From positions 482,001 to 546,000 of the forward strand of contig NZ_JAATJE010000002.1 of assembly GCF_011927695.1 (NCBI RefSeq): a stretch of 64,000 nt of DNA, in the 5' to 3' direction. This stretch comes from Sphingomonas jejuensis (GTDB lineage: Bacteria > Pseudomonadota > Alphaproteobacteria > Sphingomonadales > Sphingomonadaceae). A program made the translations under genes and the position numbers. The notes below the pieces were generated by a model. It did not search any database and was not told the DNA's origin. It saw nothing but the letters and a program-made list of their open reading frames with translations. Below are positions 1 through 64,000 of the stretch, one piece after another (the stretch's first letter is position 1; the number at the start of each line of letters is the position of its first letter).

Positions 1-2718
<2,718 letters not shown>

Positions 2719-2724
2719 GCCCGC

Positions 2725-2748
2725 TCGACGGACGGCACGTCTCGTCGA
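2725..2748 (+). terminator. Candidate hairpin after the aminotransferase gene
   Basis: Arms TCGACGGACG and CGTCTCGTCGA pair over ten base pairs with a one-base bulge and a GCA loop, seven bases after the stop codon. There is no T-run behind it, so it is only a possible terminator or 3' end hairpin. Confidence 0.35.
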
Positions 2749-2867
2749 CCGACGCGCTTTCAAGCTGAACGTCGGCTTCCTACATGGTTCAGCCAGCGGT
2801 CAGTGACCGGGCGCCATGGTGGCCCCGTCGGATCGCCCCCGCGATCGCCAAAAGCGAGGCAAGGCAC

Positions 2868-3008
2868 ATGCGCAGCTTTATTCGTTCCACCGGCCGCTTC
2901 CTGCGGTCCGACCTGTTCCGGAATTTCGCGGGCGGCTTCGTGGTCGGCGGCGTGGCGCTGGTGGGTCTGGCCGGCAAGGCGGAAGCGGCCACCGCGCTGT
3001 TCCTGTGA
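2868..3008 (+). CDS. Small membrane or exported protein, 46 residues
   Basis: Small ORF not tied to a known family. It has a basic N-terminus (MRSFIRSTGRFLRSDLFRN) and then one hydrophobic stretch (residues about 21-38), ending AEAATALFL. It could be a single-pass membrane peptide or a cleaved signal peptide with almost no mature part (AEA-A is a plausible cleavage site). A weak purine-rich stretch (GAGGCAAGG) lies before ATG 2868. Its TGA stop overlaps the GTG start proposed for msrA (GTGA), so translation of the two is probably coupled. An in-frame upstream start at 2784 is less likely because it would add an unrelated arginine-rich lead. Confidence 0.5.
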   Translation: MRSFIRSTGRFLRSDLFRNFAGGFVVGGVALVGLAGKAEAATALFL

Positions 3009-3670
3009 TCGGACGCCTGGCCCTCCTCGCCGGTGCCGCGACGCTGGCCGCGGTGCTGGCACCGGCCGGTAACGCCGCGCCCGTCGCCGTGCCGCTGCAG
3101 CAGCAGGACGTGCGCGGGGTCAGCGGCCCGCAGACCGCCGTCTTCGCGGGCGGATGCTTCTGGGGGATCGAAGGCGTCTTCCAGCATGTCCGCGGCGTGC
3201 GGGAGGTCGTGTCGGGCTATGCCGGCGGCGCCGCCGCCGATGCCAATTACGCGGCCGTCTCCAGCGAGCGGACCGGCCATGCCGAGGCGGTTCGCATCGT
3301 CTATGATCCGACTGTGGTCAGCTACGGCGACCTTTTGCGCATCTTCTTTTCCGTCGCGCATGATCCGACTCAGCTCAATCGGCAGGAGCCGGACGAAGGG
3401 CCGTCCTACCGGTCGGCGATCTTCCCGCAATCTCCCGCGCAGGCGGCCGTCGCCCGGCGCTACATCGCGCAACTGAACGCGGCCGGTGTCTACCCTCGCC
3501 CCGTCGTCACCCGGCTCGAAAGCGGTCGCTTCTACCCGGCGGAGGCAAGCCATCAGAACTTCCTCAACCGCAATCCCGACCATGGCTACATCCGGCGGTG
3601 GGACCTGCCGAAGCTGGCGGCGCTGCGGCAGACCTTTCCGCGATCCTGGCAGGCGCAGCCGGCGCGCTGA
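3005..3670 (+). CDS. msrA: Exported peptide-methionine (S)-S-oxide reductase
   Basis: MsrA reduces methionine-S-sulfoxide in proteins. The catalytic motif GGCFWG puts the nucleophile at C51, followed by GYAGG and a YRSAIF block typical of the family. C51 is the only cysteine in the 221 residues, so this is a single-cysteine MsrA that must be regenerated without an internal resolving cysteine. Starting at GTG 3005 gives a signal peptide (residues 1-25, hydrophobic, ending AGNAA), so it likely works in the periplasm. A longer in-frame ORF begins at 2816, but its lead is an out-of-frame shadow of the small gene upstream. The usual EDYHQ is EASHQ here. Confidence 0.88.
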   Translation: MIGRLALLAGAATLAAVLAPAGNAAPVAVPLQQQDVRGVSGPQTAVFAGGCFWGIEGVFQHVRGVREVVSGYAGGAAADANYAAVSSERTGHAEAVRIVYDPTVVSYGDLLRIFFSVAHDPTQLNRQEPDEGPSYRSAIFPQSPAQAAVARRYIAQLNAAGVYPRPVVTRLESGRFYPAEASHQNFLNRNPDHGYIRRWDLPKLAALRQTFPRSWQAQPAR

Positions 3671-3697
3671 GGGCGCGTGATCCCTCCCGGTCCGGCC

Positions 3698-4381
3698 TCA
3701 GGCCGCGATCGGAAAGCGCAGCAGCCGGTCGGCGAGCGGCACCCACGCTTCCGCGCCGGCGCCGACCGCGCGCCGCAGTTCCGGATGATCGACGTCGAGC
3801 CCGCCGGTCAGCGCGCCGAATGCGGGCAGCACCAGCTTCGTGCGGGTCGCGACGAAGCAGCGGCGCGACACCTGCCGCCCGCGCGCGCCGACGCGCAGTT
3901 TGGGATGGAAATGCCCTGACAGCTCCGGTCGACTGTCGTGCGGGTCCGCCTCGTGGCGCAGGACGAGCCCGTCCACCACGGCTTCCTCCATCACCTCGCC
4001 GCCGCAGCGGTCGACGATCGCCGTGTCGGGCGACAACAGGCCACGGTCGTGGTTGCCCGTGATCCAGGTGAAGCGAGTCGCCCCGGTCAGCGCGCGCAGC
4101 CGCTCCTGCGCCGCCTGCGGCAGCCGCTCGCAGCCCCTTGCATCGTGGAAGCTGTCGCCCAGGCACCAGATCTCCCGCGGGCGGTGGGCATCGACCAGCG
4201 CTTCGAGCGTGTCGAGCGTCGCCAGGCTGTCATAGGGCGGCAGCATCTGCCCCCACCGCGCGAACCAGCTCGCCTTCTCCAGGTGCAGGTCGGCGACCAG
4301 CAGCGCGCCGCGGGCAGGCCACAACAGCGCGCCATCCTTCAGCGCGAGCAGATGATGGCCGGAGAACAGGACGGGAACCAC
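3698..4381 (-). CDS. pdeM: Ligase-associated DNA damage response endonuclease PdeM
   Basis: 227-residue calcineurin-like metallophosphoesterase. Metal motifs are in order: DLH (31-33), GDSFHD (75-80), GNHD (109-112), LRHE (141-144) and GHFHP (156-160). The family is normally encoded beside an Lhr-like helicase, a beta-CASP exonuclease and an ATP-dependent ligase; here the first two lie 3.4-7 kb away. GTG 4381 is chosen as start because the fold begins right after it; the ORF extends upstream only through antisense-like sequence inside the neighbouring protease gene. Confidence 0.85.
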   Translation of the reverse strand: MVPVLFSGHHLLALKDGALLWPARGALLVADLHLEKASWFARWGQMLPPYDSLATLDTLEALVDAHRPREIWCLGDSFHDARGCERLPQAAQERLRALTGATRFTWITGNHDRGLLSPDTAIVDRCGGEVMEEAVVDGLVLRHEADPHDSRPELSGHFHPKLRVGARGRQVSRRCFVATRTKLVLPAFGALTGGLDVDHPELRRAVGAGAEAWVPLADRLLRFPIAA

Positions 4382-4412
4382 GCCCCGGCTATGCCGCGCC
4401 TGCCCGCGCGGA

Positions 4413-5429
4413 TCAATCCCGCGACGCGGACGCAATGCGGGAGAGCATGCCCGTGCGCGCCGTGAACATCTGCGCCGGCCTGCCGATATGGTCCCGCGCC
4501 TCCAGCCGCACGCGCCGGGCGGCGAAATCCACCGACACCCGCCGGAACAGCCGCAGCGCGTCCATGCCCAGCAACATCGCCGGCCGGTCGGCGAGGCCGA
4601 AGCGGTGAAAGGGCGCGGCATCGGTGAAGGCGACGGGCAGGTTCGCGATCTCCGCCGTGCCGATGGTGATGGTGCTGAGCGGGGCGCTCTCGGCCTGCAG
4701 GCTTTCCCCGGTGACGCTGGTCAGCTCGACCGGCACGCTGCCGCGTCGCGCGAGCCGGCGCCGGAGCGCGAGATTGCCGACGCTCACCTGCGATCCGGTG
4801 TCCAGGATGACATGCACCCGCTCCCCGTTCATGGTGGCGTCGGCGAGCACGAGCTGGCCATAGCGGCTGCGCGCGCGGATCACGATGGTGTCGCCGTCCC
4901 AGCGCTCTTCCCGCACGCTGGCCGGCTCCACCCGCATCTCGCCTCGGTCGAAGTCGAGCAGCACGCGCTTGCCCTGCAGGGCATCCAGGCCGATCAGCCC
5001 GGCCGCGCCCAGGTGGCGCCCGGCAAAGGCGGGCGCGACCAGACCGCTGCGCGACACGCCGCTGACGGCAAGCGTCGGGATGTGAACGGACGGCGCCGTG
5101 CTCTGCCCCGCCATGCTCAGGACGCGCACGTCCGGCCCCTCGCGCAGCCGCAGCGCGCGGGCGAGCTCGGTGGACACCACCGTGCGTTCGGATCCCGTGT
5201 CGACGACGAACGGGTAGGTGACGGAGCCCGCGACACTGACCGGGACCGTCATGCGATCGACCGAGTCGAGGCCAAGCAGGATCACCGACACGTCGACCAG
5301 TTCGGGCGCATCGAGCAGCGCCTCGATCTCGCGCGCCTGCGGCGCCGCGCCGGCAAGGCTCAGCCAGAGAACGGCCGCAGCGGCCGAGGCACCCATCCGG
5401 GGCCGCCGCGGGCAAAGCGGGATCGGCAT
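4413..5429 (-). CDS. Two-domain retropepsin-like aspartic protease, exported
   Basis: 338 residues. An N-terminal hydrophobic stretch (about 13-30, ending LAGAAPQA) looks like a signal peptide. Two separate active-site signatures are visible, VVDTGS (75-80) and ILDTGS (208-213), each followed later by a hydrophobic glycine segment (AAGLIGLDAL and AMLLGMDALR). The chain therefore holds two retropepsin-like halves that could form an internal dimer, as in bilobal pepsins. Substrate unknown; bacterial members are annotated as aspartyl protease family proteins. ATG 5429 follows a purine-rich GGGGAAAGAGG. It lies 31 bases upstream of pdeM on the same strand. Confidence 0.8.
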   Translation of the reverse strand: MPIPLCPRRPRMGASAAAAVLWLSLAGAAPQAREIEALLDAPELVDVSVILLGLDSVDRMTVPVSVAGSVTYPFVVDTGSERTVVSTELARALRLREGPDVRVLSMAGQSTAPSVHIPTLAVSGVSRSGLVAPAFAGRHLGAAGLIGLDALQGKRVLLDFDRGEMRVEPASVREERWDGDTIVIRARSRYGQLVLADATMNGERVHVILDTGSQVSVGNLALRRRLARRGSVPVELTSVTGESLQAESAPLSTITIGTAEIANLPVAFTDAAPFHRFGLADRPAMLLGMDALRLFRRVSVDFAARRVRLEARDHIGRPAQMFTARTGMLSRIASASRD

Positions 5430-5487
5430 CCTCTTTCCCCTTCTGTTTGAAGAGGATGCTACGCCTGTTCGCCCCGGTCGTCCATCG

Positions 5488-6594
5488 TCAACGCCCGCGC
5501 GCGGCCTCCGCCTGCGCGAGCAGGCGCAGCACGTTGCCCGACCAGATCTTCTCGACGTCGGCCGGGGTGTAGCCGGCGGCGAGCAGCCGCTCGGTGATCT
5601 TCGGAAGCGCGGCCACGTCCTCCATGCCGAGCACGCCGCCGCCGCCGTCCCAGTCGCATCCGATGCCGACATGGTCGACGCCGGCCACTTCGATGAGGTG
5701 GAGGAGCGAGCGCATGAACAGCTCGAAATCGGCCGGCGTGCCGGTGCGCTCCGCCTCCGGCCGGCGGGTCTGGCCGATCGACCAGTCGGACAGGAACAGC
5801 GCGTTGGCCTGGATGACGCCGCCCTTCGCCGCCAGCGCGCGGATGCGCGCGTCGTCGATGTTGCGCGGATGGTCGTAGATCGCCTTCGGGCCGGAGTGCG
5901 ACAGGATGATCGGCGTGGTCGACAGCGCCAGCATCTGGTCGAATGCCGCGTCGGACGAATGGCTGCCGTCGACGATCATGCCCAGCCGGTTCATCTCCGC
6001 CACCCATTGCCGGCCAAGCGGGCTGAGGCCGCCCCAGCGCCCCTGCCCGGTGGTCGAATCGGCAAGCTGGTTGTCGGCCGAATGCACCGGCCCCGCCATC
6101 CGGACGCCGGCATCGTACCACCGGCTGAGCTGCGACAGGTCCTCCCCCAGCGGCAGGCTGTTCTCGATCGAGATATAGACCACCCGCTTGCCCGCCGCGA
6201 CGATCCGCGCGGCATCGGCGGCGGTGGTGGCAAAGGCGAAGCTGTCCGGATTGTCGCGCACCATCCGCTGGATGTTGGCCAGGCGGCGCTCGGCATGCGC
6301 GCGCGCGGCGGCATAGCCCGCAGGCGTGGTCGGGCCGGACGGCGTGTAGATCACCCAGAAACCGCCATCGAGACCGCCCTCCGCCATGCGCGGCAGGTCG
6401 ATCTGGCTCCCGTCCGCGGAATAGCTGTGGCGATCGCGGATCGACCAGGCCGGGTCGTCCATCTGCGCCGGCGTATCCAGATGCGTGTCGAGCGTCAGCG
6501 CCCGGTCATGCACCGCGCGCGGGTCGGCGGGGGCGGTTGTGGTGGTCTGGCACGCGGCGAGCAGCAGGGCGGCGGCGGGGATCAGGATGGGCAT
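5488..6594 (-). CDS. Membrane dipeptidase (renal dipeptidase family M19), lipoprotein
   Basis: 368 residues. The lipobox LLAAC places the lipidated cysteine at residue 15, so the enzyme should be anchored in the envelope. Family M19 zinc ligands are visible: the early HLD (H38, D40), an internal glutamate in YISIENS, and the downstream histidines in DGSHSS and ILSHSG; VGIGCDWDGGGG is the typical late motif. Members hydrolyse dipeptides, including D-amino-acid dipeptides. It is transcribed towards the aspartic protease 58 bases downstream, suggesting a small peptide-degradation unit. Confidence 0.88.
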   Translation of the reverse strand: MPILIPAAALLLAACQTTTTAPADPRAVHDRALTLDTHLDTPAQMDDPAWSIRDRHSYSADGSQIDLPRMAEGGLDGGFWVIYTPSGPTTPAGYAAARAHAERRLANIQRMVRDNPDSFAFATTAADAARIVAAGKRVVYISIENSLPLGEDLSQLSRWYDAGVRMAGPVHSADNQLADSTTGQGRWGGLSPLGRQWVAEMNRLGMIVDGSHSSDAAFDQMLALSTTPIILSHSGPKAIYDHPRNIDDARIRALAAKGGVIQANALFLSDWSIGQTRRPEAERTGTPADFELFMRSLLHLIEVAGVDHVGIGCDWDGGGGVLGMEDVAALPKITERLLAAGYTPADVEKIWSGNVLRLLAQAEAARGR

Positions 6595-6697
6595 GGATCG
6601 TCACGCTAGCTCTACCGGCGCGAAAAGCGAGAGCCGACATGCCATTGGCACCAGGCCCTGCGCCGTCCTAAGCCATGCGAAAGCAGGGGGAGGAACG

Positions 6698-7756
6698 ATG
6701 ATCGATCGGCGGGGCGTGATCGCCAGCGGCATGGCCGTGGCTGTCGCGGGCGCGGCACGGGCGGCGGGACACGGCGGCGCCGAAGACGCGCGCCTGGCCG
6801 GTCTCGCGCTCCCGCCCGGCTTCCAAGGCATGCTGGCCCTTGGACGAGCCGGTCACATCGTCGCCGCGCGCCCGGTCGGCATGGCCGACATCGAAGCCGG
6901 TCGTCCGGTCTCCGCCGGCACCCGGTTCCGCTGGGGATCCGCGACCAAGTGGCTGGTGAGCACGGCGGTGCTGCGCCTTCACGAACAGGGGCGCCTTTCG
7001 CTCGACGCGCCCGTGGCCCGCTACCTGCCGGACCTCCGGCCGGACGACGCGACGCCCGTGCTGGTGCGCCATCTCCTCTCGAACACCAGCGGCATTCCCG
7101 ACCTCCTGTCGCGGCAGGTGGGACAGGAGCCTGAACTGCGGACGTCGCGGGCGCCGGCGCTGGCGATCGCCCGGCGCTTCGCGGGCGCGCCGCTCAGCTT
7201 CGCGCCCGGCACGGGCTGGGACTATGCGGCGCTCAACTGGGTCATCGTGGCCGCACTGACGCAGCAGGTGACGGGGGACCCGCTGGTCGCCACCGTTCAG
7301 CGGCTGGTGCTCGATCCGCTGCGACTGCGCAGCACCGGCTTTGCGCAAGCGGACCAGCCGGACATGCCCGCGCTCGCCGCGGCCTACGGCGTCGTCGATC
7401 CGCCGGAGCGCAAGATGGCGCCGGTGCCGCCGTTCCTCGCGGCGAGCGGCACCGTCGCCGGCAGCGCCGCCGATGCCGTCGGCGCGGCCCATGGCATCTT
7501 CCACGGCGCGCTGCTGAACGCGGCCTCGCGGCAGGAACTGACGCGGATCCACTGGGCGGATCAGGACTATGCGCTCGGCGGCCGCGTCCGCGTCATCGGC
7601 GGCACGCGCTATGCCTGGGAAGCCGGCAAGGTGGGGGGTTACCGCGCGCTCATTGCGCACCGCTTGGATCGCAGCGAGACGATCGTCGTCTTCAACACCA
7701 CCGACCTCGACCAGGCGGTGATCAGCGCCCTTGCCGAGGACATCGCCCGCGCCTGA
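6698..7756 (+). CDS. Serine hydrolase of the beta-lactamase/class C fold, exported
   Basis: 352 residues. The N-terminus has twin arginines (MIDRRGVIAS) and a short hydrophobic run ending GAARAAG, fitting a Tat-type signal. The catalytic S-x-x-K is SATK (81-84) and the third motif is KVG in GKVGGY. The second motif, usually Y-x-N, reads WDYAALN: Y176 is kept but the N two places later is alanine. It therefore may be a penicillin-binding-like esterase or peptidase rather than a true beta-lactamase. ATG 6698 has AGGGGGAGGAA before it. It is divergent from the dipeptidase gene. Confidence 0.82.
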   Translation: MIDRRGVIASGMAVAVAGAARAAGHGGAEDARLAGLALPPGFQGMLALGRAGHIVAARPVGMADIEAGRPVSAGTRFRWGSATKWLVSTAVLRLHEQGRLSLDAPVARYLPDLRPDDATPVLVRHLLSNTSGIPDLLSRQVGQEPELRTSRAPALAIARRFAGAPLSFAPGTGWDYAALNWVIVAALTQQVTGDPLVATVQRLVLDPLRLRSTGFAQADQPDMPALAAAYGVVDPPERKMAPVPPFLAASGTVAGSAADAVGAAHGIFHGALLNAASRQELTRIHWADQDYALGGRVRVIGGTRYAWEAGKVGGYRALIAHRLDRSETIVVFNTTDLDQAVISALAEDIARA

Positions 7757-7768
7757 CGGGCATCCTCC

Positions 7769-10240
7769 TCAATCCTCCCGCATCGCCTCCGCCGCCAGCG
7801 CTTCGGCTTCGATCAGCAAGGCGTCGTCCGCCGCGGACGAGCTGACGCGCTCGCGGCCGATCAGCACCAGCACCGGCACCGCCAGCGGGGACACGCGGCC
7901 AAGGTCGACATGCACCATCGTGTCGGCCGCCCGGTCCAGCAAGGAGGCGAGCCGGCCGACATCCGTCATCCGCGCCCGCGCATCCTCCCACGCGGCGCGC
8001 AGCAGCAGGTGGTCCGGCTCATATCGGCGCAGCACGTCGTAGATGAGGTCGGTCGAAAAGGTGACCTGCTTGCCCGTCTTGCGCTTGCCCGGGTGCTGCC
8101 GCTCCACCAGCCCGCCGATCACCGCCACCTCGCGAAAGGCACGCTTCAGGAGGTTCGATCCCTGCACCCATTCGACGAACTCGTCCGCCAGGATGTCCTT
8201 GGAAAACAGCGCGGCAGGATCCGTGATCGGATCGAGCGAGTAGCAGGCGAGCGCATAGTCGTTGGACACGAAGCCCAGCGGCTTCAGCCCCTGTGCTTCC
8301 ATGCGCTTGGTGACCAGCATGCCGAGCGACTGGTGCGCGTTCCAGCCTTCGAAGCTGTAGGCCACCATGTAATGCCGCCCCTCGCGCGGGAAGGTCTCGA
8401 CCAGCAGCTCGCCCGGCTGCGGCAGCCGTGATCGGCGCGCCTGCGCATCCAGCCATTCGTGGACGTCCGTGGGAAAGCGATCCCATTCGCTGCGGTCGTC
8501 CAGGAAGACGCGCACCCGGTCGGCCAGGCTCGTCGACAGCGGCATGCGGGTGCCTACATAGGTCGGGATGCGCGCCGGCCGGCTGGTGGAGCGCACGATC
8601 AGGTCGGCCGTGTCCATCCGCTCCACCTCCAGGCTGAGGCCAGCGAAGAAGAAGGTGTCCCCGACGCTCAGCGTCGACGCGAAATACTCCTCCACCGTTC
8701 CAAGCTTGCGACCGTTCTTGAAGCGGACGTCGAGCGTGGTCGCATCGACGATGATCCCGGCGTTCAGCCGGTGCTGCTGCACGAAGCGCGGGTGGCTGAC
8801 GCGCCAGCGCCCGTCGGCATCGCGCGTCAGCCGCTTGAACCGGTCATAGGCCTTCAGCGAATAACCGCCCGACTCGATGAAGCCGAGCACGCGCGAGAAG
8901 GTGTCGGCGTCGAGCGCGGAATAGGGCAGCGCCCCGCGCACCTCGTCCAGCAGTTCGGCCTCCTCGAAGCTGCCGGCGCAGGCGACCGCCATGACATGCT
9001 GCGCCAGCACGTCGAGCGCACCGGCACGGAACAGATCCGGGTCCAGCTCGCCCGCCTCCACCGCGTCGAGCGCGGCCTGCGCTTCCAGATATTCGAAGCG
9101 GTTTCCGGGGACGAGCACTGCGCGGCTCGGCTCGTCGAGCCGGTGATTGGCGCGACCGATGCGCTGCAGCAGCCGCGACGATCCCTTGGGCGCCCCCATC
9201 TGCACGACGCAATCGACATCACCCCAATCGACGCCCAGGTCGAGCGAGGCCGTGCAGACCAGCGCGCGCAACCGGCCATCGGCCATCGCCGCCTCGACCT
9301 TGCGCCGCGCCTCGATCGACAGCGACCCGTGGTGCACGCCGATCGGCAGCTTCTGATCGTTGGCGCTCCACAGGTCCTGGAAGATCAGCTCGGCCAGCGA
9401 ACGCGTGTTGCAGAACACCAGCGTCGTGCGATTTCGCTCGATGAGGCGCATCACCTGTTCGGCGGCATAGCGGCCGCTGTGGCCCGACCATGGCACCCGG
9501 CCGGTCGGCAGCAGGATGTCGATCTCCGGATCGGCGCCGGGTTCACCCTCCACCAGCGTCACCGCACCGATGTCGCCGTCGGGCGCCAGCCAGGCGCGAT
9601 ACCCGTCGGGATCGGCGACCGTCGCGGACAGGGCCACGCGCCGCAGATCGGGGGCGAGCGTCTGGAGGCGCGCCATCGACAGGGCCAAAAGGTCGCCGCG
9701 CTTGCCGGTCGCAAAGGCATGCACCTCGTCGATGACGATGGTGTCCAGCCGCCCGAACATGTCGGCCGCCTCCGGATAGGAAAGCAGCAGGCTGAGCGAT
9801 TCGGGCGTCGTCAGCAGCATGTTGGGCGGGCGCTGCCGTTGCCGCGCCTTGCGGTCGGACGGCGTGTCACCGCTGCGCGCTTCCACCGTGATGTCGACGC
9901 CCATCTCTTCGATGGGGGCCAGCAGGTTGCGCCGCACATCGACCGCCAGCGCCTTCAGCGGCGAGACGTACAGCGTGTGGAGCCCGTCGCGCGGCTGCTC
10001 GATCAGCGACTGGATGCTGGGCAGGAACCCGGACAGCGTCTTGCCCGCGCCGGTCGCCGCGACCAGCAGCGCGTGGCGCCGGTCGGCGGCGGCGGCAAGC
10101 ATGTCACGCTGGTGCCGGCGAAGCGCCCAGCCGCGTCCTTGCAGCCAGGCGGCGATCGTCGGGTGGAGCGCGGGGTCAGCGCTGGGCGTCGTCGCGCTTG
10201 TCCTCCGCATCGATGCGGTCGCGCAGGTCGTGGGCGGCAT
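7769..10240 (-). CDS. Ligase-associated DNA damage response DEXH-box helicase (Lhr-like)
   Basis: About 820 residues. The superfamily 2 core shows Walker A ATGAGKT (62-68), DEVH (171-174), and later SATV and the arginine-rich QRIGRANH motif VI. The C-terminal half carries the WH and Lhr-core regions that define the Lhr family. It acts on damaged DNA and is normally encoded with an exonuclease, PdeM and an ATP-dependent ligase. ATG 10240 gives the longest product; ATG 10210 (starting MRRTSATTPS) is also possible and shortens the overlap with the small membrane gene upstream from 65 to 35 bases. Confidence 0.9.
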   Translation of the reverse strand: MPPTTCATASMRRTSATTPSADPALHPTIAAWLQGRGWALRRHQRDMLAAAADRRHALLVAATGAGKTLSGFLPSIQSLIEQPRDGLHTLYVSPLKALAVDVRRNLLAPIEEMGVDITVEARSGDTPSDRKARQRQRPPNMLLTTPESLSLLLSYPEAADMFGRLDTIVIDEVHAFATGKRGDLLALSMARLQTLAPDLRRVALSATVADPDGYRAWLAPDGDIGAVTLVEGEPGADPEIDILLPTGRVPWSGHSGRYAAEQVMRLIERNRTTLVFCNTRSLAELIFQDLWSANDQKLPIGVHHGSLSIEARRKVEAAMADGRLRALVCTASLDLGVDWGDVDCVVQMGAPKGSSRLLQRIGRANHRLDEPSRAVLVPGNRFEYLEAQAALDAVEAGELDPDLFRAGALDVLAQHVMAVACAGSFEEAELLDEVRGALPYSALDADTFSRVLGFIESGGYSLKAYDRFKRLTRDADGRWRVSHPRFVQQHRLNAGIIVDATTLDVRFKNGRKLGTVEEYFASTLSVGDTFFFAGLSLEVERMDTADLIVRSTSRPARIPTYVGTRMPLSTSLADRVRVFLDDRSEWDRFPTDVHEWLDAQARRSRLPQPGELLVETFPREGRHYMVAYSFEGWNAHQSLGMLVTKRMEAQGLKPLGFVSNDYALACYSLDPITDPAALFSKDILADEFVEWVQGSNLLKRAFREVAVIGGLVERQHPGKRKTGKQVTFSTDLIYDVLRRYEPDHLLLRAAWEDARARMTDVGRLASLLDRAADTMVHVDLGRVSPLAVPVLVLIGRERVSSSAADDALLIEAEALAAEAMRED

Positions 10241-10358
10241 GCTCGGTCCGCTCGATCTCGCGCGGGCCCGACGCCCGGTTGCGCATGATCGCCCACAACA
10301 GCGCGGCCAGCAGCAGGATGGGGCCGACCACCGTCAGCAATGACCAGAGACTTTCCAC
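10176..10358 (-). CDS. Small single-pass membrane protein, 60 residues
   Basis: GTG start at 10358 preceded by a strong AAGGAGG with five-base spacing, which is why I call it real. Residues 6-24 (SLLTVVGPILLLAALLWAI) form one membrane helix; the rest is a charged tail rich in E, R and D that may form an amphipathic helix. No known family recognised. Its 3' end overlaps the start of the helicase gene in another frame, so the two are probably translated from one message. It sits where an ATP-dependent ligase gene might be expected in this cluster. Confidence 0.6.
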   Translation of the reverse strand: MESLWSLLTVVGPILLLAALLWAIMRNRASGPREIERTEHAAHDLRDRIDAEDKRDDAQR

Positions 10359-10492
10359 GGCGCCCTCCTTGGCAGAACTTCGATGGCTCCGGAACGGTTG
10401 GCGGCGACAAGGTTTCCGAAGCTGATCGTCCGCGTGGAGCCGCCCGGGCGGGCGCGCGTTCCCCGCCTGATGATCGCTGCGACCGTGAAACG

Positions 10493-11503
10493 ATGAGCCG
10501 GCCGGGCCGCTGGCTGGAGGTCCACCGCGAGGGCATCTACGTGCCCGCCGCCGATGCGTGGATCGATCCCTCGCAGCCGAAGCCGCGCGCGCTCGTCACC
10601 CATGGCCATGCCGATCACGCCCGTGGCGGGCATGGCGCCGTGTGGGCGACGCCCGACACACTGGCCATCATGGATGTCCGCTATGGCGCGCAGGCGGCAC
10701 ATCCGGTGCATTATGGTGAAAGCGTGACGCTCGGCAGCGGCGACGCCGGCGTCGAGGTCAGCTTCGTGCCTGCGGGCCATGTGCTCGGCTCCGCGCAGAT
10801 CGTCCTCGATCATGCGGGCGAGCGGGTGGTGGTGTCGGGCGACTACAAGCGCCGCGCCGATCCGACCTGCGCCCGCTTCCAGCCGGTCGCCTGCGACGTG
10901 TTCGTGACGGAAGCGACCTTCGGCCTTCCCGTGTTCCGCCATCCGGAAACCCACGAGGAGCTGGAAAAGCTGCTCGCCGCGCTTCGCGACAACCCCGATC
11001 GCTGCGTGCTGGTCGGCGCCTATGCGCTCGGCAAGGCGCAGCGCGTCATCCGGGAACTGCGTGACCTCGGCCACGCCGACCCCATCTACATACATGGTGC
11101 GCTCGCCCGGCTTTGTGCGCTTTACGAGGATCTCGGCGTCAACTTGGGCGACATCCGCCTCGTCGCCGACACCCCCAAGGACGACATGCGCGGCCGCGTG
11201 GTGATGTGCCCGCCGTCCGCCCTCAACGACCGCTGGAGCCGGCGCCTGCCGGAGCCGATCACCGCCATGGCGTCAGGCTGGATGCGGGTGCGGCAACGCG
11301 CGCGGCAGAAGAACGTGGAGCTGCCGCTGATCCTGTCGGACCATGCCGACTGGGACGAGCTCACCGCCACGATCGAGGAGCTGTGTCCGAAGGAGGTCTG
11401 GGTCACTCACGGCCGCGAGGACGCACTGATCCACTGGTGCATGACCCGCCAGATCAAGGCGCGCGCGCTGGAACTGGTCGGCTATGAGGACGAGGACGAC
11501 TAG
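10493..11503 (+). CDS. Ligase-associated DNA damage response exonuclease (beta-CASP metallo-beta-lactamase fold)
   Basis: 336 residues. Metal-binding HGHADH (37-42) opens the metallo-beta-lactamase fold, a GHVLGS segment and VSGDYKRRAD follow, and the C-terminal LSDHADWDEL plus VTHGRED match the beta-CASP nuclease end seen in SNM1/CPSF-type enzymes. ATG 10493 is preferred to the upstream in-frame 10340, whose lead is arginine/proline-rich with no similarity to the fold. It is divergent from the helicase and small membrane gene with a 134-base gap that should hold both promoters. In other genomes an ATP-dependent ligase gene usually follows; here a PEPxxWA protein gene follows on the opposite strand. 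Confidence 0.88.
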   Translation: MSRPGRWLEVHREGIYVPAADAWIDPSQPKPRALVTHGHADHARGGHGAVWATPDTLAIMDVRYGAQAAHPVHYGESVTLGSGDAGVEVSFVPAGHVLGSAQIVLDHAGERVVVSGDYKRRADPTCARFQPVACDVFVTEATFGLPVFRHPETHEELEKLLAALRDNPDRCVLVGAYALGKAQRVIRELRDLGHADPIYIHGALARLCALYEDLGVNLGDIRLVADTPKDDMRGRVVMCPPSALNDRWSRRLPEPITAMASGWMRVRQRARQKNVELPLILSDHADWDELTATIEELCPKEVWVTHGREDALIHWCMTRQIKARALELVGYEDEDD

Positions 11504-11527
11504 CGCCCCCGTCCCCACGCCAAGGCT

Positions 11528-12328
11528 TTACGCCGAAACGAGCGCGTTTTTGCGGCGGCGCATCGCGCTGCCGACCAGGCCGAAGCCCGCGATCATCATC
11601 GCCCAGGTCGCCGGCTCCGGCACCGCCGGGGTGGTCGATGCGAGCGTGGCTGTCAGCGAGAAGTCGTCGATGGCGAGCGCGTCTTCGGCGCCGGACGCGT
11701 CGAAGTCCGACCACCGCAGAGCGATCGAGCCCCCGTTTGCAACGGCGATGTTGCCGATCGTGCCGGAGTAAGCCGTGCGATTGTTGTTGCCGACCAGCAC
11801 ACCGGTCTGGCTCGAGACGGTGGAGAGCACGTCAAGCGCCGAGATCCGAACCCAGTTGGAGGTGCCGGTCAGGTTGGTGCCGCCCACAAGATACTCGAAG
11901 ATCAGCGAGTCGGCGCTGCTCGAACCGTTGCGGTACTGCTCGCCGAAGAAGTTGAGCGAGAGCGCGTTGATCGTGCTGCCGGTCTGGTTGTTGAAGACCA
12001 CACCGATGGCCGACCGCAGGCTGCCGCTGCTGAGAGTGCCAAAGGCCCGGTCAGCGTTGTTGGCAGCGCCAAAGCTGTAGGTGTTGCCCTGATTGTCGGA
12101 GCCTGTGCCCGCCGTATACGTCGTGTCGGCGTTGTCTTCGCTCTCGAGGAACTGCCAGCCATTGGCAACGACGCCTCCGGCCGCGTTCGCCGAACCGGAC
12201 GAGATCAGCGTGTTGAAATCAGTGGAATAGCTCGTGCCGGTGAGCACGACGGCGGCCTGGCCGGCGGCGGGCAGAGCAAAGAGCATGGCCGCGGCGGAGA
12301 GCCGCGCGCCCGAAGTGACGATGGTCAT
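11528..12328 (-). CDS. PEPxxWA-CTERM sorting domain protein
   Basis: 266 residues. An N-terminal signal peptide (residues 1-25, ending AAGQA) and the C-terminal tail PEPATWAMMIAGFGLVG followed by MRRRKN form the exosortase-type sorting signal of sphingomonads. The mature part is rich in S, T, N and G (for example LISSGSANAAGG), as in extracellular or surface proteins of unknown function. It lies downstream of ssb on the same strand after a 100-base A+T-richer gap. Its last 67 bases of tail-coding DNA nearly repeat those of the second PEPxxWA gene. Confidence 0.85.
   Translation of the reverse strand: MTIVTSGARLSAAAMLFALPAAGQAAVVLTGTSYSTDFNTLISSGSANAAGGVVANGWQFLESEDNADTTYTAGTGSDNQGNTYSFGAANNADRAFGTLSSGSLRSAIGVVFNNQTGSTINALSLNFFGEQYRNGSSSADSLIFEYLVGGTNLTGTSNWVRISALDVLSTVSSQTGVLVGNNNRTAYSGTIGNIAVANGGSIALRWSDFDASGAEDALAIDDFSLTATLASTTPAVPEPATWAMMIAGFGLVGSAMRRRKNALVSA
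11560..11626. repeat. 67-base near-identical PEPxxWA tail-coding segment, copy 1
   Basis: Matches bases 19101-19167 at 63 of 67 positions by eye. It codes for the PEPATWAMMI to MRRR sorting tail of the protein at 11528-12328. Confidence 0.8.
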
Positions 12329-12428
12329 TGAAGTCCCCCTGGATCCCGGCCGGAACAGCCGGACGGGCGATCATCTAGGGAGCTGATAAGTAAGGTTTAT
12401 GACGCTTTAAGCATTTCGCCGCACTGCA

Positions 12429-12950
12429 TCAGAACGGGACGTCGTCATCCAGATCGGCGTCGAAGGCGGAGCTGCGGCCACCGCCGGAAGATCCCCCACG
12501 CGAACCACCCCCGCGTCCGCCGCCGAAGCCGCCACGGTCACCGCCGCCGCGATCCTGATCGCCCCAGTCGCCAGCGCCCGAACCGCCGCCACCGCCATCA
12601 CGGCCTCCGAGCAGGACGAGTTCACCGCGGAAACGCTGCAGCACCACCTCGGTGGTGTACTTGTCCTGACCATTGTTGTCGGTCCACTTGCGCGTCTGCA
12701 GCTGCCCTTCGAGGTACACGCTGGACCCCTTGCGCAGATACTGCTTGGCGATGCGGCCAAGATTCTCGTTAAAGATCACCACGCGGTGCCATTCGGTCTT
12801 TTCACGACCCTCGCCGCTGGACTTGTCGGTCCAGCGCTCGGACGTCGCGACGGACAGGTTCACGACCTCGCCCCCCGATCCCATCGAGCGTGACTCGGGG
12901 TCGTTGCCCAGATTGCCGACCAGGATGACCTTGTTGACGCTGCCTGCCAC
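12429..12950 (-). CDS. ssb: Single-stranded DNA-binding protein
   Basis: 173 residues. The OB-fold starts [19 protein letters not shown] and contains the usual W-rich strand KTEWHRVV and [15 protein letters not shown] long glycine/arginine-rich linker (about 115-160) leads to the acidic tip DLDDDVPF, the docking peptide for repair and replication partners. It binds and protects single-stranded DNA during replication and repair. Length and layout are normal for the family. Confidence 0.96.
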
Positions 12951-12986
12951 GATGCTCTCCGTTGCCTGAAGCTTCGGCTAGCGCAA

Positions 12987-14837
12987 TCAGAGCCCCAATG
13001 CCACCGCGGACCAGTAGGTCGCCCCGGCCGCAAGATAGGCAAGGCCGAAGAGGTAGACGACCATGAAGGTCGGCCACTTCCAGCCGTTGGTTTCACGTCG
13101 GGTCACGGCGATGGTCGAGATGCATTGGGGCGCAAACACGAACCACATGAGGAAGGCGAGTGCGGTCGGAAGCGACCAGCGCCCGGCCAGCCGCTCGCCC
13201 AATGCGAGGGTCGCGGTCTCCTCATCCGGCGCGTCGATCGCGTAGACGGTCGCGATCGCCGAGACGGCCACCTCGCGAGCGGCCATTGCGGGGATCAACG
13301 CCAACGCGATTTCATGGTTGAAGCCGATCGGCCGCACGACATGCTCGATGCCGGACGCGATGCGCCCCGCCACGGAATATTCGCTTTGCGTCATCGGACT
13401 GCCCTCCGGCACCCGCGGGAAGGATGCCAGCAGCCACAGAAGAACGGTGGAAAACATGATGATCGTGCCGGCGCGGCGCAGGAACATCCAGGCGCGCTGC
13501 CACAGGCCAAGAGCAAGATCGCCGAGCCGGGGCAGCTGATATTTGGGGAGCTCCATCATGAAACCGCCGGCGGCTCCGCGCGCGACCGTGCGGCGGATCA
13601 GCAGCGCCGCCAGCATCGCCCCGACGATGCCGACGACGTAGAGGCCGAAGAGTACCAGCCCCTGCAAGCCGATGCCCGGGCCAACCGATCGGGCGGGGAT
13701 GAAGGCAGCGATGATGAGGGTGTACACAGGCAGCCGCGCCGAACATGTCATCAGGGGCGCGATGAGGATCGTGGTGAGCCGATCGCGCGGATTGTCGATG
13801 GTCCGCGTCGCCATGATGCCGGGGATGGCACAGGCAAAGGAAGACAACAGCGGGATGAACGCGCGTCCGGACAGGCCGACGCCTGCCATCAACCGGTCCA
13901 TCATGAACGCCGCTCGCGCCATGTAACCGGCGGCTTCCAGGACCAGGATGAAGAGGAACAGGATCAGGATCTGCGGCAGGAAGACAACGACCGATCCAAC
14001 GCCGTTTATGACGCCTTCCACCAACAGGTTGCGAAGAAAGCCGTCCGGAAGGAAGGACGACACGGCGCCGGCAAGCAACTCCATTCCACCCTCGATCCAC
14101 CCGATCGGAGCCTCCGACCAGGCGAAGACCGCCTGGAACATCACGAACAAGATGGCTGCAAGGATCAGCGGCCCGGCAAACGGGCTCAGCACAAGTCCGT
14201 CGATGGCGCGCGTGACGTGGCGGCCTGCGCGCTCCGACTGGATGGCATCGCGGGCGACGAGGCGCGCCCGCGCGGCGACGCCGGGATCCTCCGGGGGCAC
14301 CGTGACGACATGCGCCTGGTCTCGTTCGACCAGCCGCTCGACCTCCGCACGCAGGTCGTCCAGCCCGCGCCGGCGCACCGCCACGGTTTCAACCACAGGC
14401 ACGCCGAGCAGCGCGGACAAGCGCCCCGCATCGATGGTCAGGCCGTCGCGCGCCGCCAGATCCACCATGTTCAGCGCGACCACCGTCGGCAAGCCGAGCC
14501 CGATGAGCTCGATCGCAAAGCGGAGATGATGGTCGAGGTTGGACGCATCGACGACGATCACCAGCGCAGCCGGGGGCTGTTCGCCCTGCTGGCGCCCGAT
14601 CACCACGTCGCGGGTGACGGCTTCATCCGGGCTCGCCGGATGGAGGCTGTAGGTTCCAGGCAGGTCGACGAGTTCGACGGGACGTCCATCACCGAGGACC
14701 AGCCGCCCCGATCGGCGCTCAACGGTGACGCCCGGATAGTTCGCGACCTTCTGGCGCGCGCCCGTAAGCGCGTTGAAGAGCGACGATTTGCCGGCATTGG
14801 GGTTGCCGACCAGCGCGACGAGCGGCGCAGCCTTCAT
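12987..14837 (-). CDS. feoB: Ferrous iron transporter B (GTPase-coupled permease)
   Basis: 616 residues. The N-terminal G domain shows GNPNAGKSSLFNALTG (residues 11-26), VDLPGTYS, and ALNMVDLA. It is followed by a multi-pass membrane part with the Gate segments around FACAIPGIMATRTI and CSARLPVY, including the cysteine expected in the iron path. It imports Fe2+ across the inner membrane. The start overlaps feoA by four bases, so the two are translated together. Confidence 0.96.
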   Translation of the reverse strand: MKAAPLVALVGNPNAGKSSLFNALTGARQKVANYPGVTVERRSGRLVLGDGRPVELVDLPGTYSLHPASPDEAVTRDVVIGRQQGEQPPAALVIVVDASNLDHHLRFAIELIGLGLPTVVALNMVDLAARDGLTIDAGRLSALLGVPVVETVAVRRRGLDDLRAEVERLVERDQAHVVTVPPEDPGVAARARLVARDAIQSERAGRHVTRAIDGLVLSPFAGPLILAAILFVMFQAVFAWSEAPIGWIEGGMELLAGAVSSFLPDGFLRNLLVEGVINGVGSVVVFLPQILILFLFILVLEAAGYMARAAFMMDRLMAGVGLSGRAFIPLLSSFACAIPGIMATRTIDNPRDRLTTILIAPLMTCSARLPVYTLIIAAFIPARSVGPGIGLQGLVLFGLYVVGIVGAMLAALLIRRTVARGAAGGFMMELPKYQLPRLGDLALGLWQRAWMFLRRAGTIIMFSTVLLWLLASFPRVPEGSPMTQSEYSVAGRIASGIEHVVRPIGFNHEIALALIPAMAAREVAVSAIATVYAIDAPDEETATLALGERLAGRWSLPTALAFLMWFVFAPQCISTIAVTRRETNGWKWPTFMVVYLFGLAYLAAGATYWSAVALGL

Positions 14838-15097
14838 GCGGGCGTCGGGGAGACGCGGATCGCGGCGGCCTGAACGCGGCGGATGGCGATGGTCATGCGT
14901 CCGATCCGGCAGGCGAGCGGGTCGCGGCCGATGAAGCCCCGGTGGAGCGGCTCGACCTCGACGCCCTCGGCAAAGCCGAGTTCGCGCAGGCGCCGGGCAC
15001 CCTCGCCCAGCAGGTCCCAGTCGATCCGGTTGATCACGCCCACGGTCTTCAGCGGAAACTCGTCGAGTCTCAGGCCGGCCTCTGCAGCTTCACTCAT
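14834..15097 (-). CDS. feoA: Ferrous iron transport accessory protein A
   Basis: 87 residues from ATG 15097, an SH3-like small cytoplasmic protein that assists FeoB. The family features LGFAEGVEVEPLHRG, GRDPLACRIG and a final RR-x-x-A-A-x-I-R strand are visible. A TTG at 15115 would add six residues, but the ATG is preferred. It overlaps feoB by four bases. Confidence 0.9.
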   Translation of the reverse strand: MSEAAEAGLRLDEFPLKTVGVINRIDWDLLGEGARRLRELGFAEGVEVEPLHRGFIGRDPLACRIGRMTIAIRRVQAAAIRVSPTPA

Positions 15098-15120
15098 ATT
15101 GCGAGCGATTATCAATATTT
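15098..15120 (-). promoter_or_regulatory. Possible Fur-type half site before feoA
   Basis: On the minus strand the run TTGATAATCGCTCGCAAT contains a TGATAAT half matching the Fur consensus; the second half is poor. It lies directly before the feoA ATG. Iron control of feo is known in general; this particular site is only a weak candidate. Confidence 0.25.
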
Positions 15121-15142
15121 GCCGGCATATGCCAGCGGCTTC

Positions 15143-16231
15143 TCACGGCGCGAGCGCGGGCGCTCCCGAAGCTTCAGGGTGCAGCCAACCGAGGTCGGGC
15201 GAGTAGCCGAAGTGCGCGAGATAGCGACCCGCCAGCGTCCACAGTCCGATCGTTGCCGCCGCCGCGACGAGCCCGTCGACCGCATAATGCCAGCCCAGAT
15301 GAACCGATCCGATCCAGATAACCGCAGCATAGATCCAGCCCGCACGTCCGAGCGCCCGGCTGCGCCGCGACAGGGCAAGCGCGTAGAGGACGGCGATGGC
15401 GTTGTGGAGCGACGGCATCGCCGAGATCCCCATGCCGAAGCCATAGCGCCGTGCGACATGCGCGTCCCACAGCACCTGCTGCCAACCAACCGCGTTCAGG
15501 CTGTCGCCCATCACTGCGAGGCGCACCATCAGCGGCGCGAACTCGCCGTCCGGATCCGCTCCGACGGCAGCCGCAAAGCAAGGTCCCGCTGATGAGAGCA
15601 TGGTGGCTCCCACGACGCCCAGAACGATCCAGACGGCAGTGAAGGTCAGGAAGAACCGCGCGCGATCATAGCGCGACGCGCTCACTGCCGCCCAGGCGAT
15701 CGCGAGCGACAGGAAGGCGATCCAACCCGTGTAGAGCCGATCGATAATCAGGGTGGGGATCTCGCCGCCGAACAGGGCATGGGTCAGCTGCCAAGGCTGG
15801 TAGCCGAAGAAGAGTGCGCGATCGGCGGCGGCAAAGGTCGCGTCCCACGAGAACGGCGCCGCCACAGGGATGAGCATTTTCAGGATGCCAAAGCCCGAGA
15901 ACAGGAGTGGCATGAGTAGAAAAGGCAGGCAGGCCGCGGCGAGCAGCCAGCCATTGCCGAAGCGGCTGAGACAGATGAGCTGCATCTGCCGGAAGGGGTC
16001 GGGCACCCGCATCAGCAGCACGCGTACCATCATCGCGGCCGCTGCCAGCTGGATCAGCGCCGGCGCGGTTGCGGTCGCCTTGTTGGCATAGTCGCTGAAA
16101 TTGGCGATGGCGCTTGCGCCAAGCGGCGCTCCGACAGTTTCCGCCACCACGAACAGGCCAACCGACGCTGCCGCAACCGGCAGCAGCCAGACGCGCTCAA
16201 GCCGAGCCGATCCACCGTGCATCATCGCCAT
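15143..16231 (-). CDS. PAP2-superfamily membrane enzyme, inositol-phosphorylceramide-synthase-like
   Basis: 362 residues with several hydrophobic helices. The PAP2_3 active-site blocks are present: SAMPSLHNA (S270-A278, catalytic H276) and GSVHLGWHYAVDG (308-320; H315 nucleophile, D319 partner). These fit the AUR1/IPC-synthase-like branch that transfers phospho-headgroups to lipids. Sphingomonads make sphingolipids, so a role in sphingolipid or phospholipid head-group chemistry is possible; a plain lipid phosphatase is the alternative. ATG 16222 three codons in is also possible. It is upstream of feoA on the same strand, 45 bases away. Confidence 0.75.
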   Translation of the reverse strand: MAMMHGGSARLERVWLLPVAAASVGLFVVAETVGAPLGASAIANFSDYANKATATAPALIQLAAAAMMVRVLLMRVPDPFRQMQLICLSRFGNGWLLAAACLPFLLMPLLFSGFGILKMLIPVAAPFSWDATFAAADRALFFGYQPWQLTHALFGGEIPTLIIDRLYTGWIAFLSLAIAWAAVSASRYDRARFFLTFTAVWIVLGVVGATMLSSAGPCFAAAVGADPDGEFAPLMVRLAVMGDSLNAVGWQQVLWDAHVARRYGFGMGISAMPSLHNAIAVLYALALSRRSRALGRAGWIYAAVIWIGSVHLGWHYAVDGLVAAAATIGLWTLAGRYLAHFGYSPDLGWLHPEASGAPALAP

Positions 16232-16277
16232 GGATCACGGCGTTAGCGAACCAGGGTTAGGTTTTGCTTACCGACGC

Positions 16278-16934
16278 TCAAGCCGGATAGCGGAGCCGCC
16301 CCACCAGACGGGCCAGACTGAAATGCTCCCGATTGCCCGGGCTGAACCGTGCCTTGAAGCGCTCGAACGCCATGACGCCATCGATGCGTCGCCGCAGGAA
16401 CGCCCGGGTTTCGACGAAATCCTCGCTGTCGTCGTCCACGAAGACGAGGAGCGTGGTCGCATAGACGCCGATCAACGTCGTGCGCTTGGTGTAGTGGTTG
16501 AGATCCACGGCCCGATCACCCGCCAACCGCCACATGAGGTCGGCAGCCCGCCAGGCGAGACGGGCCGATCGGGCTGCGTTGGTCGGAATGGCGAGGATCG
16601 CCAGGGCGCTCCGAAGCGCCTCGCGGTCAGTCGCCAACGCTTCGAGGCGAGCGGTCACCAGTGCGTCAATCCGGTCACGCACTTTCAGCGCACCGAGCGT
16701 TTCTGCAGGAAGGGCTGCCGTCATGGCGTCGTCGATGGTCGCGAACCAGGCGTCGATCATCTGGACCGGCCCGTCGGCAAAGGCGAGGCGCGCTACCGCC
16801 CGATCCGCGCCAATCTCGTCGGCGGCGCGTTCCACCGCCTCGGCGCCCCAGCCGTCGAACGCCGCATTGGCCGCAATGGCGGGGGCGAGTGCCAGACGAA
16901 GCTCGTCTAGGGTCATGTCTGCAGCGTCGGTCAT
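16278..16934 (-). CDS. COQ9 family ubiquinone biosynthesis protein
   Basis: 218 residues. Recognised by the N-terminal AFDGWGAEAVERAADEIG segment, central helices, and the conserved stretch with DLMWRLAGDRAVDLNHYTKR (131-150), typical of COQ9, which binds isoprenoid lipids and helps the COQ7-type hydroxylation step of ubiquinone synthesis. The COQ9 fold is a TetR-like helical dimer without DNA binding. Its start overlaps the stop of the DMT transporter gene by four bases (ATGA). Confidence 0.85.
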   Translation of the reverse strand: MTDAADMTLDELRLALAPAIAANAAFDGWGAEAVERAADEIGADRAVARLAFADGPVQMIDAWFATIDDAMTAALPAETLGALKVRDRIDALVTARLEALATDREALRSALAILAIPTNAARSARLAWRAADLMWRLAGDRAVDLNHYTKRTTLIGVYATTLLVFVDDDSEDFVETRAFLRRRIDGVMAFERFKARFSPGNREHFSLARLVGRLRYPA

Positions 16935-17872
16935 GCTTCGTCTTTAGCGTCTTTGAGCGCGACCTCCAACGATCCGCCCTCGGCGGACCCACGGCGAACC
17001 AGCACGATGGCGGCGGCGATGGCAGACGCGCCGACAAGATCCGCCGCGCCCATAGCCTCTGCGTAGACAACCCATCCGATCACGGCAGACATGATCGGCT
17101 GGAGCAGGAACGCGACGCCGACGACCACCGGTCGCACATGCCCCATCGCGTAGACCAGAAACCCTTGCCCGAGGAGCTGGCTGACAACCGCGAGGCCTGC
17201 GAGCGACCACCACGCACGCGGCCAGATGGCCTCCCCGAGCAGATGGGCGAACAGCAGCATCGGAGCCAAGCCCGCGACCGTCGTGAACGCCAGCACTCGC
17301 CAGGGATCCAGCCGCCGTCGCGCGGTGTCGATCGCGACGAGATAAACGGTATAGAAGATGCCGGCGAGCAGACTGAGCAGGTCGCCGACCAGGTTCTGCG
17401 GCGACAATTCGTAGGATTGGCCGAGCAGGAGAACCGCGCCGGCGGCCGCCAGTGCGAGCGCCGCCGCCTGGCTCCGGCTCGGCAACATGCGGGCCGCAAG
17501 GAAGCCATAGATCGGAAACAGGAAGCTGGCGGCGTTGCCGAACAGGGTGGCGTTGGCCAGTTTGGTCTGCTCGATGCCAAGATGCCAGGCAGCGAGATCG
17601 GCCGCGAAGAAGATGCCGCCCAGCGCCAGCATCACGGCACCGGCCCCTTTCGGTCCTTCGCCGCGCCCTCGCGCCAGAAGCAGCAGCACAGGAGCCGCCA
17701 GCGCCAGGCGCCAGAAGCCTGCGGCAACAGGTCCTACGCCACCGTCGGTGCCGGCCAGCCTCACCAGCCAGGGGCCGAAAGCCAGGCAGATGTTTCCGGC
17801 AAGAAGGCAGCCAAAGGCAAAGCCGGCGCTATCGGTGCAAGAAGCATTTCTTGTTGAGGCGGTCCCGTTCAC
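16931..17872 (-). CDS. DMT-superfamily (EamA) transporter
   Basis: 313 residues with about ten hydrophobic helices in two EamA repeats; the first begins CLLAGNICLAFGPWLVRLAG, and the second ends near VIGWVVYAEAM. Such proteins export small metabolites; the substrate cannot be told. The gene overlaps coq9 by four bases and is divergent from the alkene reductase (56-base gap). Confidence 0.82.
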   Translation of the reverse strand: MNGTASTRNASCTDSAGFAFGCLLAGNICLAFGPWLVRLAGTDGGVGPVAAGFWRLALAAPVLLLLARGRGEGPKGAGAVMLALGGIFFAADLAAWHLGIEQTKLANATLFGNAASFLFPIYGFLAARMLPSRSQAAALALAAAGAVLLLGQSYELSPQNLVGDLLSLLAGIFYTVYLVAIDTARRRLDPWRVLAFTTVAGLAPMLLFAHLLGEAIWPRAWWSLAGLAVVSQLLGQGFLVYAMGHVRPVVVGVAFLLQPIMSAVIGWVVYAEAMGAADLVGASAIAAAIVLVRRGSAEGGSLEVALKDAKDEA

Positions 17873-17927
17873 GCTGCCGCCTTAGCGCCCTATCTGGCGA
17901 GCGACAGCCATTTCACCGGAGTGTTGC

Positions 17928-19004
17928 ATGCCAACCCTGTTCGATCCCATTCGCCTTGGCGCAATCGAGGCGCCCAACCGCATCCTGATGGCGCCACTGA
18001 CCCGTGCGCGCGCGGGCCGGGACGCCGTCCCCACGCCGATCATGGCCGAATATTATGCGCAGCGCGCATCGGCTGGTCTGATCATCTCCGAAGCGACCGG
18101 GATCAGCCGAGAAGGGCTCGGCTGGCCCTACGCTCCCGGCTTGTGGAACGTGGCGCAGGTCGAGGGGTGGCGACCCGTGACCGAAGCCGTGCATCAGGCG
18201 GGCGGACGGATCGTGGCACAGCTTTGGCACATGGGGCGGCTGGTGCATTCAAGCCTTGGCGAGGCGCAGCCCGTCTCGGCTTCGGCCCTGACCGCGCCGG
18301 GCCAGGCCCATACTTATGATGGGAAGCAGGACTATGAGAAGCCGCGTCCGCTTGCGCTGGAGGACATTCCACGCGTGATCGAAGATTACGCGCGGGCGGC
18401 GCGGAACGCTCTCGCCGCAGGGTTCGACGGGGTCCAGATCCACGCCGCCAATGGCTACCTAGTCGACCAGTTCCTGCGCGACGGCAGCAACCAGCGGGAC
18501 GACGATTATGGTGGTTCCATCGAGAACCGCGCGCGGCTGCTGGACGAGGTGACCGAGGCCATCATCGCGGAAGTGGGCCCCGATCGGACCGCTGTTCGGC
18601 TGTCCCCGAATGGGGAGACGCAGGGCGTCATCGACAGCGATCCCGCAACCCTGTTCTCGCACGTCGCCCGGGTGCTTTCGGCCAGGCGCATCGCCTTTCT
18701 CGAGCTGCGCGAGCCGGGACCGAATGGAACGTTCGGTGCGGCGGATCAGCCGGCGGTGTCTCCGGTCATTCGTCCGCTGTTCGACGGCCCGCTGGTGCTG
18801 AACCAGGACTATTCACTGGAACGGGCGGAGGAGGTGCTGGCGAACGGCACTGCCGACGCCATCGCCTTTGGTCGACCCTTCCTCGCCAATCCGGACCTGC
18901 CCGCACGGCTGCGCACGCGCTCGCCGCTCAACGATGACGACATGGCCACCTGGTATGCGCAGGGGCCGCGCGGATATACCGACTATCCGACGCTGGCTGC
19001 CTGA
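17928..19004 (+). CDS. Alkene reductase, Old Yellow Enzyme family
   Basis: 358-residue TIM-barrel flavoprotein close to N-ethylmaleimide reductase (NemA). Visible are LTRARAG (24-30; T25 near FMN), the substrate pair H172 and N175 in IHAANGYL, followed by QFLRDGSNQRDDDYGG, and AFGRPFLANPDLP near the end for FMN phosphate. It reduces activated C=C bonds with NAD(P)H. The native substrate is unknown; such enzymes often answer electrophile stress. Confidence 0.92.
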   Translation: MPTLFDPIRLGAIEAPNRILMAPLTRARAGRDAVPTPIMAEYYAQRASAGLIISEATGISREGLGWPYAPGLWNVAQVEGWRPVTEAVHQAGGRIVAQLWHMGRLVHSSLGEAQPVSASALTAPGQAHTYDGKQDYEKPRPLALEDIPRVIEDYARAARNALAAGFDGVQIHAANGYLVDQFLRDGSNQRDDDYGGSIENRARLLDEVTEAIIAEVGPDRTAVRLSPNGETQGVIDSDPATLFSHVARVLSARRIAFLELREPGPNGTFGAADQPAVSPVIRPLFDGPLVLNQDYSLERAEEVLANGTADAIAFGRPFLANPDLPARLRTRSPLNDDDMATWYAQGPRGYTDYPTLAA

Positions 19005-19008
19005 CATG

Positions 19009-19040
19009 AAAAAGGCGCCGCTGGATCGACCAGCGGCGCC
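19009..19040 (-). terminator. Rho-independent terminator of the PEPxxWA gene
   Basis: Perfect 11-base inverted repeat GGCGCCGCTGG / CCAGCGGCGCC with a five-base loop (19014-19040). On the minus strand it is followed at once by five T residues (19013-19009). It ends the minus-strand gene at 19063 and may also stop the plus-strand reductase. Confidence 0.85.
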
Positions 19041-19062
19041 CCTTCCTTGCCTCGGCTAAAGC

Positions 19063-19692
19063 TTAGGCGGTGACCGTCGTGCCGACCGAGCGGCGACGGC
19101 GCATCGCGCCGCCAACCAGGCCGAAGCCACCGATCATCATCGCCCAGGTCGCCGGCTCCGGCACCGCGGACACGGCGAGATCGTCGATCTCGAACGAGTT
19201 CTGCGACGAGGCGAAGCTCACGCCCGTGATCGTCTGACCGGCGTCCGCACGGAACTGCAGACGACCGTTGGTGGTCGGGCTCTGCTGATCGCCGTTCGCC
19301 GGGAACGCGCCGTTCAGCACGTCACCCGTGAAGGACTGCGTGGTGCCGTCCTGGAAGGTGAGCGTCAGCGTGTTGTACTGGTCGAGCGAGCCGAAATCAG
19401 CCGAGAAGGCGCTGACGGCGCCCAGATTGATGTTGGCCGTGCCGTTCGCCAGCACAGAAAGGTAACGCGTACCGTCGCCGGCGGCGGGCATCGCACCCTG
19501 CGAGCTGGTGCCGGTCAGGAACACGAAGTTCGAACCCGTGACGATGCCGTCTTCGGCAGCGTTGTTGAACGACGCGAAGGTCGTCTCACCCGGGGCGAGG
19601 TCGTCGGATCCCGGAACGAAGACGAAGGTGGCGGCCTGGGCCGACGCAGCCGAGAGAAACGCCACGGCGGTGGCGGCAAGAAGCTTCTTCAT
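19063..19692 (-). CDS. PEPxxWA-CTERM sorting domain protein
   Basis: 209 residues with a signal peptide (MKKLLAATAVAFLSAASAQA) and the sorting tail PEPATWAMMIGGFGLVGGA followed by MRRRRS. The mature part contains a FADNA-like beta-rich core (for example TLTFQDGTTQSFTGD) and ends NSFEIDDLAVS before the tail, common in sphingomonad PEP-CTERM proteins of unknown function. It has its own promoter-like region and a strong terminator, so it is expressed as a single gene. It should be processed by an exosortase encoded elsewhere. Confidence 0.88.
   Translation of the reverse strand: MKKLLAATAVAFLSAASAQAATFVFVPGSDDLAPGETTFASFNNAAEDGIVTGSNFVFLTGTSSQGAMPAAGDGTRYLSVLANGTANINLGAVSAFSADFGSLDQYNTLTLTFQDGTTQSFTGDVLNGAFPANGDQQSPTTNGRLQFRADAGQTITGVSFASSQNSFEIDDLAVSAVPEPATWAMMIGGFGLVGGAMRRRRSVGTTVTA
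19101..19167. repeat. 67-base near-identical PEPxxWA tail-coding segment, copy 2
   Basis: Differs from bases 11560-11626 at four positions by eye. The identity at the DNA level is higher than the protein tail alone would need. Confidence 0.8.
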
Positions 19693-19718
19693 AAACTAAT
19701 CCCCTGATACGCGCCCGA

Positions 19719-19744
19719 ACGACCATGCGGGGGTGCATGGTCGT
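19719..19744 (-). promoter_or_regulatory. Perfect 10-bp inverted repeat in the leader of the PEPxxWA gene
   Basis: ACGACCATGC and GCATGGTCGT flank a GGGGGT loop, 27 bases upstream of the start codon. No T-run follows in either direction, so it is more likely a leader hairpin or an operator than a terminator of the rib genes. Confidence 0.5.
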
Positions 19745-19787
19745 GAGGACCGGACGTTAACGACGGGGTAACCATTAAGTTGCAGCC

Positions 19788-19816
19788 GCTATATGGCCAT
19801 TTGGATATTGTTCCAA
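19788..19816 (-). promoter_or_regulatory. Candidate promoter with overlapping palindrome
   Basis: On the minus strand, TTGGAA (19816-19811) and TATAGC (19793-19788) are 17 bases apart, a sigma-70-like layout that would drive the PEPxxWA gene with a leader of about 90 bases. The -35 box overlaps the dyad TTGGA-6-TCCAA at 19801-19816, a possible repressor site. Confidence 0.4.
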
Positions 19817-19826
19817 AAAAAGACGC

Positions 19827-20249
19827 TTATGCGGCGAAACGTTCCGCCACCGTCATCAGGGTAAGCGCCGCGACTGCTGCTTCCCCGCCCTTGTCCTTGG
19901 CAGCGGGATCGGCGCGGACAAGCGCCTGTTCCTCGTTCTCCACGGTGAGGATGCCGTTGCCGACCGCGACGCCGTCCAGCGCCAAGGCCATCAGGCCCCG
20001 GGCGCTTTCGCCAGCGACGATCTCGAAATGGTATGTCTCTCCACGGATCACGACGCCAAGCGCGACATAAGCGTCGAAGCGTCCAGCTTCGCTCGCTCGG
20101 GCGATGGCTGGCGGCAGCTCCAGCGCACCCGGAACCGTCACCAACTCATGCGTGTGGCCTGCCGCTTCGATTGCGCGGCGCGCGCCGGCAATCAGCAGGT
20201 CGTTCAGGTGGTCGTAGAAGCGCGCTTCCGCGATCAGCACATGCGCCAT
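19827..20249 (-). CDS. ribH: 6,7-dimethyl-8-ribityllumazine synthase
   Basis: 140 residues. It condenses 5-amino-6-ribitylaminouracil with dihydroxybutanone phosphate in riboflavin synthesis. Family motifs are the early EARFYDHL substrate loop, [10 protein letters not shown] (39-48) and [12 protein letters not shown] with catalytic H74. The start lies three bases after the ribBA stop. A seven-T stretch follows the stop on the minus strand, though without a convincing hairpin. Confidence 0.95.
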
Positions 20250-20252
20250 CTA

Positions 20253-21539
20253 TCACTCTCCTCCGACGATCGGTCGTTCCTCGACGATGTCGAGCCCATA
20301 GCCCGCAAGGGCAACCGGCGTGTGATGTGAGTTCGTCAGCAGGATCATGTCCTGGACGCCAAGTTCCGCCAGGATCTGCGCGCCCACGCCGTAGTCGCGC
20401 AGCACCTCCGCATCGCTGGGCCGCGGTCCGCCGCCTCGAGCCGCAACCGCCTGCGCCAGGGCGCCCGGACCGCTGCCCGCAAGAAGGACGAGCACGCCTG
20501 TGCCAGCCTCCGCGATCATCGCCATTGCGCGCCCGAGCAGGCCGTGCCGCGGGCTGTCCTCGCCGAACAGGTCTGCGAAGGGCGACATGGCATGCATGCG
20601 CACTATTGTTGGTCGGCTCGAATCGATACGGCCTTTCACGAGCGCGATCTGCTCGGTCGCGGTCGCCTTGTTGAAGAAAGTGATGGCAGTCCAATCGCCG
20701 CCCCAGCGACTTGTGAAGCGCGCTTCTGCCCGCCGCTCCAGCAGATGGTCATGCCGACGGCGGTAGGCGATCAGGTCCCTGATCGTTCCGATCCGCAGGC
20801 CGTGCAATCGCGCGAACGACACCAGGTCATCCATGCGCGCCATGGTGCCGTCCTCGTTCATGATCTCGCAGATCACGCCGGAAGGATTGAGGCCGGCCAG
20901 CCGGGCGACGTCGACTGCGGCCTCCGTATGTCCGGTCCGGACGAGCACGCCTCCCTCTCGCGCCACAAGCGGGAAGACATGGCCCGGGCTGACGATCGTC
21001 TCGGGACCGTTGGCGGCATCGATCGCCACGGCAATGGTGCGCGCGCGATCCGCGGCGGAGATGCCGGTGGTCACTCCCTCGCGAGCTTCGATCGATACCG
21101 TGAACGCGGTTTCGTGCCGGGTCCCGTTGGCCTTCGTCATCAGGGGCAGGCCGAGCTGCTCCACCCGCGGCTTCGACAAAGCCAGGCAGATCAGGCCGCG
21201 ACCGTGGCGCGCCATGAAATTGATCGCATCGGGCGTTGCCATCTGGGCCGGGATGACGAGATCGCCCTCGTTCTCGCGGTCGTCATCGTCGACCAGGATG
21301 AACATGCGGCCGTTGCGCGCTTCGTCGATGATGCGCTCGGCCGACGCCATGACGCCACCGGTCCCTTGCTGCAGGAAGCGTTCGAGCTTCTGCAGCGTGT
21401 CGGCGGTCGGGTTCCAGTCAGACTCGCCAAGCCGGCGAAGAGAATTTGGGTGAAGCCCGGCTGCCCGGGCGAGCCCGGATCGCGTGATCTCGCCGGCCTC
21501 GACGATATCGCGCAAACGGTCGATCAGAATGCTGCTCAT
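20253..21539 (-). CDS. ribB: 3,4-dihydroxy-2-butanone-4-phosphate synthase with N-terminal HTH and degenerate GTP cyclohydrolase II domain
   Basis: 428 residues in three parts. Residues 1-58 form a helix-turn-helix-like lead (RSGLARAAGLHPNSLRRLGE, then WNPTADTLQKLERFL). Residues 63-262 are a complete RibB domain: DDDDRENEGDL (84-94), THE/HT pair in RTGHTEAAVD and the ICEIMNEDG strand; it makes the four-carbon unit of riboflavin from ribulose 5-phosphate. Residues about 270-428 align with GTP cyclohydrolase II (VRMH 313-316, RDYGVGAQIL), but the zinc-cysteine segment reads AMSPFADLFGEDSPRHG and this domain has no cysteine at all, so GTP hydrolysis is very unlikely. A true RibA must be elsewhere. 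Confidence 0.92.
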   Translation of the reverse strand: MSSILIDRLRDIVEAGEITRSGLARAAGLHPNSLRRLGESDWNPTADTLQKLERFLQQGTGGVMASAERIIDEARNGRMFILVDDDDRENEGDLVIPAQMATPDAINFMARHGRGLICLALSKPRVEQLGLPLMTKANGTRHETAFTVSIEAREGVTTGISAADRARTIAVAIDAANGPETIVSPGHVFPLVAREGGVLVRTGHTEAAVDVARLAGLNPSGVICEIMNEDGTMARMDDLVSFARLHGLRIGTIRDLIAYRRRHDHLLERRAEARFTSRWGGDWTAITFFNKATATEQIALVKGRIDSSRPTIVRMHAMSPFADLFGEDSPRHGLLGRAMAMIAEAGTGVLVLLAGSGPGALAQAVAARGGGPRPSDAEVLRDYGVGAQILAELGVQDMILLTNSHHTPVALAGYGLDIVEERPIVGGE

Positions 21540-21582
21540 CGTGGCGCCATATCACACTGTCGTGTGACACAACACCCTCGCA

Positions 21583-22191
21583 TCACATGGCGGTGTTTCT
21601 ATCCTGCATCCGACGAAGGTAGCGGGCCAAGACGTCGATCTCGACATTCACCATGTCGCCAATCCTCAAATCGCCCAATGTGGTGACAACTTGGGTGTGA
21701 GAAATCAGGTTGACCCAGAACTCTGCACCCGATGCAGTGTCCTCAACTCCGTTCACGGTCAGCGACACCCCGTCGATCGTGACCGACCCTTTCGCCGCGA
21801 CAAACGGCGCCAGACCGGAACCCAATGCAAAGGTCAGGCGGCGCGAGTCACCGTCGGCGATCGAGGCGACGAGTTCCGCCGTCCCGTCGACATGGCCGGT
21901 AACGATGTGCCCGCCAAGCTCGTCCCCAACCCTCAGCGCTCGCTCCAGATTGATCCGAGCGCCTGGCGCCCAGTGGCTCCCAACGGATCGCGAACGAGTT
22001 TCCGCCGACACATCCACCGCGAACCAGTCCGAACCGTGATCAACCACCGTCAGGCAGACACCCGAGCAGGCGATCGAGGCGCCCAGCACAACGCCGTCGA
22101 GCGGCTGTGCCGACCGAATGGTGAGACGGAGATCGCCTGACTGATCGGATGCTTCAACGATGCCAATGTCGGTGACGATGCCTGTGAACAT
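21583..22191 (-). CDS. ribE: Riboflavin synthase alpha chain
   Basis: 202 residues starting MFTGIVTDIG, the family hallmark. Two lumazine-binding repeats are visible, the first around IACSGVCLTV, the second around VTIDGVSLTVNGV. It converts two lumazines into riboflavin plus the pyrimidine that RibH reuses. It lies nine bases after ribD and 43 bases before ribBA, in one rib operon. Confidence 0.95.
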   Translation of the reverse strand: MFTGIVTDIGIVEASDQSGDLRLTIRSAQPLDGVVLGASIACSGVCLTVVDHGSDWFAVDVSAETRSRSVGSHWAPGARINLERALRVGDELGGHIVTGHVDGTAELVASIADGDSRRLTFALGSGLAPFVAAKGSVTIDGVSLTVNGVEDTASGAEFWVNLISHTQVVTTLGDLRIGDMVNVEIDVLARYLRRMQDRNTAM

Positions 22192-22200
22192 GGTTCGCCC

Positions 22201-23127
22201 CTATCGCGTGCGGTCGTAGATTTCGAGAACATCCGGGGCTAGTCGCCGCTGATCCACAAGCGTCCAGCGTTTATGCGCCGCATCAAGCCCGCCAAGCCCG
22301 ATGTCGCCGACTGATGCCTTGCCTTCCCCGATGATGACGGGCGCGCGATAGAGCAGAAGGCGATCGACAAGGTCCTCCGCCAAAAAGGCGGCAGCCGCTC
22401 CGGCCCCGCCCTCGACGAGCAGCGAGTCGACCGGCAGTTCATAGACATCTGTCGGAGCGCGGAGCCGCTGCCATCCTCGCGGAAGTTCACCTCGGCCGAG
22501 CAACAGGCGAACGGGACTTCGGTCCTCCAAACCTTCCAAGCGAACATCAAGCCGTGGGGCGTCTGCCCGCATTGTTCCGGAACCGACCAGGATCGCACCG
22601 CTCCGTGCACGTTCGCCATGCGCATGGGCACGAGAACGCGATCCGGTGATCCAGCGACTTTCGCCGCTTGAAAGCGCGATCCTGCCGTCCATCGATGTCG
22701 CGAGCTTCAGCGTTATGAACGGCCGCCGGAGTCTCTTTCGAGACAAGAACCCGGCAAGAGCTCGCTCCGCCACGCCCTGGCCGATGCCGACATCAACCAC
22801 GCAGCCCGAAGCCCGTAGCCGATCGATGCCGGCTCCATTCGTCCGTGGATCAGGATCCCGGCAAGCGATCACGACGCGCGCCGGCCGCGCGGCGCCCACA
22901 AGGTCGGCGCAGGCAGCTCCTCTGCCGTTCTGATGAGCGCAAGGCTCGAGCGTGACATAGACAGTTGCGCCGCGCGACTTCTCGCCGGCCTGAGCCAGAG
23001 CGACCGCTTCTGCGTGGGGACGTCCGCCGGGTGCCGTCCAGCCTCGCCCCACCACGCGAGAGCCGGCCACGATGATGCATCCAACCGATGGGTTTGGCGC
23101 CGAGCGCCCCAAGCCGCGCTCTGCCAA
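22201..23127 (-). CDS. ribD: Bifunctional pyrimidine deaminase / reductase
   Basis: 308 residues from TTG 23127. The deaminase part has NPSVGC, HAEAVAL and TLEPCAHQNGRGAAC zinc motifs; the reductase part begins near FITLKLATSMDGRI (VEGG equivalent: LLVEGGAGAA). It performs the second and third steps of riboflavin synthesis. The frame stays open to a stop at 23181-23179, and the residues before the TTG (NDDLRWIEAAAR) match the first helix seen in other RibD proteins, so translation may really begin at a CTG at 23166 that overlaps the upstream stop codon. Confidence 0.92.
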   Translation of the reverse strand: MAERGLGRSAPNPSVGCIIVAGSRVVGRGWTAPGGRPHAEAVALAQAGEKSRGATVYVTLEPCAHQNGRGAACADLVGAARPARVVIACRDPDPRTNGAGIDRLRASGCVVDVGIGQGVAERALAGFLSRKRLRRPFITLKLATSMDGRIALSSGESRWITGSRSRAHAHGERARSGAILVGSGTMRADAPRLDVRLEGLEDRSPVRLLLGRGELPRGWQRLRAPTDVYELPVDSLLVEGGAGAAAAFLAEDLVDRLLLYRAPVIIGEGKASVGDIGLGGLDAAHKRWTLVDQRRLAPDVLEIYDRTR

Positions 23128-23162
23128 GCGCGCGGCGGCCTCAATCCACCGAAGATCGTCGT

Positions 23163-23510
23163 TCAGAACCCATACCGATCAAGCGCGTCATCGACCTTCT
23201 TGAACTCCGACTGCCGCTTGGCACGTGCAGCCTCAAGGGCGCGTTCCCGCTCGGCCTTGGCTCGAGCATCGATCTCGTTCTGCGCGCGGATCTGCGCGAG
23301 GCTCCGATCAAGCGGCCAATCCTGAACATAGGTGATCTCGCGCTTGTACGGTGCCTCGAGGCCACGGCCGTCCAGAAAGCCGAGCACGAGGACGACCGTG
23401 ATCATAACCGCAAGCACGGCGAAGCCCCACTCGTGCCGCTGCCGCTCTGCGAGGAAGCCGCGCAGGTCACGCAAACCGGCCGCCATGTTGAGGTGCTTCA
23501 GGAACGCCAT
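23163..23510 (-). CDS. Single-pass membrane protein with charged helical tail
   Basis: 115 residues, family not recognised. A basic lead is followed by one membrane helix (about 30-47, FAVLAVMITVVLVLGFL) and then a highly charged helix rich in R, A, E and K (about 75-108), which may be a coiled coil. It is packed between gltX (31 bases upstream) and ribD, overlapping the probable ribD start, so it should be made with the flavin enzymes. Function unknown. Confidence 0.75.
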   Translation of the reverse strand: MAFLKHLNMAAGLRDLRGFLAERQRHEWGFAVLAVMITVVLVLGFLDGRGLEAPYKREITYVQDWPLDRSLAQIRAQNEIDARAKAERERALEAARAKRQSEFKKVDDALDRYGF

Positions 23511-23541
23511 GAGCGAAAGATAGGGCGCTCCCCTGCTTGGC

Positions 23542-24879
23542 TCAACCTGCTGCGTCGCGGAGGCGATCGACGGCGCGGTTCTTGCCGATGAGCGGGAGGA
23601 GCGTCGCCATATCGGGACCCTCGCTCCGTCCGGTCAACGCCAGGCGAAGGGGGAGGAACAGCGCCTTTCCCTTTCGCCCGCTTCCCATCTTCAGCTTGGC
23701 GGTGAGCGCCTGCCAGGGATCCGAGCTCCAGTCGATGTCGGGTGCCATGGCAGCGGCGGAGGCCAGATAGGGGCGATCAGCGGCATCGATCGGGGCAGGA
23801 TCGATTGTCCCACCAATGACCGCCGCCCAGCCTTCGGCATCATCAATCGTCGCCAAGTTACCGCGGATCGTCAGCCACGCCGCTGCATCAATGACGGCCG
23901 GCAGCCGGTCAGCCACGACCTCGTGCGGCATTGCGTGGATCGTGCGCGCGTTGATGGCAGCAAGCTCGTCCTCGTCGAAGCGGGCAGGCGCCCGGCCGAA
24001 CGTCGAAAAGTCGAAGTCCTTCGCGAGATCGGCTAACGCGGTGACCGGTTCGACCGGGCGGCTGGTGCCGATGCGCGCGAGCAGTGCCGCCAGGGCGAGC
24101 GGCTCGATCCCTTTCGCGCGGAAGGTGTCGGTGTCGGTGGCGCCGAGCCGCTTGGAGAGCTTGCCCTCGCCCCCCACCAGCAGCGCCATGTGAGCGAAAT
24201 TCGGCATGGCGCCGCCCACGGCGGTGAACATCGGGATCTGCGCGGCCGTGTTCGAGACATGGTCCTCGCCGCGAAGGACATGGGTGACGGCCAAGTTGAC
24301 GTCGTCGAGCACCGATGGAAGCATGTAGAGCCAGCTTCCGTCGGCGCGGCGAATGACCGGATCGGACATTTCCGAGGGATCAAAGCGCTGCGGCCCGCGG
24401 ATCAGGTCGTTCCATTCGATGAGGCTGTCGTGCGGGAGCCGGAAGCGGTGATGCGGGCGGACGCCGTCCGCCTCCAGCCGCGCCTTTTCGACGTCGGTGA
24501 GGGTGAGGGCGGCACGATCGTAGATGGGCGGCAGGCCGCGGCCCAGCCTCACCTTGCGCTTCAGGTCGAGCTCTTCGGCGGTTTCGTAACAGGGGTAGAT
24601 GTGGCCGGCATCGAGCAGCGCGGCGAAATGGCGTTCGTAGAGATCAAAACGTTCCGACTGCCGAACGATTTCGTCAGGTCGGATGCCGAGCCAGTCGAGA
24701 TCCGCCAGGATGGCATCCACGAACCGCTCCTCCGACCGCGCCGCGTCGGTGTCGTCAATCCGGAGAAGAAAACGGCCGCCGCCCGCGTGGGCGGCCAGCC
24801 AGTTCTGGAGCGCGGCGCGCAGGTTGCCGACATGAAGCCGTCCGGTCGGGGACGGCGCGAAGCGCGTGGTGAGGGTCAT
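23542..24879 (-). CDS. gltX: Glutamyl-tRNA synthetase
   Basis: 445 residues. Class I signatures are present: HVGN (16-19, HIGH motif) within FAPSPTGRLHVGNL and KLSKR (240-244). VLRGEDHVSN is typical of the family. It charges tRNA-Glu; alphaproteobacteria often carry two copies, and I cannot tell whether this one also charges tRNA-Gln for transamidation. Its start overlaps the nadE stop by four bases. Confidence 0.95.
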   Translation of the reverse strand: MTLTTRFAPSPTGRLHVGNLRAALQNWLAAHAGGGRFLLRIDDTDAARSEERFVDAILADLDWLGIRPDEIVRQSERFDLYERHFAALLDAGHIYPCYETAEELDLKRKVRLGRGLPPIYDRAALTLTDVEKARLEADGVRPHHRFRLPHDSLIEWNDLIRGPQRFDPSEMSDPVIRRADGSWLYMLPSVLDDVNLAVTHVLRGEDHVSNTAAQIPMFTAVGGAMPNFAHMALLVGGEGKLSKRLGATDTDTFRAKGIEPLALAALLARIGTSRPVEPVTALADLAKDFDFSTFGRAPARFDEDELAAINARTIHAMPHEVVADRLPAVIDAAAWLTIRGNLATIDDAEGWAAVIGGTIDPAPIDAADRPYLASAAAMAPDIDWSSDPWQALTAKLKMGSGRKGKALFLPLRLALTGRSEGPDMATLLPLIGKNRAVDRLRDAAG

Positions 24880-26531
24880 GAGGTCCGGAAAGCGTTGGTG
24901 ATGGGATAGCGCCGGTCGCGGCCGAAATTGCGCCGGCCGAGCTTGACGCCCGGCGGCGCCTGGCGCCGCTTGTGTTCGGCAAGATAGAGAAGCCGCTCGA
25001 TCCGGGCGACGAGGTCGCGGTCGAAGCCCTTGGCCGCGATCTGGTCGACGGACAGCTCGTCCTCCACCAACCCCTGCAGGACGGCATCGAGCACCGGGTA
25101 GGGCGGCAGTGAATCCTCATCCTTCTGGTTGTCGCGCAGTTCGGCCGAGGGCGGCTTGTCGATCACGCGCTCCGGCATCACCGGGCCGTCCGGGCCCTTC
25201 GCGCCGTCCGGGCGATGCGCGTTCCGCCAGCGCGCCAGCCGGAAGCAGGTGGTCTTGTAGGCGTCCTTCAGGACATTGTAGCCGCCTGCCATGTCACCAT
25301 AGAGCGTGGCGTAGCCAACCGACATCTCCGACTTGTTGCCGGTGGTCAGCAGCATCGGCCCGAACTTGTTGGAGAGGGCCATCAGCGTCACGCCGCGCAG
25401 GCGCGACTGGATGTTCTCCTCGGCAAGGTCGGGCGCGCGATCGCCGAAGACGGGCGCGAGCATCGCATCCAGCGCGGCCACGCCGGGCGCGATCGGGATC
25501 GTGTCCAGCCGGCAGCCCAGCAGCCGGGCGCAGCCTTCGGCGTCATCGAGGCTCGCCTGGCTGGTGTAGCGGGATGGCAGCATGACGCACCACACCCGAT
25601 CCGGCCCGAGCGCGTCCACCGCGACCGCGGCGGTGAGGGCGGAGTCGAGCCCGCCGGAGAGGCCGAGCACCACGCCCGGGAAGCGGTTGGCATCGACATA
25701 GTCGCGCAACCCAACCATCATCGCCTGGTACATGTCGGCGGGGAACGGGTCGGAAGACGCGATATCGCCCTGGTCGCAGCGCCAGCCGGCGTCACTCCGC
25801 TGCCAGCGGGTGAGCGCCAGCCGCTCCTCCCATTCCGGCAGCTGCAGCGCACAGCCGCCGTCACCGTTAAGGACGAACGAGGCGCCGTCGAAGACGATTT
25901 CGTCCTGACCGCCCACGCGGTTCAGGAAGACCAGCGGCAATCCGGTTTCGGCCACCCGGCGCGCGGCGACGCCGTTGCGGCGCAGATCGTCCTTGTCGAC
26001 CTCAAAGGGGCTGCCATGGGGAACCAGCAGGATTTCCGCACCCTCCTGCTTCAGATGCGCACACACGGCCGGGAACCAGATGTCCTCGCAGATCGGCAGG
26101 CCGAGGCGTACGCCCCGGAAGCTGATCGGATCGGGCAAGGGTCCGGCCTGGAACACCCGCTTTTCATCAAAGGTGCCGTAGTTCGGCAGTTCGTGCTTGC
26201 GCCGGGTGCCGACGACGCGGCCGCCGTCGAGCAGCGCCAAAACGTTGAAAAGCGCATCGCCGTCCCGCTCCACCGTGCCGACCAGCATGGCGGGACCGCC
26301 ATCGGCCGTGGTGGCAGCCAGCCGGGCGAGCTCCCCGGCCGCGCAGTCCGCCAGCGCAGGCTTCAGCACGAGATCCTCCGGCGGGTAACCGATCAGCTGG
26401 AGTTCGGGAAACAGCACCAGATCGGCGCCCGTCGCTTCGGCCCGCCACCGGAGCATGGCGTCGGCATTGGCGCGCAGATCACCCACCCGCTGCGCCATCT
26501 GAACGATCGCGATCACCAGCCGGTCCGTCAT
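24876..26531 (-). CDS. nadE: Glutamine-dependent NAD+ synthetase
   Basis: 551 residues. The N-terminal nitrilase-type amidase has the triad E43, K112 and C148 (in ICEDIW); the C-terminal synthetase shows the PP-loop SGGLDS (292-297). It converts nicotinate adenine dinucleotide to NAD+ using glutamine nitrogen. ATG 26531 is chosen because GGAGGAAGG precedes it and the fold starts there; the longer ORF to 27056 is antisense to prs. It heads the minus-strand run that continues to ribH. Confidence 0.95.
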   Translation of the reverse strand: MTDRLVIAIVQMAQRVGDLRANADAMLRWRAEATGADLVLFPELQLIGYPPEDLVLKPALADCAAGELARLAATTADGGPAMLVGTVERDGDALFNVLALLDGGRVVGTRRKHELPNYGTFDEKRVFQAGPLPDPISFRGVRLGLPICEDIWFPAVCAHLKQEGAEILLVPHGSPFEVDKDDLRRNGVAARRVAETGLPLVFLNRVGGQDEIVFDGASFVLNGDGGCALQLPEWEERLALTRWQRSDAGWRCDQGDIASSDPFPADMYQAMMVGLRDYVDANRFPGVVLGLSGGLDSALTAAVAVDALGPDRVWCVMLPSRYTSQASLDDAEGCARLLGCRLDTIPIAPGVAALDAMLAPVFGDRAPDLAEENIQSRLRGVTLMALSNKFGPMLLTTGNKSEMSVGYATLYGDMAGGYNVLKDAYKTTCFRLARWRNAHRPDGAKGPDGPVMPERVIDKPPSAELRDNQKDEDSLPPYPVLDAVLQGLVEDELSVDQIAAKGFDRDLVARIERLLYLAEHKRRQAPPGVKLGRRNFGRDRRYPITNAFRTS

Positions 26532-26675
26532 GGCGTCAACCTTCCTCCAGGGCAGCTTCAAGCGCTGTCGGCGCACAGCGGCGCGGCGCCCGAAGCCCGC
26601 CGGCCACCACGCTCCCTTGCATGACGGACGTGCCGACCGCAAAGGGCTTGCAACCAGGCCCGCGGGAGAGATGCC

Positions 26676-27611
26676 TTGAAGTTGATGACCGGCAACGCGA
26701 ACCTGCCGCTGGCGCGCGACATCGCGGCCTATCTGGAGGTGCCGCTGACGGACGCCTCCGTTCGCCGCTTCGCCGACGAGGAAGTGTTCGTCGAGGTCAA
26801 CGAGAACGTCCGCGGCGAAGACGTGTTCGTGGTCCAGTCGACGGGCTTTCCCGCCAACGACAACCTGATGGAGCTGCTGATCTGCATCGACGCGCTGAAG
26901 CGCGCGTCGGCCAAGCGGATCACGGCGGTGGTGCCCTATTTCGGCTATGCCCGGCAGGATCGGAAGCCGGGTCCGCGCACGCCGATTTCCGCAAAGCTGG
27001 TCGCCAACCTCATCACCGTGGCCGGCGCGGACCGGGTGTTGTCGGTGGACCTGCACGCCGGGCAGATCCAGGGCTTCTTTGATATTCCGACCGACAATCT
27101 TTACGCGGCGCCGGTGATGTCGGCCGACATCCTGGCGCGGTTCCCGTCCGACGACCTAACGGTGGTGTCCCCCGACGTCGGGGGTGTGGTGCGGGCGCGG
27201 CAGCTGGCCAAGCGGCTGCACAACGCGCCGCTTGCCATCGTCGACAAGCGCCGGGAGCGTGCCGGCGAGTCCGAGGTCATGAACATCATCGGCGACGTGG
27301 AGGGACGCTTCTGCGTGCTGATCGACGACATCGTCGATTCGGCCGGCACCCTGTGCAACGCCGCCGCCGCGCTGCGCGAAGCCGGAGCGCGGGACGTCGT
27401 CGCCTATGTCACGCACGGTGTGCTGTCGGGCGGTGCCGTCGCGCGGGTGGAGGGATCGTCCCTGACCGAGCTGGTGATCACCGATTCGATCCAGCCGACC
27501 GAGGCCGCCGCCGATTCGGGCCGGATCCGCACGCTCACCATCGCCCCGCTGCTCGCGGAGGCCATCAAGCGCATCTCCGACGAGTCGAGCGTCTCCAGCC
27601 TGTTCGATTGA
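26676..27611 (+). CDS. prs: Ribose-phosphate pyrophosphokinase
   Basis: 311 residues. Motifs include the ATP loop [10 protein letters not shown] (88-97), [12 protein letters not shown] (125-136) and the PRPP loop DDIVDSAGT (217-225). It makes PRPP for nucleotides, histidine, tryptophan and NAD. The gene is divergent from nadE with a 144-base gap. hisN follows after seven bases, a sensible pairing because histidine synthesis begins with PRPP. Confidence 0.96.
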
Positions 27612-27618
27612 GCGCGCG

Positions 27619-28419
27619 ATGACGCCCGACGACGTGATCCTGGCCGAGCGGCTGGCCGAGGCCGCCGGCGCCGCCATCCGCCCCTATTTCCGGACCGAAC
27701 ACGGCGCCGAGCTGAAGGCGGATCGATCCCCCGTGACGCTTGCGGACCGGGCGGCGGAAGCAGCCATGCGCCGCATCCTCGATGCGGAGCGGTCCGGCGA
27801 CGGCATCGTCGGCGAGGAATATGGCACGAAGGACGGCGTCACCGGTCGGCAATGGGTGCTGGATCCGATCGACGGCACGCGCAGCTTCACCGTCGGACGG
27901 CCGATCTTCGGCACGCTGATCGCGCTGCTGGAGGACGGGTGGCCCGTGCTTGGGATCATCGACCAGCCGGTGGCGCGCGAGCGCTGGGTTGGCGTCGCCG
28001 GCCGCCGGACCCTGTTCAACGGCGAGCGTGCCGCCACGCGTGCCTGTGCCGCACTGGAGGGCGCGATCGTCGCGACCACCAGCCCGCACCTGTTCGCCGA
28101 AGGCGATGTGCCGCATTACATGGCACTGGTCGCGGCGGCGTCCGGCGGACATGTGCGTCAGGGCCCCGTTTATGGCGGCGACTGCTATAATTACGGGCTG
28201 CTTGCATCCGGGCATCTGGACATCGTGTGCGAATCCGGGCTGCAGCTTTACGACTTCGCCGCCCTGGTGCCGGTGGTGGAGGGTGCCGGCGGGCGCATGT
28301 GCGACTGGAACGGCGATCCGCTGTCGTCGGAAAGCGAGGGGCATGTCGTCGCGATTGGCGACCCGGCCCGGACGGACGACGTGCTGGAAGCGCTGCGCGC
28401 GACTGCCCACGAGCATTGA
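27619..28419 (+). CDS. hisN: Histidinol-phosphatase, inositol-monophosphatase family
   Basis: 266 residues. The metal-binding EE pair (66-67) and DPIDGTRSF (82-90) are the defining motifs, with GDCYNYGLLASGHLDIV as the late metal loop. HisN-type enzymes remove phosphate from histidinol phosphate; inositol monophosphatase activity is the alternative assignment. It shares an operon with prs and no other his gene is close except hisC at 41 kb. Confidence 0.88.
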   Translation: MTPDDVILAERLAEAAGAAIRPYFRTEHGAELKADRSPVTLADRAAEAAMRRILDAERSGDGIVGEEYGTKDGVTGRQWVLDPIDGTRSFTVGRPIFGTLIALLEDGWPVLGIIDQPVARERWVGVAGRRTLFNGERAATRACAALEGAIVATTSPHLFAEGDVPHYMALVAAASGGHVRQGPVYGGDCYNYGLLASGHLDIVCESGLQLYDFAALVPVVEGAGGRMCDWNGDPLSSESEGHVVAIGDPARTDDVLEALRATAHEH

Positions 28420-28533
28420 TCTTTCGGGCCCGCTCCGCTAGGGGCCGGCGCTTCACACGATCGTGACAAGAACGGGCCGGCCAGTGTGGGCTGCCGAGCC
28501 AGTTCGTTGATCGTCCTGAACGAGGAGACGAAA

Positions 28534-28737
28534 ATGCCCAAGCTGAAGACCAAGAGCGGGGTCAAGAAGCGATTCAAGATCACCGCGACCGGCAAGATCA
28601 AGCATGGCGTGGCCGGCAAGCGCCACCGCCTGATCTCGCACAACGCGAAGTATATCCGCCAGAACCGCGGCACCTCCGTGCTTTCCGACGCCGATACGGC
28701 GACGGTGAAGGCATGGGCGCCCTACGGCCTGCGTTAA
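28534..28737 (+). CDS. rpmI: 50S ribosomal protein L35
   Basis: 67 residues, starting [14 protein letters not shown] and ending WAPYGLR, a clear basic L35. GAGGAGA precedes ATG 28534. In most bacteria infC comes first; here the 114-base gap after hisN must hold the promoter and any L20 leader, but I could not identify a certain structure there. rplT follows after 13 bases. Confidence 0.97.
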
Positions 28738-28750
28738 GGAGAGCTGAGAC

Positions 28751-29128
28751 ATGGCACGCGTCAAGCGGGGTGTAACCACCCGCGCCAAGCACAAGCGGAT
28801 CCTGGATCAGGCGAAGGGCTATTACGGCCGCCGCAAGAACACGATCCGCATCGCGCGTCAGGCGGTCGAGAAGGCCGGCCAGTACGCCTATCGCGACCGC
28901 AAGGTGAAGAAGCGCTCGTTCCGCGCGCTCTGGATCCAGCGCATCAACGCCGCCGTGCGCGCCGAGGGCCTGACCTACGGCGTGTTCATGCACGGCCTGA
29001 AGCTTGCGAACATCGACCTGGACCGCAAGGTCCTGGCCGACATCGCCATGCACGAGGGTGAGGCGTTCAGCGCCATCATCGCGCAGGTGAAGAGGGCCCT
29101 GCCCGAAGGCGCGCGCGTCGCGGCCTGA
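28751..29128 (+). CDS. rplT: 50S ribosomal protein L20
   Basis: 125 residues, starting [18 protein letters not shown], with the long basic helix [11 protein letters not shown] and the RNA-binding C-terminal half ([11 protein letters not shown]). It assembles early in the large subunit and, in many species, represses its own operon. A good terminator follows the gene. Confidence 0.97.
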
Positions 29129-29151
29129 AGCGGGTTTCGGTCAAGACAGAA

Positions 29152-29184
29152 GGGGTCGTCCGGAAGGGCGGCCCCTTTTTCTTT
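29152..29184 (+). terminator. Rho-independent terminator of rpmI-rplT
   Basis: A ten-base-pair stem (GGGGTCGTCC with GGGCGGCCCC, two G-U pairs), a GGAA loop, and TTTTTCTTT directly behind. It lies 23 bases past the rplT stop. Confidence 0.85.
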
Positions 29185-29191
29185 GCCCGCG

Positions 29192-30091
29192 CTACCGCGT
29201 CCGGAACGCTTCCGCCGCGATCCAGTCCGCCACGCGCTCCCCATTGGGCATGCCGGGCGTGACGATGTCGAAATGGTTGGCATTGTCCGGCGCCAGCGTG
29301 CGCACCGGATCCCCGGCCGCGCGGGCCGCCTCCACATAGCCGGTCATGAAGGGCGCGAGCTCCGCAAGCACGAGCAGTTGCGGAAGGCCCAGCGGCAGAT
29401 GGTCGGACGGCGACGCGATCCGGTATTCGGCCGGACGCTCCGCCGGTGTGCCGCCCATCAGCGGGACGATCACGGGCCGGCCGCAGACCTGCGCGTCGGC
29501 GCCGACCAGCGGGGCGAGCGTGCCCGGCCCGTCGATCGCCACCACGGAGCGGAGGTGCGGGCTTGCCGGCCCGGGCGTCCAGGGCGCCGGCAGCCGGTGG
29601 CGCGATGCCGCCCATAGCGCGAGGTGGGCGCCGGCCGAGTGGCCGACCACGGTGACGCGGGCAAGGTCGAGCGGATGGCGGGTGGCGAGCGTCGCCAGGT
29701 GGTCGACGCCGGCCGCGATGTCCTGGAACGTGCCGGGCCAGCCGCCGCCGGCGTTCCCCACGCGGCGATAGTCGATGTCCCAGGTGGCGACGCCGCGGCG
29801 GCGCAGCATCTCCGACAGGCCGGGCATCGCGCTGTGATCGGATATGGCCGTGTTCCAGCAGCCGCCGTGGATGACGATGGCGACGGGAAAGGGCCCGTTG
29901 CCGGGCGGAAGCCTCAGCTCGCCCGACTGGATCTGCTCAGCGCCGTAGCGGACCGTCTCCGTGGGCGGCGGCAGCGCTTCGGAGCGCCGCTCCATTGTCG
30001 ACAGCGGCGTGGGCGCGCTGTCCTGAGCCGCAGCGATCGACGGACCGGCCGCGCACAGCGCCACCGAAAGCAGAACCACCGTGCCGCGCAT
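29192..30091 (-). CDS. Exported alpha/beta hydrolase
   Basis: 299 residues from ATG 30091 (GGGAGAGG precedes it), giving a signal peptide [20 protein letters not shown]. The fold has HGGCW (oxyanion region), the nucleophile elbow GHSAGAH and a late histidine in [10 protein letters not shown]. It resembles esterase/lipase or BD-FAE/HSL-type hydrolases. Substrate unknown. The in-frame ATG at 30118 would spoil the signal peptide. It interrupts the common rplT-pheS order from the opposite strand. Confidence 0.82.
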
Positions 30092-30165
30092 GTCGCCTCT
30101 CCCCCGAGCAGCCACCATGCGGACGATGCCTGAGCGCGAGAGGCGATGATAGGATGTCGGCGACC

Positions 30166-30381
30166 TCAGTCGGTCCAGCGGTTGCCTTCCTGGACGGGCG
30201 TCTTCGGCGCGGTGGAGGTGCGGGGCGGATGATCGTCCTTTCGCCGGCTGCCACCGCGTCCGTAGAGAAGCGCCGCGGCCAGGGCAGCGGAGCCGATCCC
30301 CAGGCCCACGCCGATGCCGGCCGCGGTCAGCGCCTTCCTGCGCTGCGCGTCCTGGTCGCGCTTGCTGTTGTCCTCCGCCAT
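30166..30381 (-). CDS. Small single-helix membrane protein, 71 residues
   Basis: Starts [16 protein letters not shown] behind a strong AGGAGGAGG, with one hydrophobic glycine/alanine helix (about 20-40) and a basic, proline-rich tail ending QEGNRWTD. No family recognised. The frame continues upstream to 30987 but only as a shadow of pheS. It is divergent from pheS with a 78-base gap. Confidence 0.6.
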
Positions 30382-30459
30382 CCGGTCCTCCTCCTGTTGC
30401 GGGCGTGCTTCGGCCGCCTTAAGCGCGCCAGAGTAGCGCCGAACACAACGGAACGTCCA

Positions 30460-31548
30460 ATGGCCGAGATCGACGACCTTCACGACAGCCTGATCGCCGC
30501 GGTGGCAGACGCCGCGGACCTGCCGGCGCTGGAAGGCGTGCGGGTCGGCGCGCTCGGAAAACAGGGAAGCGTCTCCGCGCTCCTGAAGACGCTTGGCGGC
30601 ATGACGCCGGAGCAGCGCCAGACGGAGGGTCCGCGCATCAACGGATTGCGCGAGGCGGTGTCGGCGGCGATCGCCGCGCGCAAGGCCGCGCTGGAGCAGG
30701 CGGCGCTCGACCAGCGGCTCGCGTCCGAGCGCATCGACCTGTCGCTGCCGGCGCCGGACGCGCCGGCGGGAAGCGTCCATCCGGTGTCCCAGGTGATGGA
30801 CGAGCTTGCCGAGATCTTCGCCGACCTCGGCTTTTCGGTCGCGACCGGCCCGGAGATCGAGGACGACTGGCACAATTTCACCGCGCTCAACATTCCCGAG
30901 AGCCATCCGGCCCGGGCGATGCACGACACCTTCTATTTCGGGGACGACACCGCCCGCGACGGCCGGCGCATGCTGCTGCGGACGCACACATCGCCGGTGC
31001 AGATCCGCACCATGACGTCAAAGGCGCCGCCGATCCGCATCATCGCGCCCGGCCGCACCTACCGGTCCGACAGCGATGCGACGCACACGCCGATGTTCCA
31101 CCAGGTCGAAGGGCTGGTGATCGACCGCGGCATCCACATGGGCCATCTGAAGTGGACGCTGGAGACGTTCGTGCGCGCCTTTTTCGAGCGCGACGACATC
31201 GTGCTGCGGATGCGGCCGAGCTATTTCCCGTTCACCGAGCCGTCCGCCGAGGTCGACGTCGGCTACACGCTCGACAAGGGGCGCCGGGTGATCGGCGGTG
31301 CGATGCCGGACGGCTGGATGGAGATTCTGGGATCCGGCATGGTCCACCCGAAGGTGATCGCCGCGTGCGGGCTCGACCCGGACGAGTGGCAGGGCTTTGC
31401 CTTCGGGTGCGGCATCGACCGGCTGGCAATGCTCAAATACGGCATGGACGACCTTCGCGCCTTCTTCGACGGCGACCTGCGCTGGCTGCGGCACTACGGC
31501 TTTGCCGCCCTTGACGTTCCCACGCTGTCCGGCGGAGTTTCGGCATGA
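30460..31548 (+). CDS. pheS: Phenylalanyl-tRNA synthetase alpha subunit
   Basis: 362 residues starting [12 protein letters not shown]. The class II catalytic core is clear: [21 protein letters not shown] (motif 2 region) and [16 protein letters not shown] with motif 3 [13 protein letters not shown]. It forms an alpha2-beta2 enzyme with PheT. pheT overlaps its end by four bases. Confidence 0.96.
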
Positions 31549-33926
31549 AGTTCACCCTGTCCTGGCTGAAGGACCACCTCGACACGGACGCGTCGCCGGA
31601 GGCGATTGCCGAGACGCTGACGCGGATCGGGCTCGAGGTGGAGGGCGTCGAGAACCCGGCCGAAGCGCTGAAGCCGTTCCGCATCGCCCGCGTGCTCACC
31701 GCCGCACCGCATCCGCAGGCCGACAAGCTGCAGCTTCTGTCGGTGGACGCGGGATCGGGACCGCAGCAGGTCGTTTGCGGGGCGCCCAACGCGCGCGCCG
31801 GCCTGGTCGGCGTGTTCGGGGCGCCTGGCGCCTATGTGCCGGGGCTGGACGTCACGCTGAAGGTGGCATCGATCCGCGGCGTGGAGAGCCGGGGCATGAT
31901 GTGCTCGTCACGCGAGCTGGAGCTGGGCGACGACCATAGCGGTATCATCGAACTTCCCGAGGATGCGCCGATCGGTGCGGTCTACGCCGAATGGGCGAAG
32001 CTGGACGATGTCGTGTTCGACATTTCCGTCACACCCAACCGGCAGGACTGCATGGGCGTGCGCGGCATCGCGCGCGACCTGGCGGCGGCCGGCATCGGCA
32101 CGCTGAAGCCGATCGCCGTGCCGACGGTTCCGGCCGCCTTCCCGTGCCCCGTCGAGATCCGCACGGAGGATCCGGAGGGCTGCCCCGCCTTCCACGGCCG
32201 GGTCATTCGCGGGGTGCGGAACGGATCGTCGCCCGACTGGATGCAGCGGCGGCTGAAGGCGGTCGGGCAGCGGCCGATCTCCACCATCGTCGATATCACC
32301 AACTATCTGATGATCGACCAAGGCCGGCCGAGCCACGCCTATGACCTGGCCAAGCTCCACGGTGCCGTCGTGGCGCGGCGCGCGCGGAGCGGAGAGACCG
32401 TCGAGGTGCTGAACGGCCGCAGCTACACGCTGACGCCGGACATGACAGTGATCGCGGACGATGTGGAGGTCCATGACGTCGCCGGCATCATGGGCGGCGC
32501 GCATTCGGGCGTGGAGGACGGCACCACCGATCTGCTGCTGGAGGTCGCGTTCTTCGACCCCGAGCGGATCGCGCGAACGGGACAGGCGCTTGGGCTGACC
32601 AGCGATGCGCGCAGCCGGTTCGAGCGCGGCGTCGATCCGGCCTTCCTTGAGGATGGGCTTGCGCTGCTGAGCGCGCTGATCCTGGAGCATTGTGGCGGTA
32701 CGGCATCTGAGGTCGTGCGTGCGGGTGACGCGCCCGTGCCGCAGAAGCGCATCTCCTACGATCCGGCGCTGGCGGCGCGGCTGGGCGGCGTGTCGGTCCC
32801 CACGGACGAGCAGCGCGCGATCCTGGAGCGGCTGGGCTTTGCGGTGGAGCCGGACGGAGAGCGGCTGACCGTGATCCCGCCGTCATGGCGCCGTGACGTC
32901 GACGGAGCCGCCGACATCGTCGAGGAGGTCGTGCGGATGGTGGGCCTGGATGCGGTGCAGTCCGTACCCCTGACCCGCGACCCCGGCGTGGCCAAGCCGA
33001 CGGCAACCGCCGAGCAGCTGGTGGAACGCCGCGTCCGCCGTGCCGCGGCCGCCCGGGGGCTGCACGAGGCGGTGACGTGGAGCTTCCTGAGCGAGGCCGA
33101 GGCCGACGCATTCGGCGGTGGCGCCTGGACGCTGGCCAACCCGATCAGCGAGGACCTGAAGGTCATGCGCCCGTCGTTGCTGCCGGGCCTGCTGTCCGCG
33201 GCACGGCGCAACGCCGATCGTGGTGCGGCGCAGATCAGGCTGTTCGAGGTCGGCCGCCGCTACCTGGCGGATGCCGAGCGGCCGACGGTCGGCTTCGTGC
33301 TTGGAGGCGACCGCACGTCACGCAGCTGGGCGACCGGCAAAGCGCAGGGGTTCGATGCCTTCGATGCCAAGGCGGAGGCGATCGCGCTGCTCGGCGCCGC
33401 CGGAGCGCCGGTCGAGAACCTGCAGCTGATGGGCGAAGCTTCCGCTTCCTACCATCCCGGCCGCTCGGCCACGCTGCGGCTGGGACCGAAGACGATCCTG
33501 GCGGAGTTCGGCGTGCTCCATCCCGCGCTTGCCAAGACGCTCGACCTGCCGGCCGACATGGTCGCGGGCGAGGTGTTCCTGGATGCGCTGCCGGGCCGGC
33601 GCGATCGCGGCCCGAGCCGCACGAAGCCGACCTTCGCGCCGCCGGCGTTGCAGGCGGTGACGCGCGATTTCGCCTTTCTGCTGCCGGACGGGATCAGCGC
33701 GGATCAGCTGGTGCGGGCCATCAAGGGCGCGGACAAGGCGCTGATCACGGGCGCGCGGGTGTTCGACCTGTTCACCGGCCACGGCGTGCCGAAGGATCAC
33801 CGGTCGGTCGCGGTGGAGGTAACGCTGCAGCCGAGCGAGCGGAGCTTTGACGAGGCCGCGCTGGCCGGCGTCAGCGACAAGGTGGTGGCGGCGGCCGGCA
33901 AGCTGGGGGCCACGCTTCGTGGCTGA
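31545..33926 (+). CDS. pheT: Phenylalanyl-tRNA synthetase beta subunit
   Basis: 793 residues. An N-terminal tRNA-binding (EMAP-like) domain (about 40-150), the B3/B4 editing domain, the B5 DNA-binding-like part and the C-terminal ferredoxin-like anticodon-binding domain ending LGATLRG are all in place. The B4 editing site should remove mischarged tyrosine. The stop overlaps the GTG start of the epimerase gene. Confidence 0.96.
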
Positions 33927-34788
33927 CCGGGTTCGGATCGCCAGCGATGCCTTGTCGGCGGAGATCGATCCTTTCGGGGCGGAGCTGCAGAGGCTGACAA
34001 CCGCGGCAGGCGAGGAGCTGCTGTGGGACGGCGACCCGGCCTTCTGGACCGGGCGAGCCCCGCTGCTGTTCCCCATCGTCGGCGCGCTGAAGAACGGCGC
34101 ATATCGGCTGGACGGCGAGAGCTACACGCTTCCGAAACACGGGTTTGCGCGGACCAGCGCCTTTGCGCTGATCGAGCAGCAGGCCGACAGTGCGACCTTC
34201 CGGCTGGCAGACAGTGCCGAGACGCGGGCGCATTATCCGTTCACCTTCACGCTCGACATGGCGTTTGCGCTCTCGGGCGCCGAGCTCAGCATGAGGGCGA
34301 CGATCAGCAATCGCGGTCTGGCCCCGATGCCGTTCTCCTTCGGCTTTCACCCGGCGTTCCGCTGGCCGCTGCCCGGGACCGGTGCCAAAACCGACCACCG
34401 CATCCTGTTCGCCGCGGAAGAGCCTTCGGCGATCCGTGGCGTCAGCCCGGACGGTTTGCTCACCGGATCGCTGCCGAGTCCGGTGAACGGACGGGAGATC
34501 GCGCTGCGAGATGCGCTCTTCGCGCATGACGCGTTGGTGTGGGACGACCTGACGAGCCGAAGCCTGCGTTTCGAAGGCGCAGGCGGCGTCGCGCTCGACA
34601 TCACATTCCCCGACACGCCGATGCTGGGGCTGTGGATGAAGCCGGGCGCCGGTTATCTGTGCATCGAACCGTGGCAGGGGCATGCCGACCCGGAGGATGC
34701 GACCAGCGACCTGCGCGCAAAACCGGGGATCGTGGAAGTCGCGCCGGGCGACTTCCGCCGCTTCCGCATGACGGTCGCGCTGGGCTGA
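33919..34788 (+). CDS. Aldose 1-epimerase family protein
   Basis: 289 residues from GTG 33919, which lies eight bases inside the end of pheT, so translation is coupled. It has the galactose-mutarotase-like fold, with KHGFAR and FSFGFHPAFRWP (family histidines) and CIEPWQG. Such proteins interconvert sugar anomers or bind hexose 6-phosphates; the exact sugar is unknown. Its location behind pheT looks accidental. Confidence 0.82.
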   Translation: MADRVRIASDALSAEIDPFGAELQRLTTAAGEELLWDGDPAFWTGRAPLLFPIVGALKNGAYRLDGESYTLPKHGFARTSAFALIEQQADSATFRLADSAETRAHYPFTFTLDMAFALSGAELSMRATISNRGLAPMPFSFGFHPAFRWPLPGTGAKTDHRILFAAEEPSAIRGVSPDGLLTGSLPSPVNGREIALRDALFAHDALVWDDLTSRSLRFEGAGGVALDITFPDTPMLGLWMKPGAGYLCIEPWQGHADPEDATSDLRAKPGIVEVAPGDFRRFRMTVALG

Positions 34789-34795
34789 GGCGGGC

Positions 34796-36073
34796 CTAGC
34801 CGACCCAGTCGCGTCGGAGCGGCTTCACCGCGAGGAGGCCGAGCAGCGCGGCGACGACATAGGCGGAGAGCGCGATGATCGTCGCGTAAAGGAGCGAGTC
34901 GTCGCCGTAGCGGGCCGCAAGCCCGTCCGACATGGCACCCATGGCCCAGCTTCCGACGCCCAACCCGATGAGGTTGTTGATGAACAGGAAGCAGGCCGAC
35001 GCGGTCGCGCGCATCGGCGGCGGCACGAGGTGCTGCACCGCGGTGATCAGCGGCCCCAGCCACAGGATGTTGAGGCCGTGCGGCAGCAGGAGGAACAGCC
35101 ATGCGACAGTCGCATTGGGCGCGTAGAGGCCGGCGGCGAACAGGGGCGCGGTGAGCAGCCAGGCAATCGCCGGCAGGCGCGCATACCAGCCACGGTCGCG
35201 CGATCCCAGCCGGTCGGCGAGCACGCCGCCGGCGAGGACGCCCGCGATCCCGCCAATCAGCAACAGCGAGCCGACGAACATCGAGGTTTCGATCAGGTTG
35301 AAGCCGAACGAGCGGATCAGCACGGACGGCACCCAGAAGGCCAGGCCATAACCGCACATCGAGCTGAACGCGGCGGCGAAGCCCATCAGCCAGAAGCTGC
35401 GCTTGCGCGCCAGCATCGGGAACACGGTGGATACGCGGATCCGGTCGGCCGCAGCGGGCGCGGCGTCCATCATCCCGCGGCCGGGTTCGCGGACAACCAA
35501 GCGGAAGATGGGGGCCAGCACCACCCCGGCCAGACCCACGGTGACGAAGGCCTCCCGCCACCCGAACTCTTGCGCGATGTAGCCGCCCAAGAGGGCGCCG
35601 AACGCCAGCCCGACCGGCACGCCCAGCGAATAAATGGCGAGTGCGCGGGCGCGCTTTTCGGGCGGGTAGTAGTCCGCGATCATCGCATAGGAGGGGGCGA
35701 CGCCGCCCGCCTCGCCCACGCCCACGCCCAGCCGGAACAGGAACAGCTGCCAGAAACCCGTGGCGATGCCGCAGAGTGCTGTGAACCCGCTCCATACGGT
35801 CAGGGAGATGGTGATGACCCAGCTTCGGCTCGTGCGGTCGGCCACCAGCGCGAGCGGGATGGCGAGTGTCGAATAAAGAAGGGCAAAGGCGATGCCGCCA
35901 AGCGCGCCGAGCTGCGTGTCCGTCAGCTGCAGCTCCGTCTTGATCGGCTGCGCAAGGATGCCGAGGATCTGCCGATCCAGGAAGTTGAAGGTGTAGACCA
36001 GCAGCAGCATGCCGAGCACCAGCCGCCGATAGCCGGGGGTCGGGACCACTGGCCCGGGTCCGCGCGTCGCCAT
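34796..36073 (-). CDS. MFS transporter, spinster-like
   Basis: 425 residues with twelve hydrophobic helices. The MFS motif A between helices 2 and 3 reads ADRTSRSW and its echo ADRLGSRDRG lies between helices 8 and 9. The N-terminus YTFNFLDRQILGIL is typical of spinster-like families that move small organic acids or lipids. It is 64 bases downstream of the TonB receptor on the same strand, so it may carry the same nutrient over the inner membrane. Confidence 0.85.
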   Translation of the reverse strand: MATRGPGPVVPTPGYRRLVLGMLLLVYTFNFLDRQILGILAQPIKTELQLTDTQLGALGGIAFALLYSTLAIPLALVADRTSRSWVITISLTVWSGFTALCGIATGFWQLFLFRLGVGVGEAGGVAPSYAMIADYYPPEKRARALAIYSLGVPVGLAFGALLGGYIAQEFGWREAFVTVGLAGVVLAPIFRLVVREPGRGMMDAAPAAADRIRVSTVFPMLARKRSFWLMGFAAAFSSMCGYGLAFWVPSVLIRSFGFNLIETSMFVGSLLLIGGIAGVLAGGVLADRLGSRDRGWYARLPAIAWLLTAPLFAAGLYAPNATVAWLFLLLPHGLNILWLGPLITAVQHLVPPPMRATASACFLFINNLIGLGVGSWAMGAMSDGLAARYGDDSLLYATIIALSAYVVAALLGLLAVKPLRRDWVG

Positions 36074-36137
36074 GATTGCCTCTCCCGTTCCTTCTTATGC
36101 CACCGTCATCCCAGCCGGGATGACGGCTGGCAAGCGG

Positions 36138-38534
36138 TCAGAAGCGGGCGCCCAGCGTCACGAACACCTGGCGCGGGTTGCCGTAGAAGGCGGTCACCGT
36201 GCCTTCGCGGCCCAGGCTGGGGACGATCGTGCCGGCCGGCGTGATGGTCGGCTGTCCGGTCACCGCATTGGCCGCAGCGAACTGATAACCGGAGGTGATG
36301 TAGCGCTCGTCCAGGATGTTCTTGGCGTGGAGCCCGACCGAGAAGCGATCGTCCATGAAACGGTAGACGAGATTTGCGTCCCATAGCGCGTAGCCGGGCT
36401 GATCAAGGAACGGGCTGGGCGTTTCGAACTGCGAGGTCTCGCTGCGGTAGGAGACGGTGGTGGACGCGTCGACCGAGCCGCTGCCGATCGGCGCGGTGGC
36501 ACCCAGCGTGCCTGACAGCGTCCAGTCCGGCGTGTTCTGGATGCGGCGGAAATCGGACACGTCGACGCCGGTGTTGCCGATGAACTCGTCATATTGCGCG
36601 TCGATGTAGCCGAGCGTGCCGCCAAGCGTGATCTGCGATCCCGGGCCCGCGAAGCCGCGCAGCAGCCGGGCGTTCGCCTCCGCCTCGATGCCCTTGAAGG
36701 TGGCCGAGGCGGCATTGGTGGTGACGCCGGCGAACCCTTCGAAGATGCCGTCGCCATTGGCATCGACGCCGACCGATCCCGGCACCTGCACGTCCGTATA
36801 GTCGGCGTAGAAGCCGGTGAGGCCGAAGGTCAGCGCGCGATCGAACAGCGATCCCTTGATCCCGACCTCGTAGCTGTCGACCGTCTCGGGCTCGAACAGG
36901 AAGAAGTCGTAGATCTCGTCATACTGGATGCCGGGCGTGCCGTTGTTGTTCGGCGCGATGTTGGCGGAGCCGCGCGGGTCGAAGCCGCCGCCCTTGAAGC
37001 CTTGCGAATAGGATGCGTAGACGAGGAGGTCGGCCGTGGGCTTCAGCTGCACGGAGGCCCGCGGCGTGAACTTCTCGAACTCCGCCTCGCCGCGGAAGTT
37101 GGTGATCGGCGCGCCCAGGTTGACGCCGTTGCCGCCGAACTGCGGCGACGCACCGCCAAGGCGGTTGGCCTTGAAGATGGTCGAGGTGCGGTTGTCGCGC
37201 GTGTAGCGGCCGCCGACCGACACGCCGAGCCAATCGGTGAGGTCGTAGGTGAAGTCGCCGAAGAAGGACCAGGTGTCCGTCTGGACGTTGCCGGTGGTGA
37301 GCTGCCCGAAGCCGCCCGCAAGCGGGATCCCGATCAGCGGGCCGGTGGTCGCCAGGATCACGTCGAACGCGGTCGAGGCCTCCGCATCGAGATAATAGAA
37401 TCCAACGAGACCGTTCAGCCGGTCGGAGGCGTAGAGCAGCTGGAATTCCTGGCTGACCTGCTCGTTGCGGTAGACGGCGGGGACGTCAACGTCGACGGTG
37501 GGCAGCGCGTCGAAGTCGATCGGGGTGAAGCTGCGATCCTGGCGCCACGCGCTGATCGAGCGGAAGGTCAAGGCGTCGCTCAGCTCGGCCGTGATCGACA
37601 TGGACAGGCCGCCCGCCTCCACATCGTTGCGCGGGCTGTTGAGGCCGGCGCGGGTGTCATATTCGTCTTCCAGCACGGGCGCGCCCGTCAGCAGCGACGG
37701 AATGAGACGGTGGCCGTTGCGCGCATTCGACTGATCGTCGGTGTAGTCGCCCGACAGGCGGATGAAGAGGCGGCTGTCCGGCGTTTCGAACTCAAGGGTG
37801 CCGCGACCGGCCCATATGTCCTTGTTGTAGTTCTCGATCCCGAGATTGATGTTGTCGCCGAAGCCGCCGCGCGACAGCCGCGCGACCGAGCCGCCGATGC
37901 GGAACATGTCACCGATGGGTGCCGACACGGAGATGACGCCGTCGGCCTGATCGTAGCTGCCATAGGTGGCGCGCACGCGGACCTCGAAATCGGACGGCAG
38001 GCGGCGGGTGACGTACTTGATTGCACCGCCGATGGTGTTGCGGCCGTAAAGCGTGCCCTGCGGTCCGCGCAGCACCTCGATCCGCTCCACGTCATAGATG
38101 TCGAGCACGGCGGCCTGCGGCCGGTTGAGGTAGACGTCGTCAAGGTAGATGCCGACGCCGGCCTCGAACCCCGGCACCGGATCCTGCTGACCGACGCCGC
38201 GGATGAAGGCGGTGAGGGTCGAGTTGGTGCCGCGGGAGTTCTCCAGCGTGGCGTTCGGCGTGATGTTGGCAAGGTCGGTGATGTCGATCGATCCGGCCGC
38301 CTCCAGCTGGTCCCCAGTGAACGCGCTGATCGCGATCGGCACGTCCAGCAGGTTTTCCGCCCGGCGCCGCGCGGTGACGATGATGTCGTCGGTGACCGGC
38401 GCTTCCTCGGCCACGGCCTCCCCGGCGGCAGCGGCGGAGGCCTCCGCCTGATCGCCCGTCTGCGCGACGGCGGGAAGCGCAAGCGCGGCAAGCGAGACGC
38501 CAAGCGCCAATCGAACGGATGCAGTCAGCCTCAT
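36138..38534 (-). CDS. TonB-dependent receptor
   Basis: 798 residues with signal peptide MRLTASVRLALGVSLAALA, TonB box DDIIVTARRR (about 48-57), plug domain with GTNSTLTAFIRGVGQQ and VLRGPQGTLYGRNTIGGA, then a 22-strand barrel ending in an aromatic final strand QVFVTLGARF. It takes up a scarce nutrient across the outer membrane using TonB energy. ATG 38534 has AGGGAGG nine bases upstream; ATG 38543 would touch the ribosome site. The ligand is not clear; its barrel resembles the general sphingomonad iron/organic-substrate type. Confidence 0.9.
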   Translation of the reverse strand: MRLTASVRLALGVSLAALALPAVAQTGDQAEASAAAAGEAVAEEAPVTDDIIVTARRRAENLLDVPIAISAFTGDQLEAAGSIDITDLANITPNATLENSRGTNSTLTAFIRGVGQQDPVPGFEAGVGIYLDDVYLNRPQAAVLDIYDVERIEVLRGPQGTLYGRNTIGGAIKYVTRRLPSDFEVRVRATYGSYDQADGVISVSAPIGDMFRIGGSVARLSRGGFGDNINLGIENYNKDIWAGRGTLEFETPDSRLFIRLSGDYTDDQSNARNGHRLIPSLLTGAPVLEDEYDTRAGLNSPRNDVEAGGLSMSITAELSDALTFRSISAWRQDRSFTPIDFDALPTVDVDVPAVYRNEQVSQEFQLLYASDRLNGLVGFYYLDAEASTAFDVILATTGPLIGIPLAGGFGQLTTGNVQTDTWSFFGDFTYDLTDWLGVSVGGRYTRDNRTSTIFKANRLGGASPQFGGNGVNLGAPITNFRGEAEFEKFTPRASVQLKPTADLLVYASYSQGFKGGGFDPRGSANIAPNNNGTPGIQYDEIYDFFLFEPETVDSYEVGIKGSLFDRALTFGLTGFYADYTDVQVPGSVGVDANGDGIFEGFAGVTTNAASATFKGIEAEANARLLRGFAGPGSQITLGGTLGYIDAQYDEFIGNTGVDVSDFRRIQNTPDWTLSGTLGATAPIGSGSVDASTTVSYRSETSQFETPSPFLDQPGYALWDANLVYRFMDDRFSVGLHAKNILDERYITSGYQFAAANAVTGQPTITPAGTIVPSLGREGTVTAFYGNPRQVFVTLGARF

Positions 38535-38608
38535 CGATCCCATCCTCCCTCGGGCGGCGACCTGTTGCCGGTCTTGCCGCGTCGTTCGATGGTCTGCATA
38601 CTGAAACC

Positions 38609-38622
38609 TGAACCGGGATTCA
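38609..38622. promoter_or_regulatory. Candidate operator between TonB receptor and TetR gene
   Basis: Imperfect palindrome TGAACCGGGATTCA (TGAA-6-TTCA with one more symmetric pair inside) in the divergent gap. TetR proteins often bind such sites near their own gene. No biochemical support. Confidence 0.3.
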
Positions 38623-38652
38623 ACTTCGGTGTTGCGGGAGGACGATGTGGCG

Positions 38653-39264
38653 ATGGACGAGGCGGTGAGCGCCACCGCAGGAGCACGGGTGCCGCGGACC
38701 GAGCGCGGCCGCCGTACGCTGCGCCTGATCCTTGACGCTGCCGCCGCCGAGTTCGGGGAGCGGGGGTTTCACGAGGCCGGCATCAGCCGCATCACGCAGC
38801 GCGCCGGGGTCGCGCTTGGCACCTTCTACACCTACTTCGATTCCAAGGAGGCGGTGTTCACGGCGCTGGTGCGCGACATGTCGATGCAGGTCCGGGACCA
38901 TGTGGCGCCCCGGCTGAGCGGCACGGCGGACGCCATCGCCGCCGAGGGCGCCGGCCTTGAGGCGTTCATCGGTTTCGCCCGCGCCCACAAGGAGATCTAC
39001 CGCATCATCGACGAGGCCGAGTTCGTCGACCAGGCGAGCTTCCGCACCCATTATCAAAGCACGGTCGACCGGATCGTGACGCGATTGAGGCGCGGAGCCG
39101 CACGCGGCGAGGTCCGCGAGGATATCGGCGAGGTGCACGGCTGGGCGATCGTCGGCATGAACGTGTTCCTGGGCCTTCGCTATGGCGTGTGGAACGAGGA
39201 CGGTGCGCCTGAGGAAATCGCCGGCACCGTCAACGCGATGCTGCGCGACGGGCTGAAACCCTGA
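38653..39264 (+). CDS. TetR/AcrR family transcriptional regulator
   Basis: About 203 residues. The N-terminal HTH is ISRITQRAGVALGTFYTYFDSKEAVF, followed by an all-helical ligand-binding domain. It probably represses the divergent TonB receptor-MFS pair and itself; the inducer is unknown. GTG 38647, two codons earlier, is better spaced from GGGAGG and could be the true start. Confidence 0.85.
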   Translation: MDEAVSATAGARVPRTERGRRTLRLILDAAAAEFGERGFHEAGISRITQRAGVALGTFYTYFDSKEAVFTALVRDMSMQVRDHVAPRLSGTADAIAAEGAGLEAFIGFARAHKEIYRIIDEAEFVDQASFRTHYQSTVDRIVTRLRRGAARGEVREDIGEVHGWAIVGMNVFLGLRYGVWNEDGAPEEIAGTVNAMLRDGLKP

Positions 39265-39279
39265 GGACCGCCGCCGGGA

Positions 39280-39885
39280 TCAGCGCCGGATCAGGAACAC
39301 CGCATGTTCGGCGCGGAAGTTGGCGGCGGCCGCACTGGTCGGACGATCCCGGTTGAGGAACCATGCTCGTTCGACGGTGATCCGACGGTCGGCGAGATAG
39401 GCGCGGAAATCGTCCACCGTGACATGGTGGATGTTGGGCGTTTCGTACCATTGCAGCGGCAGCAGCCGCGTCACCGGCATGCGCCCGCCCCACAACAGCG
39501 ACAGGCGGACGCGCCAGTGCGCGAAGTTGGGAAAGGACACGAACGCGCGGGGCGCGAGGCGCAGCAGCTCGGCAAGGACGAGGTGCGGGTGCCGGGTCGT
39601 CTGAAGCGTCTGGCTGAGGATCGCCACTTCGAACGCGTCGTCCGGGTAATCGGCGAGATCGACGTCCGCGTCCCCCTGCACCACCGACAGGCCACGGGCC
39701 ACGGCGGCGGCGACGTTCGCGCCGTCGATCTCAAGCCCGCGGGCATCGACCTGCCGGTGCGCGACGAGCGACGCCATGAGGTCGCCGGTGCCGCAACCGA
39801 CATCGAGCACCCGTGCCGCCACGGGCACATGGTTGCTGATGATCTCCAGGTCGGCCCGAAGATCCTGAGGACCGGCAGGCGTCAT
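39280..39885 (-). CDS. metW: Methionine biosynthesis protein MetW
   Basis: 201 residues with an S-adenosylmethionine-binding fold ([14 protein letters not shown], 23-36) and late [10 protein letters not shown], the MetW signature. MetW partners MetX in homoserine acyl transfer. It overlaps metX by four bases. Confidence 0.93.
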
Positions 39886-40997
39886 GACGCCAAGAACCCG
39901 GCGACCACGCGGTCGAGCTCCGGCACGTCGAGCAGAAAGGCATCATGGCCGAACGGGCTCGACAGCTCCACGAAGCTTGCCGCCGCACCCGCCGCATGGA
40001 GCGCCTTCACCACAGCGCGCGACTCAGCGGTCGGGTAGAGCCAGTCCGTGTCGAAGCTGACCAAGCAGAAGCGGGTCCGTGAGCCGCGGAAGGCATCGGC
40101 GATCCGGCCGCCATGCTCCTCCCCGAGATCGAAATAATCCATCGCCCGGGTGATGTAGAGATAGGCATTGGCGTCGAAGCGATCGACGAAGCTGATGCCC
40201 TGGTGCCGGAGGTAGCTTTCCACTTGGAAATCGGCATCGAAGCCGAAGCTCTTGGCGCCGGTCGCGCCATCCGGCCGGTTCTGCAGGCGCCGGCCGAACT
40301 TCTCGGTCAGCCCGGCTTCCGACACATAGGTGATGTGGGCGGCCATCCGCGCCACGGCGAGGCCGGCGGCGGGGGGCGGACCGTCATAATAGTCGCCCCC
40401 GCGCCAGTTGGGATCGGCCATGATCGCCTGTCGGCCGACCTCGTGGAAGGCAATGGGTTGAGCGGCATGGCGGGCCGCCGACGCGATCACCACCGCCCGC
40501 TCGACCCGGTCCGGAAAGGCCGCAGCCCAGGCAAGGACCTGCATGCCGCCCATCGATCCGCCGACGACGGCGTGGAGCCGGCCGACGCCCAGGTGATCGA
40601 GCAGCAGCGCCTGCACCCGCACCATGTCGCGGATGGTGACCACGGGGAAGCGCATGGCGTATCGGCAGCCGCTTGCCGGGTCGACGCTCGCCGGCCCCGA
40701 CGTGCCCATGCAGCTGCCCAGCACATTGGCGCACACGACGAAATGGCGGCTGGTGTCGATCGGTAGACCCGGGCCGACCATCCGCGACCACCAGCCCGGC
40801 TTGCCCGTGCGAGGATGGGGCGAGGCGACATGCTGATCGCCCGTCAGCGCATGGCAGATCAGGATGGTCGGGTGACGCGGATCGCCATGCGTCGAATAGC
40901 CGACATCCACGGTGCCGAGCACCGCTCCGCTGTCGACGACGAAGGGCCCGGGAAGCGTGACATGGCGGGCGGGCCCGAAGCGGCTGTCCTCTGGCAT
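39882..40997 (-). CDS. metX: Homoserine O-acetyltransferase (or succinyltransferase)
   Basis: 371-residue alpha/beta hydrolase. The nucleophile elbow GGSMGGMQ and late [11 protein letters not shown] (catalytic histidine) are visible, plus LLYPTAESR-like strand [11 protein letters not shown] with the acid residue. It activates homoserine for methionine synthesis, and MetW is co-encoded. MetX enzymes can use acetyl- or succinyl-CoA and the sequence does not settle which. The 66-base divergent gap to hisC contains a minus-strand TTGACA but no riboswitch that I can recognise. Confidence 0.93.
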
Positions 40998-41063
40998 CCT
41001 GCCGGGGCCTTGCGTGCCGCCGCGTGCTTGTCAATCGGCGCGCCCGCGCGATAGAGCCGCGCC

Positions 41064-42167
41064 ATGACCACCATCCCCCGTCCCAAGGACTGGGTCATGG
41101 GCATCAACGCCTATGTCCCCGGCAAGGCCGCCACGGCGAGCGGCGGTCCCGTTGCCAAGCTGTCATCCAACGAGAACCCGCTGGGCCAGAGCGCGGCCGC
41201 GCGCGACGCCTTTGCCGCGCGTGCGGCCGGGCTCGACCGTTACCCGGATGCGGCCGCAACCGCGCTGCGCGAGGCGATCGCCGCGCCGCTCGGCCTCGAT
41301 CCCGCCCGCGTCATCCACGGCGCCGGATCGGACGAGGTGCTGAACATGGCGGTCGGCGCCTATGCCGGTCCGGGCGACGAGGTGATCCACGTCCGCTACG
41401 GCTTCGCCATGTACGAGATCGCGACGCGGCGCGTCGGCGCCACGCCCGTGGTGGTGCCGGACAAGGATTACGGCACGGACGTCGACGCCATCCTGGCCGC
41501 GGTGACCGACCGGACCACGCTTGTCTTCGTTGCCAATCCCAACAACCCGACCGGCACCTATGTCGCGCGGGACGAGATCGCGCGGCTGCATGCCGGGCTG
41601 CGGCCGGATATCATGCTGGTCATCGATCAGGCCTATGCCGAGTATCTGGCGCCGGAGGAGGATGACGGCGCGCTGGAGCTTGCGAAGACCGCCGACAACG
41701 TGATCGTCACGCGGACATTTTCCAAGATCTACGGCCTGGCGGGGGAGCGGATCGGCTGGGGTTATGGCCCGGCAGCGGCGATCGACGCGATGCACCGCAT
41801 CCGCGGGCCCTTCAACGTGACGACGGCAGGGCAGTCGGCGGCGATCGCCGCGGTCGCCGACACCGCGTTCGTGGAAGCGAGCCGCGCGCATAATGATCGT
41901 TGGCTCGCGTGGCTGACCGCCGAGATCGAGGCGCTGGGCAATGCCGGGCTGCGCGCCGTTCCGTCGCGCGGCAATTTCCTGCTTGTGCTGTTCGAGGGTC
42001 GCCTGAGCGCCGAGGCGGCCTACCACGGGTTGATGGATGCCGGCTTCATCGTGCGGTGGCTGCCCGGGCAGGGGCTGGGCAACGGGCTGCGCATCACCAT
42101 CGGCACCGAAGACGAGCTGCGGGGATTGATGGCGGCACTGCGCACGCTGATCGACGACGCGGGCTGA
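41064..42167 (+). CDS. hisC: Histidinol-phosphate aminotransferase
   Basis: 367 residues. Features include the N-terminal [19 protein letters not shown] and the PLP lysine in [18 protein letters not shown]. It transaminates imidazole-acetol phosphate; in sphingomonads the same enzyme may also serve tyrosine and phenylalanine formation. The stop overlaps the tyrA start by one base, supporting an aromatic role. Confidence 0.93.
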
Positions 42168-43075
42168 TGCTGCCCTTTCAGCGCGTCACGATCATCGGCC
42201 TGGGGCTGATCGGATCGTCGATCGCGCGCGCGGTCCGGCGCCACATGCCGACGGTGCGCCTGTCGGGCTATGACGCCGATCCCGACGTTCGGGAGGCGGC
42301 CCGAGCGCTCGACCTGTGCGACGACGTTACCGACCAGCCCGGAACGGCGGTGATCGATGCCGACCTCGTCATCCTGTGCGTGCCCGTGGGCGCGGTCGGG
42401 GCGGCGGCGGCGGCGCTGGCAGAGGACCTGCCGGCCGAAGCGATCGTGACCGATGTCGGATCGTCCAAGTCCGGTGTCGCGCGCGCGCTGGCCGATGCGC
42501 TTCCCCGTCATGCGGTGGTGCCGGCGCATCCCGTTGCCGGCACGGAGCAGAGCGGGCCAGCCGCCGGCATCGCCACCCTGTTCCACCAGCGATGGTGCAT
42601 CCTGACCCCCGCCGCCATGACGCCGCCCGTCGCGGTGGCGCGGGTGGCGGCCTTCTGGGAAGGGTTGGGCGCGGAGATCGCGACCATGGATGCGGAGCGG
42701 CACGACCTCGTGCTCGCCGTGACCAGCCACCTGCCGCACCTGATCGCCTACACCATCGTGGGCACGGCGTCCGACATGGAGCGGGTCACCTCCGGCGAGG
42801 TGATCAAATATTCGGCGGGCGGCTTTCGCGACTTCACGCGGATCGCGGCGTCCGACCCCATCATGTGGCGCGACGTGTTCCTCGCCAACCGCGATGCGGT
42901 GCTGGACGTGCTGGACCGGTTCTCAGCCGACCTCGCCGGGCTGCGCGCGGCGATCGAGCGCGGTGACGGCGACACGCTGCAGGCGCTGTTCACCCGCACC
43001 CGCGCCATTCGCCGCGGCATCGTGGAGCAGGGCCAGGACGATGCGCGACCCGATTTCGGTCGCCGGCACGACTAG
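42167..43075 (+). CDS. tyrA: Prephenate/arogenate dehydrogenase family protein
   Basis: 302 residues with an NAD(P)-binding lead IIGLGLIGSSIARA (about 9-22), the HPVAGTEQSG block and an ending that lacks an ACT domain. It oxidises prephenate or arogenate towards tyrosine. It is one base from hisC, which could provide the aminotransferase step. Its last stop codon interlocks with the convergent acyltransferase gene. Confidence 0.92.
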   Translation: MLPFQRVTIIGLGLIGSSIARAVRRHMPTVRLSGYDADPDVREAARALDLCDDVTDQPGTAVIDADLVILCVPVGAVGAAAAALAEDLPAEAIVTDVGSSKSGVARALADALPRHAVVPAHPVAGTEQSGPAAGIATLFHQRWCILTPAAMTPPVAVARVAAFWEGLGAEIATMDAERHDLVLAVTSHLPHLIAYTIVGTASDMERVTSGEVIKYSAGGFRDFTRIAASDPIMWRDVFLANRDAVLDVLDRFSADLAGLRAAIERGDGDTLQALFTRTRAIRRGIVEQGQDDARPDFGRRHD

Positions 43076-43776
43076 GCGCGGGCGGGCGCGTCCTCCAGTG
43101 CGTTGATCGCGGCATGGGTGCGCGCCTCCACCTCCGCGCGCGACAGGCCCGGCGGGATCGGCGCGCCGACGCGGAAGGTGACGATGCCCGGCCGCTTGGC
43201 AAAGCCGCTGCGCGGCCACAGCCGGCCGCTGTCGAGCGCGACCGGCACCACCGGCACCTGCAGCATGCGGTAGAGCCCGGCAAAGCCGGGCTTCAGCGGC
43301 GGCCGCTCGCCCAGCGGGACGCGCGTACCCTCCGGGAAGATCAGGATCGGCCGGCCGTCGGCCAACGCCCGGCGCGCCGCCGCCGTCATGGTCCGCATGG
43401 CCGCGGGCCCGGCCTCCCGCGAGATGGGGATGCTGCCATGCGCGCGCACGGCCGCGCCGAAGAAGGGGATGTCGGCAAGCTCTCGCTTCATGACCACGGC
43501 CGGGCGGTCCAGCAGCACCAGCACCTCCAGCGTTTCGAACATGGCCTGGTGCTTCATGGCGACGATCACCGGGCCTGACGGCATGACGCCGTCGACCTGC
43601 GCCCGGATGCCGAGCAGCCGGGCAGCGACCCGGCGGTGGAAGCGGCCCCAGCCTTCGACATGGGAGGGGATGCGGGCCGGCGCGATCCGCGCCAGAACAA
43701 CCGCCCACAGCACTGCCACCACCGACCCGGTGTAGAAGACGAGCGTGTAGCCCAGCGCGCGCAACCCGTTCACCAT
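43072..43776 (-). CDS. plsC: 1-acyl-sn-glycerol-3-phosphate acyltransferase (PlsC-like)
   Basis: 234 residues from ATG 43776. An N-terminal membrane helix (about 5-26) precedes the acyltransferase motif KHQAMFETLE (H-x4-E rather than H-x4-D, a known variant) and FPEGTRVP. It would acylate lysophosphatidate in phospholipid synthesis. The longer frame to 43977 is a shadow of ydcF. It overlaps the ydcF stop by seven bases. Confidence 0.9.
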   Translation of the reverse strand: MVNGLRALGYTLVFYTGSVVAVLWAVVLARIAPARIPSHVEGWGRFHRRVAARLLGIRAQVDGVMPSGPVIVAMKHQAMFETLEVLVLLDRPAVVMKRELADIPFFGAAVRAHGSIPISREAGPAAMRTMTAAARRALADGRPILIFPEGTRVPLGERPPLKPGFAGLYRMLQVPVVPVALDSGRLWPRSGFAKRPGIVTFRVGAPIPPGLSRAEVEARTHAAINALEDAPARA

Positions 43777-44297
43777 CCGACCACCGCCGCCCCGCGCCGC
43801 AAAAGATATTTGTTGTATTCGTTGTTGAGCACCCGAAGGCTCGGTTCGGTTCGCACGGCATCCTCGCTCAACGCAACGCCGCCGGGCAGCGCGCGCGTGA
43901 TCTCGAACGCGGCGCGCCGCATGTGCCAGTCGCTCGTCACCAGTCGGACGGTGCGGTAGCGTTGCCGGCCCACCCATGCGGCGACCTCGTCCCCGTTCGA
44001 GCGGGTGTCCACCGCCTCGTGCCCCAGATCCACGCAGCAGTCGAACAGCCGCTGCGGACGGCCGGTGCGCACCGCCAGCTCTTGCGGCCGCACCGCGATG
44101 CCTACGCCCGAGATGAGCATGCGGTCGGCTGCACCGTCCTCCAAAAGGTCGAGCCCGCGTTCGATCCGCCCGGCGCCGCCGGTCAGCACGACGATGCCGT
44201 CGGTCCGGTCGGGCGACAACGGCCGCGGCAGGCTGGTCGCGAAGGCGGCAAAGCCCAGCAGGTAAAGGGTGACGAGGATGGCGCCCACTCGCAGCAT
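43770..44297 (-). CDS. YdcF family (DUF218) membrane-anchored protein
   Basis: 175 residues: a signal anchor (about 5-23) and a DUF218 core with VVLTGGAGRIERGL and a late VTSDWHMRRAAFE. The family includes ElyC-like envelope proteins linked to peptidoglycan or surface polysaccharide handling. It sits one base past ftsX, so it is in the ftsEX transcript. Confidence 0.88.
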   Translation of the reverse strand: MLRVGAILVTLYLLGFAAFATSLPRPLSPDRTDGIVVLTGGAGRIERGLDLLEDGAADRMLISGVGIAVRPQELAVRTGRPQRLFDCCVDLGHEAVDTRSNGDEVAAWVGRQRYRTVRLVTSDWHMRRAAFEITRALPGGVALSEDAVRTEPSLRVLNNEYNKYLLRRGAAVVGW

Positions 44298-44298
44298 G

Positions 44299-45192
44299 TC
44301 AGAGCATCCGCCGCAACACGCGCAGGATGGTCATGCGCGCGGACACCGTGGCGACGAGGGCGGCAGCCAGCGGCACCGTCAGGAGAAGGGCAAAACCGGA
44401 TCCTGAAGACACCGTCGTGCCGAGCAGGTCGGATCGGACCGCGACCACCAGCCGCCCGAGCATCAGCAGCACCGCCACGCCTGCCAGAAAGCCCGCCACC
44501 CCGCCCAGCAGCGCATCAAGCGCAAAGCGGCGTTCGAACAGCCGCGCGATCTGCCGGTCGGTGGCACCGAGGAGATGGAGTACCTCCACCGTGCCGCGGT
44601 GCGTGTCGAGCGCTCCACGCGCGGCGAGCACCACGGTGGCGGCGGTGGCGATCCCGATCAGCAGCACCAACGCGCCGGCCAGCCCGGACAGGGCGGAGAC
44701 GAGCCTGTTCACCGGTCCAAGCCAGCGGGCATGTTCGTCGATGAGAGCGGAGGGTGCGACCGGGCGCAGCGCCCGACGAAGGGTGGGAACGCCGCCATCA
44801 GCCAGCTCAACATCGATGAGGGCGGGGAGCGGCAGATCGTTGCCAAGCGTGCCAAGCCAAGGCTGGACGAGCGACGCGACCTCGCTGTCCGGCACGCGGG
44901 CGACAGAGAGCGCCTGCGGGAGACGCCGGACGACGGCCTCCGCCGCCGCAGCTTCCGCCGCGCGGACGGCCGGATCGGCCGCGACGATCTGGATCGTCAC
45001 CCTGCCTGCCATCTGCCGGTCGAGAGCGGAGGAGGTCCCGGCAAGACCGAGCCCGGCGGCCCCCGCCAGAACGCTCAGGAAGACCATGATTGCGATCAGC
45101 GCAGCCATCGGCCCGGCGATACGCGGCTGCGGCAGCGGGCCCGCGCGGCCGAGCAGCCGGGCGACGATCCGGTCCAGCGGCCGAGGGATCAT
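44299..45192 (-). CDS. ftsX: Cell division protein FtsX
   Basis: 297 residues with four membrane segments: one near residues 28-52, the last three in the C-terminal half, separated by a periplasmic loop. It is the permease-like partner of FtsE, acting at the division septum to control wall hydrolases. ATG 45192 overlaps the ftsE stop by four bases. The longer frame to 45942 is a shadow of ftsE. Confidence 0.9.
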   Translation of the reverse strand: MIPRPLDRIVARLLGRAGPLPQPRIAGPMAALIAIMVFLSVLAGAAGLGLAGTSSALDRQMAGRVTIQIVAADPAVRAAEAAAAEAVVRRLPQALSVARVPDSEVASLVQPWLGTLGNDLPLPALIDVELADGGVPTLRRALRPVAPSALIDEHARWLGPVNRLVSALSGLAGALVLLIGIATAATVVLAARGALDTHRGTVEVLHLLGATDRQIARLFERRFALDALLGGVAGFLAGVAVLLMLGRLVVAVRSDLLGTTVSSGSGFALLLTVPLAAALVATVSARMTILRVLRRML

Positions 45193-45893
45193 GCCCGCAC
45201 CCGCGGCGGATGGCGGAGCGCGCCTACCGGATCCGAGACACGGCCGCGCGCCAGCCTGAGCGTGCGCGCACGCGGAACATGACCCATGAGGTGGAGGTCG
45301 TGGGTGGCGATCAGTACGGTCGTGCCGAGCGCATTCAGCCCGTCGAACAGGTGCAGCAGCCGGTTTGCCATTTCCGGGTCGACATTGCCGGTCGGCTCGT
45401 CCGCGATCAGCAGTTCGGGCCGGGCGATTACCGCCCGCGCGATGGCGACGCGCTGCTGCTCTCCACCGGAGAGCGTCGCCGGGCGCGCCGCCGCGCGATC
45501 GGTGAGCCCGACCCAATCGAGCATCTCGTGGACGGACGCGGCAACGGCGTCGTCGTCCATTCCGGCCAGGCGGAGCGGAAGCGCGACATTGTCGAAAGCG
45601 CTGAGGTGCGGAACCAGTCGGAAATCCTGGAACACGACGCCGATCCGCCGCCGGAGGGCCGGCAGTTCCGCGCGCGGCATCGTCACCACATCCTCGCCGA
45701 ACAGGCGGATCACGCCCCGGCTGGGGCGCTGGGCGACGTACAGCAGCTTCAGCATCGAGGTCTTGCCGGCGCCCGAGGGGCCGGTGAGGAAATAAAAGCC
45801 GCCGGCCTCGAGCGAGAGGCTGAGATCGGACAATGTTTCTCCGCCCGCGCCGTAACGAAGGCCGACATTCTCGAACTGGACGATGTCTGCCAA
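45189..45893 (-). CDS. ftsE: Cell division ATP-binding protein FtsE
   Basis: 234-residue ABC ATPase: Walker A GPSGAGKT (38-45), Q-loop FQDFRL (89-94), signature LSGGEQQR (141-148), Walker B LIADEP (162-167). It works with FtsX. The gene is divergent from the zinc-ribbon protein at 46034 across a 140-base gap that should hold both promoters. Confidence 0.95.
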   Translation of the reverse strand: MADIVQFENVGLRYGAGGETLSDLSLSLEAGGFYFLTGPSGAGKTSMLKLLYVAQRPSRGVIRLFGEDVVTMPRAELPALRRRIGVVFQDFRLVPHLSAFDNVALPLRLAGMDDDAVAASVHEMLDWVGLTDRAAARPATLSGGEQQRVAIARAVIARPELLIADEPTGNVDPEMANRLLHLFDGLNALGTTVLIATHDLHLMGHVPRARTLRLARGRVSDPVGALRHPPRVRA

Positions 45894-46033
45894 CAGCCTG
45901 CCGCCACCTGCGCCTGATCCGGTTGCTTTCGCAAACCCGCACCCGCCCGTAAAGCCGCCGAGGGGCGCCCTCTTGCGTGGAGGGAACGAAGGGTGCTTAG
46001 ACTCCGACTTGGCCTAAGGAGGGGGCTCCGTCG

Positions 46034-46741
46034 ATGATCCTGAAGTGCCCGGCCTGCGCCACCCGTTATGTCGTGCCGGACAGCGCCGTCGGCGTATCCG
46101 GACGCACGGTTCGCTGCGCGGCATGCCGGCACAGCTGGTTCCAGGAACCCGCCGAGGTCGATCCAGCGACCCTGGCCCAAGCGGCCGTCGCGCCGGATCC
46201 TGTGCCGACGTCCGAACCCGACCCGGTCGTGGATGACACCGGGTCCAGCGCGCAAGGCGACAGTGCATCCGCGCAAACCTTCGCGCCGCCCCCGGCCCGC
46301 CGGCCGCGACGCAATCCGGCACGACGCTGGACGATCGCGGCAGCCGCGGCTGCCCTGCTGATGGTGGCCGCGATCGTCGGGCTTGCCTGGTTCGGCTCGC
46401 CGGGCACCCTCGCCCGGCTCGGCCTGCCCGTCGGCGATGCGAGCGAGGCCCTGCTGATCGACTTGCCGCAGGAGCCGCTGCGGCGTGAGCTGCAGAGCGG
46501 GAACGAACTGTTCGCCCTGACCGGTCGGGTCACCAACCCGACCGACGTCGAGCAGCGCATCCCTGACATCGTCGCCGAGCTTCGCGACTCCCAGGGGCGC
46601 GTGATCTATGGCTGGACGATCGCGCCGCCGGTTCGCACGCTCGCCCCCGGCGCCAATGTCGAGTTCCGGTCGTCCAAGGTGGACGTCCCGGCGGGCGCCG
46701 AGGAGCTGAGCCTGACCTTCTCCGGCGATCAGGCGAGCTGA
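46034..46741 (+). CDS. MJ0042-type zinc-ribbon membrane protein
   Basis: 235 residues. The N-terminal zinc ribbon has CPAC (residues 5-8) and CAAC (28-31). A proline/aspartate-rich linker leads to one membrane helix (about 98-116), and the C-terminal domain ([18 protein letters not shown]) resembles the DUF3426 beta-rich domain. Such proteins are often found next to ftsEX in alphaproteobacteria, but their function is unknown. Strong AAGGAGG precedes ATG 46034. Its 3' end overlaps the convergent Yellow-family gene by 13 bases. Confidence 0.85.
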
Positions 46742-47901
46742 ACGCCGCCGTCCTCCGGCGTGAAGGCAAACAGTGCCGTCTTAATCGCCGGCGGTGCCAG
46801 GGGCTTGAACCAGCTGGTGTCCTGGATGTGGCTGGCGGTCACGTAGAGCGTGCCGTCTGGCCCTTCCGACATCGTGTCCGGCCAGCGCAGGCGCTTGTCC
46901 TGCACCACCGGCTCCGTTCCCTTGCCGGACCAGCGGGTGACCGCATTGTCGGTCGGCGAGGTAATGTGGAGCACGCCCGTGCGACTGATCCACAGGCCGT
47001 CGGCGACATGGGTGGTGCCCACTTCCTCCACGGCCTTCTCGATCTCGGCGGGATCGGTTTTCCTGGTCAGCTTCTCCGTCGGCACCTTGTAGAGCGTCTT
47101 GCCGGTCAGCGCCTGCCAATAGAGCGTCTCCCCATCGCGCGAGAGCGCGATACCATCGGCGGCGAAGGCCGGCTGGCGCTTGTCGGGCCGGCGCAGCGGG
47201 TGCCCGTCGACGGTGACGACCACGCCCGGCTCGACCTGCGTCGACTTGTGCCCGTCGAGCGCACGAAAGCCTTCCCCGGAAACAAGATCGATGACGATGA
47301 TCGCGCCGCGCGTGCCGCTGTCGGTGATGTAGGCGGTGTTGCCATCGGGCGAGAAGCGCACGTCGTTCAGGTAGGTGCCCTGGAGCGCGACATCGCCGGC
47401 AACGGGAATGACGCGCTTCACGCTGTTGGTGGCGAGATCGACCTGGACGAGCTTGGGCCCGCCTTCGAGGATCTTCTCGTTGCCGGGCGCCGCCGGATCG
47501 AGCACCCACAGGCTCCCTCGGCCGTCCGCCACCACCGACTGAACGCACACGAAGTGGCGTTCCACCGACATTTCGGCCTGCTTCTCGTTGCGCCAGCTGT
47601 TCCAGGCCTCGTCCGGATAGGGCTTGAGAGTCCCGTCCTTCAGCACCTCGGCCACCGACACCGGCGCGTCTTCGGTCCAGCGCGGGAAATTCACGAAGAT
47701 GCGGCCGTCCTCCGACACGGTGACGCCTGTCACCTGATGATCAAAGGTCGCCACCTGACGCAGCGCCTTGTCGCGGCCCGCCCGCGCAACCGCGATCGCC
47801 GCGGCCGCGCTGATGCCGACGGCGGCTGCCGCCACGCCGATCGCCGTCTTCTGTCCGTCCTTCATGATGGTGTCTCGCCCGCAATCGTCCATGTCCTTCA
47901 T
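46729..47901 (-). CDS. Yellow / major royal jelly family protein (L-dopachrome tautomerase-related)
   Basis: 390 residues. An N-terminal hydrophobic anchor (about 20-40) is followed by the six-bladed propeller of the Yellow/MRJP family: [37 protein letters not shown] and [12 protein letters not shown] are typical. Some bacterial members act as lactonases or dopachrome-type tautomerases, but no substrate can be assigned here. ATG 47865 (MKDGQKT) is an alternative start. Confidence 0.8.
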
Positions 47902-48055
47902 GCCAAGCGTCTCCGGGCGGCGGGTGTTCCGTCCCGGTCACATGACAATCTGAGATGACGGATCGGCGACACGCGAAGCAGTTGCGGCGGTCGCGGTGCT
48001 TTGCTAGGGGCAGCCGCCTACCCGTCGCCGGGCCCGTCCCGGTGCATCATCACGT

Positions 48056-48142
48056 GCGGTCGTGGCGGAACTGGTAGACGCGCAACGTTGAGGTCGTTGT
48101 GGCCGAAAGGCCGTGGAAGTTCGAGTCTTCTCGACCGCACCA
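48056..48142 (+). tRNA. tRNA-Leu (anticodon GAG)
   Basis: 87 bases with CCA encoded. Acceptor arms GCGGTCG and CGACCGC pair fully; the anticodon stem CAACG/CGTTG holds the loop TTGAGGT with GAG at 48090-48092; a long variable arm (GTGGCCGAAAGGCCGT region) marks a class II tRNA-Leu. It reads CUC and CUU codons. Confidence 0.96.
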
Positions 48143-48147
48143 GATGA

Positions 48148-49095
48148 TCAGGCGGCTCCCTCCCCGCCGACCCGGATCACGAGCTTGCCCCGTATGGTGC
48201 CGCCTTCCATCCGGCGCGCGGCGGCTGCAACATCGGCGAGCGCGAAGCTTTCCTGCACATGCGGGATGACAACGCCATCCTCGATCATCGCCGCGATCTT
48301 CAGGAGGTCCACGCCCTTCGGATCGACAATGAAGTCGACGCCGCGACGCCCGTCATCTCCCTGCCCGGCCTGCGGCTTCGGCGGCGTCAGCGTCGACACG
48401 ATGATGCCCCCGGGCGCGAGCACGTCCCAGCTGCGCTGCTGCGTGTCACCGCCGATCAGATCAAGCACCACATCGACGTTTGCCGCGTCGTCCTCAAACC
48501 TCTGCGCGCGGTGATCGATCACGTGGTCGGCGCCCAGTGAGCGGACAAACTCAACCCCGTCGCCCGACGCCGTCGCGAACACCTCCGCGCCGAGCGCCTT
48601 TGCGATCTGAACCGCGAAATGGCCGACCCCGCCGGATCCGCCGTGGATCAGCACGCGCTGACCGGCAGCCACACCGCCATGATCGACAAGCCCCTGCCAT
48701 GCGGTAAGCCCGGCGAGCGGAACGGCGGCCGCCTCTTCATCGCTCAGCCGGTCGGGCACCGCCGCCATCTCCGTTGCGCGAAGAACGGCATAGTCCGCCC
48801 AGGCGCCGCGATCGAAGCCGATCATGGCAAACAGCCGCTGGCCTTCGGAGAGCATGTTGTGGGCGCGGGTGCCCAGCGCCTCGATACGCCCGCAAAGGTC
48901 GCGGCCCATCGCGACGGGCAGGTCCGCTTCCTTCTTGAAGCGGCCGCCGGACGTCCGGATCTTCGTGTCGACGGGGTTCAGGCTGGCGGCGGTCACGCGC
49001 ACCAGCACCTCGTCATCAACCGGCTGCGGCATCTCGACGTCCTCGACCCGGAGAACGTCGGCGTCGCCGAAGCGGTGAATGCGGACGGCTTTCAT
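48148..49095 (-). CDS. NADP-dependent quinone oxidoreductase (MDR superfamily)
   Basis: 315 residues. The zinc-free medium-chain reductase/dehydrogenase fold shows the early VRIHRFGDADVL, GHGGVAAGQRVLIHGGSGGVG and the Rossmann run AVQIAKALGAEVFAT. It reduces quinones or enones with NADPH. It ends five bases past the tRNA on the opposite strand. Confidence 0.88.
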   Translation of the reverse strand: MKAVRIHRFGDADVLRVEDVEMPQPVDDEVLVRVTAASLNPVDTKIRTSGGRFKKEADLPVAMGRDLCGRIEALGTRAHNMLSEGQRLFAMIGFDRGAWADYAVLRATEMAAVPDRLSDEEAAAVPLAGLTAWQGLVDHGGVAAGQRVLIHGGSGGVGHFAVQIAKALGAEVFATASGDGVEFVRSLGADHVIDHRAQRFEDDAANVDVVLDLIGGDTQQRSWDVLAPGGIIVSTLTPPKPQAGQGDDGRRGVDFIVDPKGVDLLKIAAMIEDGVVIPHVQESFALADVAAAARRMEGGTIRGKLVIRVGGEGAA

Positions 49096-49147
49096 CAGGA
49101 ACCTCCCATGGCTTGGCCGTCCAACGCCCCGGGCGCGCCCTGGATGC

Positions 49148-49180
49148 GGCGGGGCCGGACTTTCGTTGCCCGACCCCGCC
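49148..49180 (-). terminator. Candidate hairpin after the SWIB gene
   Basis: On the minus strand a 13-pair stem (GGCGGGGTCGGGC with GTCCGGCCCCGCC, two G-U pairs) and seven-base loop lie six bases after the gene. No T-run follows, so termination is uncertain. Confidence 0.45.
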
Positions 49181-49186
49181 CGCCGG

Positions 49187-49483
49187 TCAGGCCTTCGACA
49201 GATGCGCGGAGATGTGCTTGTTCATCTCGAACATCGTCGCCGACTTCTTGCCGAAGATCTTCTCCAGCTTGGCGTCGGCGTTGATCGTGCGCTTGTCCTT
49301 GTCGTCCTGCAGATTGTGCTTCTTGATGTAATCCCACGTCTTCTTGACGACTTCCGACCGCGGCAGCGGATCGTTGCCGACGATCTCGGCGAGGTCCTTT
49401 GATGGCTGCACCGGCTGCTGCAGCGCATTGCCCCGGGCGGAAGCCCCCTTGTCCGCAGTCGCCTTGGACGGTGCCTTCGCCAT
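49187..49483 (-). CDS. SWIB/MDM2 domain protein
   Basis: 98 residues. A lysine/alanine-rich lead (about 1-25) is followed by a SWIB fold: SKDLAEIVG, VVKKTWDYIKKHNLQD and TINADAKLEKIFGK. SWIB is a eukaryotic chromatin-remodelling domain that appears alone in some bacteria; the basic lead could bind DNA. Role unknown. Confidence 0.9.
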   Translation of the reverse strand: MAKAPSKATADKGASARGNALQQPVQPSKDLAEIVGNDPLPRSEVVKKTWDYIKKHNLQDDKDKRTINADAKLEKIFGKKSATMFEMNKHISAHLSKA

Positions 49484-49615
49484 GATCTTCGTCTCCTTGT
49501 CGTGGTGGCGGTGCGCTGCCCGCCAGAGGTTGAGCGATGGTGCCGCTCGCTTGCCCGTGCCGCACCATCCCCTATAAGCGGAGCATCAGTGAGAGCGTCT
49601 GTCAAAGGGACATCG

Positions 49616-50047
49616 ATGAAGCCAGCCACGTTAACCTTCTCCGCGTTGGCGGCGGCGATGCTTCTTGGCGGCTGCGGCGGCAGCGAGCGGCCGCGGGCGG
49701 ACCTCGCCGCGTCGCAGGTGACCGCCATCGGCGTGAACGCCTATCTGTGGCGGGCGTCGCTCGACACGCTTTCGTTCATGCCGCTGCTGCAGACCGACAG
49801 CGCGGGCGGCGTGATCGTGACCGACTGGTATGTGAACCCGCAGACCCCGTCGGAGCGGGTCAAGGTCACCGTGACGATCCTTGACCAGGATCTGCGCGCG
49901 GATGCGCTGCGCGTCGCTGCACAGCGCCAGACCGCGCAGGGTGCGAACTGGATCGACACGCCGGTCCAGGCCGCGACGGTGCAGAAGCTGGAAGAGATCA
50001 TCCTGACCAAGGCCCGCGACCTGCGCCGCGCCGCCGTTTCCGGCTGA
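49616..50047 (+). CDS. DUF3576 domain lipoprotein
   Basis: 143 residues. Lipobox LLGGC puts the lipid cysteine near residue 20. The rest ([36 protein letters not shown] region) matches DUF3576, often found before leuS-lptE-holA in alphaproteobacteria and thought to be an envelope protein. ATG 49616 has AAAGGGA upstream. It is 11 bases before leuS. Confidence 0.88.
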
Positions 50048-50058
50048 TCCCCGCTTCG

Positions 50059-52554
50059 ATGGCCACGCGCTTCAATCCGCGCGCCGCAGATGCCCGCTGG
50101 CAGGCGGTCTGGGCGGAGCGCGAGAGCTTCCGCGCCGACGACAACAGCCCCAAGCCACGCGCTTATGTGCTGGAGATGTTCCCCTACCCGTCGGGGCGCA
50201 TCCACATGGGGCACGTCCGCAACTACACGATGGGCGACGTGGTCGCGCGTCACAAGCGGATGACGGGGCACGAGGTGCTGCACCCGATGGGGTGGGACGC
50301 CTTCGGCATGCCGGCCGAGAATGCGGCGATGGAGAAGGGCGTCCATCCCGGCGGGTGGACGCGCGACAACATCGCGGCGATGCGGACGCAGCTGAAGGCG
50401 CTGGGCCTCGCCATCGACTGGAGCCGCGAACTCGCCACCTGCGAGCCCACCTATTATGGGCAGGAGCAGCGGCTATTCCTCGACCTCTACGCCGCCGGGC
50501 TGGTATACCGGCGCGAGAGCGCGGTGAACTGGGATCCGGTCGACATGACCGTGCTGGCCAACGAGCAGGTGATCGACGGGCGCGGCTGGCGATCGGGCGC
50601 CGTGGTCGAGAAGCGCAAGCTCAACCAGTGGTTCCTGAAGATTACCGACTTCGCCGAGGAGCTGCTTGAGGGGCTGGGCGCGCTGGATCACTGGCCGGAC
50701 AAGGTCAAGCTGATGCAGGAGAACTGGATCGGCAAAAGCCGGGGCCTTCGCTTCCGCTTCGACTTCGTTGGGTCCAGCGACGGGTTCGAGGTGTTCACCA
50801 CCCGCCCGGACACGATCTTCGGTGCAAGCTTCGCGGCCTTGTCGCCCGACCACCCCATCGCCGAGCGGCTGGCGCAGGACAGCCCGGAGCTGGCCGCGTT
50901 CATTGCGGAGTGCCGCGCAACCGGGACGGCGGCGGCAGAGGTGGAGACGCAGGAGAAGCGCGGCTTTCCCACCGGACTATCGGTCGTCCATCCGCTCGAC
51001 CATGACCGTCACCTGCCGGTCTGGATCGCGAACTTCGTTCTGATGGATTACGGCACGGGCGCGATCTTCGGCGTGCCGGCACACGACCAGCGGGATTTCG
51101 AGTTCGCGTGGAAATACGAATTGCCGATCGCCCGGGTCGTGGCGCCCGCCGGCGACGAGGACGCGCCGGTGACCGGTGAGGCCTACACAGGGCCGGGCGT
51201 CATCGTGAACTCGCACTTCCTGAACGGCATGTCGGTCGAGGACGCGAAGGCGGCCGTGATCGCCCGCGCCGAACATGATGGCTGGGGCGAGGGCACGACG
51301 GTGTGGCGCCTGCGCGACTGGGGCGTGTCTCGCCAGCGTTACTGGGGCACGCCGATCCCGATCATCCACTGCGATGCATGCGGCCCGGTTCCCGTTCCGC
51401 GCGACCAGCTGCCCGTCGTCCTTCCGGAAGACGTCAGCTTCGACGTGCCGGGCAATCCGCTCGACCGCCATCCGAGCTGGAAGCATGTCGACTGCCCGAC
51501 CTGTGGAACCCCGGCGCGCCGCGAAACGGACACGCTGGACACATTTGTCGATTCCTCCTGGTATTTCCTGCGTTTCGCGAGCCAGCCCGACGACCGACCC
51601 TTCGATCCGGCCGTTGTCGCGCGCTGGTTGCCGGTCGGTCAGTATATCGGCGGGGTCGAGCATGCCATTTTGCACCTGCTCTACGCCCGGTTCTGGACCC
51701 GGGCGCTGAAGCATATCGGGCTGATCGATGTGGCGGAGCCGTTCGCGGGCCTCTTCACCCAAGGCATGGTGACGCACGAAACCTACAAGGCGCCCGATGG
51801 CCGCTGGCTTGCGCCCGAGGAGATCGACAACGGCATCGTCACGGCCACCGGTGAGGCGGTGACCGTCGGACGCGTCGAGAAGATGTCGAAGTCGAAGCGG
51901 AACACGGTCGATCCCGCGCCGATCCTCGACGGCTATGGGGCGGATGCCGTCCGCTGGTTCATGCTGTCCGACAGCCCGCCGGAGCGCGATCTGCCCTGGT
52001 CGGAAGCGGGCATCGAGGGCGCATGGCGGTTCGTCCAGCGCATCTGGCGACTGGTTGATGGTCTGGAACGGGCGGACGGCCAGGATGCGGCGGTCGACCG
52101 CAAGGTGGCCCGTACCGTCGTCGGCGTGGGCGAGGATATCGACAGCCTGTCGTTCAACAAGGCAGTGGCCAAGCTCTACGAGCTGGTCGGCGTTCTTGAA
52201 AAGGCAGGCCCGTCGCGCTCGAAGACGGAGGCGATCTCCGTCCTCATCCGGCTGGTCGCGCCGATGGTGCCGCACCTGGCAGAGGAAGCATGGGCATCGC
52301 TCGGCGAGGATGGGCTGGTCAGTGACGCCTCCTGGCCGGCTGTCGACCCGGCCCTGCTGGTCGACGACACGGTGACGGTCGCGCTGCAGGTCAACGGAAA
52401 GCTTCGTGATACGATCGAGGTGCCCAAGGGACTGGCCAAGGACTCGCTCGAGACGATGGCACTCGGCTCGGAGAAGGTTCGGCGGATGCTGGATGGCGCT
52501 GCGCCGCGCAAGGTGATTGTCGTTCCGGATCGACTGGTGAACATCGTCGCATGA
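50059..52554 (+). CDS. leuS: Leucyl-tRNA synthetase
   Basis: 831 residues. Class I signatures HMGH (49-52) and KMSKS (near 608), with the CP1 editing domain between them (TTRPDTIFG) and a typical C-terminal domain ending [11 protein letters not shown]. It charges tRNA-Leu, and a tRNA-Leu gene lies 2 kb upstream. lptE overlaps its end by four bases. Confidence 0.97.
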
Positions 52555-53075
52555 GGCTGCTTACGGCCTTGGCGCTGATCCTCGGCTTGGGTGCCTGCGG
52601 GCTGCGGCCGCTCTATTCCGGCGGTACGAGCGGGGTGGCCGCACGATCGCTCGCCAACATCGAGGTCGCGCCAATCCCGGGTCAGGCCGGCTGGTTGGTG
52701 CGGAACGCTATCAACGATCGGCTCGCCCCGACGCGTGGTGCGGACGGTGCTGCGGGGGCAGCGCAATACCGGCTGGTCGTCGAACTGGACGACCAGATCA
52801 CCGGCTTCGGCGTGCGCGCCGACGATGCCATCACCCGTGAACGACGCACGCTGCGGGCGCGATATCAGCTGGTCGACGCGGCGCGGGGGACCGTGCTGCT
52901 CGACGCGACGGCAGGATCGGACGCCGGCATCGACGTCGTCAGTTCGGAATATGCGACGATCGCTGCGGAAAACAGCGCGCTGGAACGCCTGGCGGACGTC
53001 GTCGCCAACCAGATCGTCAGCCGGATCGCCACCGCAGACGGCGCGACCCAGGATCCAGCCGCAGCCGGTTCATGA
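52551..53075 (+). CDS. lptE: LPS assembly lipoprotein LptE
   Basis: 174 residues with lipobox LGAC near residue 16 ([16 protein letters not shown]), the usual GLRPLY start of LptE. It plugs and helps assemble LptD in the outer membrane. Sphingomonads use glycosphingolipids instead of LPS, yet the gene is commonly kept. It overlaps leuS and holA by four bases each. Confidence 0.88.
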
Positions 53076-54088
53076 AAGCCGACACCCGGAGCATCGGCAG
53101 AGCACTCGACGCGCCCTCTCCCGAGGTTCGGCTCTACCTGCTGCACGGACCGGACGAAGGCGGATCGCGGTCGTTATCGGACCGGTTTGCAAAGGCGATG
53201 GGCGCCGATGCGGAGCGGGTCGATCTGGACGGGCCATCCGTCGCGAAGGACCCGGCGCGCTTGGTCGACGAGGCAGCTTCAAGCTCGCTCTTCGGGGAGC
53301 GACGCTTCATCCGTCTGAGAGTGAATGGCGACGAGGCGATCGTCGCGGTCCAGGCATTGCTGGCGGCGGAGCAGGCCGGGCACCCCGTCGTCGTGATCGC
53401 ACCGCAGCTGAAATCCTCGTCAGCGCTGCTTAAGGCGGTGCTTGCCGCGCCCAACGCACTGGCGTTCGGCAGCTATGCTCTCGAAGGTGCCGACGCGGGG
53501 CGTGTGGTGGTGGATATGGGGCGCGACGTCGGCGTCCGGCTCACGTCGGAGCTTGCGATCCGGATCGCGGAGGATTGCGCCGGCGATCGTGCGCGCATCG
53601 CGTCCGAGCTCGAGAAGCTGATGCTCTACGCAGATGCAGCCCCAGATCGCCCCCGCGAGGTCGACAACACGGCGGTCGAACAGCTTGGCAGCGGCGTCGT
53701 CGAGGATGCGCCGAGCCAGCTGGTGAACGATGCCTTCAGCGGTGATCCGTCGGCGCTGGCGTCCGGCCTGTCTTCGTTGCAGCAGGCCGAGCGGACGCCG
53801 CTGTTGCGGGCCGCGCAACGCCGCGCGGTGATGCTGATGGAGATGCGGGCGCGCATCGAGGGCGGAGAGAGCCCGGACCTTGTCCTGGGGGCTGCCACCC
53901 GGACGATGTTCTGGAAAGACAAGGGACCGGTCAGCGCGCAAGCACGGTTGTGGACCGCCGCCGGGCTGGAGGAGGTCGTCGCTGCGCTGATCGATGCCGA
54001 GCTCGACCTGCGCGGCGGTGGCAGTGGTGATGAAGCACTCGACGCCACCCTGCTCAACACCGGACGACGGGCGGCGCGGCGCCGCTAG
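53072..54088 (+). CDS. holA: DNA polymerase III delta subunit
   Basis: 338 residues. HolA fold: an early LYLLHGPDEGGSR (P-loop-like but degenerate), later SSLFGERRFIRLR and a C-terminal helical collar. It opens the sliding clamp in the loader complex. Its stop codon shares a CTAG with the convergent parB stop. Confidence 0.9.
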   Translation: MKADTRSIGRALDAPSPEVRLYLLHGPDEGGSRSLSDRFAKAMGADAERVDLDGPSVAKDPARLVDEAASSSLFGERRFIRLRVNGDEAIVAVQALLAAEQAGHPVVVIAPQLKSSSALLKAVLAAPNALAFGSYALEGADAGRVVVDMGRDVGVRLTSELAIRIAEDCAGDRARIASELEKLMLYADAAPDRPREVDNTAVEQLGSGVVEDAPSQLVNDAFSGDPSALASGLSSLQQAERTPLLRAAQRRAVMLMEMRARIEGGESPDLVLGAATRTMFWKDKGPVSAQARLWTAAGLEEVVAALIDAELDLRGGGSGDEALDATLLNTGRRAARRR

Positions 54089-54963
54089 ATCGATTCTCCG
54101 GTCAGGCGCTGACAGATCATGTCGAGCTGATCGAGAGACTGGTAGCTGATCGACACGCTGCCGCCGTCTCGGCCGTGGCGAACCTGGACGGCAAGCCCCA
54201 GCAGGTCCCCCAATTGCCGTTCGAGCGCGGCGATATCCGCGTCCGGGACGGCACGGTGCGTGGCGGGACGCGAAACCGATTTCTGACGTCGCGCGAGCGC
54301 CTCTGTGTCGCGAACCGAGAGGCCGCGATCGACGACCTGCCGCGCGAGGCTTTCCGGATCCTCGGCAGTGATCAGCGCACGAGCATGGCCCATCGTCAGT
54401 CGACCTTCGGCGAGGTCACCGCGCACGCTTTCCGGAAGATCCAACAGGCGGAGAAGGTTCGCGATGTGACTGCGCGATTTGTGCACGATCCGAGCAAGCG
54501 CTTCCTGGCTGTGCCCGAAGCGCTGAATGAGCTTCTTGTAGGCCTCGGCCTCCTCGATCGCCGTCAGGTCGGCACGCTGAATGTTCTCGACCAGTGCGAT
54601 CTCGAGCGTCTCGGCCTCGTCAAAATCATGCACGATGACCGGCACTTCGTGCAGCTGCGCCCGCTGAGCGGCTCGCCAGCGGCGCTCACCGGCCACGATC
54701 TGATAGCCGCCACCGAAGGCGCGCACGACGATCGGCTGGATCACGCCACGCGCCTGGATCGACTTGGCGAGCTCGTCGAGGGCATCTTCGTCGAAGTGAC
54801 GTCTTGGCTGCTCGGGATGCGGCGCGAGTGACGCCACATCGATCATCCGAACGCCGCGTCCATCGCCGTCGCGGTCGATGGGCTGCTCGATGCTCGCATC
54901 GCCAAGCAGGGCCGAGAGCCCCCGACCGAGACCGCTCGGACGCCGACGCGCCGCTTCGCTCAT
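54085..54963 (-). CDS. parB: Chromosome partitioning protein ParB
   Basis: 292 residues from ATG 54963. The CTPase/ParB box is GERRWRAAQRA, the helix-turn-helix is GHSQEALARIVHKSRSHIAN, and the C-terminal dimer domain ends the chain. ParB binds parS sites, two of which lie upstream in rsmG and mnmG. It overlaps parA by four bases. Confidence 0.96.
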   Translation of the reverse strand: MSEAARRRPSGLGRGLSALLGDASIEQPIDRDGDGRGVRMIDVASLAPHPEQPRRHFDEDALDELAKSIQARGVIQPIVVRAFGGGYQIVAGERRWRAAQRAQLHEVPVIVHDFDEAETLEIALVENIQRADLTAIEEAEAYKKLIQRFGHSQEALARIVHKSRSHIANLLRLLDLPESVRGDLAEGRLTMGHARALITAEDPESLARQVVDRGLSVRDTEALARRQKSVSRPATHRAVPDADIAALERQLGDLLGLAVQVRHGRDGGSVSISYQSLDQLDMICQRLTGESI

Positions 54964-55742
54964 GCCGCGACATTCACAGGATCGGGAAGCCGCGCGATCA
55001 GCTCCCGCGCCAAGGCGATGTAGGCCTCCGACCCGACGCATCGCTGATCATAGATCAATGCGGGCAATCCGTGGCTGGGCGCTTCGGACAAGCGCACATT
55101 GCGCGGGATGACCGTCTTGAAGACAGCGGATCCGAGGCAGGCCCGCACATCATCCGCAACCTGATCGGTCAAGCGGTTCCGACGATCATACATGGTCAGA
55201 ACCACGCCGAGGATCGCAAGGTCGGGGTTGAACGCCTTCCGAATGCGCTCAACCGTTTGAAGAAGCTGGCTAAGGCCCTCCAAGGCGAAGAACTCGCACT
55301 GCAGCGGCACCAGCAAGGCGTCCGCTGCGACCATGGCGTTGACGGTCAGCAAGCCCAAAGATGGGGGACAATCGATGAGGCAGATCGTCCAGCGATCCCT
55401 CCCCTGCTCCAGCGCGCGGCGGAGGCGCATGGCTCGATCAGCGAGCGGCACGAGCTCAATCTCAGCGCCCGACAGGTCGACATCGGCGGGCACGACGTCG
55501 AGACCTGGCACCCGGCTCGAGACAACGCTGTCTGCCAGGCCGGCACCCGCGAGAAGAAGGTCGTAGCTCGAGGACCTGCGTTGATCGCGGCCGATGCCAA
55601 GCCCGGTTGAGGCGTTACCCTGAGGGTCGAGGTCGATCAAAAGCACATTCTCCCCCGCCGCAGCCAAAGCGGTCGCGAGGTTGATGGCTGAGGTCGTCTT
55701 CCCGACACCACCCTTCTGATTGGCAATACCGATCGTGATCAT
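54960..55742 (-). CDS. parA: Chromosome partitioning ATPase ParA
   Basis: 260 residues with deviant Walker A KGGVGKTT (10-17) and DLDPQGNAST. It moves ParB-parS complexes. ATG 55742 overlaps the rsmG stop by four bases; the longer frame to 55835 is a shadow of rsmG. Confidence 0.96.
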   Translation of the reverse strand: MITIGIANQKGGVGKTTSAINLATALAAAGENVLLIDLDPQGNASTGLGIGRDQRRSSSYDLLLAGAGLADSVVSSRVPGLDVVPADVDLSGAEIELVPLADRAMRLRRALEQGRDRWTICLIDCPPSLGLLTVNAMVAADALLVPLQCEFFALEGLSQLLQTVERIRKAFNPDLAILGVVLTMYDRRNRLTDQVADDVRACLGSAVFKTVIPRNVRLSEAPSHGLPALIYDQRCVGSEAYIALARELIARLPDPVNVAA

Positions 55743-56326
55743 GGTCCCTCCCCGGGCTGCTCCGCCACGATAATGCCTGCGTCGGCATCCGTCACGCTCT
55801 GTTCCACGTGGAACGGGAGCGGGAGGCTTTCCCACGTGTATGCGGAGCGGCCTGCAGGAAGGACCCAGCGTGTTGTTTTGGTCGCAAGATGCTGCGTGTC
55901 GTTGATGAACGTGCTTGGCGGAGAAACTGCTCGTCCAACAATATTAGCGAACACTCCTTTAGCCTGCGCAGCCTTCACGGGAAAAATCGAACAATTCAGC
56001 TCCAGGTGCTGAACGCAGCGCCTTAGGAAATCGACGCGGCGCGGCCGGGGCTCCACCAGGGTCATTGGATGATCGAGGCATGCAAGGACAATCCCCGGCA
56101 AGCCCGCGCCGCTTCCGATGTCGACAACAGAACCGGGCCGTAGAAGGCATGCAAGCTGCGCGCTGTCGACGATATGCCTTGACCAAGCGCTGGAGAGTGT
56201 CGCCGCCGAAACAAGGTTCTGCCGGGCTGCTTCTTCCGTCAGCAGTGCGACATACCGGCTCAGGCGGTCCATCTCTCCACCACTGAACCGAGCCTCACAC
56301 CAGCCGACCGCTTCCTCTTCAGTCAT
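55739..56326 (-). CDS. rsmG: 16S rRNA (guanine-527-N7)-methyltransferase
   Basis: 195 residues with the SAM motif [16 protein letters not shown]. It modifies G527 of 16S rRNA. One parS site (55800-55815) lies within the coding region. It overlaps mnmG and parA by four bases each. Confidence 0.94.
55800..55815. promoter_or_regulatory. parS site 1 (inside rsmG)
   Basis: TGTTCCACGTGGAACG matches the bacterial parS consensus TGTTCCACGTGGAACA except the last base. It is about 60 bases from parA. Confidence 0.85.
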
Positions 56327-58173
56327 GCGGCCTTCCGGCGAAGGACGGAAAGGAGGACAGCAACCGCCGTCGGCGTGACGCCGGGAACGCGGCTGGCCGC
56401 ACCGAGGGAGGTCGGCCGCGTGGCGGATAGGCGTTCGACCATTTCCGTCGAAAGGCCTGGCACTGCGTCGTAGTGCAGGTCAGACGGGATCTGGAGGAGA
56501 TCGGCCGCGCGCATCGCAGCGACTTCCTGCTGCTGTCGCTGCACATAGGGCGCGTAGCGAATATCTTCGATCACGCTGGCGAGCACCGCCGGGTCGGTCG
56601 CCGCGAGCATTGTGTCCAGCATATGAAGATGCCTGTCAGACACCTGGGGGTTCCGGATCCACTCGGCAAGCGTTTGAGCCCCCTCGCCCTCGATCGCCAC
56701 ACCGAACGCGCGAAGCTCCGCGGCACTGACGCGTCGCTGCGTGCGAGATAATGCACTCAGCCGCTGACCCTGCTGTTGCTCAAAGACGCGACACCGATGA
56801 TCGCCGATGCAGCCCAGCCGCTCGCCGATGGGGGTAAGCCGCTGCGCCGCATTGTCCGACCGCAACGCGAGGCGATATTCTGCGCGGGCTGTCAGCATGC
56901 GGTACGGCTCTGACACTCCGGACAGCGTCAGATCGTCGACCATGACACCGAGGTAGCCGTCCGCGCGATCGAAGATCGCAGGCTCCAGGTCCGTCGCGTA
57001 CGCGGCAGCATTGAGGCCGGCGATGAGCCCCTGAGCTCCTGCTTCTTCATAGCCGGTCGTGCCATTGATCTGTCCGGCGAGGAACAGCCCGCCGACATCC
57101 TTGAGGCTCAGCCTTGCATCCAGAGCTCGCGGATCGACGAAGTCGTACTCGACCGCGTAGCCCGGGACGATGATCCTCGCATGTTCGAGACCCGGGATGG
57201 TCGCAACGAAGGCCTGCTGATCGGCAAGCGGAAGGGAGGTGGAAATGCCGTTCGGGTAAACGGCTTCCGTTGTCAGCCCTTCCGGTTCCAGGAAGATCTG
57301 ATGGCTATTGCGATCCGCAAAGCGATCAACCTTGTCCTCGATCGAAGGACAATAGCGGGGTCCCCGTCCCTCTATGTCGCCGCTCCGCAATGGAGAACGA
57401 TCAAGCGCCCCCCGGATGATGTCATGGGTCGCCTCGCTGGTGCGCGTGATCGCACAGGAGAGCTGCGGCTGAACGCGACGCTCCGTAAGCGCCGACATGG
57501 TCCATGACTGCTGGTCGCTAGGCTGTAGCTCCAAGCCCGACCAATCGATGGTTCGGCCATCGAGCCGCGGCGGCGTTCCGGTCTTCAGCCGTCCGATTGG
57601 AAGGCCGAGCGCACGGAGCTGATCGCCGAGCCGATTAGAGGCTTTCTCCTCGACCCGGCCACCGGCTCGCTTGTCACGACCGGTGAATAACTTGCCGTTG
57701 AGGAAGGTGCCAGAGGCCAGCACGACAGATCCGGTCGAAATTACCGATCCGTCGGCAAGCCTCACGCCAGTCACCTGGCCGCAATCAAGGCGCAGGCTTT
57801 CCACCTCTGCCTCGATCAGCTGCAAGCCATGCTGTGATGCCAGCAACCTGTTCACGGCTGCCTTGTAGAGCTGCCGGTCGGCCTGGATCCGTGGCCCCCG
57901 GACAGCGGCGCCCTTGCTGGCGTTCAGCATGCGGTGGTGGATCGCCGCATGATCCGCAGCCCGCGCCATCAGGCCATCGAGCGCGTCGATCTCGCGGACG
58001 AGATGCCCCTTCCCCAGCCCGCCAAAAGCCGGGTTGCAAGACATGGCACCGACCATGTCCAGACGGAGCGTGACGAGGGCAACGCGGCAGCCTCGACGCG
58101 CTGCCGCAGCTGCGGCCTCGCAGCCGGAATGACCGCCGCCGATCACTACAACGTCAAAATTCCGATGTTCCAC
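56323..58173 (-). CDS. mnmG: tRNA uridine-5-carboxymethylaminomethyl modification enzyme MnmG
   Basis: 616 residues. FAD-binding [17 protein letters not shown] (12-28) and the family blocks [11 protein letters not shown] and the [11 protein letters not shown]-like [12 protein letters not shown] are present. With MnmE it modifies wobble uridines. The start is GTG 58173, which falls inside a parS site; no better start or ribosome site is visible. Confidence 0.94.
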
Positions 58174-58181
58174 GTGGAACT
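58166..58181. promoter_or_regulatory. parS site 2 (covering the mnmG start codon)
   Basis: TGTTCCACGTGGAACT, one mismatch from consensus. It spans the mnmE stop/mnmG GTG start, so the site is both a partition element and the translation start region. Confidence 0.85.
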
Positions 58182-59463
58182 ATTTCCCGATGCAGAAGCG
58201 TGAGAAGAGCTGATCCAGCATTTCCTCGGCATAGCTTGCGCCCCGCAGCCGGTCGAGCGCGAGGAGTGCTTGTCGCAAGGCTTCGGAAAGGAGAAGTGGA
58301 TCCGTCTCCACTATGCCGAGCCGGAGTGCATCGCGAGCTCCGACGACCTCGGCTCGCTGGCGATCATTCAATGCAACGACGTCCTCGGCAGGCACGACGA
58401 GCCTGGCCGCCGCGCCGATCCTTTTCGCGAGCGTCGAGAGCCCAAGGCCGGTCGCTGCCGACACCATGACGTCGCACTCCGGCGGCTGAAGGCCGCGCCC
58501 AGGTAGATCTGCCCTGCTGTGAACCCAGATTGCTTTCGTTGGAGGCGGCTCGTCGCCAAGCCACAGCACGATATCGGCAAGCGCGATGGCCCGCTCCGCA
58601 CGTTCGATGCCGATCCTTTCAACTTCGTCGGCATCCTGCGTGCGAAGCCCAGCACTATCCGTGATACGCACGGGGAGCCCATCGATCACAGCGGGCACCT
58701 GCACCAAGTCGCGCGTCGTACCGGCATGCGGCGACGTAATCGCCGCCTCCCTGCCGACGAGGGCATTGAGCAATGTCGACTTGCCCGAATTAGGTGGGCC
58801 GGCAATGACCACCTCGACGCCAGCTTGGAGCCGTTCACTGGATGGCTGCGCAATCAGCCGGCTCATCTCCGCATCCAGCGCAGCGATGCGGCTGGCGAGC
58901 GCCACTTCTTCCACATCTCCCTCGTCGGAAAAATCGAGGAGCGCTTCGACGGCAGCAGCGCACGCGAGGATATGGCGCCGCCACTCTGCTATCTTCGCGG
59001 CCAAACCACCTTCGGCGATCCTGATGGCATGGCGTCGCTGCGTCTCTGTCTGGGCGGCGAGCAGATCGCCAAGTCCTTCGACCGCCGTTAGGTCGAGCCG
59101 CCCATTCTCGAACGCGCGACGGGTGAACTCGCCCGCTTCAGCGAGCCGACATCCTTCGAACTCACCGAGAGTGTCGAGCATTGCCGCGACTACCGCGCGG
59201 CTTCCATGAAGGTGAAATTCAGCCACGTCCTCGCCGGTGGCCGATCGAGACGCGAGAAAGAGGATCAACAAGCCCTTGTCGAGGATATCGGAGGAGCCAG
59301 GCTTCCTGAACCTGCGATATGCAGGTGACCAAGGGGACGGCAGTGGCCCTGCCAGCGCTTCAGCGACCTGCCAGGACCTGCTTCCCGAAACCCTGATGAT
59401 CGCGATTGCAGCGGGCGGTGTTCCCGTGGCCAGCGCGAAGATCGTGTCAGCCGTCGTCGTCAA
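58180..59463 (-). CDS. mnmE: tRNA modification GTPase MnmE
   Basis: 427 residues if started at TTG 59463. The N-terminal THF-binding domain begins TADTIFALATG, the G domain has GPPNSGKST (about 222-230), DSAGLRTQD as switch II, and the chain ends in the CIGK motif. It modifies wobble uridines with MnmG. TTG overlaps the DUF6489 stop (TTGA) and the family normally starts just there; ATG 59499 is the alternative, adding 12 residues. Confidence 0.92.
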   Translation of the reverse strand: MTTTADTIFALATGTPPAAIAIIRVSGSRSWQVAEALAGPLPSPWSPAYRRFRKPGSSDILDKGLLILFLASRSATGEDVAEFHLHGSRAVVAAMLDTLGEFEGCRLAEAGEFTRRAFENGRLDLTAVEGLGDLLAAQTETQRRHAIRIAEGGLAAKIAEWRRHILACAAAVEALLDFSDEGDVEEVALASRIAALDAEMSRLIAQPSSERLQAGVEVVIAGPPNSGKSTLLNALVGREAAITSPHAGTTRDLVQVPAVIDGLPVRITDSAGLRTQDADEVERIGIERAERAIALADIVLWLGDEPPPTKAIWVHSRADLPGRGLQPPECDVMVSAATGLGLSTLAKRIGAAARLVVPAEDVVALNDRQRAEVVGARDALRLGIVETDPLLLSEALRQALLALDRLRGASYAEEMLDQLFSRFCIGK

Positions 59464-59690
59464 ACCCGCTTGGCGCCCTGATCGAACAGCTGCGTCCATA
59501 GCTTCATTCCAGCCTCGCCCATCGGCGCCCAATTGCGGACCATCGATTCGAACATCTCTGCGGAGACGCCGTTCTTCATCGTTTCCGTCAGATTGGCGAC
59601 ATAAGCATCGTGGACGGGCGTGAGGTCAGGCAGACCCATGAACCGCCGTGCTTCCTCCGGCGTGCAATCAACCTCGACGTTGATCTTCAT
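59460..59690 (-). CDS. DUF6489 family protein
   Basis: 76 residues, starting MKINVEVDCTPEEARRF with FMGLPDLTPVHDAYV and ending in a helix. A short conserved sphingomonad/alphaproteobacterial protein of unknown function; it may be a small cytoplasmic regulator. Its stop overlaps the mnmE start. Confidence 0.9.
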   Translation of the reverse strand: MKINVEVDCTPEEARRFMGLPDLTPVHDAYVANLTETMKNGVSAEMFESMVRNWAPMGEAGMKLWTQLFDQGAKRV

Positions 59691-59794
59691 GGAGCGTCCC
59701 CAAGCGCGTCTTCACCTGCCGCGTTGCTAGCATCGTCACCCCGCTTGAGCCATAGCGGCGTCGTCCTGCCTTGCCCATCATTGGAGACTCAAAC

Positions 59795-60490
59795 ATGTCG
59801 ACCATCAGCATCGCCGCCTTGGATGACGCAGGATCGTTCACCTGCCATGTCGCCGAACCCGAAGGCTCAACCCGCGGCGCGATCATCGTCCTGCAGGAGG
59901 TCTTCGGCGTCAACGAAGGCATCCGTCGCAAGTGCGAGCGCTTTGCCGCCAACGGCTACACCGCCTTCGCACCGGACCTGTTCTGGCGGATCGAGCCGGG
60001 GATCGAGCTTGACCCCGACGTCGAGTCTGAACTGAAGCGCGGGCTGGAGCTTGCCGGCCTGTTCGACCAGGATGCCGCCGTCAGAGACATCGAAGCGACG
60101 ATCCATGCGGCCCGCGCGCATGTCGCCGGCGGCAAGGTCGGCGTGGTCGGGTACTGCATGGGCGGGCGCCTCGCCTACTTCGCGGCAACGCGCACCGACG
60201 CCGATGCCAGCGTCGGCTATTATGCCGTTGGTATAGACGGCGTGCTGAACGAAGCGCGCGCCATCGCCAATCCGCTCATGCTCCACATCCCGACCGCCGA
60301 TCACTTCGTCGGGCCGGATGCACAGGCGGCAATGCATGACGGTCTCGACGATCATCCGAAAGTCGTGCTGCACGACTACCCGGGCCTTGATCATGGGTTC
60401 GCGACCGAGATCGGCAACCGCCGAAACGAAGAAGGCGCGGCCCTGGCGGACAGCCGGACCGACGCCTTCTTCGCCGAGCATGTCGGCTAG
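59795..60490 (+). CDS. Dienelactone hydrolase family protein
   Basis: 231 residues. E35 in QEVFG, nucleophile C121 in GYCMGG and H200 in GLDHGF match the dienelactone hydrolase triad. It hydrolyses lactones or esters, but there are no neighbouring aromatic-degradation genes, so the substrate is unknown. It is convergent with terC, three bases apart. Confidence 0.88.
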   Translation: MSTISIAALDDAGSFTCHVAEPEGSTRGAIIVLQEVFGVNEGIRRKCERFAANGYTAFAPDLFWRIEPGIELDPDVESELKRGLELAGLFDQDAAVRDIEATIHAARAHVAGGKVGVVGYCMGGRLAYFAATRTDADASVGYYAVGIDGVLNEARAIANPLMLHIPTADHFVGPDAQAAMHDGLDDHPKVVLHDYPGLDHGFATEIGNRRNEEGAALADSRTDAFFAEHVG

Positions 60491-60493
60491 GAC

Positions 60494-61171
60494 TTAGAAG
60501 AGCGAGCCGATCCCCAGCGTTTCGGGCGTTCCCACCCAGCCCTCGTAGATCATCTTGCCGGCCACCAGCACGATGATCGCGAGGCCGATATAGGCGATCC
60601 AGCGGTAACGCTCGATCAGCCTTGCGATATAGTTGGCCGCCAGACCCATCAGGGCCACGGACAGCAAGAGGCCGACGACGAGAATGCCCGGATGCTCGCG
60701 GGCGGCACCGGCCACCGCGAGCACATTGTCGAGGCTCATCGAAACGTCGGCCACCGCGACCGCCCAGGCTGCGCTCGCAAAGCTGCGCGCAGGTGCAAGG
60801 CCGGAATGTTCATCCCCGTTGACCTCGTCCGAGCCGGGATTGTGGCCACCCGCGCGGATTTCGCGCCAGAACTTCCAGCTCACCCACAGCAGCAGCAGTC
60901 CGCCGGCGAAGATCAGGCCGACGATCCCCATCAGCCAGGTAACCAGCAGCGCGAAGATGATGCGCAACACCAACGCGGCACCGATGCCGATCAGGATGAC
61001 CTTCTTGCGCTGATCCGCCGGCAGGCCCGCCGCCAGCGCGCCAACGACGATCGCGTTGTCGCCGGCGAGCACGAGATCGATCATCAGCACGGAGCCGAAG
61101 GCGGCCAATGCCGCGGGGTCGCCGAGATTGGAGAAGTCGGCGACGATGTTTTGCCAAAGTTCGAGCATCAC
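60494..61171 (-). CDS. TerC family integral membrane protein
   Basis: 225 residues, with about seven helices and the acidic motifs DLVLAGDNAIVV and SMSLDNVLAVAG, typical of TerC/YjbE-type proteins linked to metal (often manganese) export or tellurite resistance. Role here unknown. Confidence 0.88.
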   Translation of the reverse strand: MMLELWQNIVADFSNLGDPAALAAFGSVLMIDLVLAGDNAIVVGALAAGLPADQRKKVILIGIGAALVLRIIFALLVTWLMGIVGLIFAGGLLLLWVSWKFWREIRAGGHNPGSDEVNGDEHSGLAPARSFASAAWAVAVADVSMSLDNVLAVAGAAREHPGILVVGLLLSVALMGLAANYIARLIERYRWIAYIGLAIIVLVAGKMIYEGWVGTPETLGIGSLF

Positions 61172-61286
61172 CGGCGGTTAGCGCGCGGCAACGAGGCTGT
61201 CGATATCAGGTGTTATGGCGAGCCGCCGCGTGCAGAGCCGGCAGCGCCCACCGGGCCTGTTCCCAGCTATGAGCCCCCACGAGGGC

Positions 61287-61306
61287 GGCGGGCGTTGCCG
61301 CCCGCC
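61287..61306 (-). terminator. Candidate hairpin after rho
   Basis: GGCGGGCG/CGCCCGCC eight-base stem with a four-base loop, nine bases past the rho stop. No T-run. Confidence 0.4.
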
Positions 61307-61314
61307 CCACTCGG

Positions 61315-62571
61315 CTACTGGTTCATGCTGTCGAAGAAATCGTCGTTGGTCTTCGAGTTCTTCATCTTGTCGAGCAGGAATTCCATCGAGTCGATGGTGC
61401 CCATCTGCATGAGGATGCGGCGGAGCACCCACATCTTTGACAGCTTGTCCTTCTCGACCAGCAGCTCCTCCTTGCGGGTGCCGGACTTGCCAACGTCCAG
61501 CGCCGGGAAGATGCGCTTGTCGGCGACCTTGCGGTCCAGCACGATCTCGGAGTTGCCGGTGCCCTTAAACTCTTCGAAGATCACCTCGTCCATGCGGCTG
61601 CCGGTGTCGATCAGCGCGGTGGCGATGATCGAGAGTGAACCGCCTTCCTCGATGTTGCGCGCGGCACCGAAGAAGCGCTTCGGCCGCTGGAGCGCGTTGG
61701 CGTCGACGCCGCCGGTCAGCACCTTGCCCGACGACGGTACAACCGTGTTGTAGGCACGGCCGAGGCGCGTGATGCTGTCGAGCAGGATCACCACGTCCTT
61801 CTTGTGCTCGACCAGGCGTTTCGCCTTTTCGATTACCATCTCGGCCACCTGGACGTGCCGGGTCGCGGGCTCGTCGAAGGTCGACGAGACCACCTCGCCC
61901 TTTACGCTGCGCTGCATATCGGTGACTTCTTCCGGCCGCTCGTCGATGAGCAGCACGATGAGGAAGACTTCCGGGTGATTGTCCGTGATCGCCTTGGCAA
62001 TGTTCTGGAGCATCACCGTCTTGCCGACGCGCGGGGGCGCGACGATCAGCGTGCGCTGCCCCTTGCCCTGCGGAGAGACGATGTCGATGACCCGGGCCGA
62101 CTTGTCCTTGACCGTGGGATCGGCGGGATCGAGCGTCAGCTTGCGCTCCGGATAGAGCGGCGTGAGATTGTCGAAATTGACGCGGTGACGCACGGCGTCG
62201 GGGTCGTCGAAGTTGACGGAAACAAGCTTGGTCAGCGCGAAATAACGCTCGCCATCCTTGGGCGCGCGGATCTCTCCTTCAACCGTGTCGCCGGTGCGCA
62301 GGCCGAACTTCCGCACCTGATTGGGGCTGACGTAGATGTCGTCCGGACCCGCCAGATAATTGGCCTCCGGCGAGCGCAGGAAGCCGAAGCCGTCCTGCAG
62401 CACCTCGATGGTGCCGAGGCCCATGATCTGATCGCCATTATCGGCCTGGACCTTCAGGATGGCGAACAGCAGATCCTGCTTGCGGAGCGTGGAAGCGCCT
62501 TCAACGCCCAACTCCTCGGCCATGCTGACCAGATCGGCAGGGGCCTTCTTCTTCAAATCCTTGAGATGCAT
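61315..62571 (-). CDS. rho: Transcription termination factor Rho
   Basis: 418 residues: N-terminal helical domain, RNA-binding cold-shock-like fold ([13 protein letters not shown]), Walker A APPRVGKT (178-185) and downstream [10 protein letters not shown] and [10 protein letters not shown]. It ends transcripts and checks polarity. ATG 62571 gives the usual length; the longer frame is not supported. Confidence 0.97.
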
Positions 62572-62671
62572 TGATAATCCTGAGGGGTAGAAGGTGTCGT
62601 TCGAAGAAAGACGCCGCTGGCAGGATGTGCGCGCAAGATGACAGCCCGAACGGGTGCGCGCGATCACCTGC

Positions 62672-62700
62672 GGCCTATGCGGCGTCCTGAATCAAGTCAA
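62672..62700 (-). promoter_or_regulatory. Possible promoter for rho
   Basis: Minus-strand TTGACT (62700-62695) with TAGGCC (62677-62672) 17 bases on, in the 151-base gap before rho. The -10 is poor. Confidence 0.25.
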
Positions 62701-62722
62701 GCGGTGCCAAGAAGGCTTGGCG

Positions 62723-63061
62723 CTAATTACCCTGGCCCGCGCGCCGCTTCAGGGCACGACCGAGAGCCTGGAGGGCCGATCCGCGGTCCTGAACCAAGGC
62801 GGCGCAGCGCTGACGATCCGCGTCGATGGCGGCCAGAGCGTCGGGCCGGCTGAACAGATCCACGAACGCCGCCTCATAATCGAAGTTGGCGGTGCGCGCA
62901 TCGATGCGCCCGACAAAATAGGTGGCGGCAGAGGAAAGGCCCGCACGCTGTTCTGCGGTCAGGCTGTCGCTCGCCGAGAGGGCGAACGACGCGAGGCATC
63001 GCAGATCCGCCTGGTTGGCCGCGGACGGCGTCGATTGCATCAGAAGAAGCGCCAAGAGCAT
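62723..63061 (-). CDS. Small exported protein of unknown function
   Basis: 112 residues with a short hydrophobic lead (MLLALLLMQSTPSAANQA), probably a signal peptide, then a mixed helical part with two cysteines (RCLAS and DRQRCAAL). Its start overlaps the hemJ stop by one base, so it is in the hemE-hemJ operon. No family recognised. Confidence 0.75.
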   Translation of the reverse strand: MLLALLLMQSTPSAANQADLRCLASFALSASDSLTAEQRAGLSSAATYFVGRIDARTANFDYEAAFVDLFSRPDALAAIDADRQRCAALVQDRGSALQALGRALKRRAGQGN

Positions 63062-63492
63062 CAGAGTGGCTTCACGATCACAAGGATGACGATCAGGATC
63101 ACGGCGACGCCAGGCACTTCGTTCAGCAGGCGAAGCGCCTTTGTGGTCGGCGGGCGATGCCCGGCCGCAAGCTTGCGACCATAACCGACCGCCCAGCCGT
63201 GATAGCCGCTCAGCAGGATCACCAGCAGGAGCTTGGCATGAAACCATCCCATGCTGAACGCGCCGATCTGAACGGCAAGCGCCAAGCCAAGGATCCAGAC
63301 ACCGATCATCGACGGATTGAGGATGATCCGGCGCAACCGCCCTTCCCGCTCGATCCATTTCGCCGCCTGCGGCGAGCCCACCGGCTCCTCCGCATGATAG
63401 ATGTGGAAGCGGGGAAGCAGGAACAGCCCTGCGATCCAGAAGATCACGAGGATGAGGTGCGCGGCCTTTAGCCAGAGATATGCCTGGCCCAT
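63061..63492 (-). CDS. hemJ: Protoporphyrinogen oxidase HemJ
   Basis: 143 residues with four membrane helices. LKAAHLILVIFWIAGLFLLPR begins the family pattern, with the conserved histidine H12 and later RLRRIILNP. It oxidises protoporphyrinogen IX in haem synthesis. It overlaps hemE by one base. Confidence 0.92.
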   Translation of the reverse strand: MGQAYLWLKAAHLILVIFWIAGLFLLPRFHIYHAEEPVGSPQAAKWIEREGRLRRIILNPSMIGVWILGLALAVQIGAFSMGWFHAKLLLVILLSGYHGWAVGYGRKLAAGHRPPTTKALRLLNEVPGVAVILIVILVIVKPL

Positions 63493-64000
63493 CAGCCTTC
63501 ACCCCTCACGCGGGCGATCAGGTGCTCGACATGCGCGATCGGCGTATGCTGATCGATGCCGTGCCCGAGATTGAAGATATGGGGGCGGCCGGCGAAGGCA
63601 TCAAGGATCCGGTCAATGCCGGCATCAAGCGCGGCACCGCCGGCAATCAGCGCCAGGGGATCGAGGTTGCCCTGCACCGGGAGCTCCGGTGGGAGGACGC
63701 GGTCCGCCCAGTGCGGATCCACCGTCTCGTCGAGCCCGACGGCATCGACCCTGGTCCCGGCGACATAGGCCGGCAACTTGCCACCGGCGCCTTTTGGAAA
63801 GCCGATGATCGGAACGGTCGGATGACGCGCCCGCAGCGCCGAAACGATCGCTTCGTTGGGGGCGATCACCCAGCGTTCAAATTGCGCGGGGCTGAGGCTG
63901 CCGGCCCAGCTGTCGAACAGCTGCACAGCGTGGACGCCCGCATCGATCTGCGCTGCCAGATAATCGACCGTCATGCCGATGATGGCGTCGATGATCGCAC
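63492..64000 (-). CDS. hemE: Uroporphyrinogen decarboxylase (5' end beyond window)
   Basis: Only the C-terminal half (about 169 residues) is visible; the frame is open past base 64000. It contains QLFDSWAG, GFPKGAGG and VQGNLDPLAL, typical of HemE. In Caulobacter the origin of replication lies beside hemE, so the origin here may be just beyond the right end. Confidence 0.93.
   Translation of the reverse strand, partial: AIIDAIIGMTVDYLAAQIDAGVHAVQLFDSWAGSLSPAQFERWVIAPNEAIVSALRARHPTVPIIGFPKGAGGKLPAYVAGTRVDAVGLDETVDPHWADRVLPPELPVQGNLDPLALIAGGAALDAGIDRILDAFAGRPHIFNLGHGIDQHTPIAHVEHLIARVRGEG

Follow-up and report, generated by a model that had tools for sequence, protein, structure and literature searches.

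A rearranged ligase-associated DNA repair set and a new family of small proteins in Sphingomonas jejuensis

Repair genes and a small open reading frame in the window

The stretch of S. jejuensis DNA analysed here (the window, 64 kb in length) encodes an Lhr-type, ligase-associated DEXH box helicase at 7769..10240 on the minus strand, which scored 1067.8 bits against TIGR04121 (cut-off 850). A profile search assigned the Pfam domains DEAD, Helicase_C, WH_Lhr, and DEAD_assoc to this protein, and a Walker A sequence (AATGAGKT) and a DEVH box were seen. A ligase-associated exonuclease of the metallo-beta-lactamase fold lies on the plus strand at 10493..11503 (TIGR04122, 456.9 bits; cut-off 325) and carries an HGHADH motif, in agreement with the required HxHxDH; the conserved protein fits a start at ATG 10493 rather than at 10340. 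The conserved part of the PdeM metallophosphoesterase, whose start is not fixed, was located at about 3698-4390 on the minus strand (TIGR04123, 213.7 bits; cut-off 150), with GNHD and GHFH motifs. The scores of all three proteins above the curated cut-offs of TIGR04121-TIGR04123 place them in the repair set and bear out the identities proposed in the earlier note, including that of PdeM 3.4 kb off.

A 60-residue open reading frame (ORF) at 10176..10358 on the minus strand is oriented with the helicase and divergently from the exonuclease. It begins with a GTG at 10358 behind an AAGGAGG sequence, and its product contains a single hydrophobic, membrane-span-like stretch (Kyte-Doolittle mean of 2.51 over 19 residues), with relatives in other genomes (alignment A2). 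The ORF and the helicase frame share 65 bp if the helicase starts at ATG 10240, or 35 bp if it starts at ATG 10210, and the helicase starts within the ORF matched the ribosome-site consensus in three bases at best. The small membrane protein with a strong ribosome site over the helicase start was, thus, as the earlier note had described it. In a comparison of starts, ATG 10210 agreed with the position in several relatives, suggesting that it, rather than ATG 10240, may be the true helicase start. The 134 bp between the ORF and the exonuclease (10359..10492) are the presumed site of both promoters.

Neither NCBIfam (at E 0.001) nor Pfam (at E 1) returned a match to the 60-residue protein of the window. 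The ORF is short and lies partly over another coding frame in a high-GC genome, as might a frame that is open by chance across the helicase start and is no gene, and the dN/dS ratios (median of 0.82 in 2018 pairs; 0.25 to 2.20 in the 30 pairs of lowest dS) did not support purifying selection, although this test was held to be saturated or biased, hence unreliable, in short high-GC genes and was left unused. In contrast, a relative in G070, outside the query alignment, was found at the same place with an E value of 1.8e-22, and more protein-level relatives occur at unrelated places without helicase overlap. Because protein-level relatives occupy the same place in other genomes, the ORF goes beyond chance, and the chance frame, the probability of which we put close to nil, was rejected.

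The cognate ligase and the search for shared regulation

A six-frame search of the 64-kb window with a profile of 30 related ligases revealed no ATP-dependent ligase of this type (best E value of 0.21), and TIGR04120 matched two ligase places in the genome, both outside the window. The absence of such a ligase gene from the 64 kb was, therefore, confirmed, and of the two options left by the earlier note, a ligase elsewhere or a set working without one, the former proved right: a LigB-type ATP-dependent ligase is encoded on the same contig at C2:407568-409148 (TIGR04120, 771.5 bits; cut-off 400), some 83 kb from the exonuclease. This ligase is full-length, with KxDG, SRTGD, and EGVMLK motifs and the Pfam domains DNA_ligase_A_M and DNA_ligase_A_C, and its neighbour is a ferritin-like (Dps-type) gene. 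On the strength of this match, the idea that the genome has lost its ligase was rejected. All four repair genes, the cognate ATP-dependent ligase included, are, thus, present in the genome with their main motifs; they do not form one cluster or operon, as 83,363 bp separate the ligase from the exonuclease and 3,433 bp, with other genes between, separate PdeM from the helicase. The apparent gap in the repair set is resolved in that the ligase was kept and merely relocated.

A cluster of Lhr-Core, MPE, LIG, and Exo has been studied in Pseudomonas putida (Ejaz and Shuman 2018, cited in PMC10140301 and PMC8301817). As far as it is described in these citing articles, the same four enzyme families all occur in the S. 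jejuensis genome, whereas the single cluster of P. putida is here replaced by a detached ligase, a helicase divergent from the exonuclease, and a separate PdeM gene. The comparison with the NCBI models TIGR04120-TIGR04123 ("ligase-associated DNA damage response", with a bacterial ligase) gave all four proteins above the curated cut-offs, the difference being, as far as tested, in gene order only.

The earlier note had also stated that a ligase at a second locus under the same regulation would speak against its reading. The second locus was found, but a LexA-type box (GTTC-N7-GTTC) with up to one mismatch was detected neither in the intergenic stretch of the window nor in front of the ligase gene and the ferritin-like gene, and 34 intergenic stretches held no exact one. 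The window holds a single exact box, at 4364, which was read as lying inside the first pdeM codons; about two would be expected by chance by our own estimate. SOS-type co-regulation through this box was, therefore, rejected. A scan for sigma-70-like promoters detected none at the divergent stretch or at the ligase locus, and no promoter motif shared by the two loci was found; the promoters in the 134-bp stretch are presumed, since neither a sigma-70-like nor a LexA-type match marks them. The terminator scan returned three terminator-like sites, all upstream of the ferritin-like gene on the other strand.

Gene order and co-inheritance in related genomes

Among 80 exonuclease loci, which encode 77 distinct proteins, the helicase adjoined the exonuclease with no adjacent ligase at 50; the ligase adjoined without the helicase at 25, both adjoined at two, and three had neither or were undecided. 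Ligase adjacency switched four times on the exonuclease tree. The divergent helicase/exonuclease pair without a neighbouring ligase is common to many Sphingomonas-type relatives, while at the Sphingobium, Novosphingobium, Rhizorhabdus, and Altererythrobacter loci seen, exonuclease and ligase lie together and the helicase is not within 4 kb. The 50 named loci are biased to closer kin because they were retrieved with peptides of the window's own exonuclease, and in five genomes (G020, G021, G022, G028, and G029), "detached" means different contigs of a draft, where spacing is not measurable. The combination of a detached ligase with a divergently arranged helicase and exonuclease is a trait of the lineage. 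In a class sample of 279 Alphaproteobacteria, the two genes were divergent and at most 1 kb apart in 25 of the 70 genomes having both, the window's included, so that this part of the arrangement, a helicase divergent from exonuclease and ligase, is shared with other members of the class. The ligase, in contrast, was separated from the exonuclease by at most 1 kb in 60 of the 69 genomes of this sample with a visible ligase. G000 and G114 were the only two in the sample with more than 80 kb between exonuclease and ligase on one contig, and in G546 and G695 the two genes lie on separate contigs.

Among 59 genomes (S. jejuensis and 58 relatives), exonuclease and ligase exceeded the cut-off in the identical 30; the helicase was found in 34 and PdeM in 35. 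The class sample gave an exonuclease in 71 genomes, with a visible ligase in 69 of these and no ligase alone; in the two apparent exceptions (G486 and G535), a diverged ligase adjoins the exonuclease. The helicase and PdeM were each found in 95 of the 279 genomes, and together in 94. These data indicate that the repair set comprises two inheritance units, helicase with PdeM and exonuclease with ligase, the genomes with the latter being almost always a subset of those with the former; helicase and PdeM are the wider-spread pair. The name "ligase-associated" is, therefore, misleading for helicase and PdeM, for which a ligase-independent job is predicted.

A conceivable alternative is that helicase, exonuclease, and PdeM operate here without the LigB-type ligase, using LigD or an NAD-dependent ligase instead. 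A LigD gene with Ku upstream is present at C2:699749, and 5 of the 59 genomes (E 1e-3) have helicase and PdeM but neither the exonuclease nor a TIGR04120-type ligase. However, the genome retains the full-length cognate ligase with its motifs, and an ATP-dependent ligase accompanied the exonuclease in every genome sampled. We, therefore, find no support for a ligase-free set in S. jejuensis, nor for a ligase-free exonuclease, and consider this alternative very unlikely. Working without a ligase may hold for helicase and PdeM where exonuclease and ligase are missing; the class sample contained 25 of 279 genomes with the pair and no ATP-dependent ligase under strict thresholds.

We regard it as highly probable that the window holds part of a known four-gene repair set that has been dispersed, with its enzymes acting in one pathway in trans and the small protein encoded by a separate gene. 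The Lhr-type helicase would open the DNA, the PdeM/MPE endonuclease and the metallo-beta-lactamase exonuclease would trim it, and the LigB-type ligase would seal it; joint action in trans is suggested by the common inheritance of exonuclease and ligase.

The small-protein family and its genomic homes

Taken together, the data describe a known repair set in rearranged form and a new small-protein family, which is itself a concrete target for study. Members occur in 84 of the 397 family genomes, S. jejuensis included, nearly always as a single copy, and share one membrane-span-like stretch, a GPxLL and an NR motif, and a charged tail. Good ribosome sites preceded 82 of 83 members, a share that is partly circular because the starts were picked by that score. 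Profile searches of 33 members gave no more than weak, scattered matches, in Pfam to DUF6203 in one (best E 1.6e-4) and to DUF4381 in seven (best 0.018), and in NCBIfam to YidC in 11 (best 0.0026), none of them in the window's own protein, and no convincing Pfam or NCBIfam match emerged for the family. A limited literature search returned no description of the repair set or the small family in sphingomonads. The family is real and apparently undescribed.

The genomic homes bear on whether the small protein is a working member of the repair set that tethers or regulates the helicase at the membrane. The helicase gene follows the small gene in 38 of the 82 copies fetched, as it does in the window, always in the same direction and mostly directly, with 0.3 to 3.4 kb between them in a few; helicase and non-helicase homes change just three times on the poorly resolved small-protein tree, and the overlap in the window suggests joint translation. 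On the other side, 27 copies follow rplA and 17 have other homes, the small gene is present at 27 and missing from 25 of the 52 loci with a helicase beside the exonuclease, and its state changes 14 times on the exonuclease tree. Moreover, G004, G013, and G019 carry all four repair genes, yet their small gene is at rplA. Membership in the repair machinery is, thus, unlikely, and the ORF is absent from some of the relatives, whereas the earlier note had named its loss in close relatives as evidence against its reading. The small gene is no constant member of the repair set. The hint that it stands in for the ligase was not borne out and was rejected, as the ligase is in the genome and 44 of the 82 copies are apart from the helicase.

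Most likely, the small protein is an accessory that is anchored in the membrane, bears a charged tail, and would be dispensable for the repair set; it is encoded by a sphingomonad gene of its own, which in one large lineage came to lie just ahead of the helicase. In S. jejuensis, the small gene probably shares the helicase promoter, and through translational coupling its strong ribosome site may also serve the helicase start that it overlaps, as this start has no good site of its own.

SidA and DidA of Caulobacter are damage-induced small membrane division inhibitors. By description, the window's protein is similarly short, with one membrane span, beside a repair gene, whereas many copies of its family adjoin a ribosomal gene and the 34 intergenic stretches scanned set it apart by their lack of the exact LexA-type box. 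A membrane DNA-damage effector, such as a division brake co-produced with the helicase through translational coupling and tied to ribosome supply by the rplA home, would be a decidedly long shot.

The spacing between small gene and helicase in relatives ranged from overlap up to several hundred bases or more, and the overlap is not conserved. One of the 17 copies found elsewhere adjoins the exonuclease.

Repair genes of the window and the place of the ligase

The helicase (window 7769-10240, minus strand), the exonuclease (10493-11503, plus strand) and PdeM (about 3698-4390, minus strand) scored above the curated thresholds for TIGR04121, TIGR04122 and TIGR04123, respectively, and carry their main catalytic motifs. 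As the earlier note had described, a 60-residue ORF (10176-10358, minus strand; GTG start, AAGGAGG ahead of it) lies between the divergent helicase and exonuclease genes, in the direction of the helicase. Its frame overlaps that of the helicase by 65 bp with a helicase start at 10240 and by 35 bp with a start at 10210, a place also used by several relatives. The PdeM-to-helicase stretch (4413-7756) encodes an M19 dipeptidase and an ORF resembling aspartyl proteases; its plus strand also has an ORF similar to beta-lactamase/D-aminopeptidase, which scored under all of the cut-offs shown. On the far side, a PEP-CTERM protein gene (11528-12328) separates the exonuclease from a single-stranded DNA-binding protein gene (12429-12950, minus strand), located 0.9 kb past it.

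The same note had seen no ATP-dependent ligase in the window, leaving two options: a ligase elsewhere, or a set that works without one. A TIGR04120 search of the genome (2.96 Mb in 10 contigs, 99.7% complete) yielded two places, both on contig C2, of which the window is a part (482001-546000), and both outside the window. The first is a full-length ligase (C2 407568-409148; 771.5 bits versus a cut-off of 400), 83,363 bp from the exonuclease; the second, a weak match of 77.6 bits at C2 699749, is LigD, with Ku just upstream. Within the window, a profile of 30 related ligases gave a best E of 0.21. The ligase is thus absent from the window and located elsewhere on the same contig, and the ligase-free option did not hold for this genome, as far as the sequence tells.

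Some 100 bp ahead of the ligase, and in the same direction, is a ferritin-like gene (Pfam Ferritin; presumably Dps; locus L001, 904-3090), and in genomes G034, G114, G027 and G021 a related gene precedes the ligase by 0.4 to 1.9 kb. Such a gene was near the ligase in 5 of the 12 genomes examined, this one included, in which the ligase is detached from the exonuclease, some flanks being short. A link to oxidative stress is possible.

Co-occurrence of the four genes

In the sample of 59 genomes (this one and 58 relatives), the exonuclease and the ligase each exceeded their cut-offs in 30, and the two lists, read side by side, comprised the identical 30 genomes. Counts were 34 for the helicase (E 1e-100) and 35 for PdeM (E 1e-20). 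Helicase and PdeM occurred without an exonuclease or a TIGR04120-type ligase at E 1e-3 in G002, G003, G018, G036 and G046, while G022 (67% complete) lacked only the helicase.

An even sample of 279 Alphaproteobacteria, 4 of them from the same family, contained the exonuclease in 71 genomes and the ligase in 69 (E 1e-60), and the helicase (E 1e-150) and PdeM (E 1e-20) in 95 each and jointly in 94; this tally leaves out one second piece each of the ligase (G455), the helicase (G596) and PdeM (G618). Both genomes with an exonuclease and no ligase at E 1e-60 encode a strongly diverged ATP-dependent ligase directly beside the exonuclease (L245:7049-8434 and L246:5810-7303), below the strict TIGR04120 threshold, one with 33% identity (E 2e-60) and the other with 23-25% over two pieces (E 5e-8). 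Consequently, no genome of either sample had the exonuclease without any ATP-dependent ligase. Neither exonuclease nor ligase exceeded the strict thresholds in 25 of the 94 genomes with helicase and PdeM, some of which might hold diverged copies. The exceptions in this sample were G657 (exonuclease and ligase only), G518 (lacking only PdeM) and G618 (PdeM alone). From these counts, the set looks like two units, helicase with PdeM and exonuclease with ligase, genomes with the latter being almost a subset of those with the former, and the helicase and PdeM of other genomes may, in some form, work ligase-free.

In 276 of 319 genomes, an MPE (the metallophosphoesterase family of PdeM) is reported in the vicinity of bacterial lhr genes (PMC8301817), which fits helicase and PdeM as the core unit. 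PMC10140301 describes the LigB operon as having no known role, and two genome papers carry such genes as annotation entries only (PMC11678681, PMC12654122). No account of the four-gene set in sphingomonads was listed in the largely open-access literature searched.

The four enzymes would work in trans within one repair pathway. An exact LexA-type box was found in none of 34 intergenic stretches, and one with up to one mismatch neither at the window's own intergenic stretch nor at the ligase.

Gene order around the exonuclease

Across the 279 Alphaproteobacteria, the ligase lay within 1 kb of the exonuclease in 60 of 69 genomes, and the helicase in 25 of 70, divergently in all 25. The sphingomonad exonuclease mostly adjoins either helicase or ligase, one only. 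Among 80 exonuclease loci (30 from the 59-genome sample and 50 named loci; 77 different proteins, so that a few genomes are counted twice), 50 had the helicase and no adjacent ligase, 25 the ligase and no helicase, 2 had both (G012, G017), and 3 had neither or were undecided. Flanks were 1.5 kb for the genome loci, with ligase distance taken from genome coordinates, whereas those of the named loci reached 4 kb at most, nine of these loci being cut off at the end of a contig. The named set was retrieved with peptides from the exonuclease of the window itself and is thus biased to closer kin; its loci with an adjoining helicase are mostly labeled Sphingomonas, Sphingosinicella or Sphingomicrobium, and the eight with an adjoining ligase belong to Sphingobium (3), Novosphingobium, Rhizorhabdus, Altererythrobacter, and Sphingomonas YR710 and Y57.

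The ligase was not near the exonuclease in 11 of the 30 genomes with both, G020, G021, G022, G028 and G029 being counted solely through separate contigs. Ligase adjacency changed 4 times on the exonuclease tree (80 rows), which makes detachment an old trait of the lineage and no oddity of this genome alone. In the Sphingomonas daechungensis exonuclease (L146:4001-4994), a single-frame alignment covered only residues 109-336, though the whole stretch matched; its frame is possibly broken.

The small gene and its homes

The window's small ORF matched nothing in NCBIfam at E 0.001 or in Pfam at E 1. A four-copy profile detected the small protein in 84 of 397 family genomes (single copy in 83), and a wider profile in 48 of 199, always as a single copy; absences are soft, since scoring was restricted to a capped set of first-look candidates in each genome. 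A membrane-span-like stretch was present in 82 of 83 copies, and, under the positive-inside rule, the basic residues that follow point to a tail in the cytoplasm. The family is apparently undescribed, no published account being listed in the largely open-access literature searched; it and the two-unit inheritance pattern are the useful by-products of this analysis, the rest being ordinary.

Genomic homes were read from flanks of up to 6 kb per side at 84 places beyond the window's own, of which L230 and L231 failed a stricter profile and were dropped. Among the remaining 82, the helicase lay downstream in the same direction in 38 (mostly directly, occasionally 0.3 to 3.4 kb away), rplA, its L1 identity confirmed, lay upstream in the same direction in 27 (20 within 250 bp, the others at 1.4 to 4.8 kb), one place adjoined the exonuclease only, and 16 were elsewhere, including one home in front of a ubiG-like methyltransferase gene and one that follows argG-like and rlpA-like genes, names that are our own reading. 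The small gene was present in 27 of 52 loci with the helicase beside the exonuclease. Its presence changed 14 times on the exonuclease tree, and the helicase home 3 times on the small protein's own, poorly resolved tree. It is thus a sphingomonad gene, almost always present as a single copy, that took up a place ahead of the helicase in one large lineage but was repeatedly lost or moved. The small gene is real and conserved, yet no fixed part of the repair set.

In the window, the small ORF and the helicase would share a transcript, and the strong ribosome site of the former would feed the overlapping helicase start; the overlap was not kept across relatives. At the rplA home, seen in a group of sphingomonads (e.g., L187, L191, L198 and L205), the small gene often faces a gene that we take to be CinA-like.
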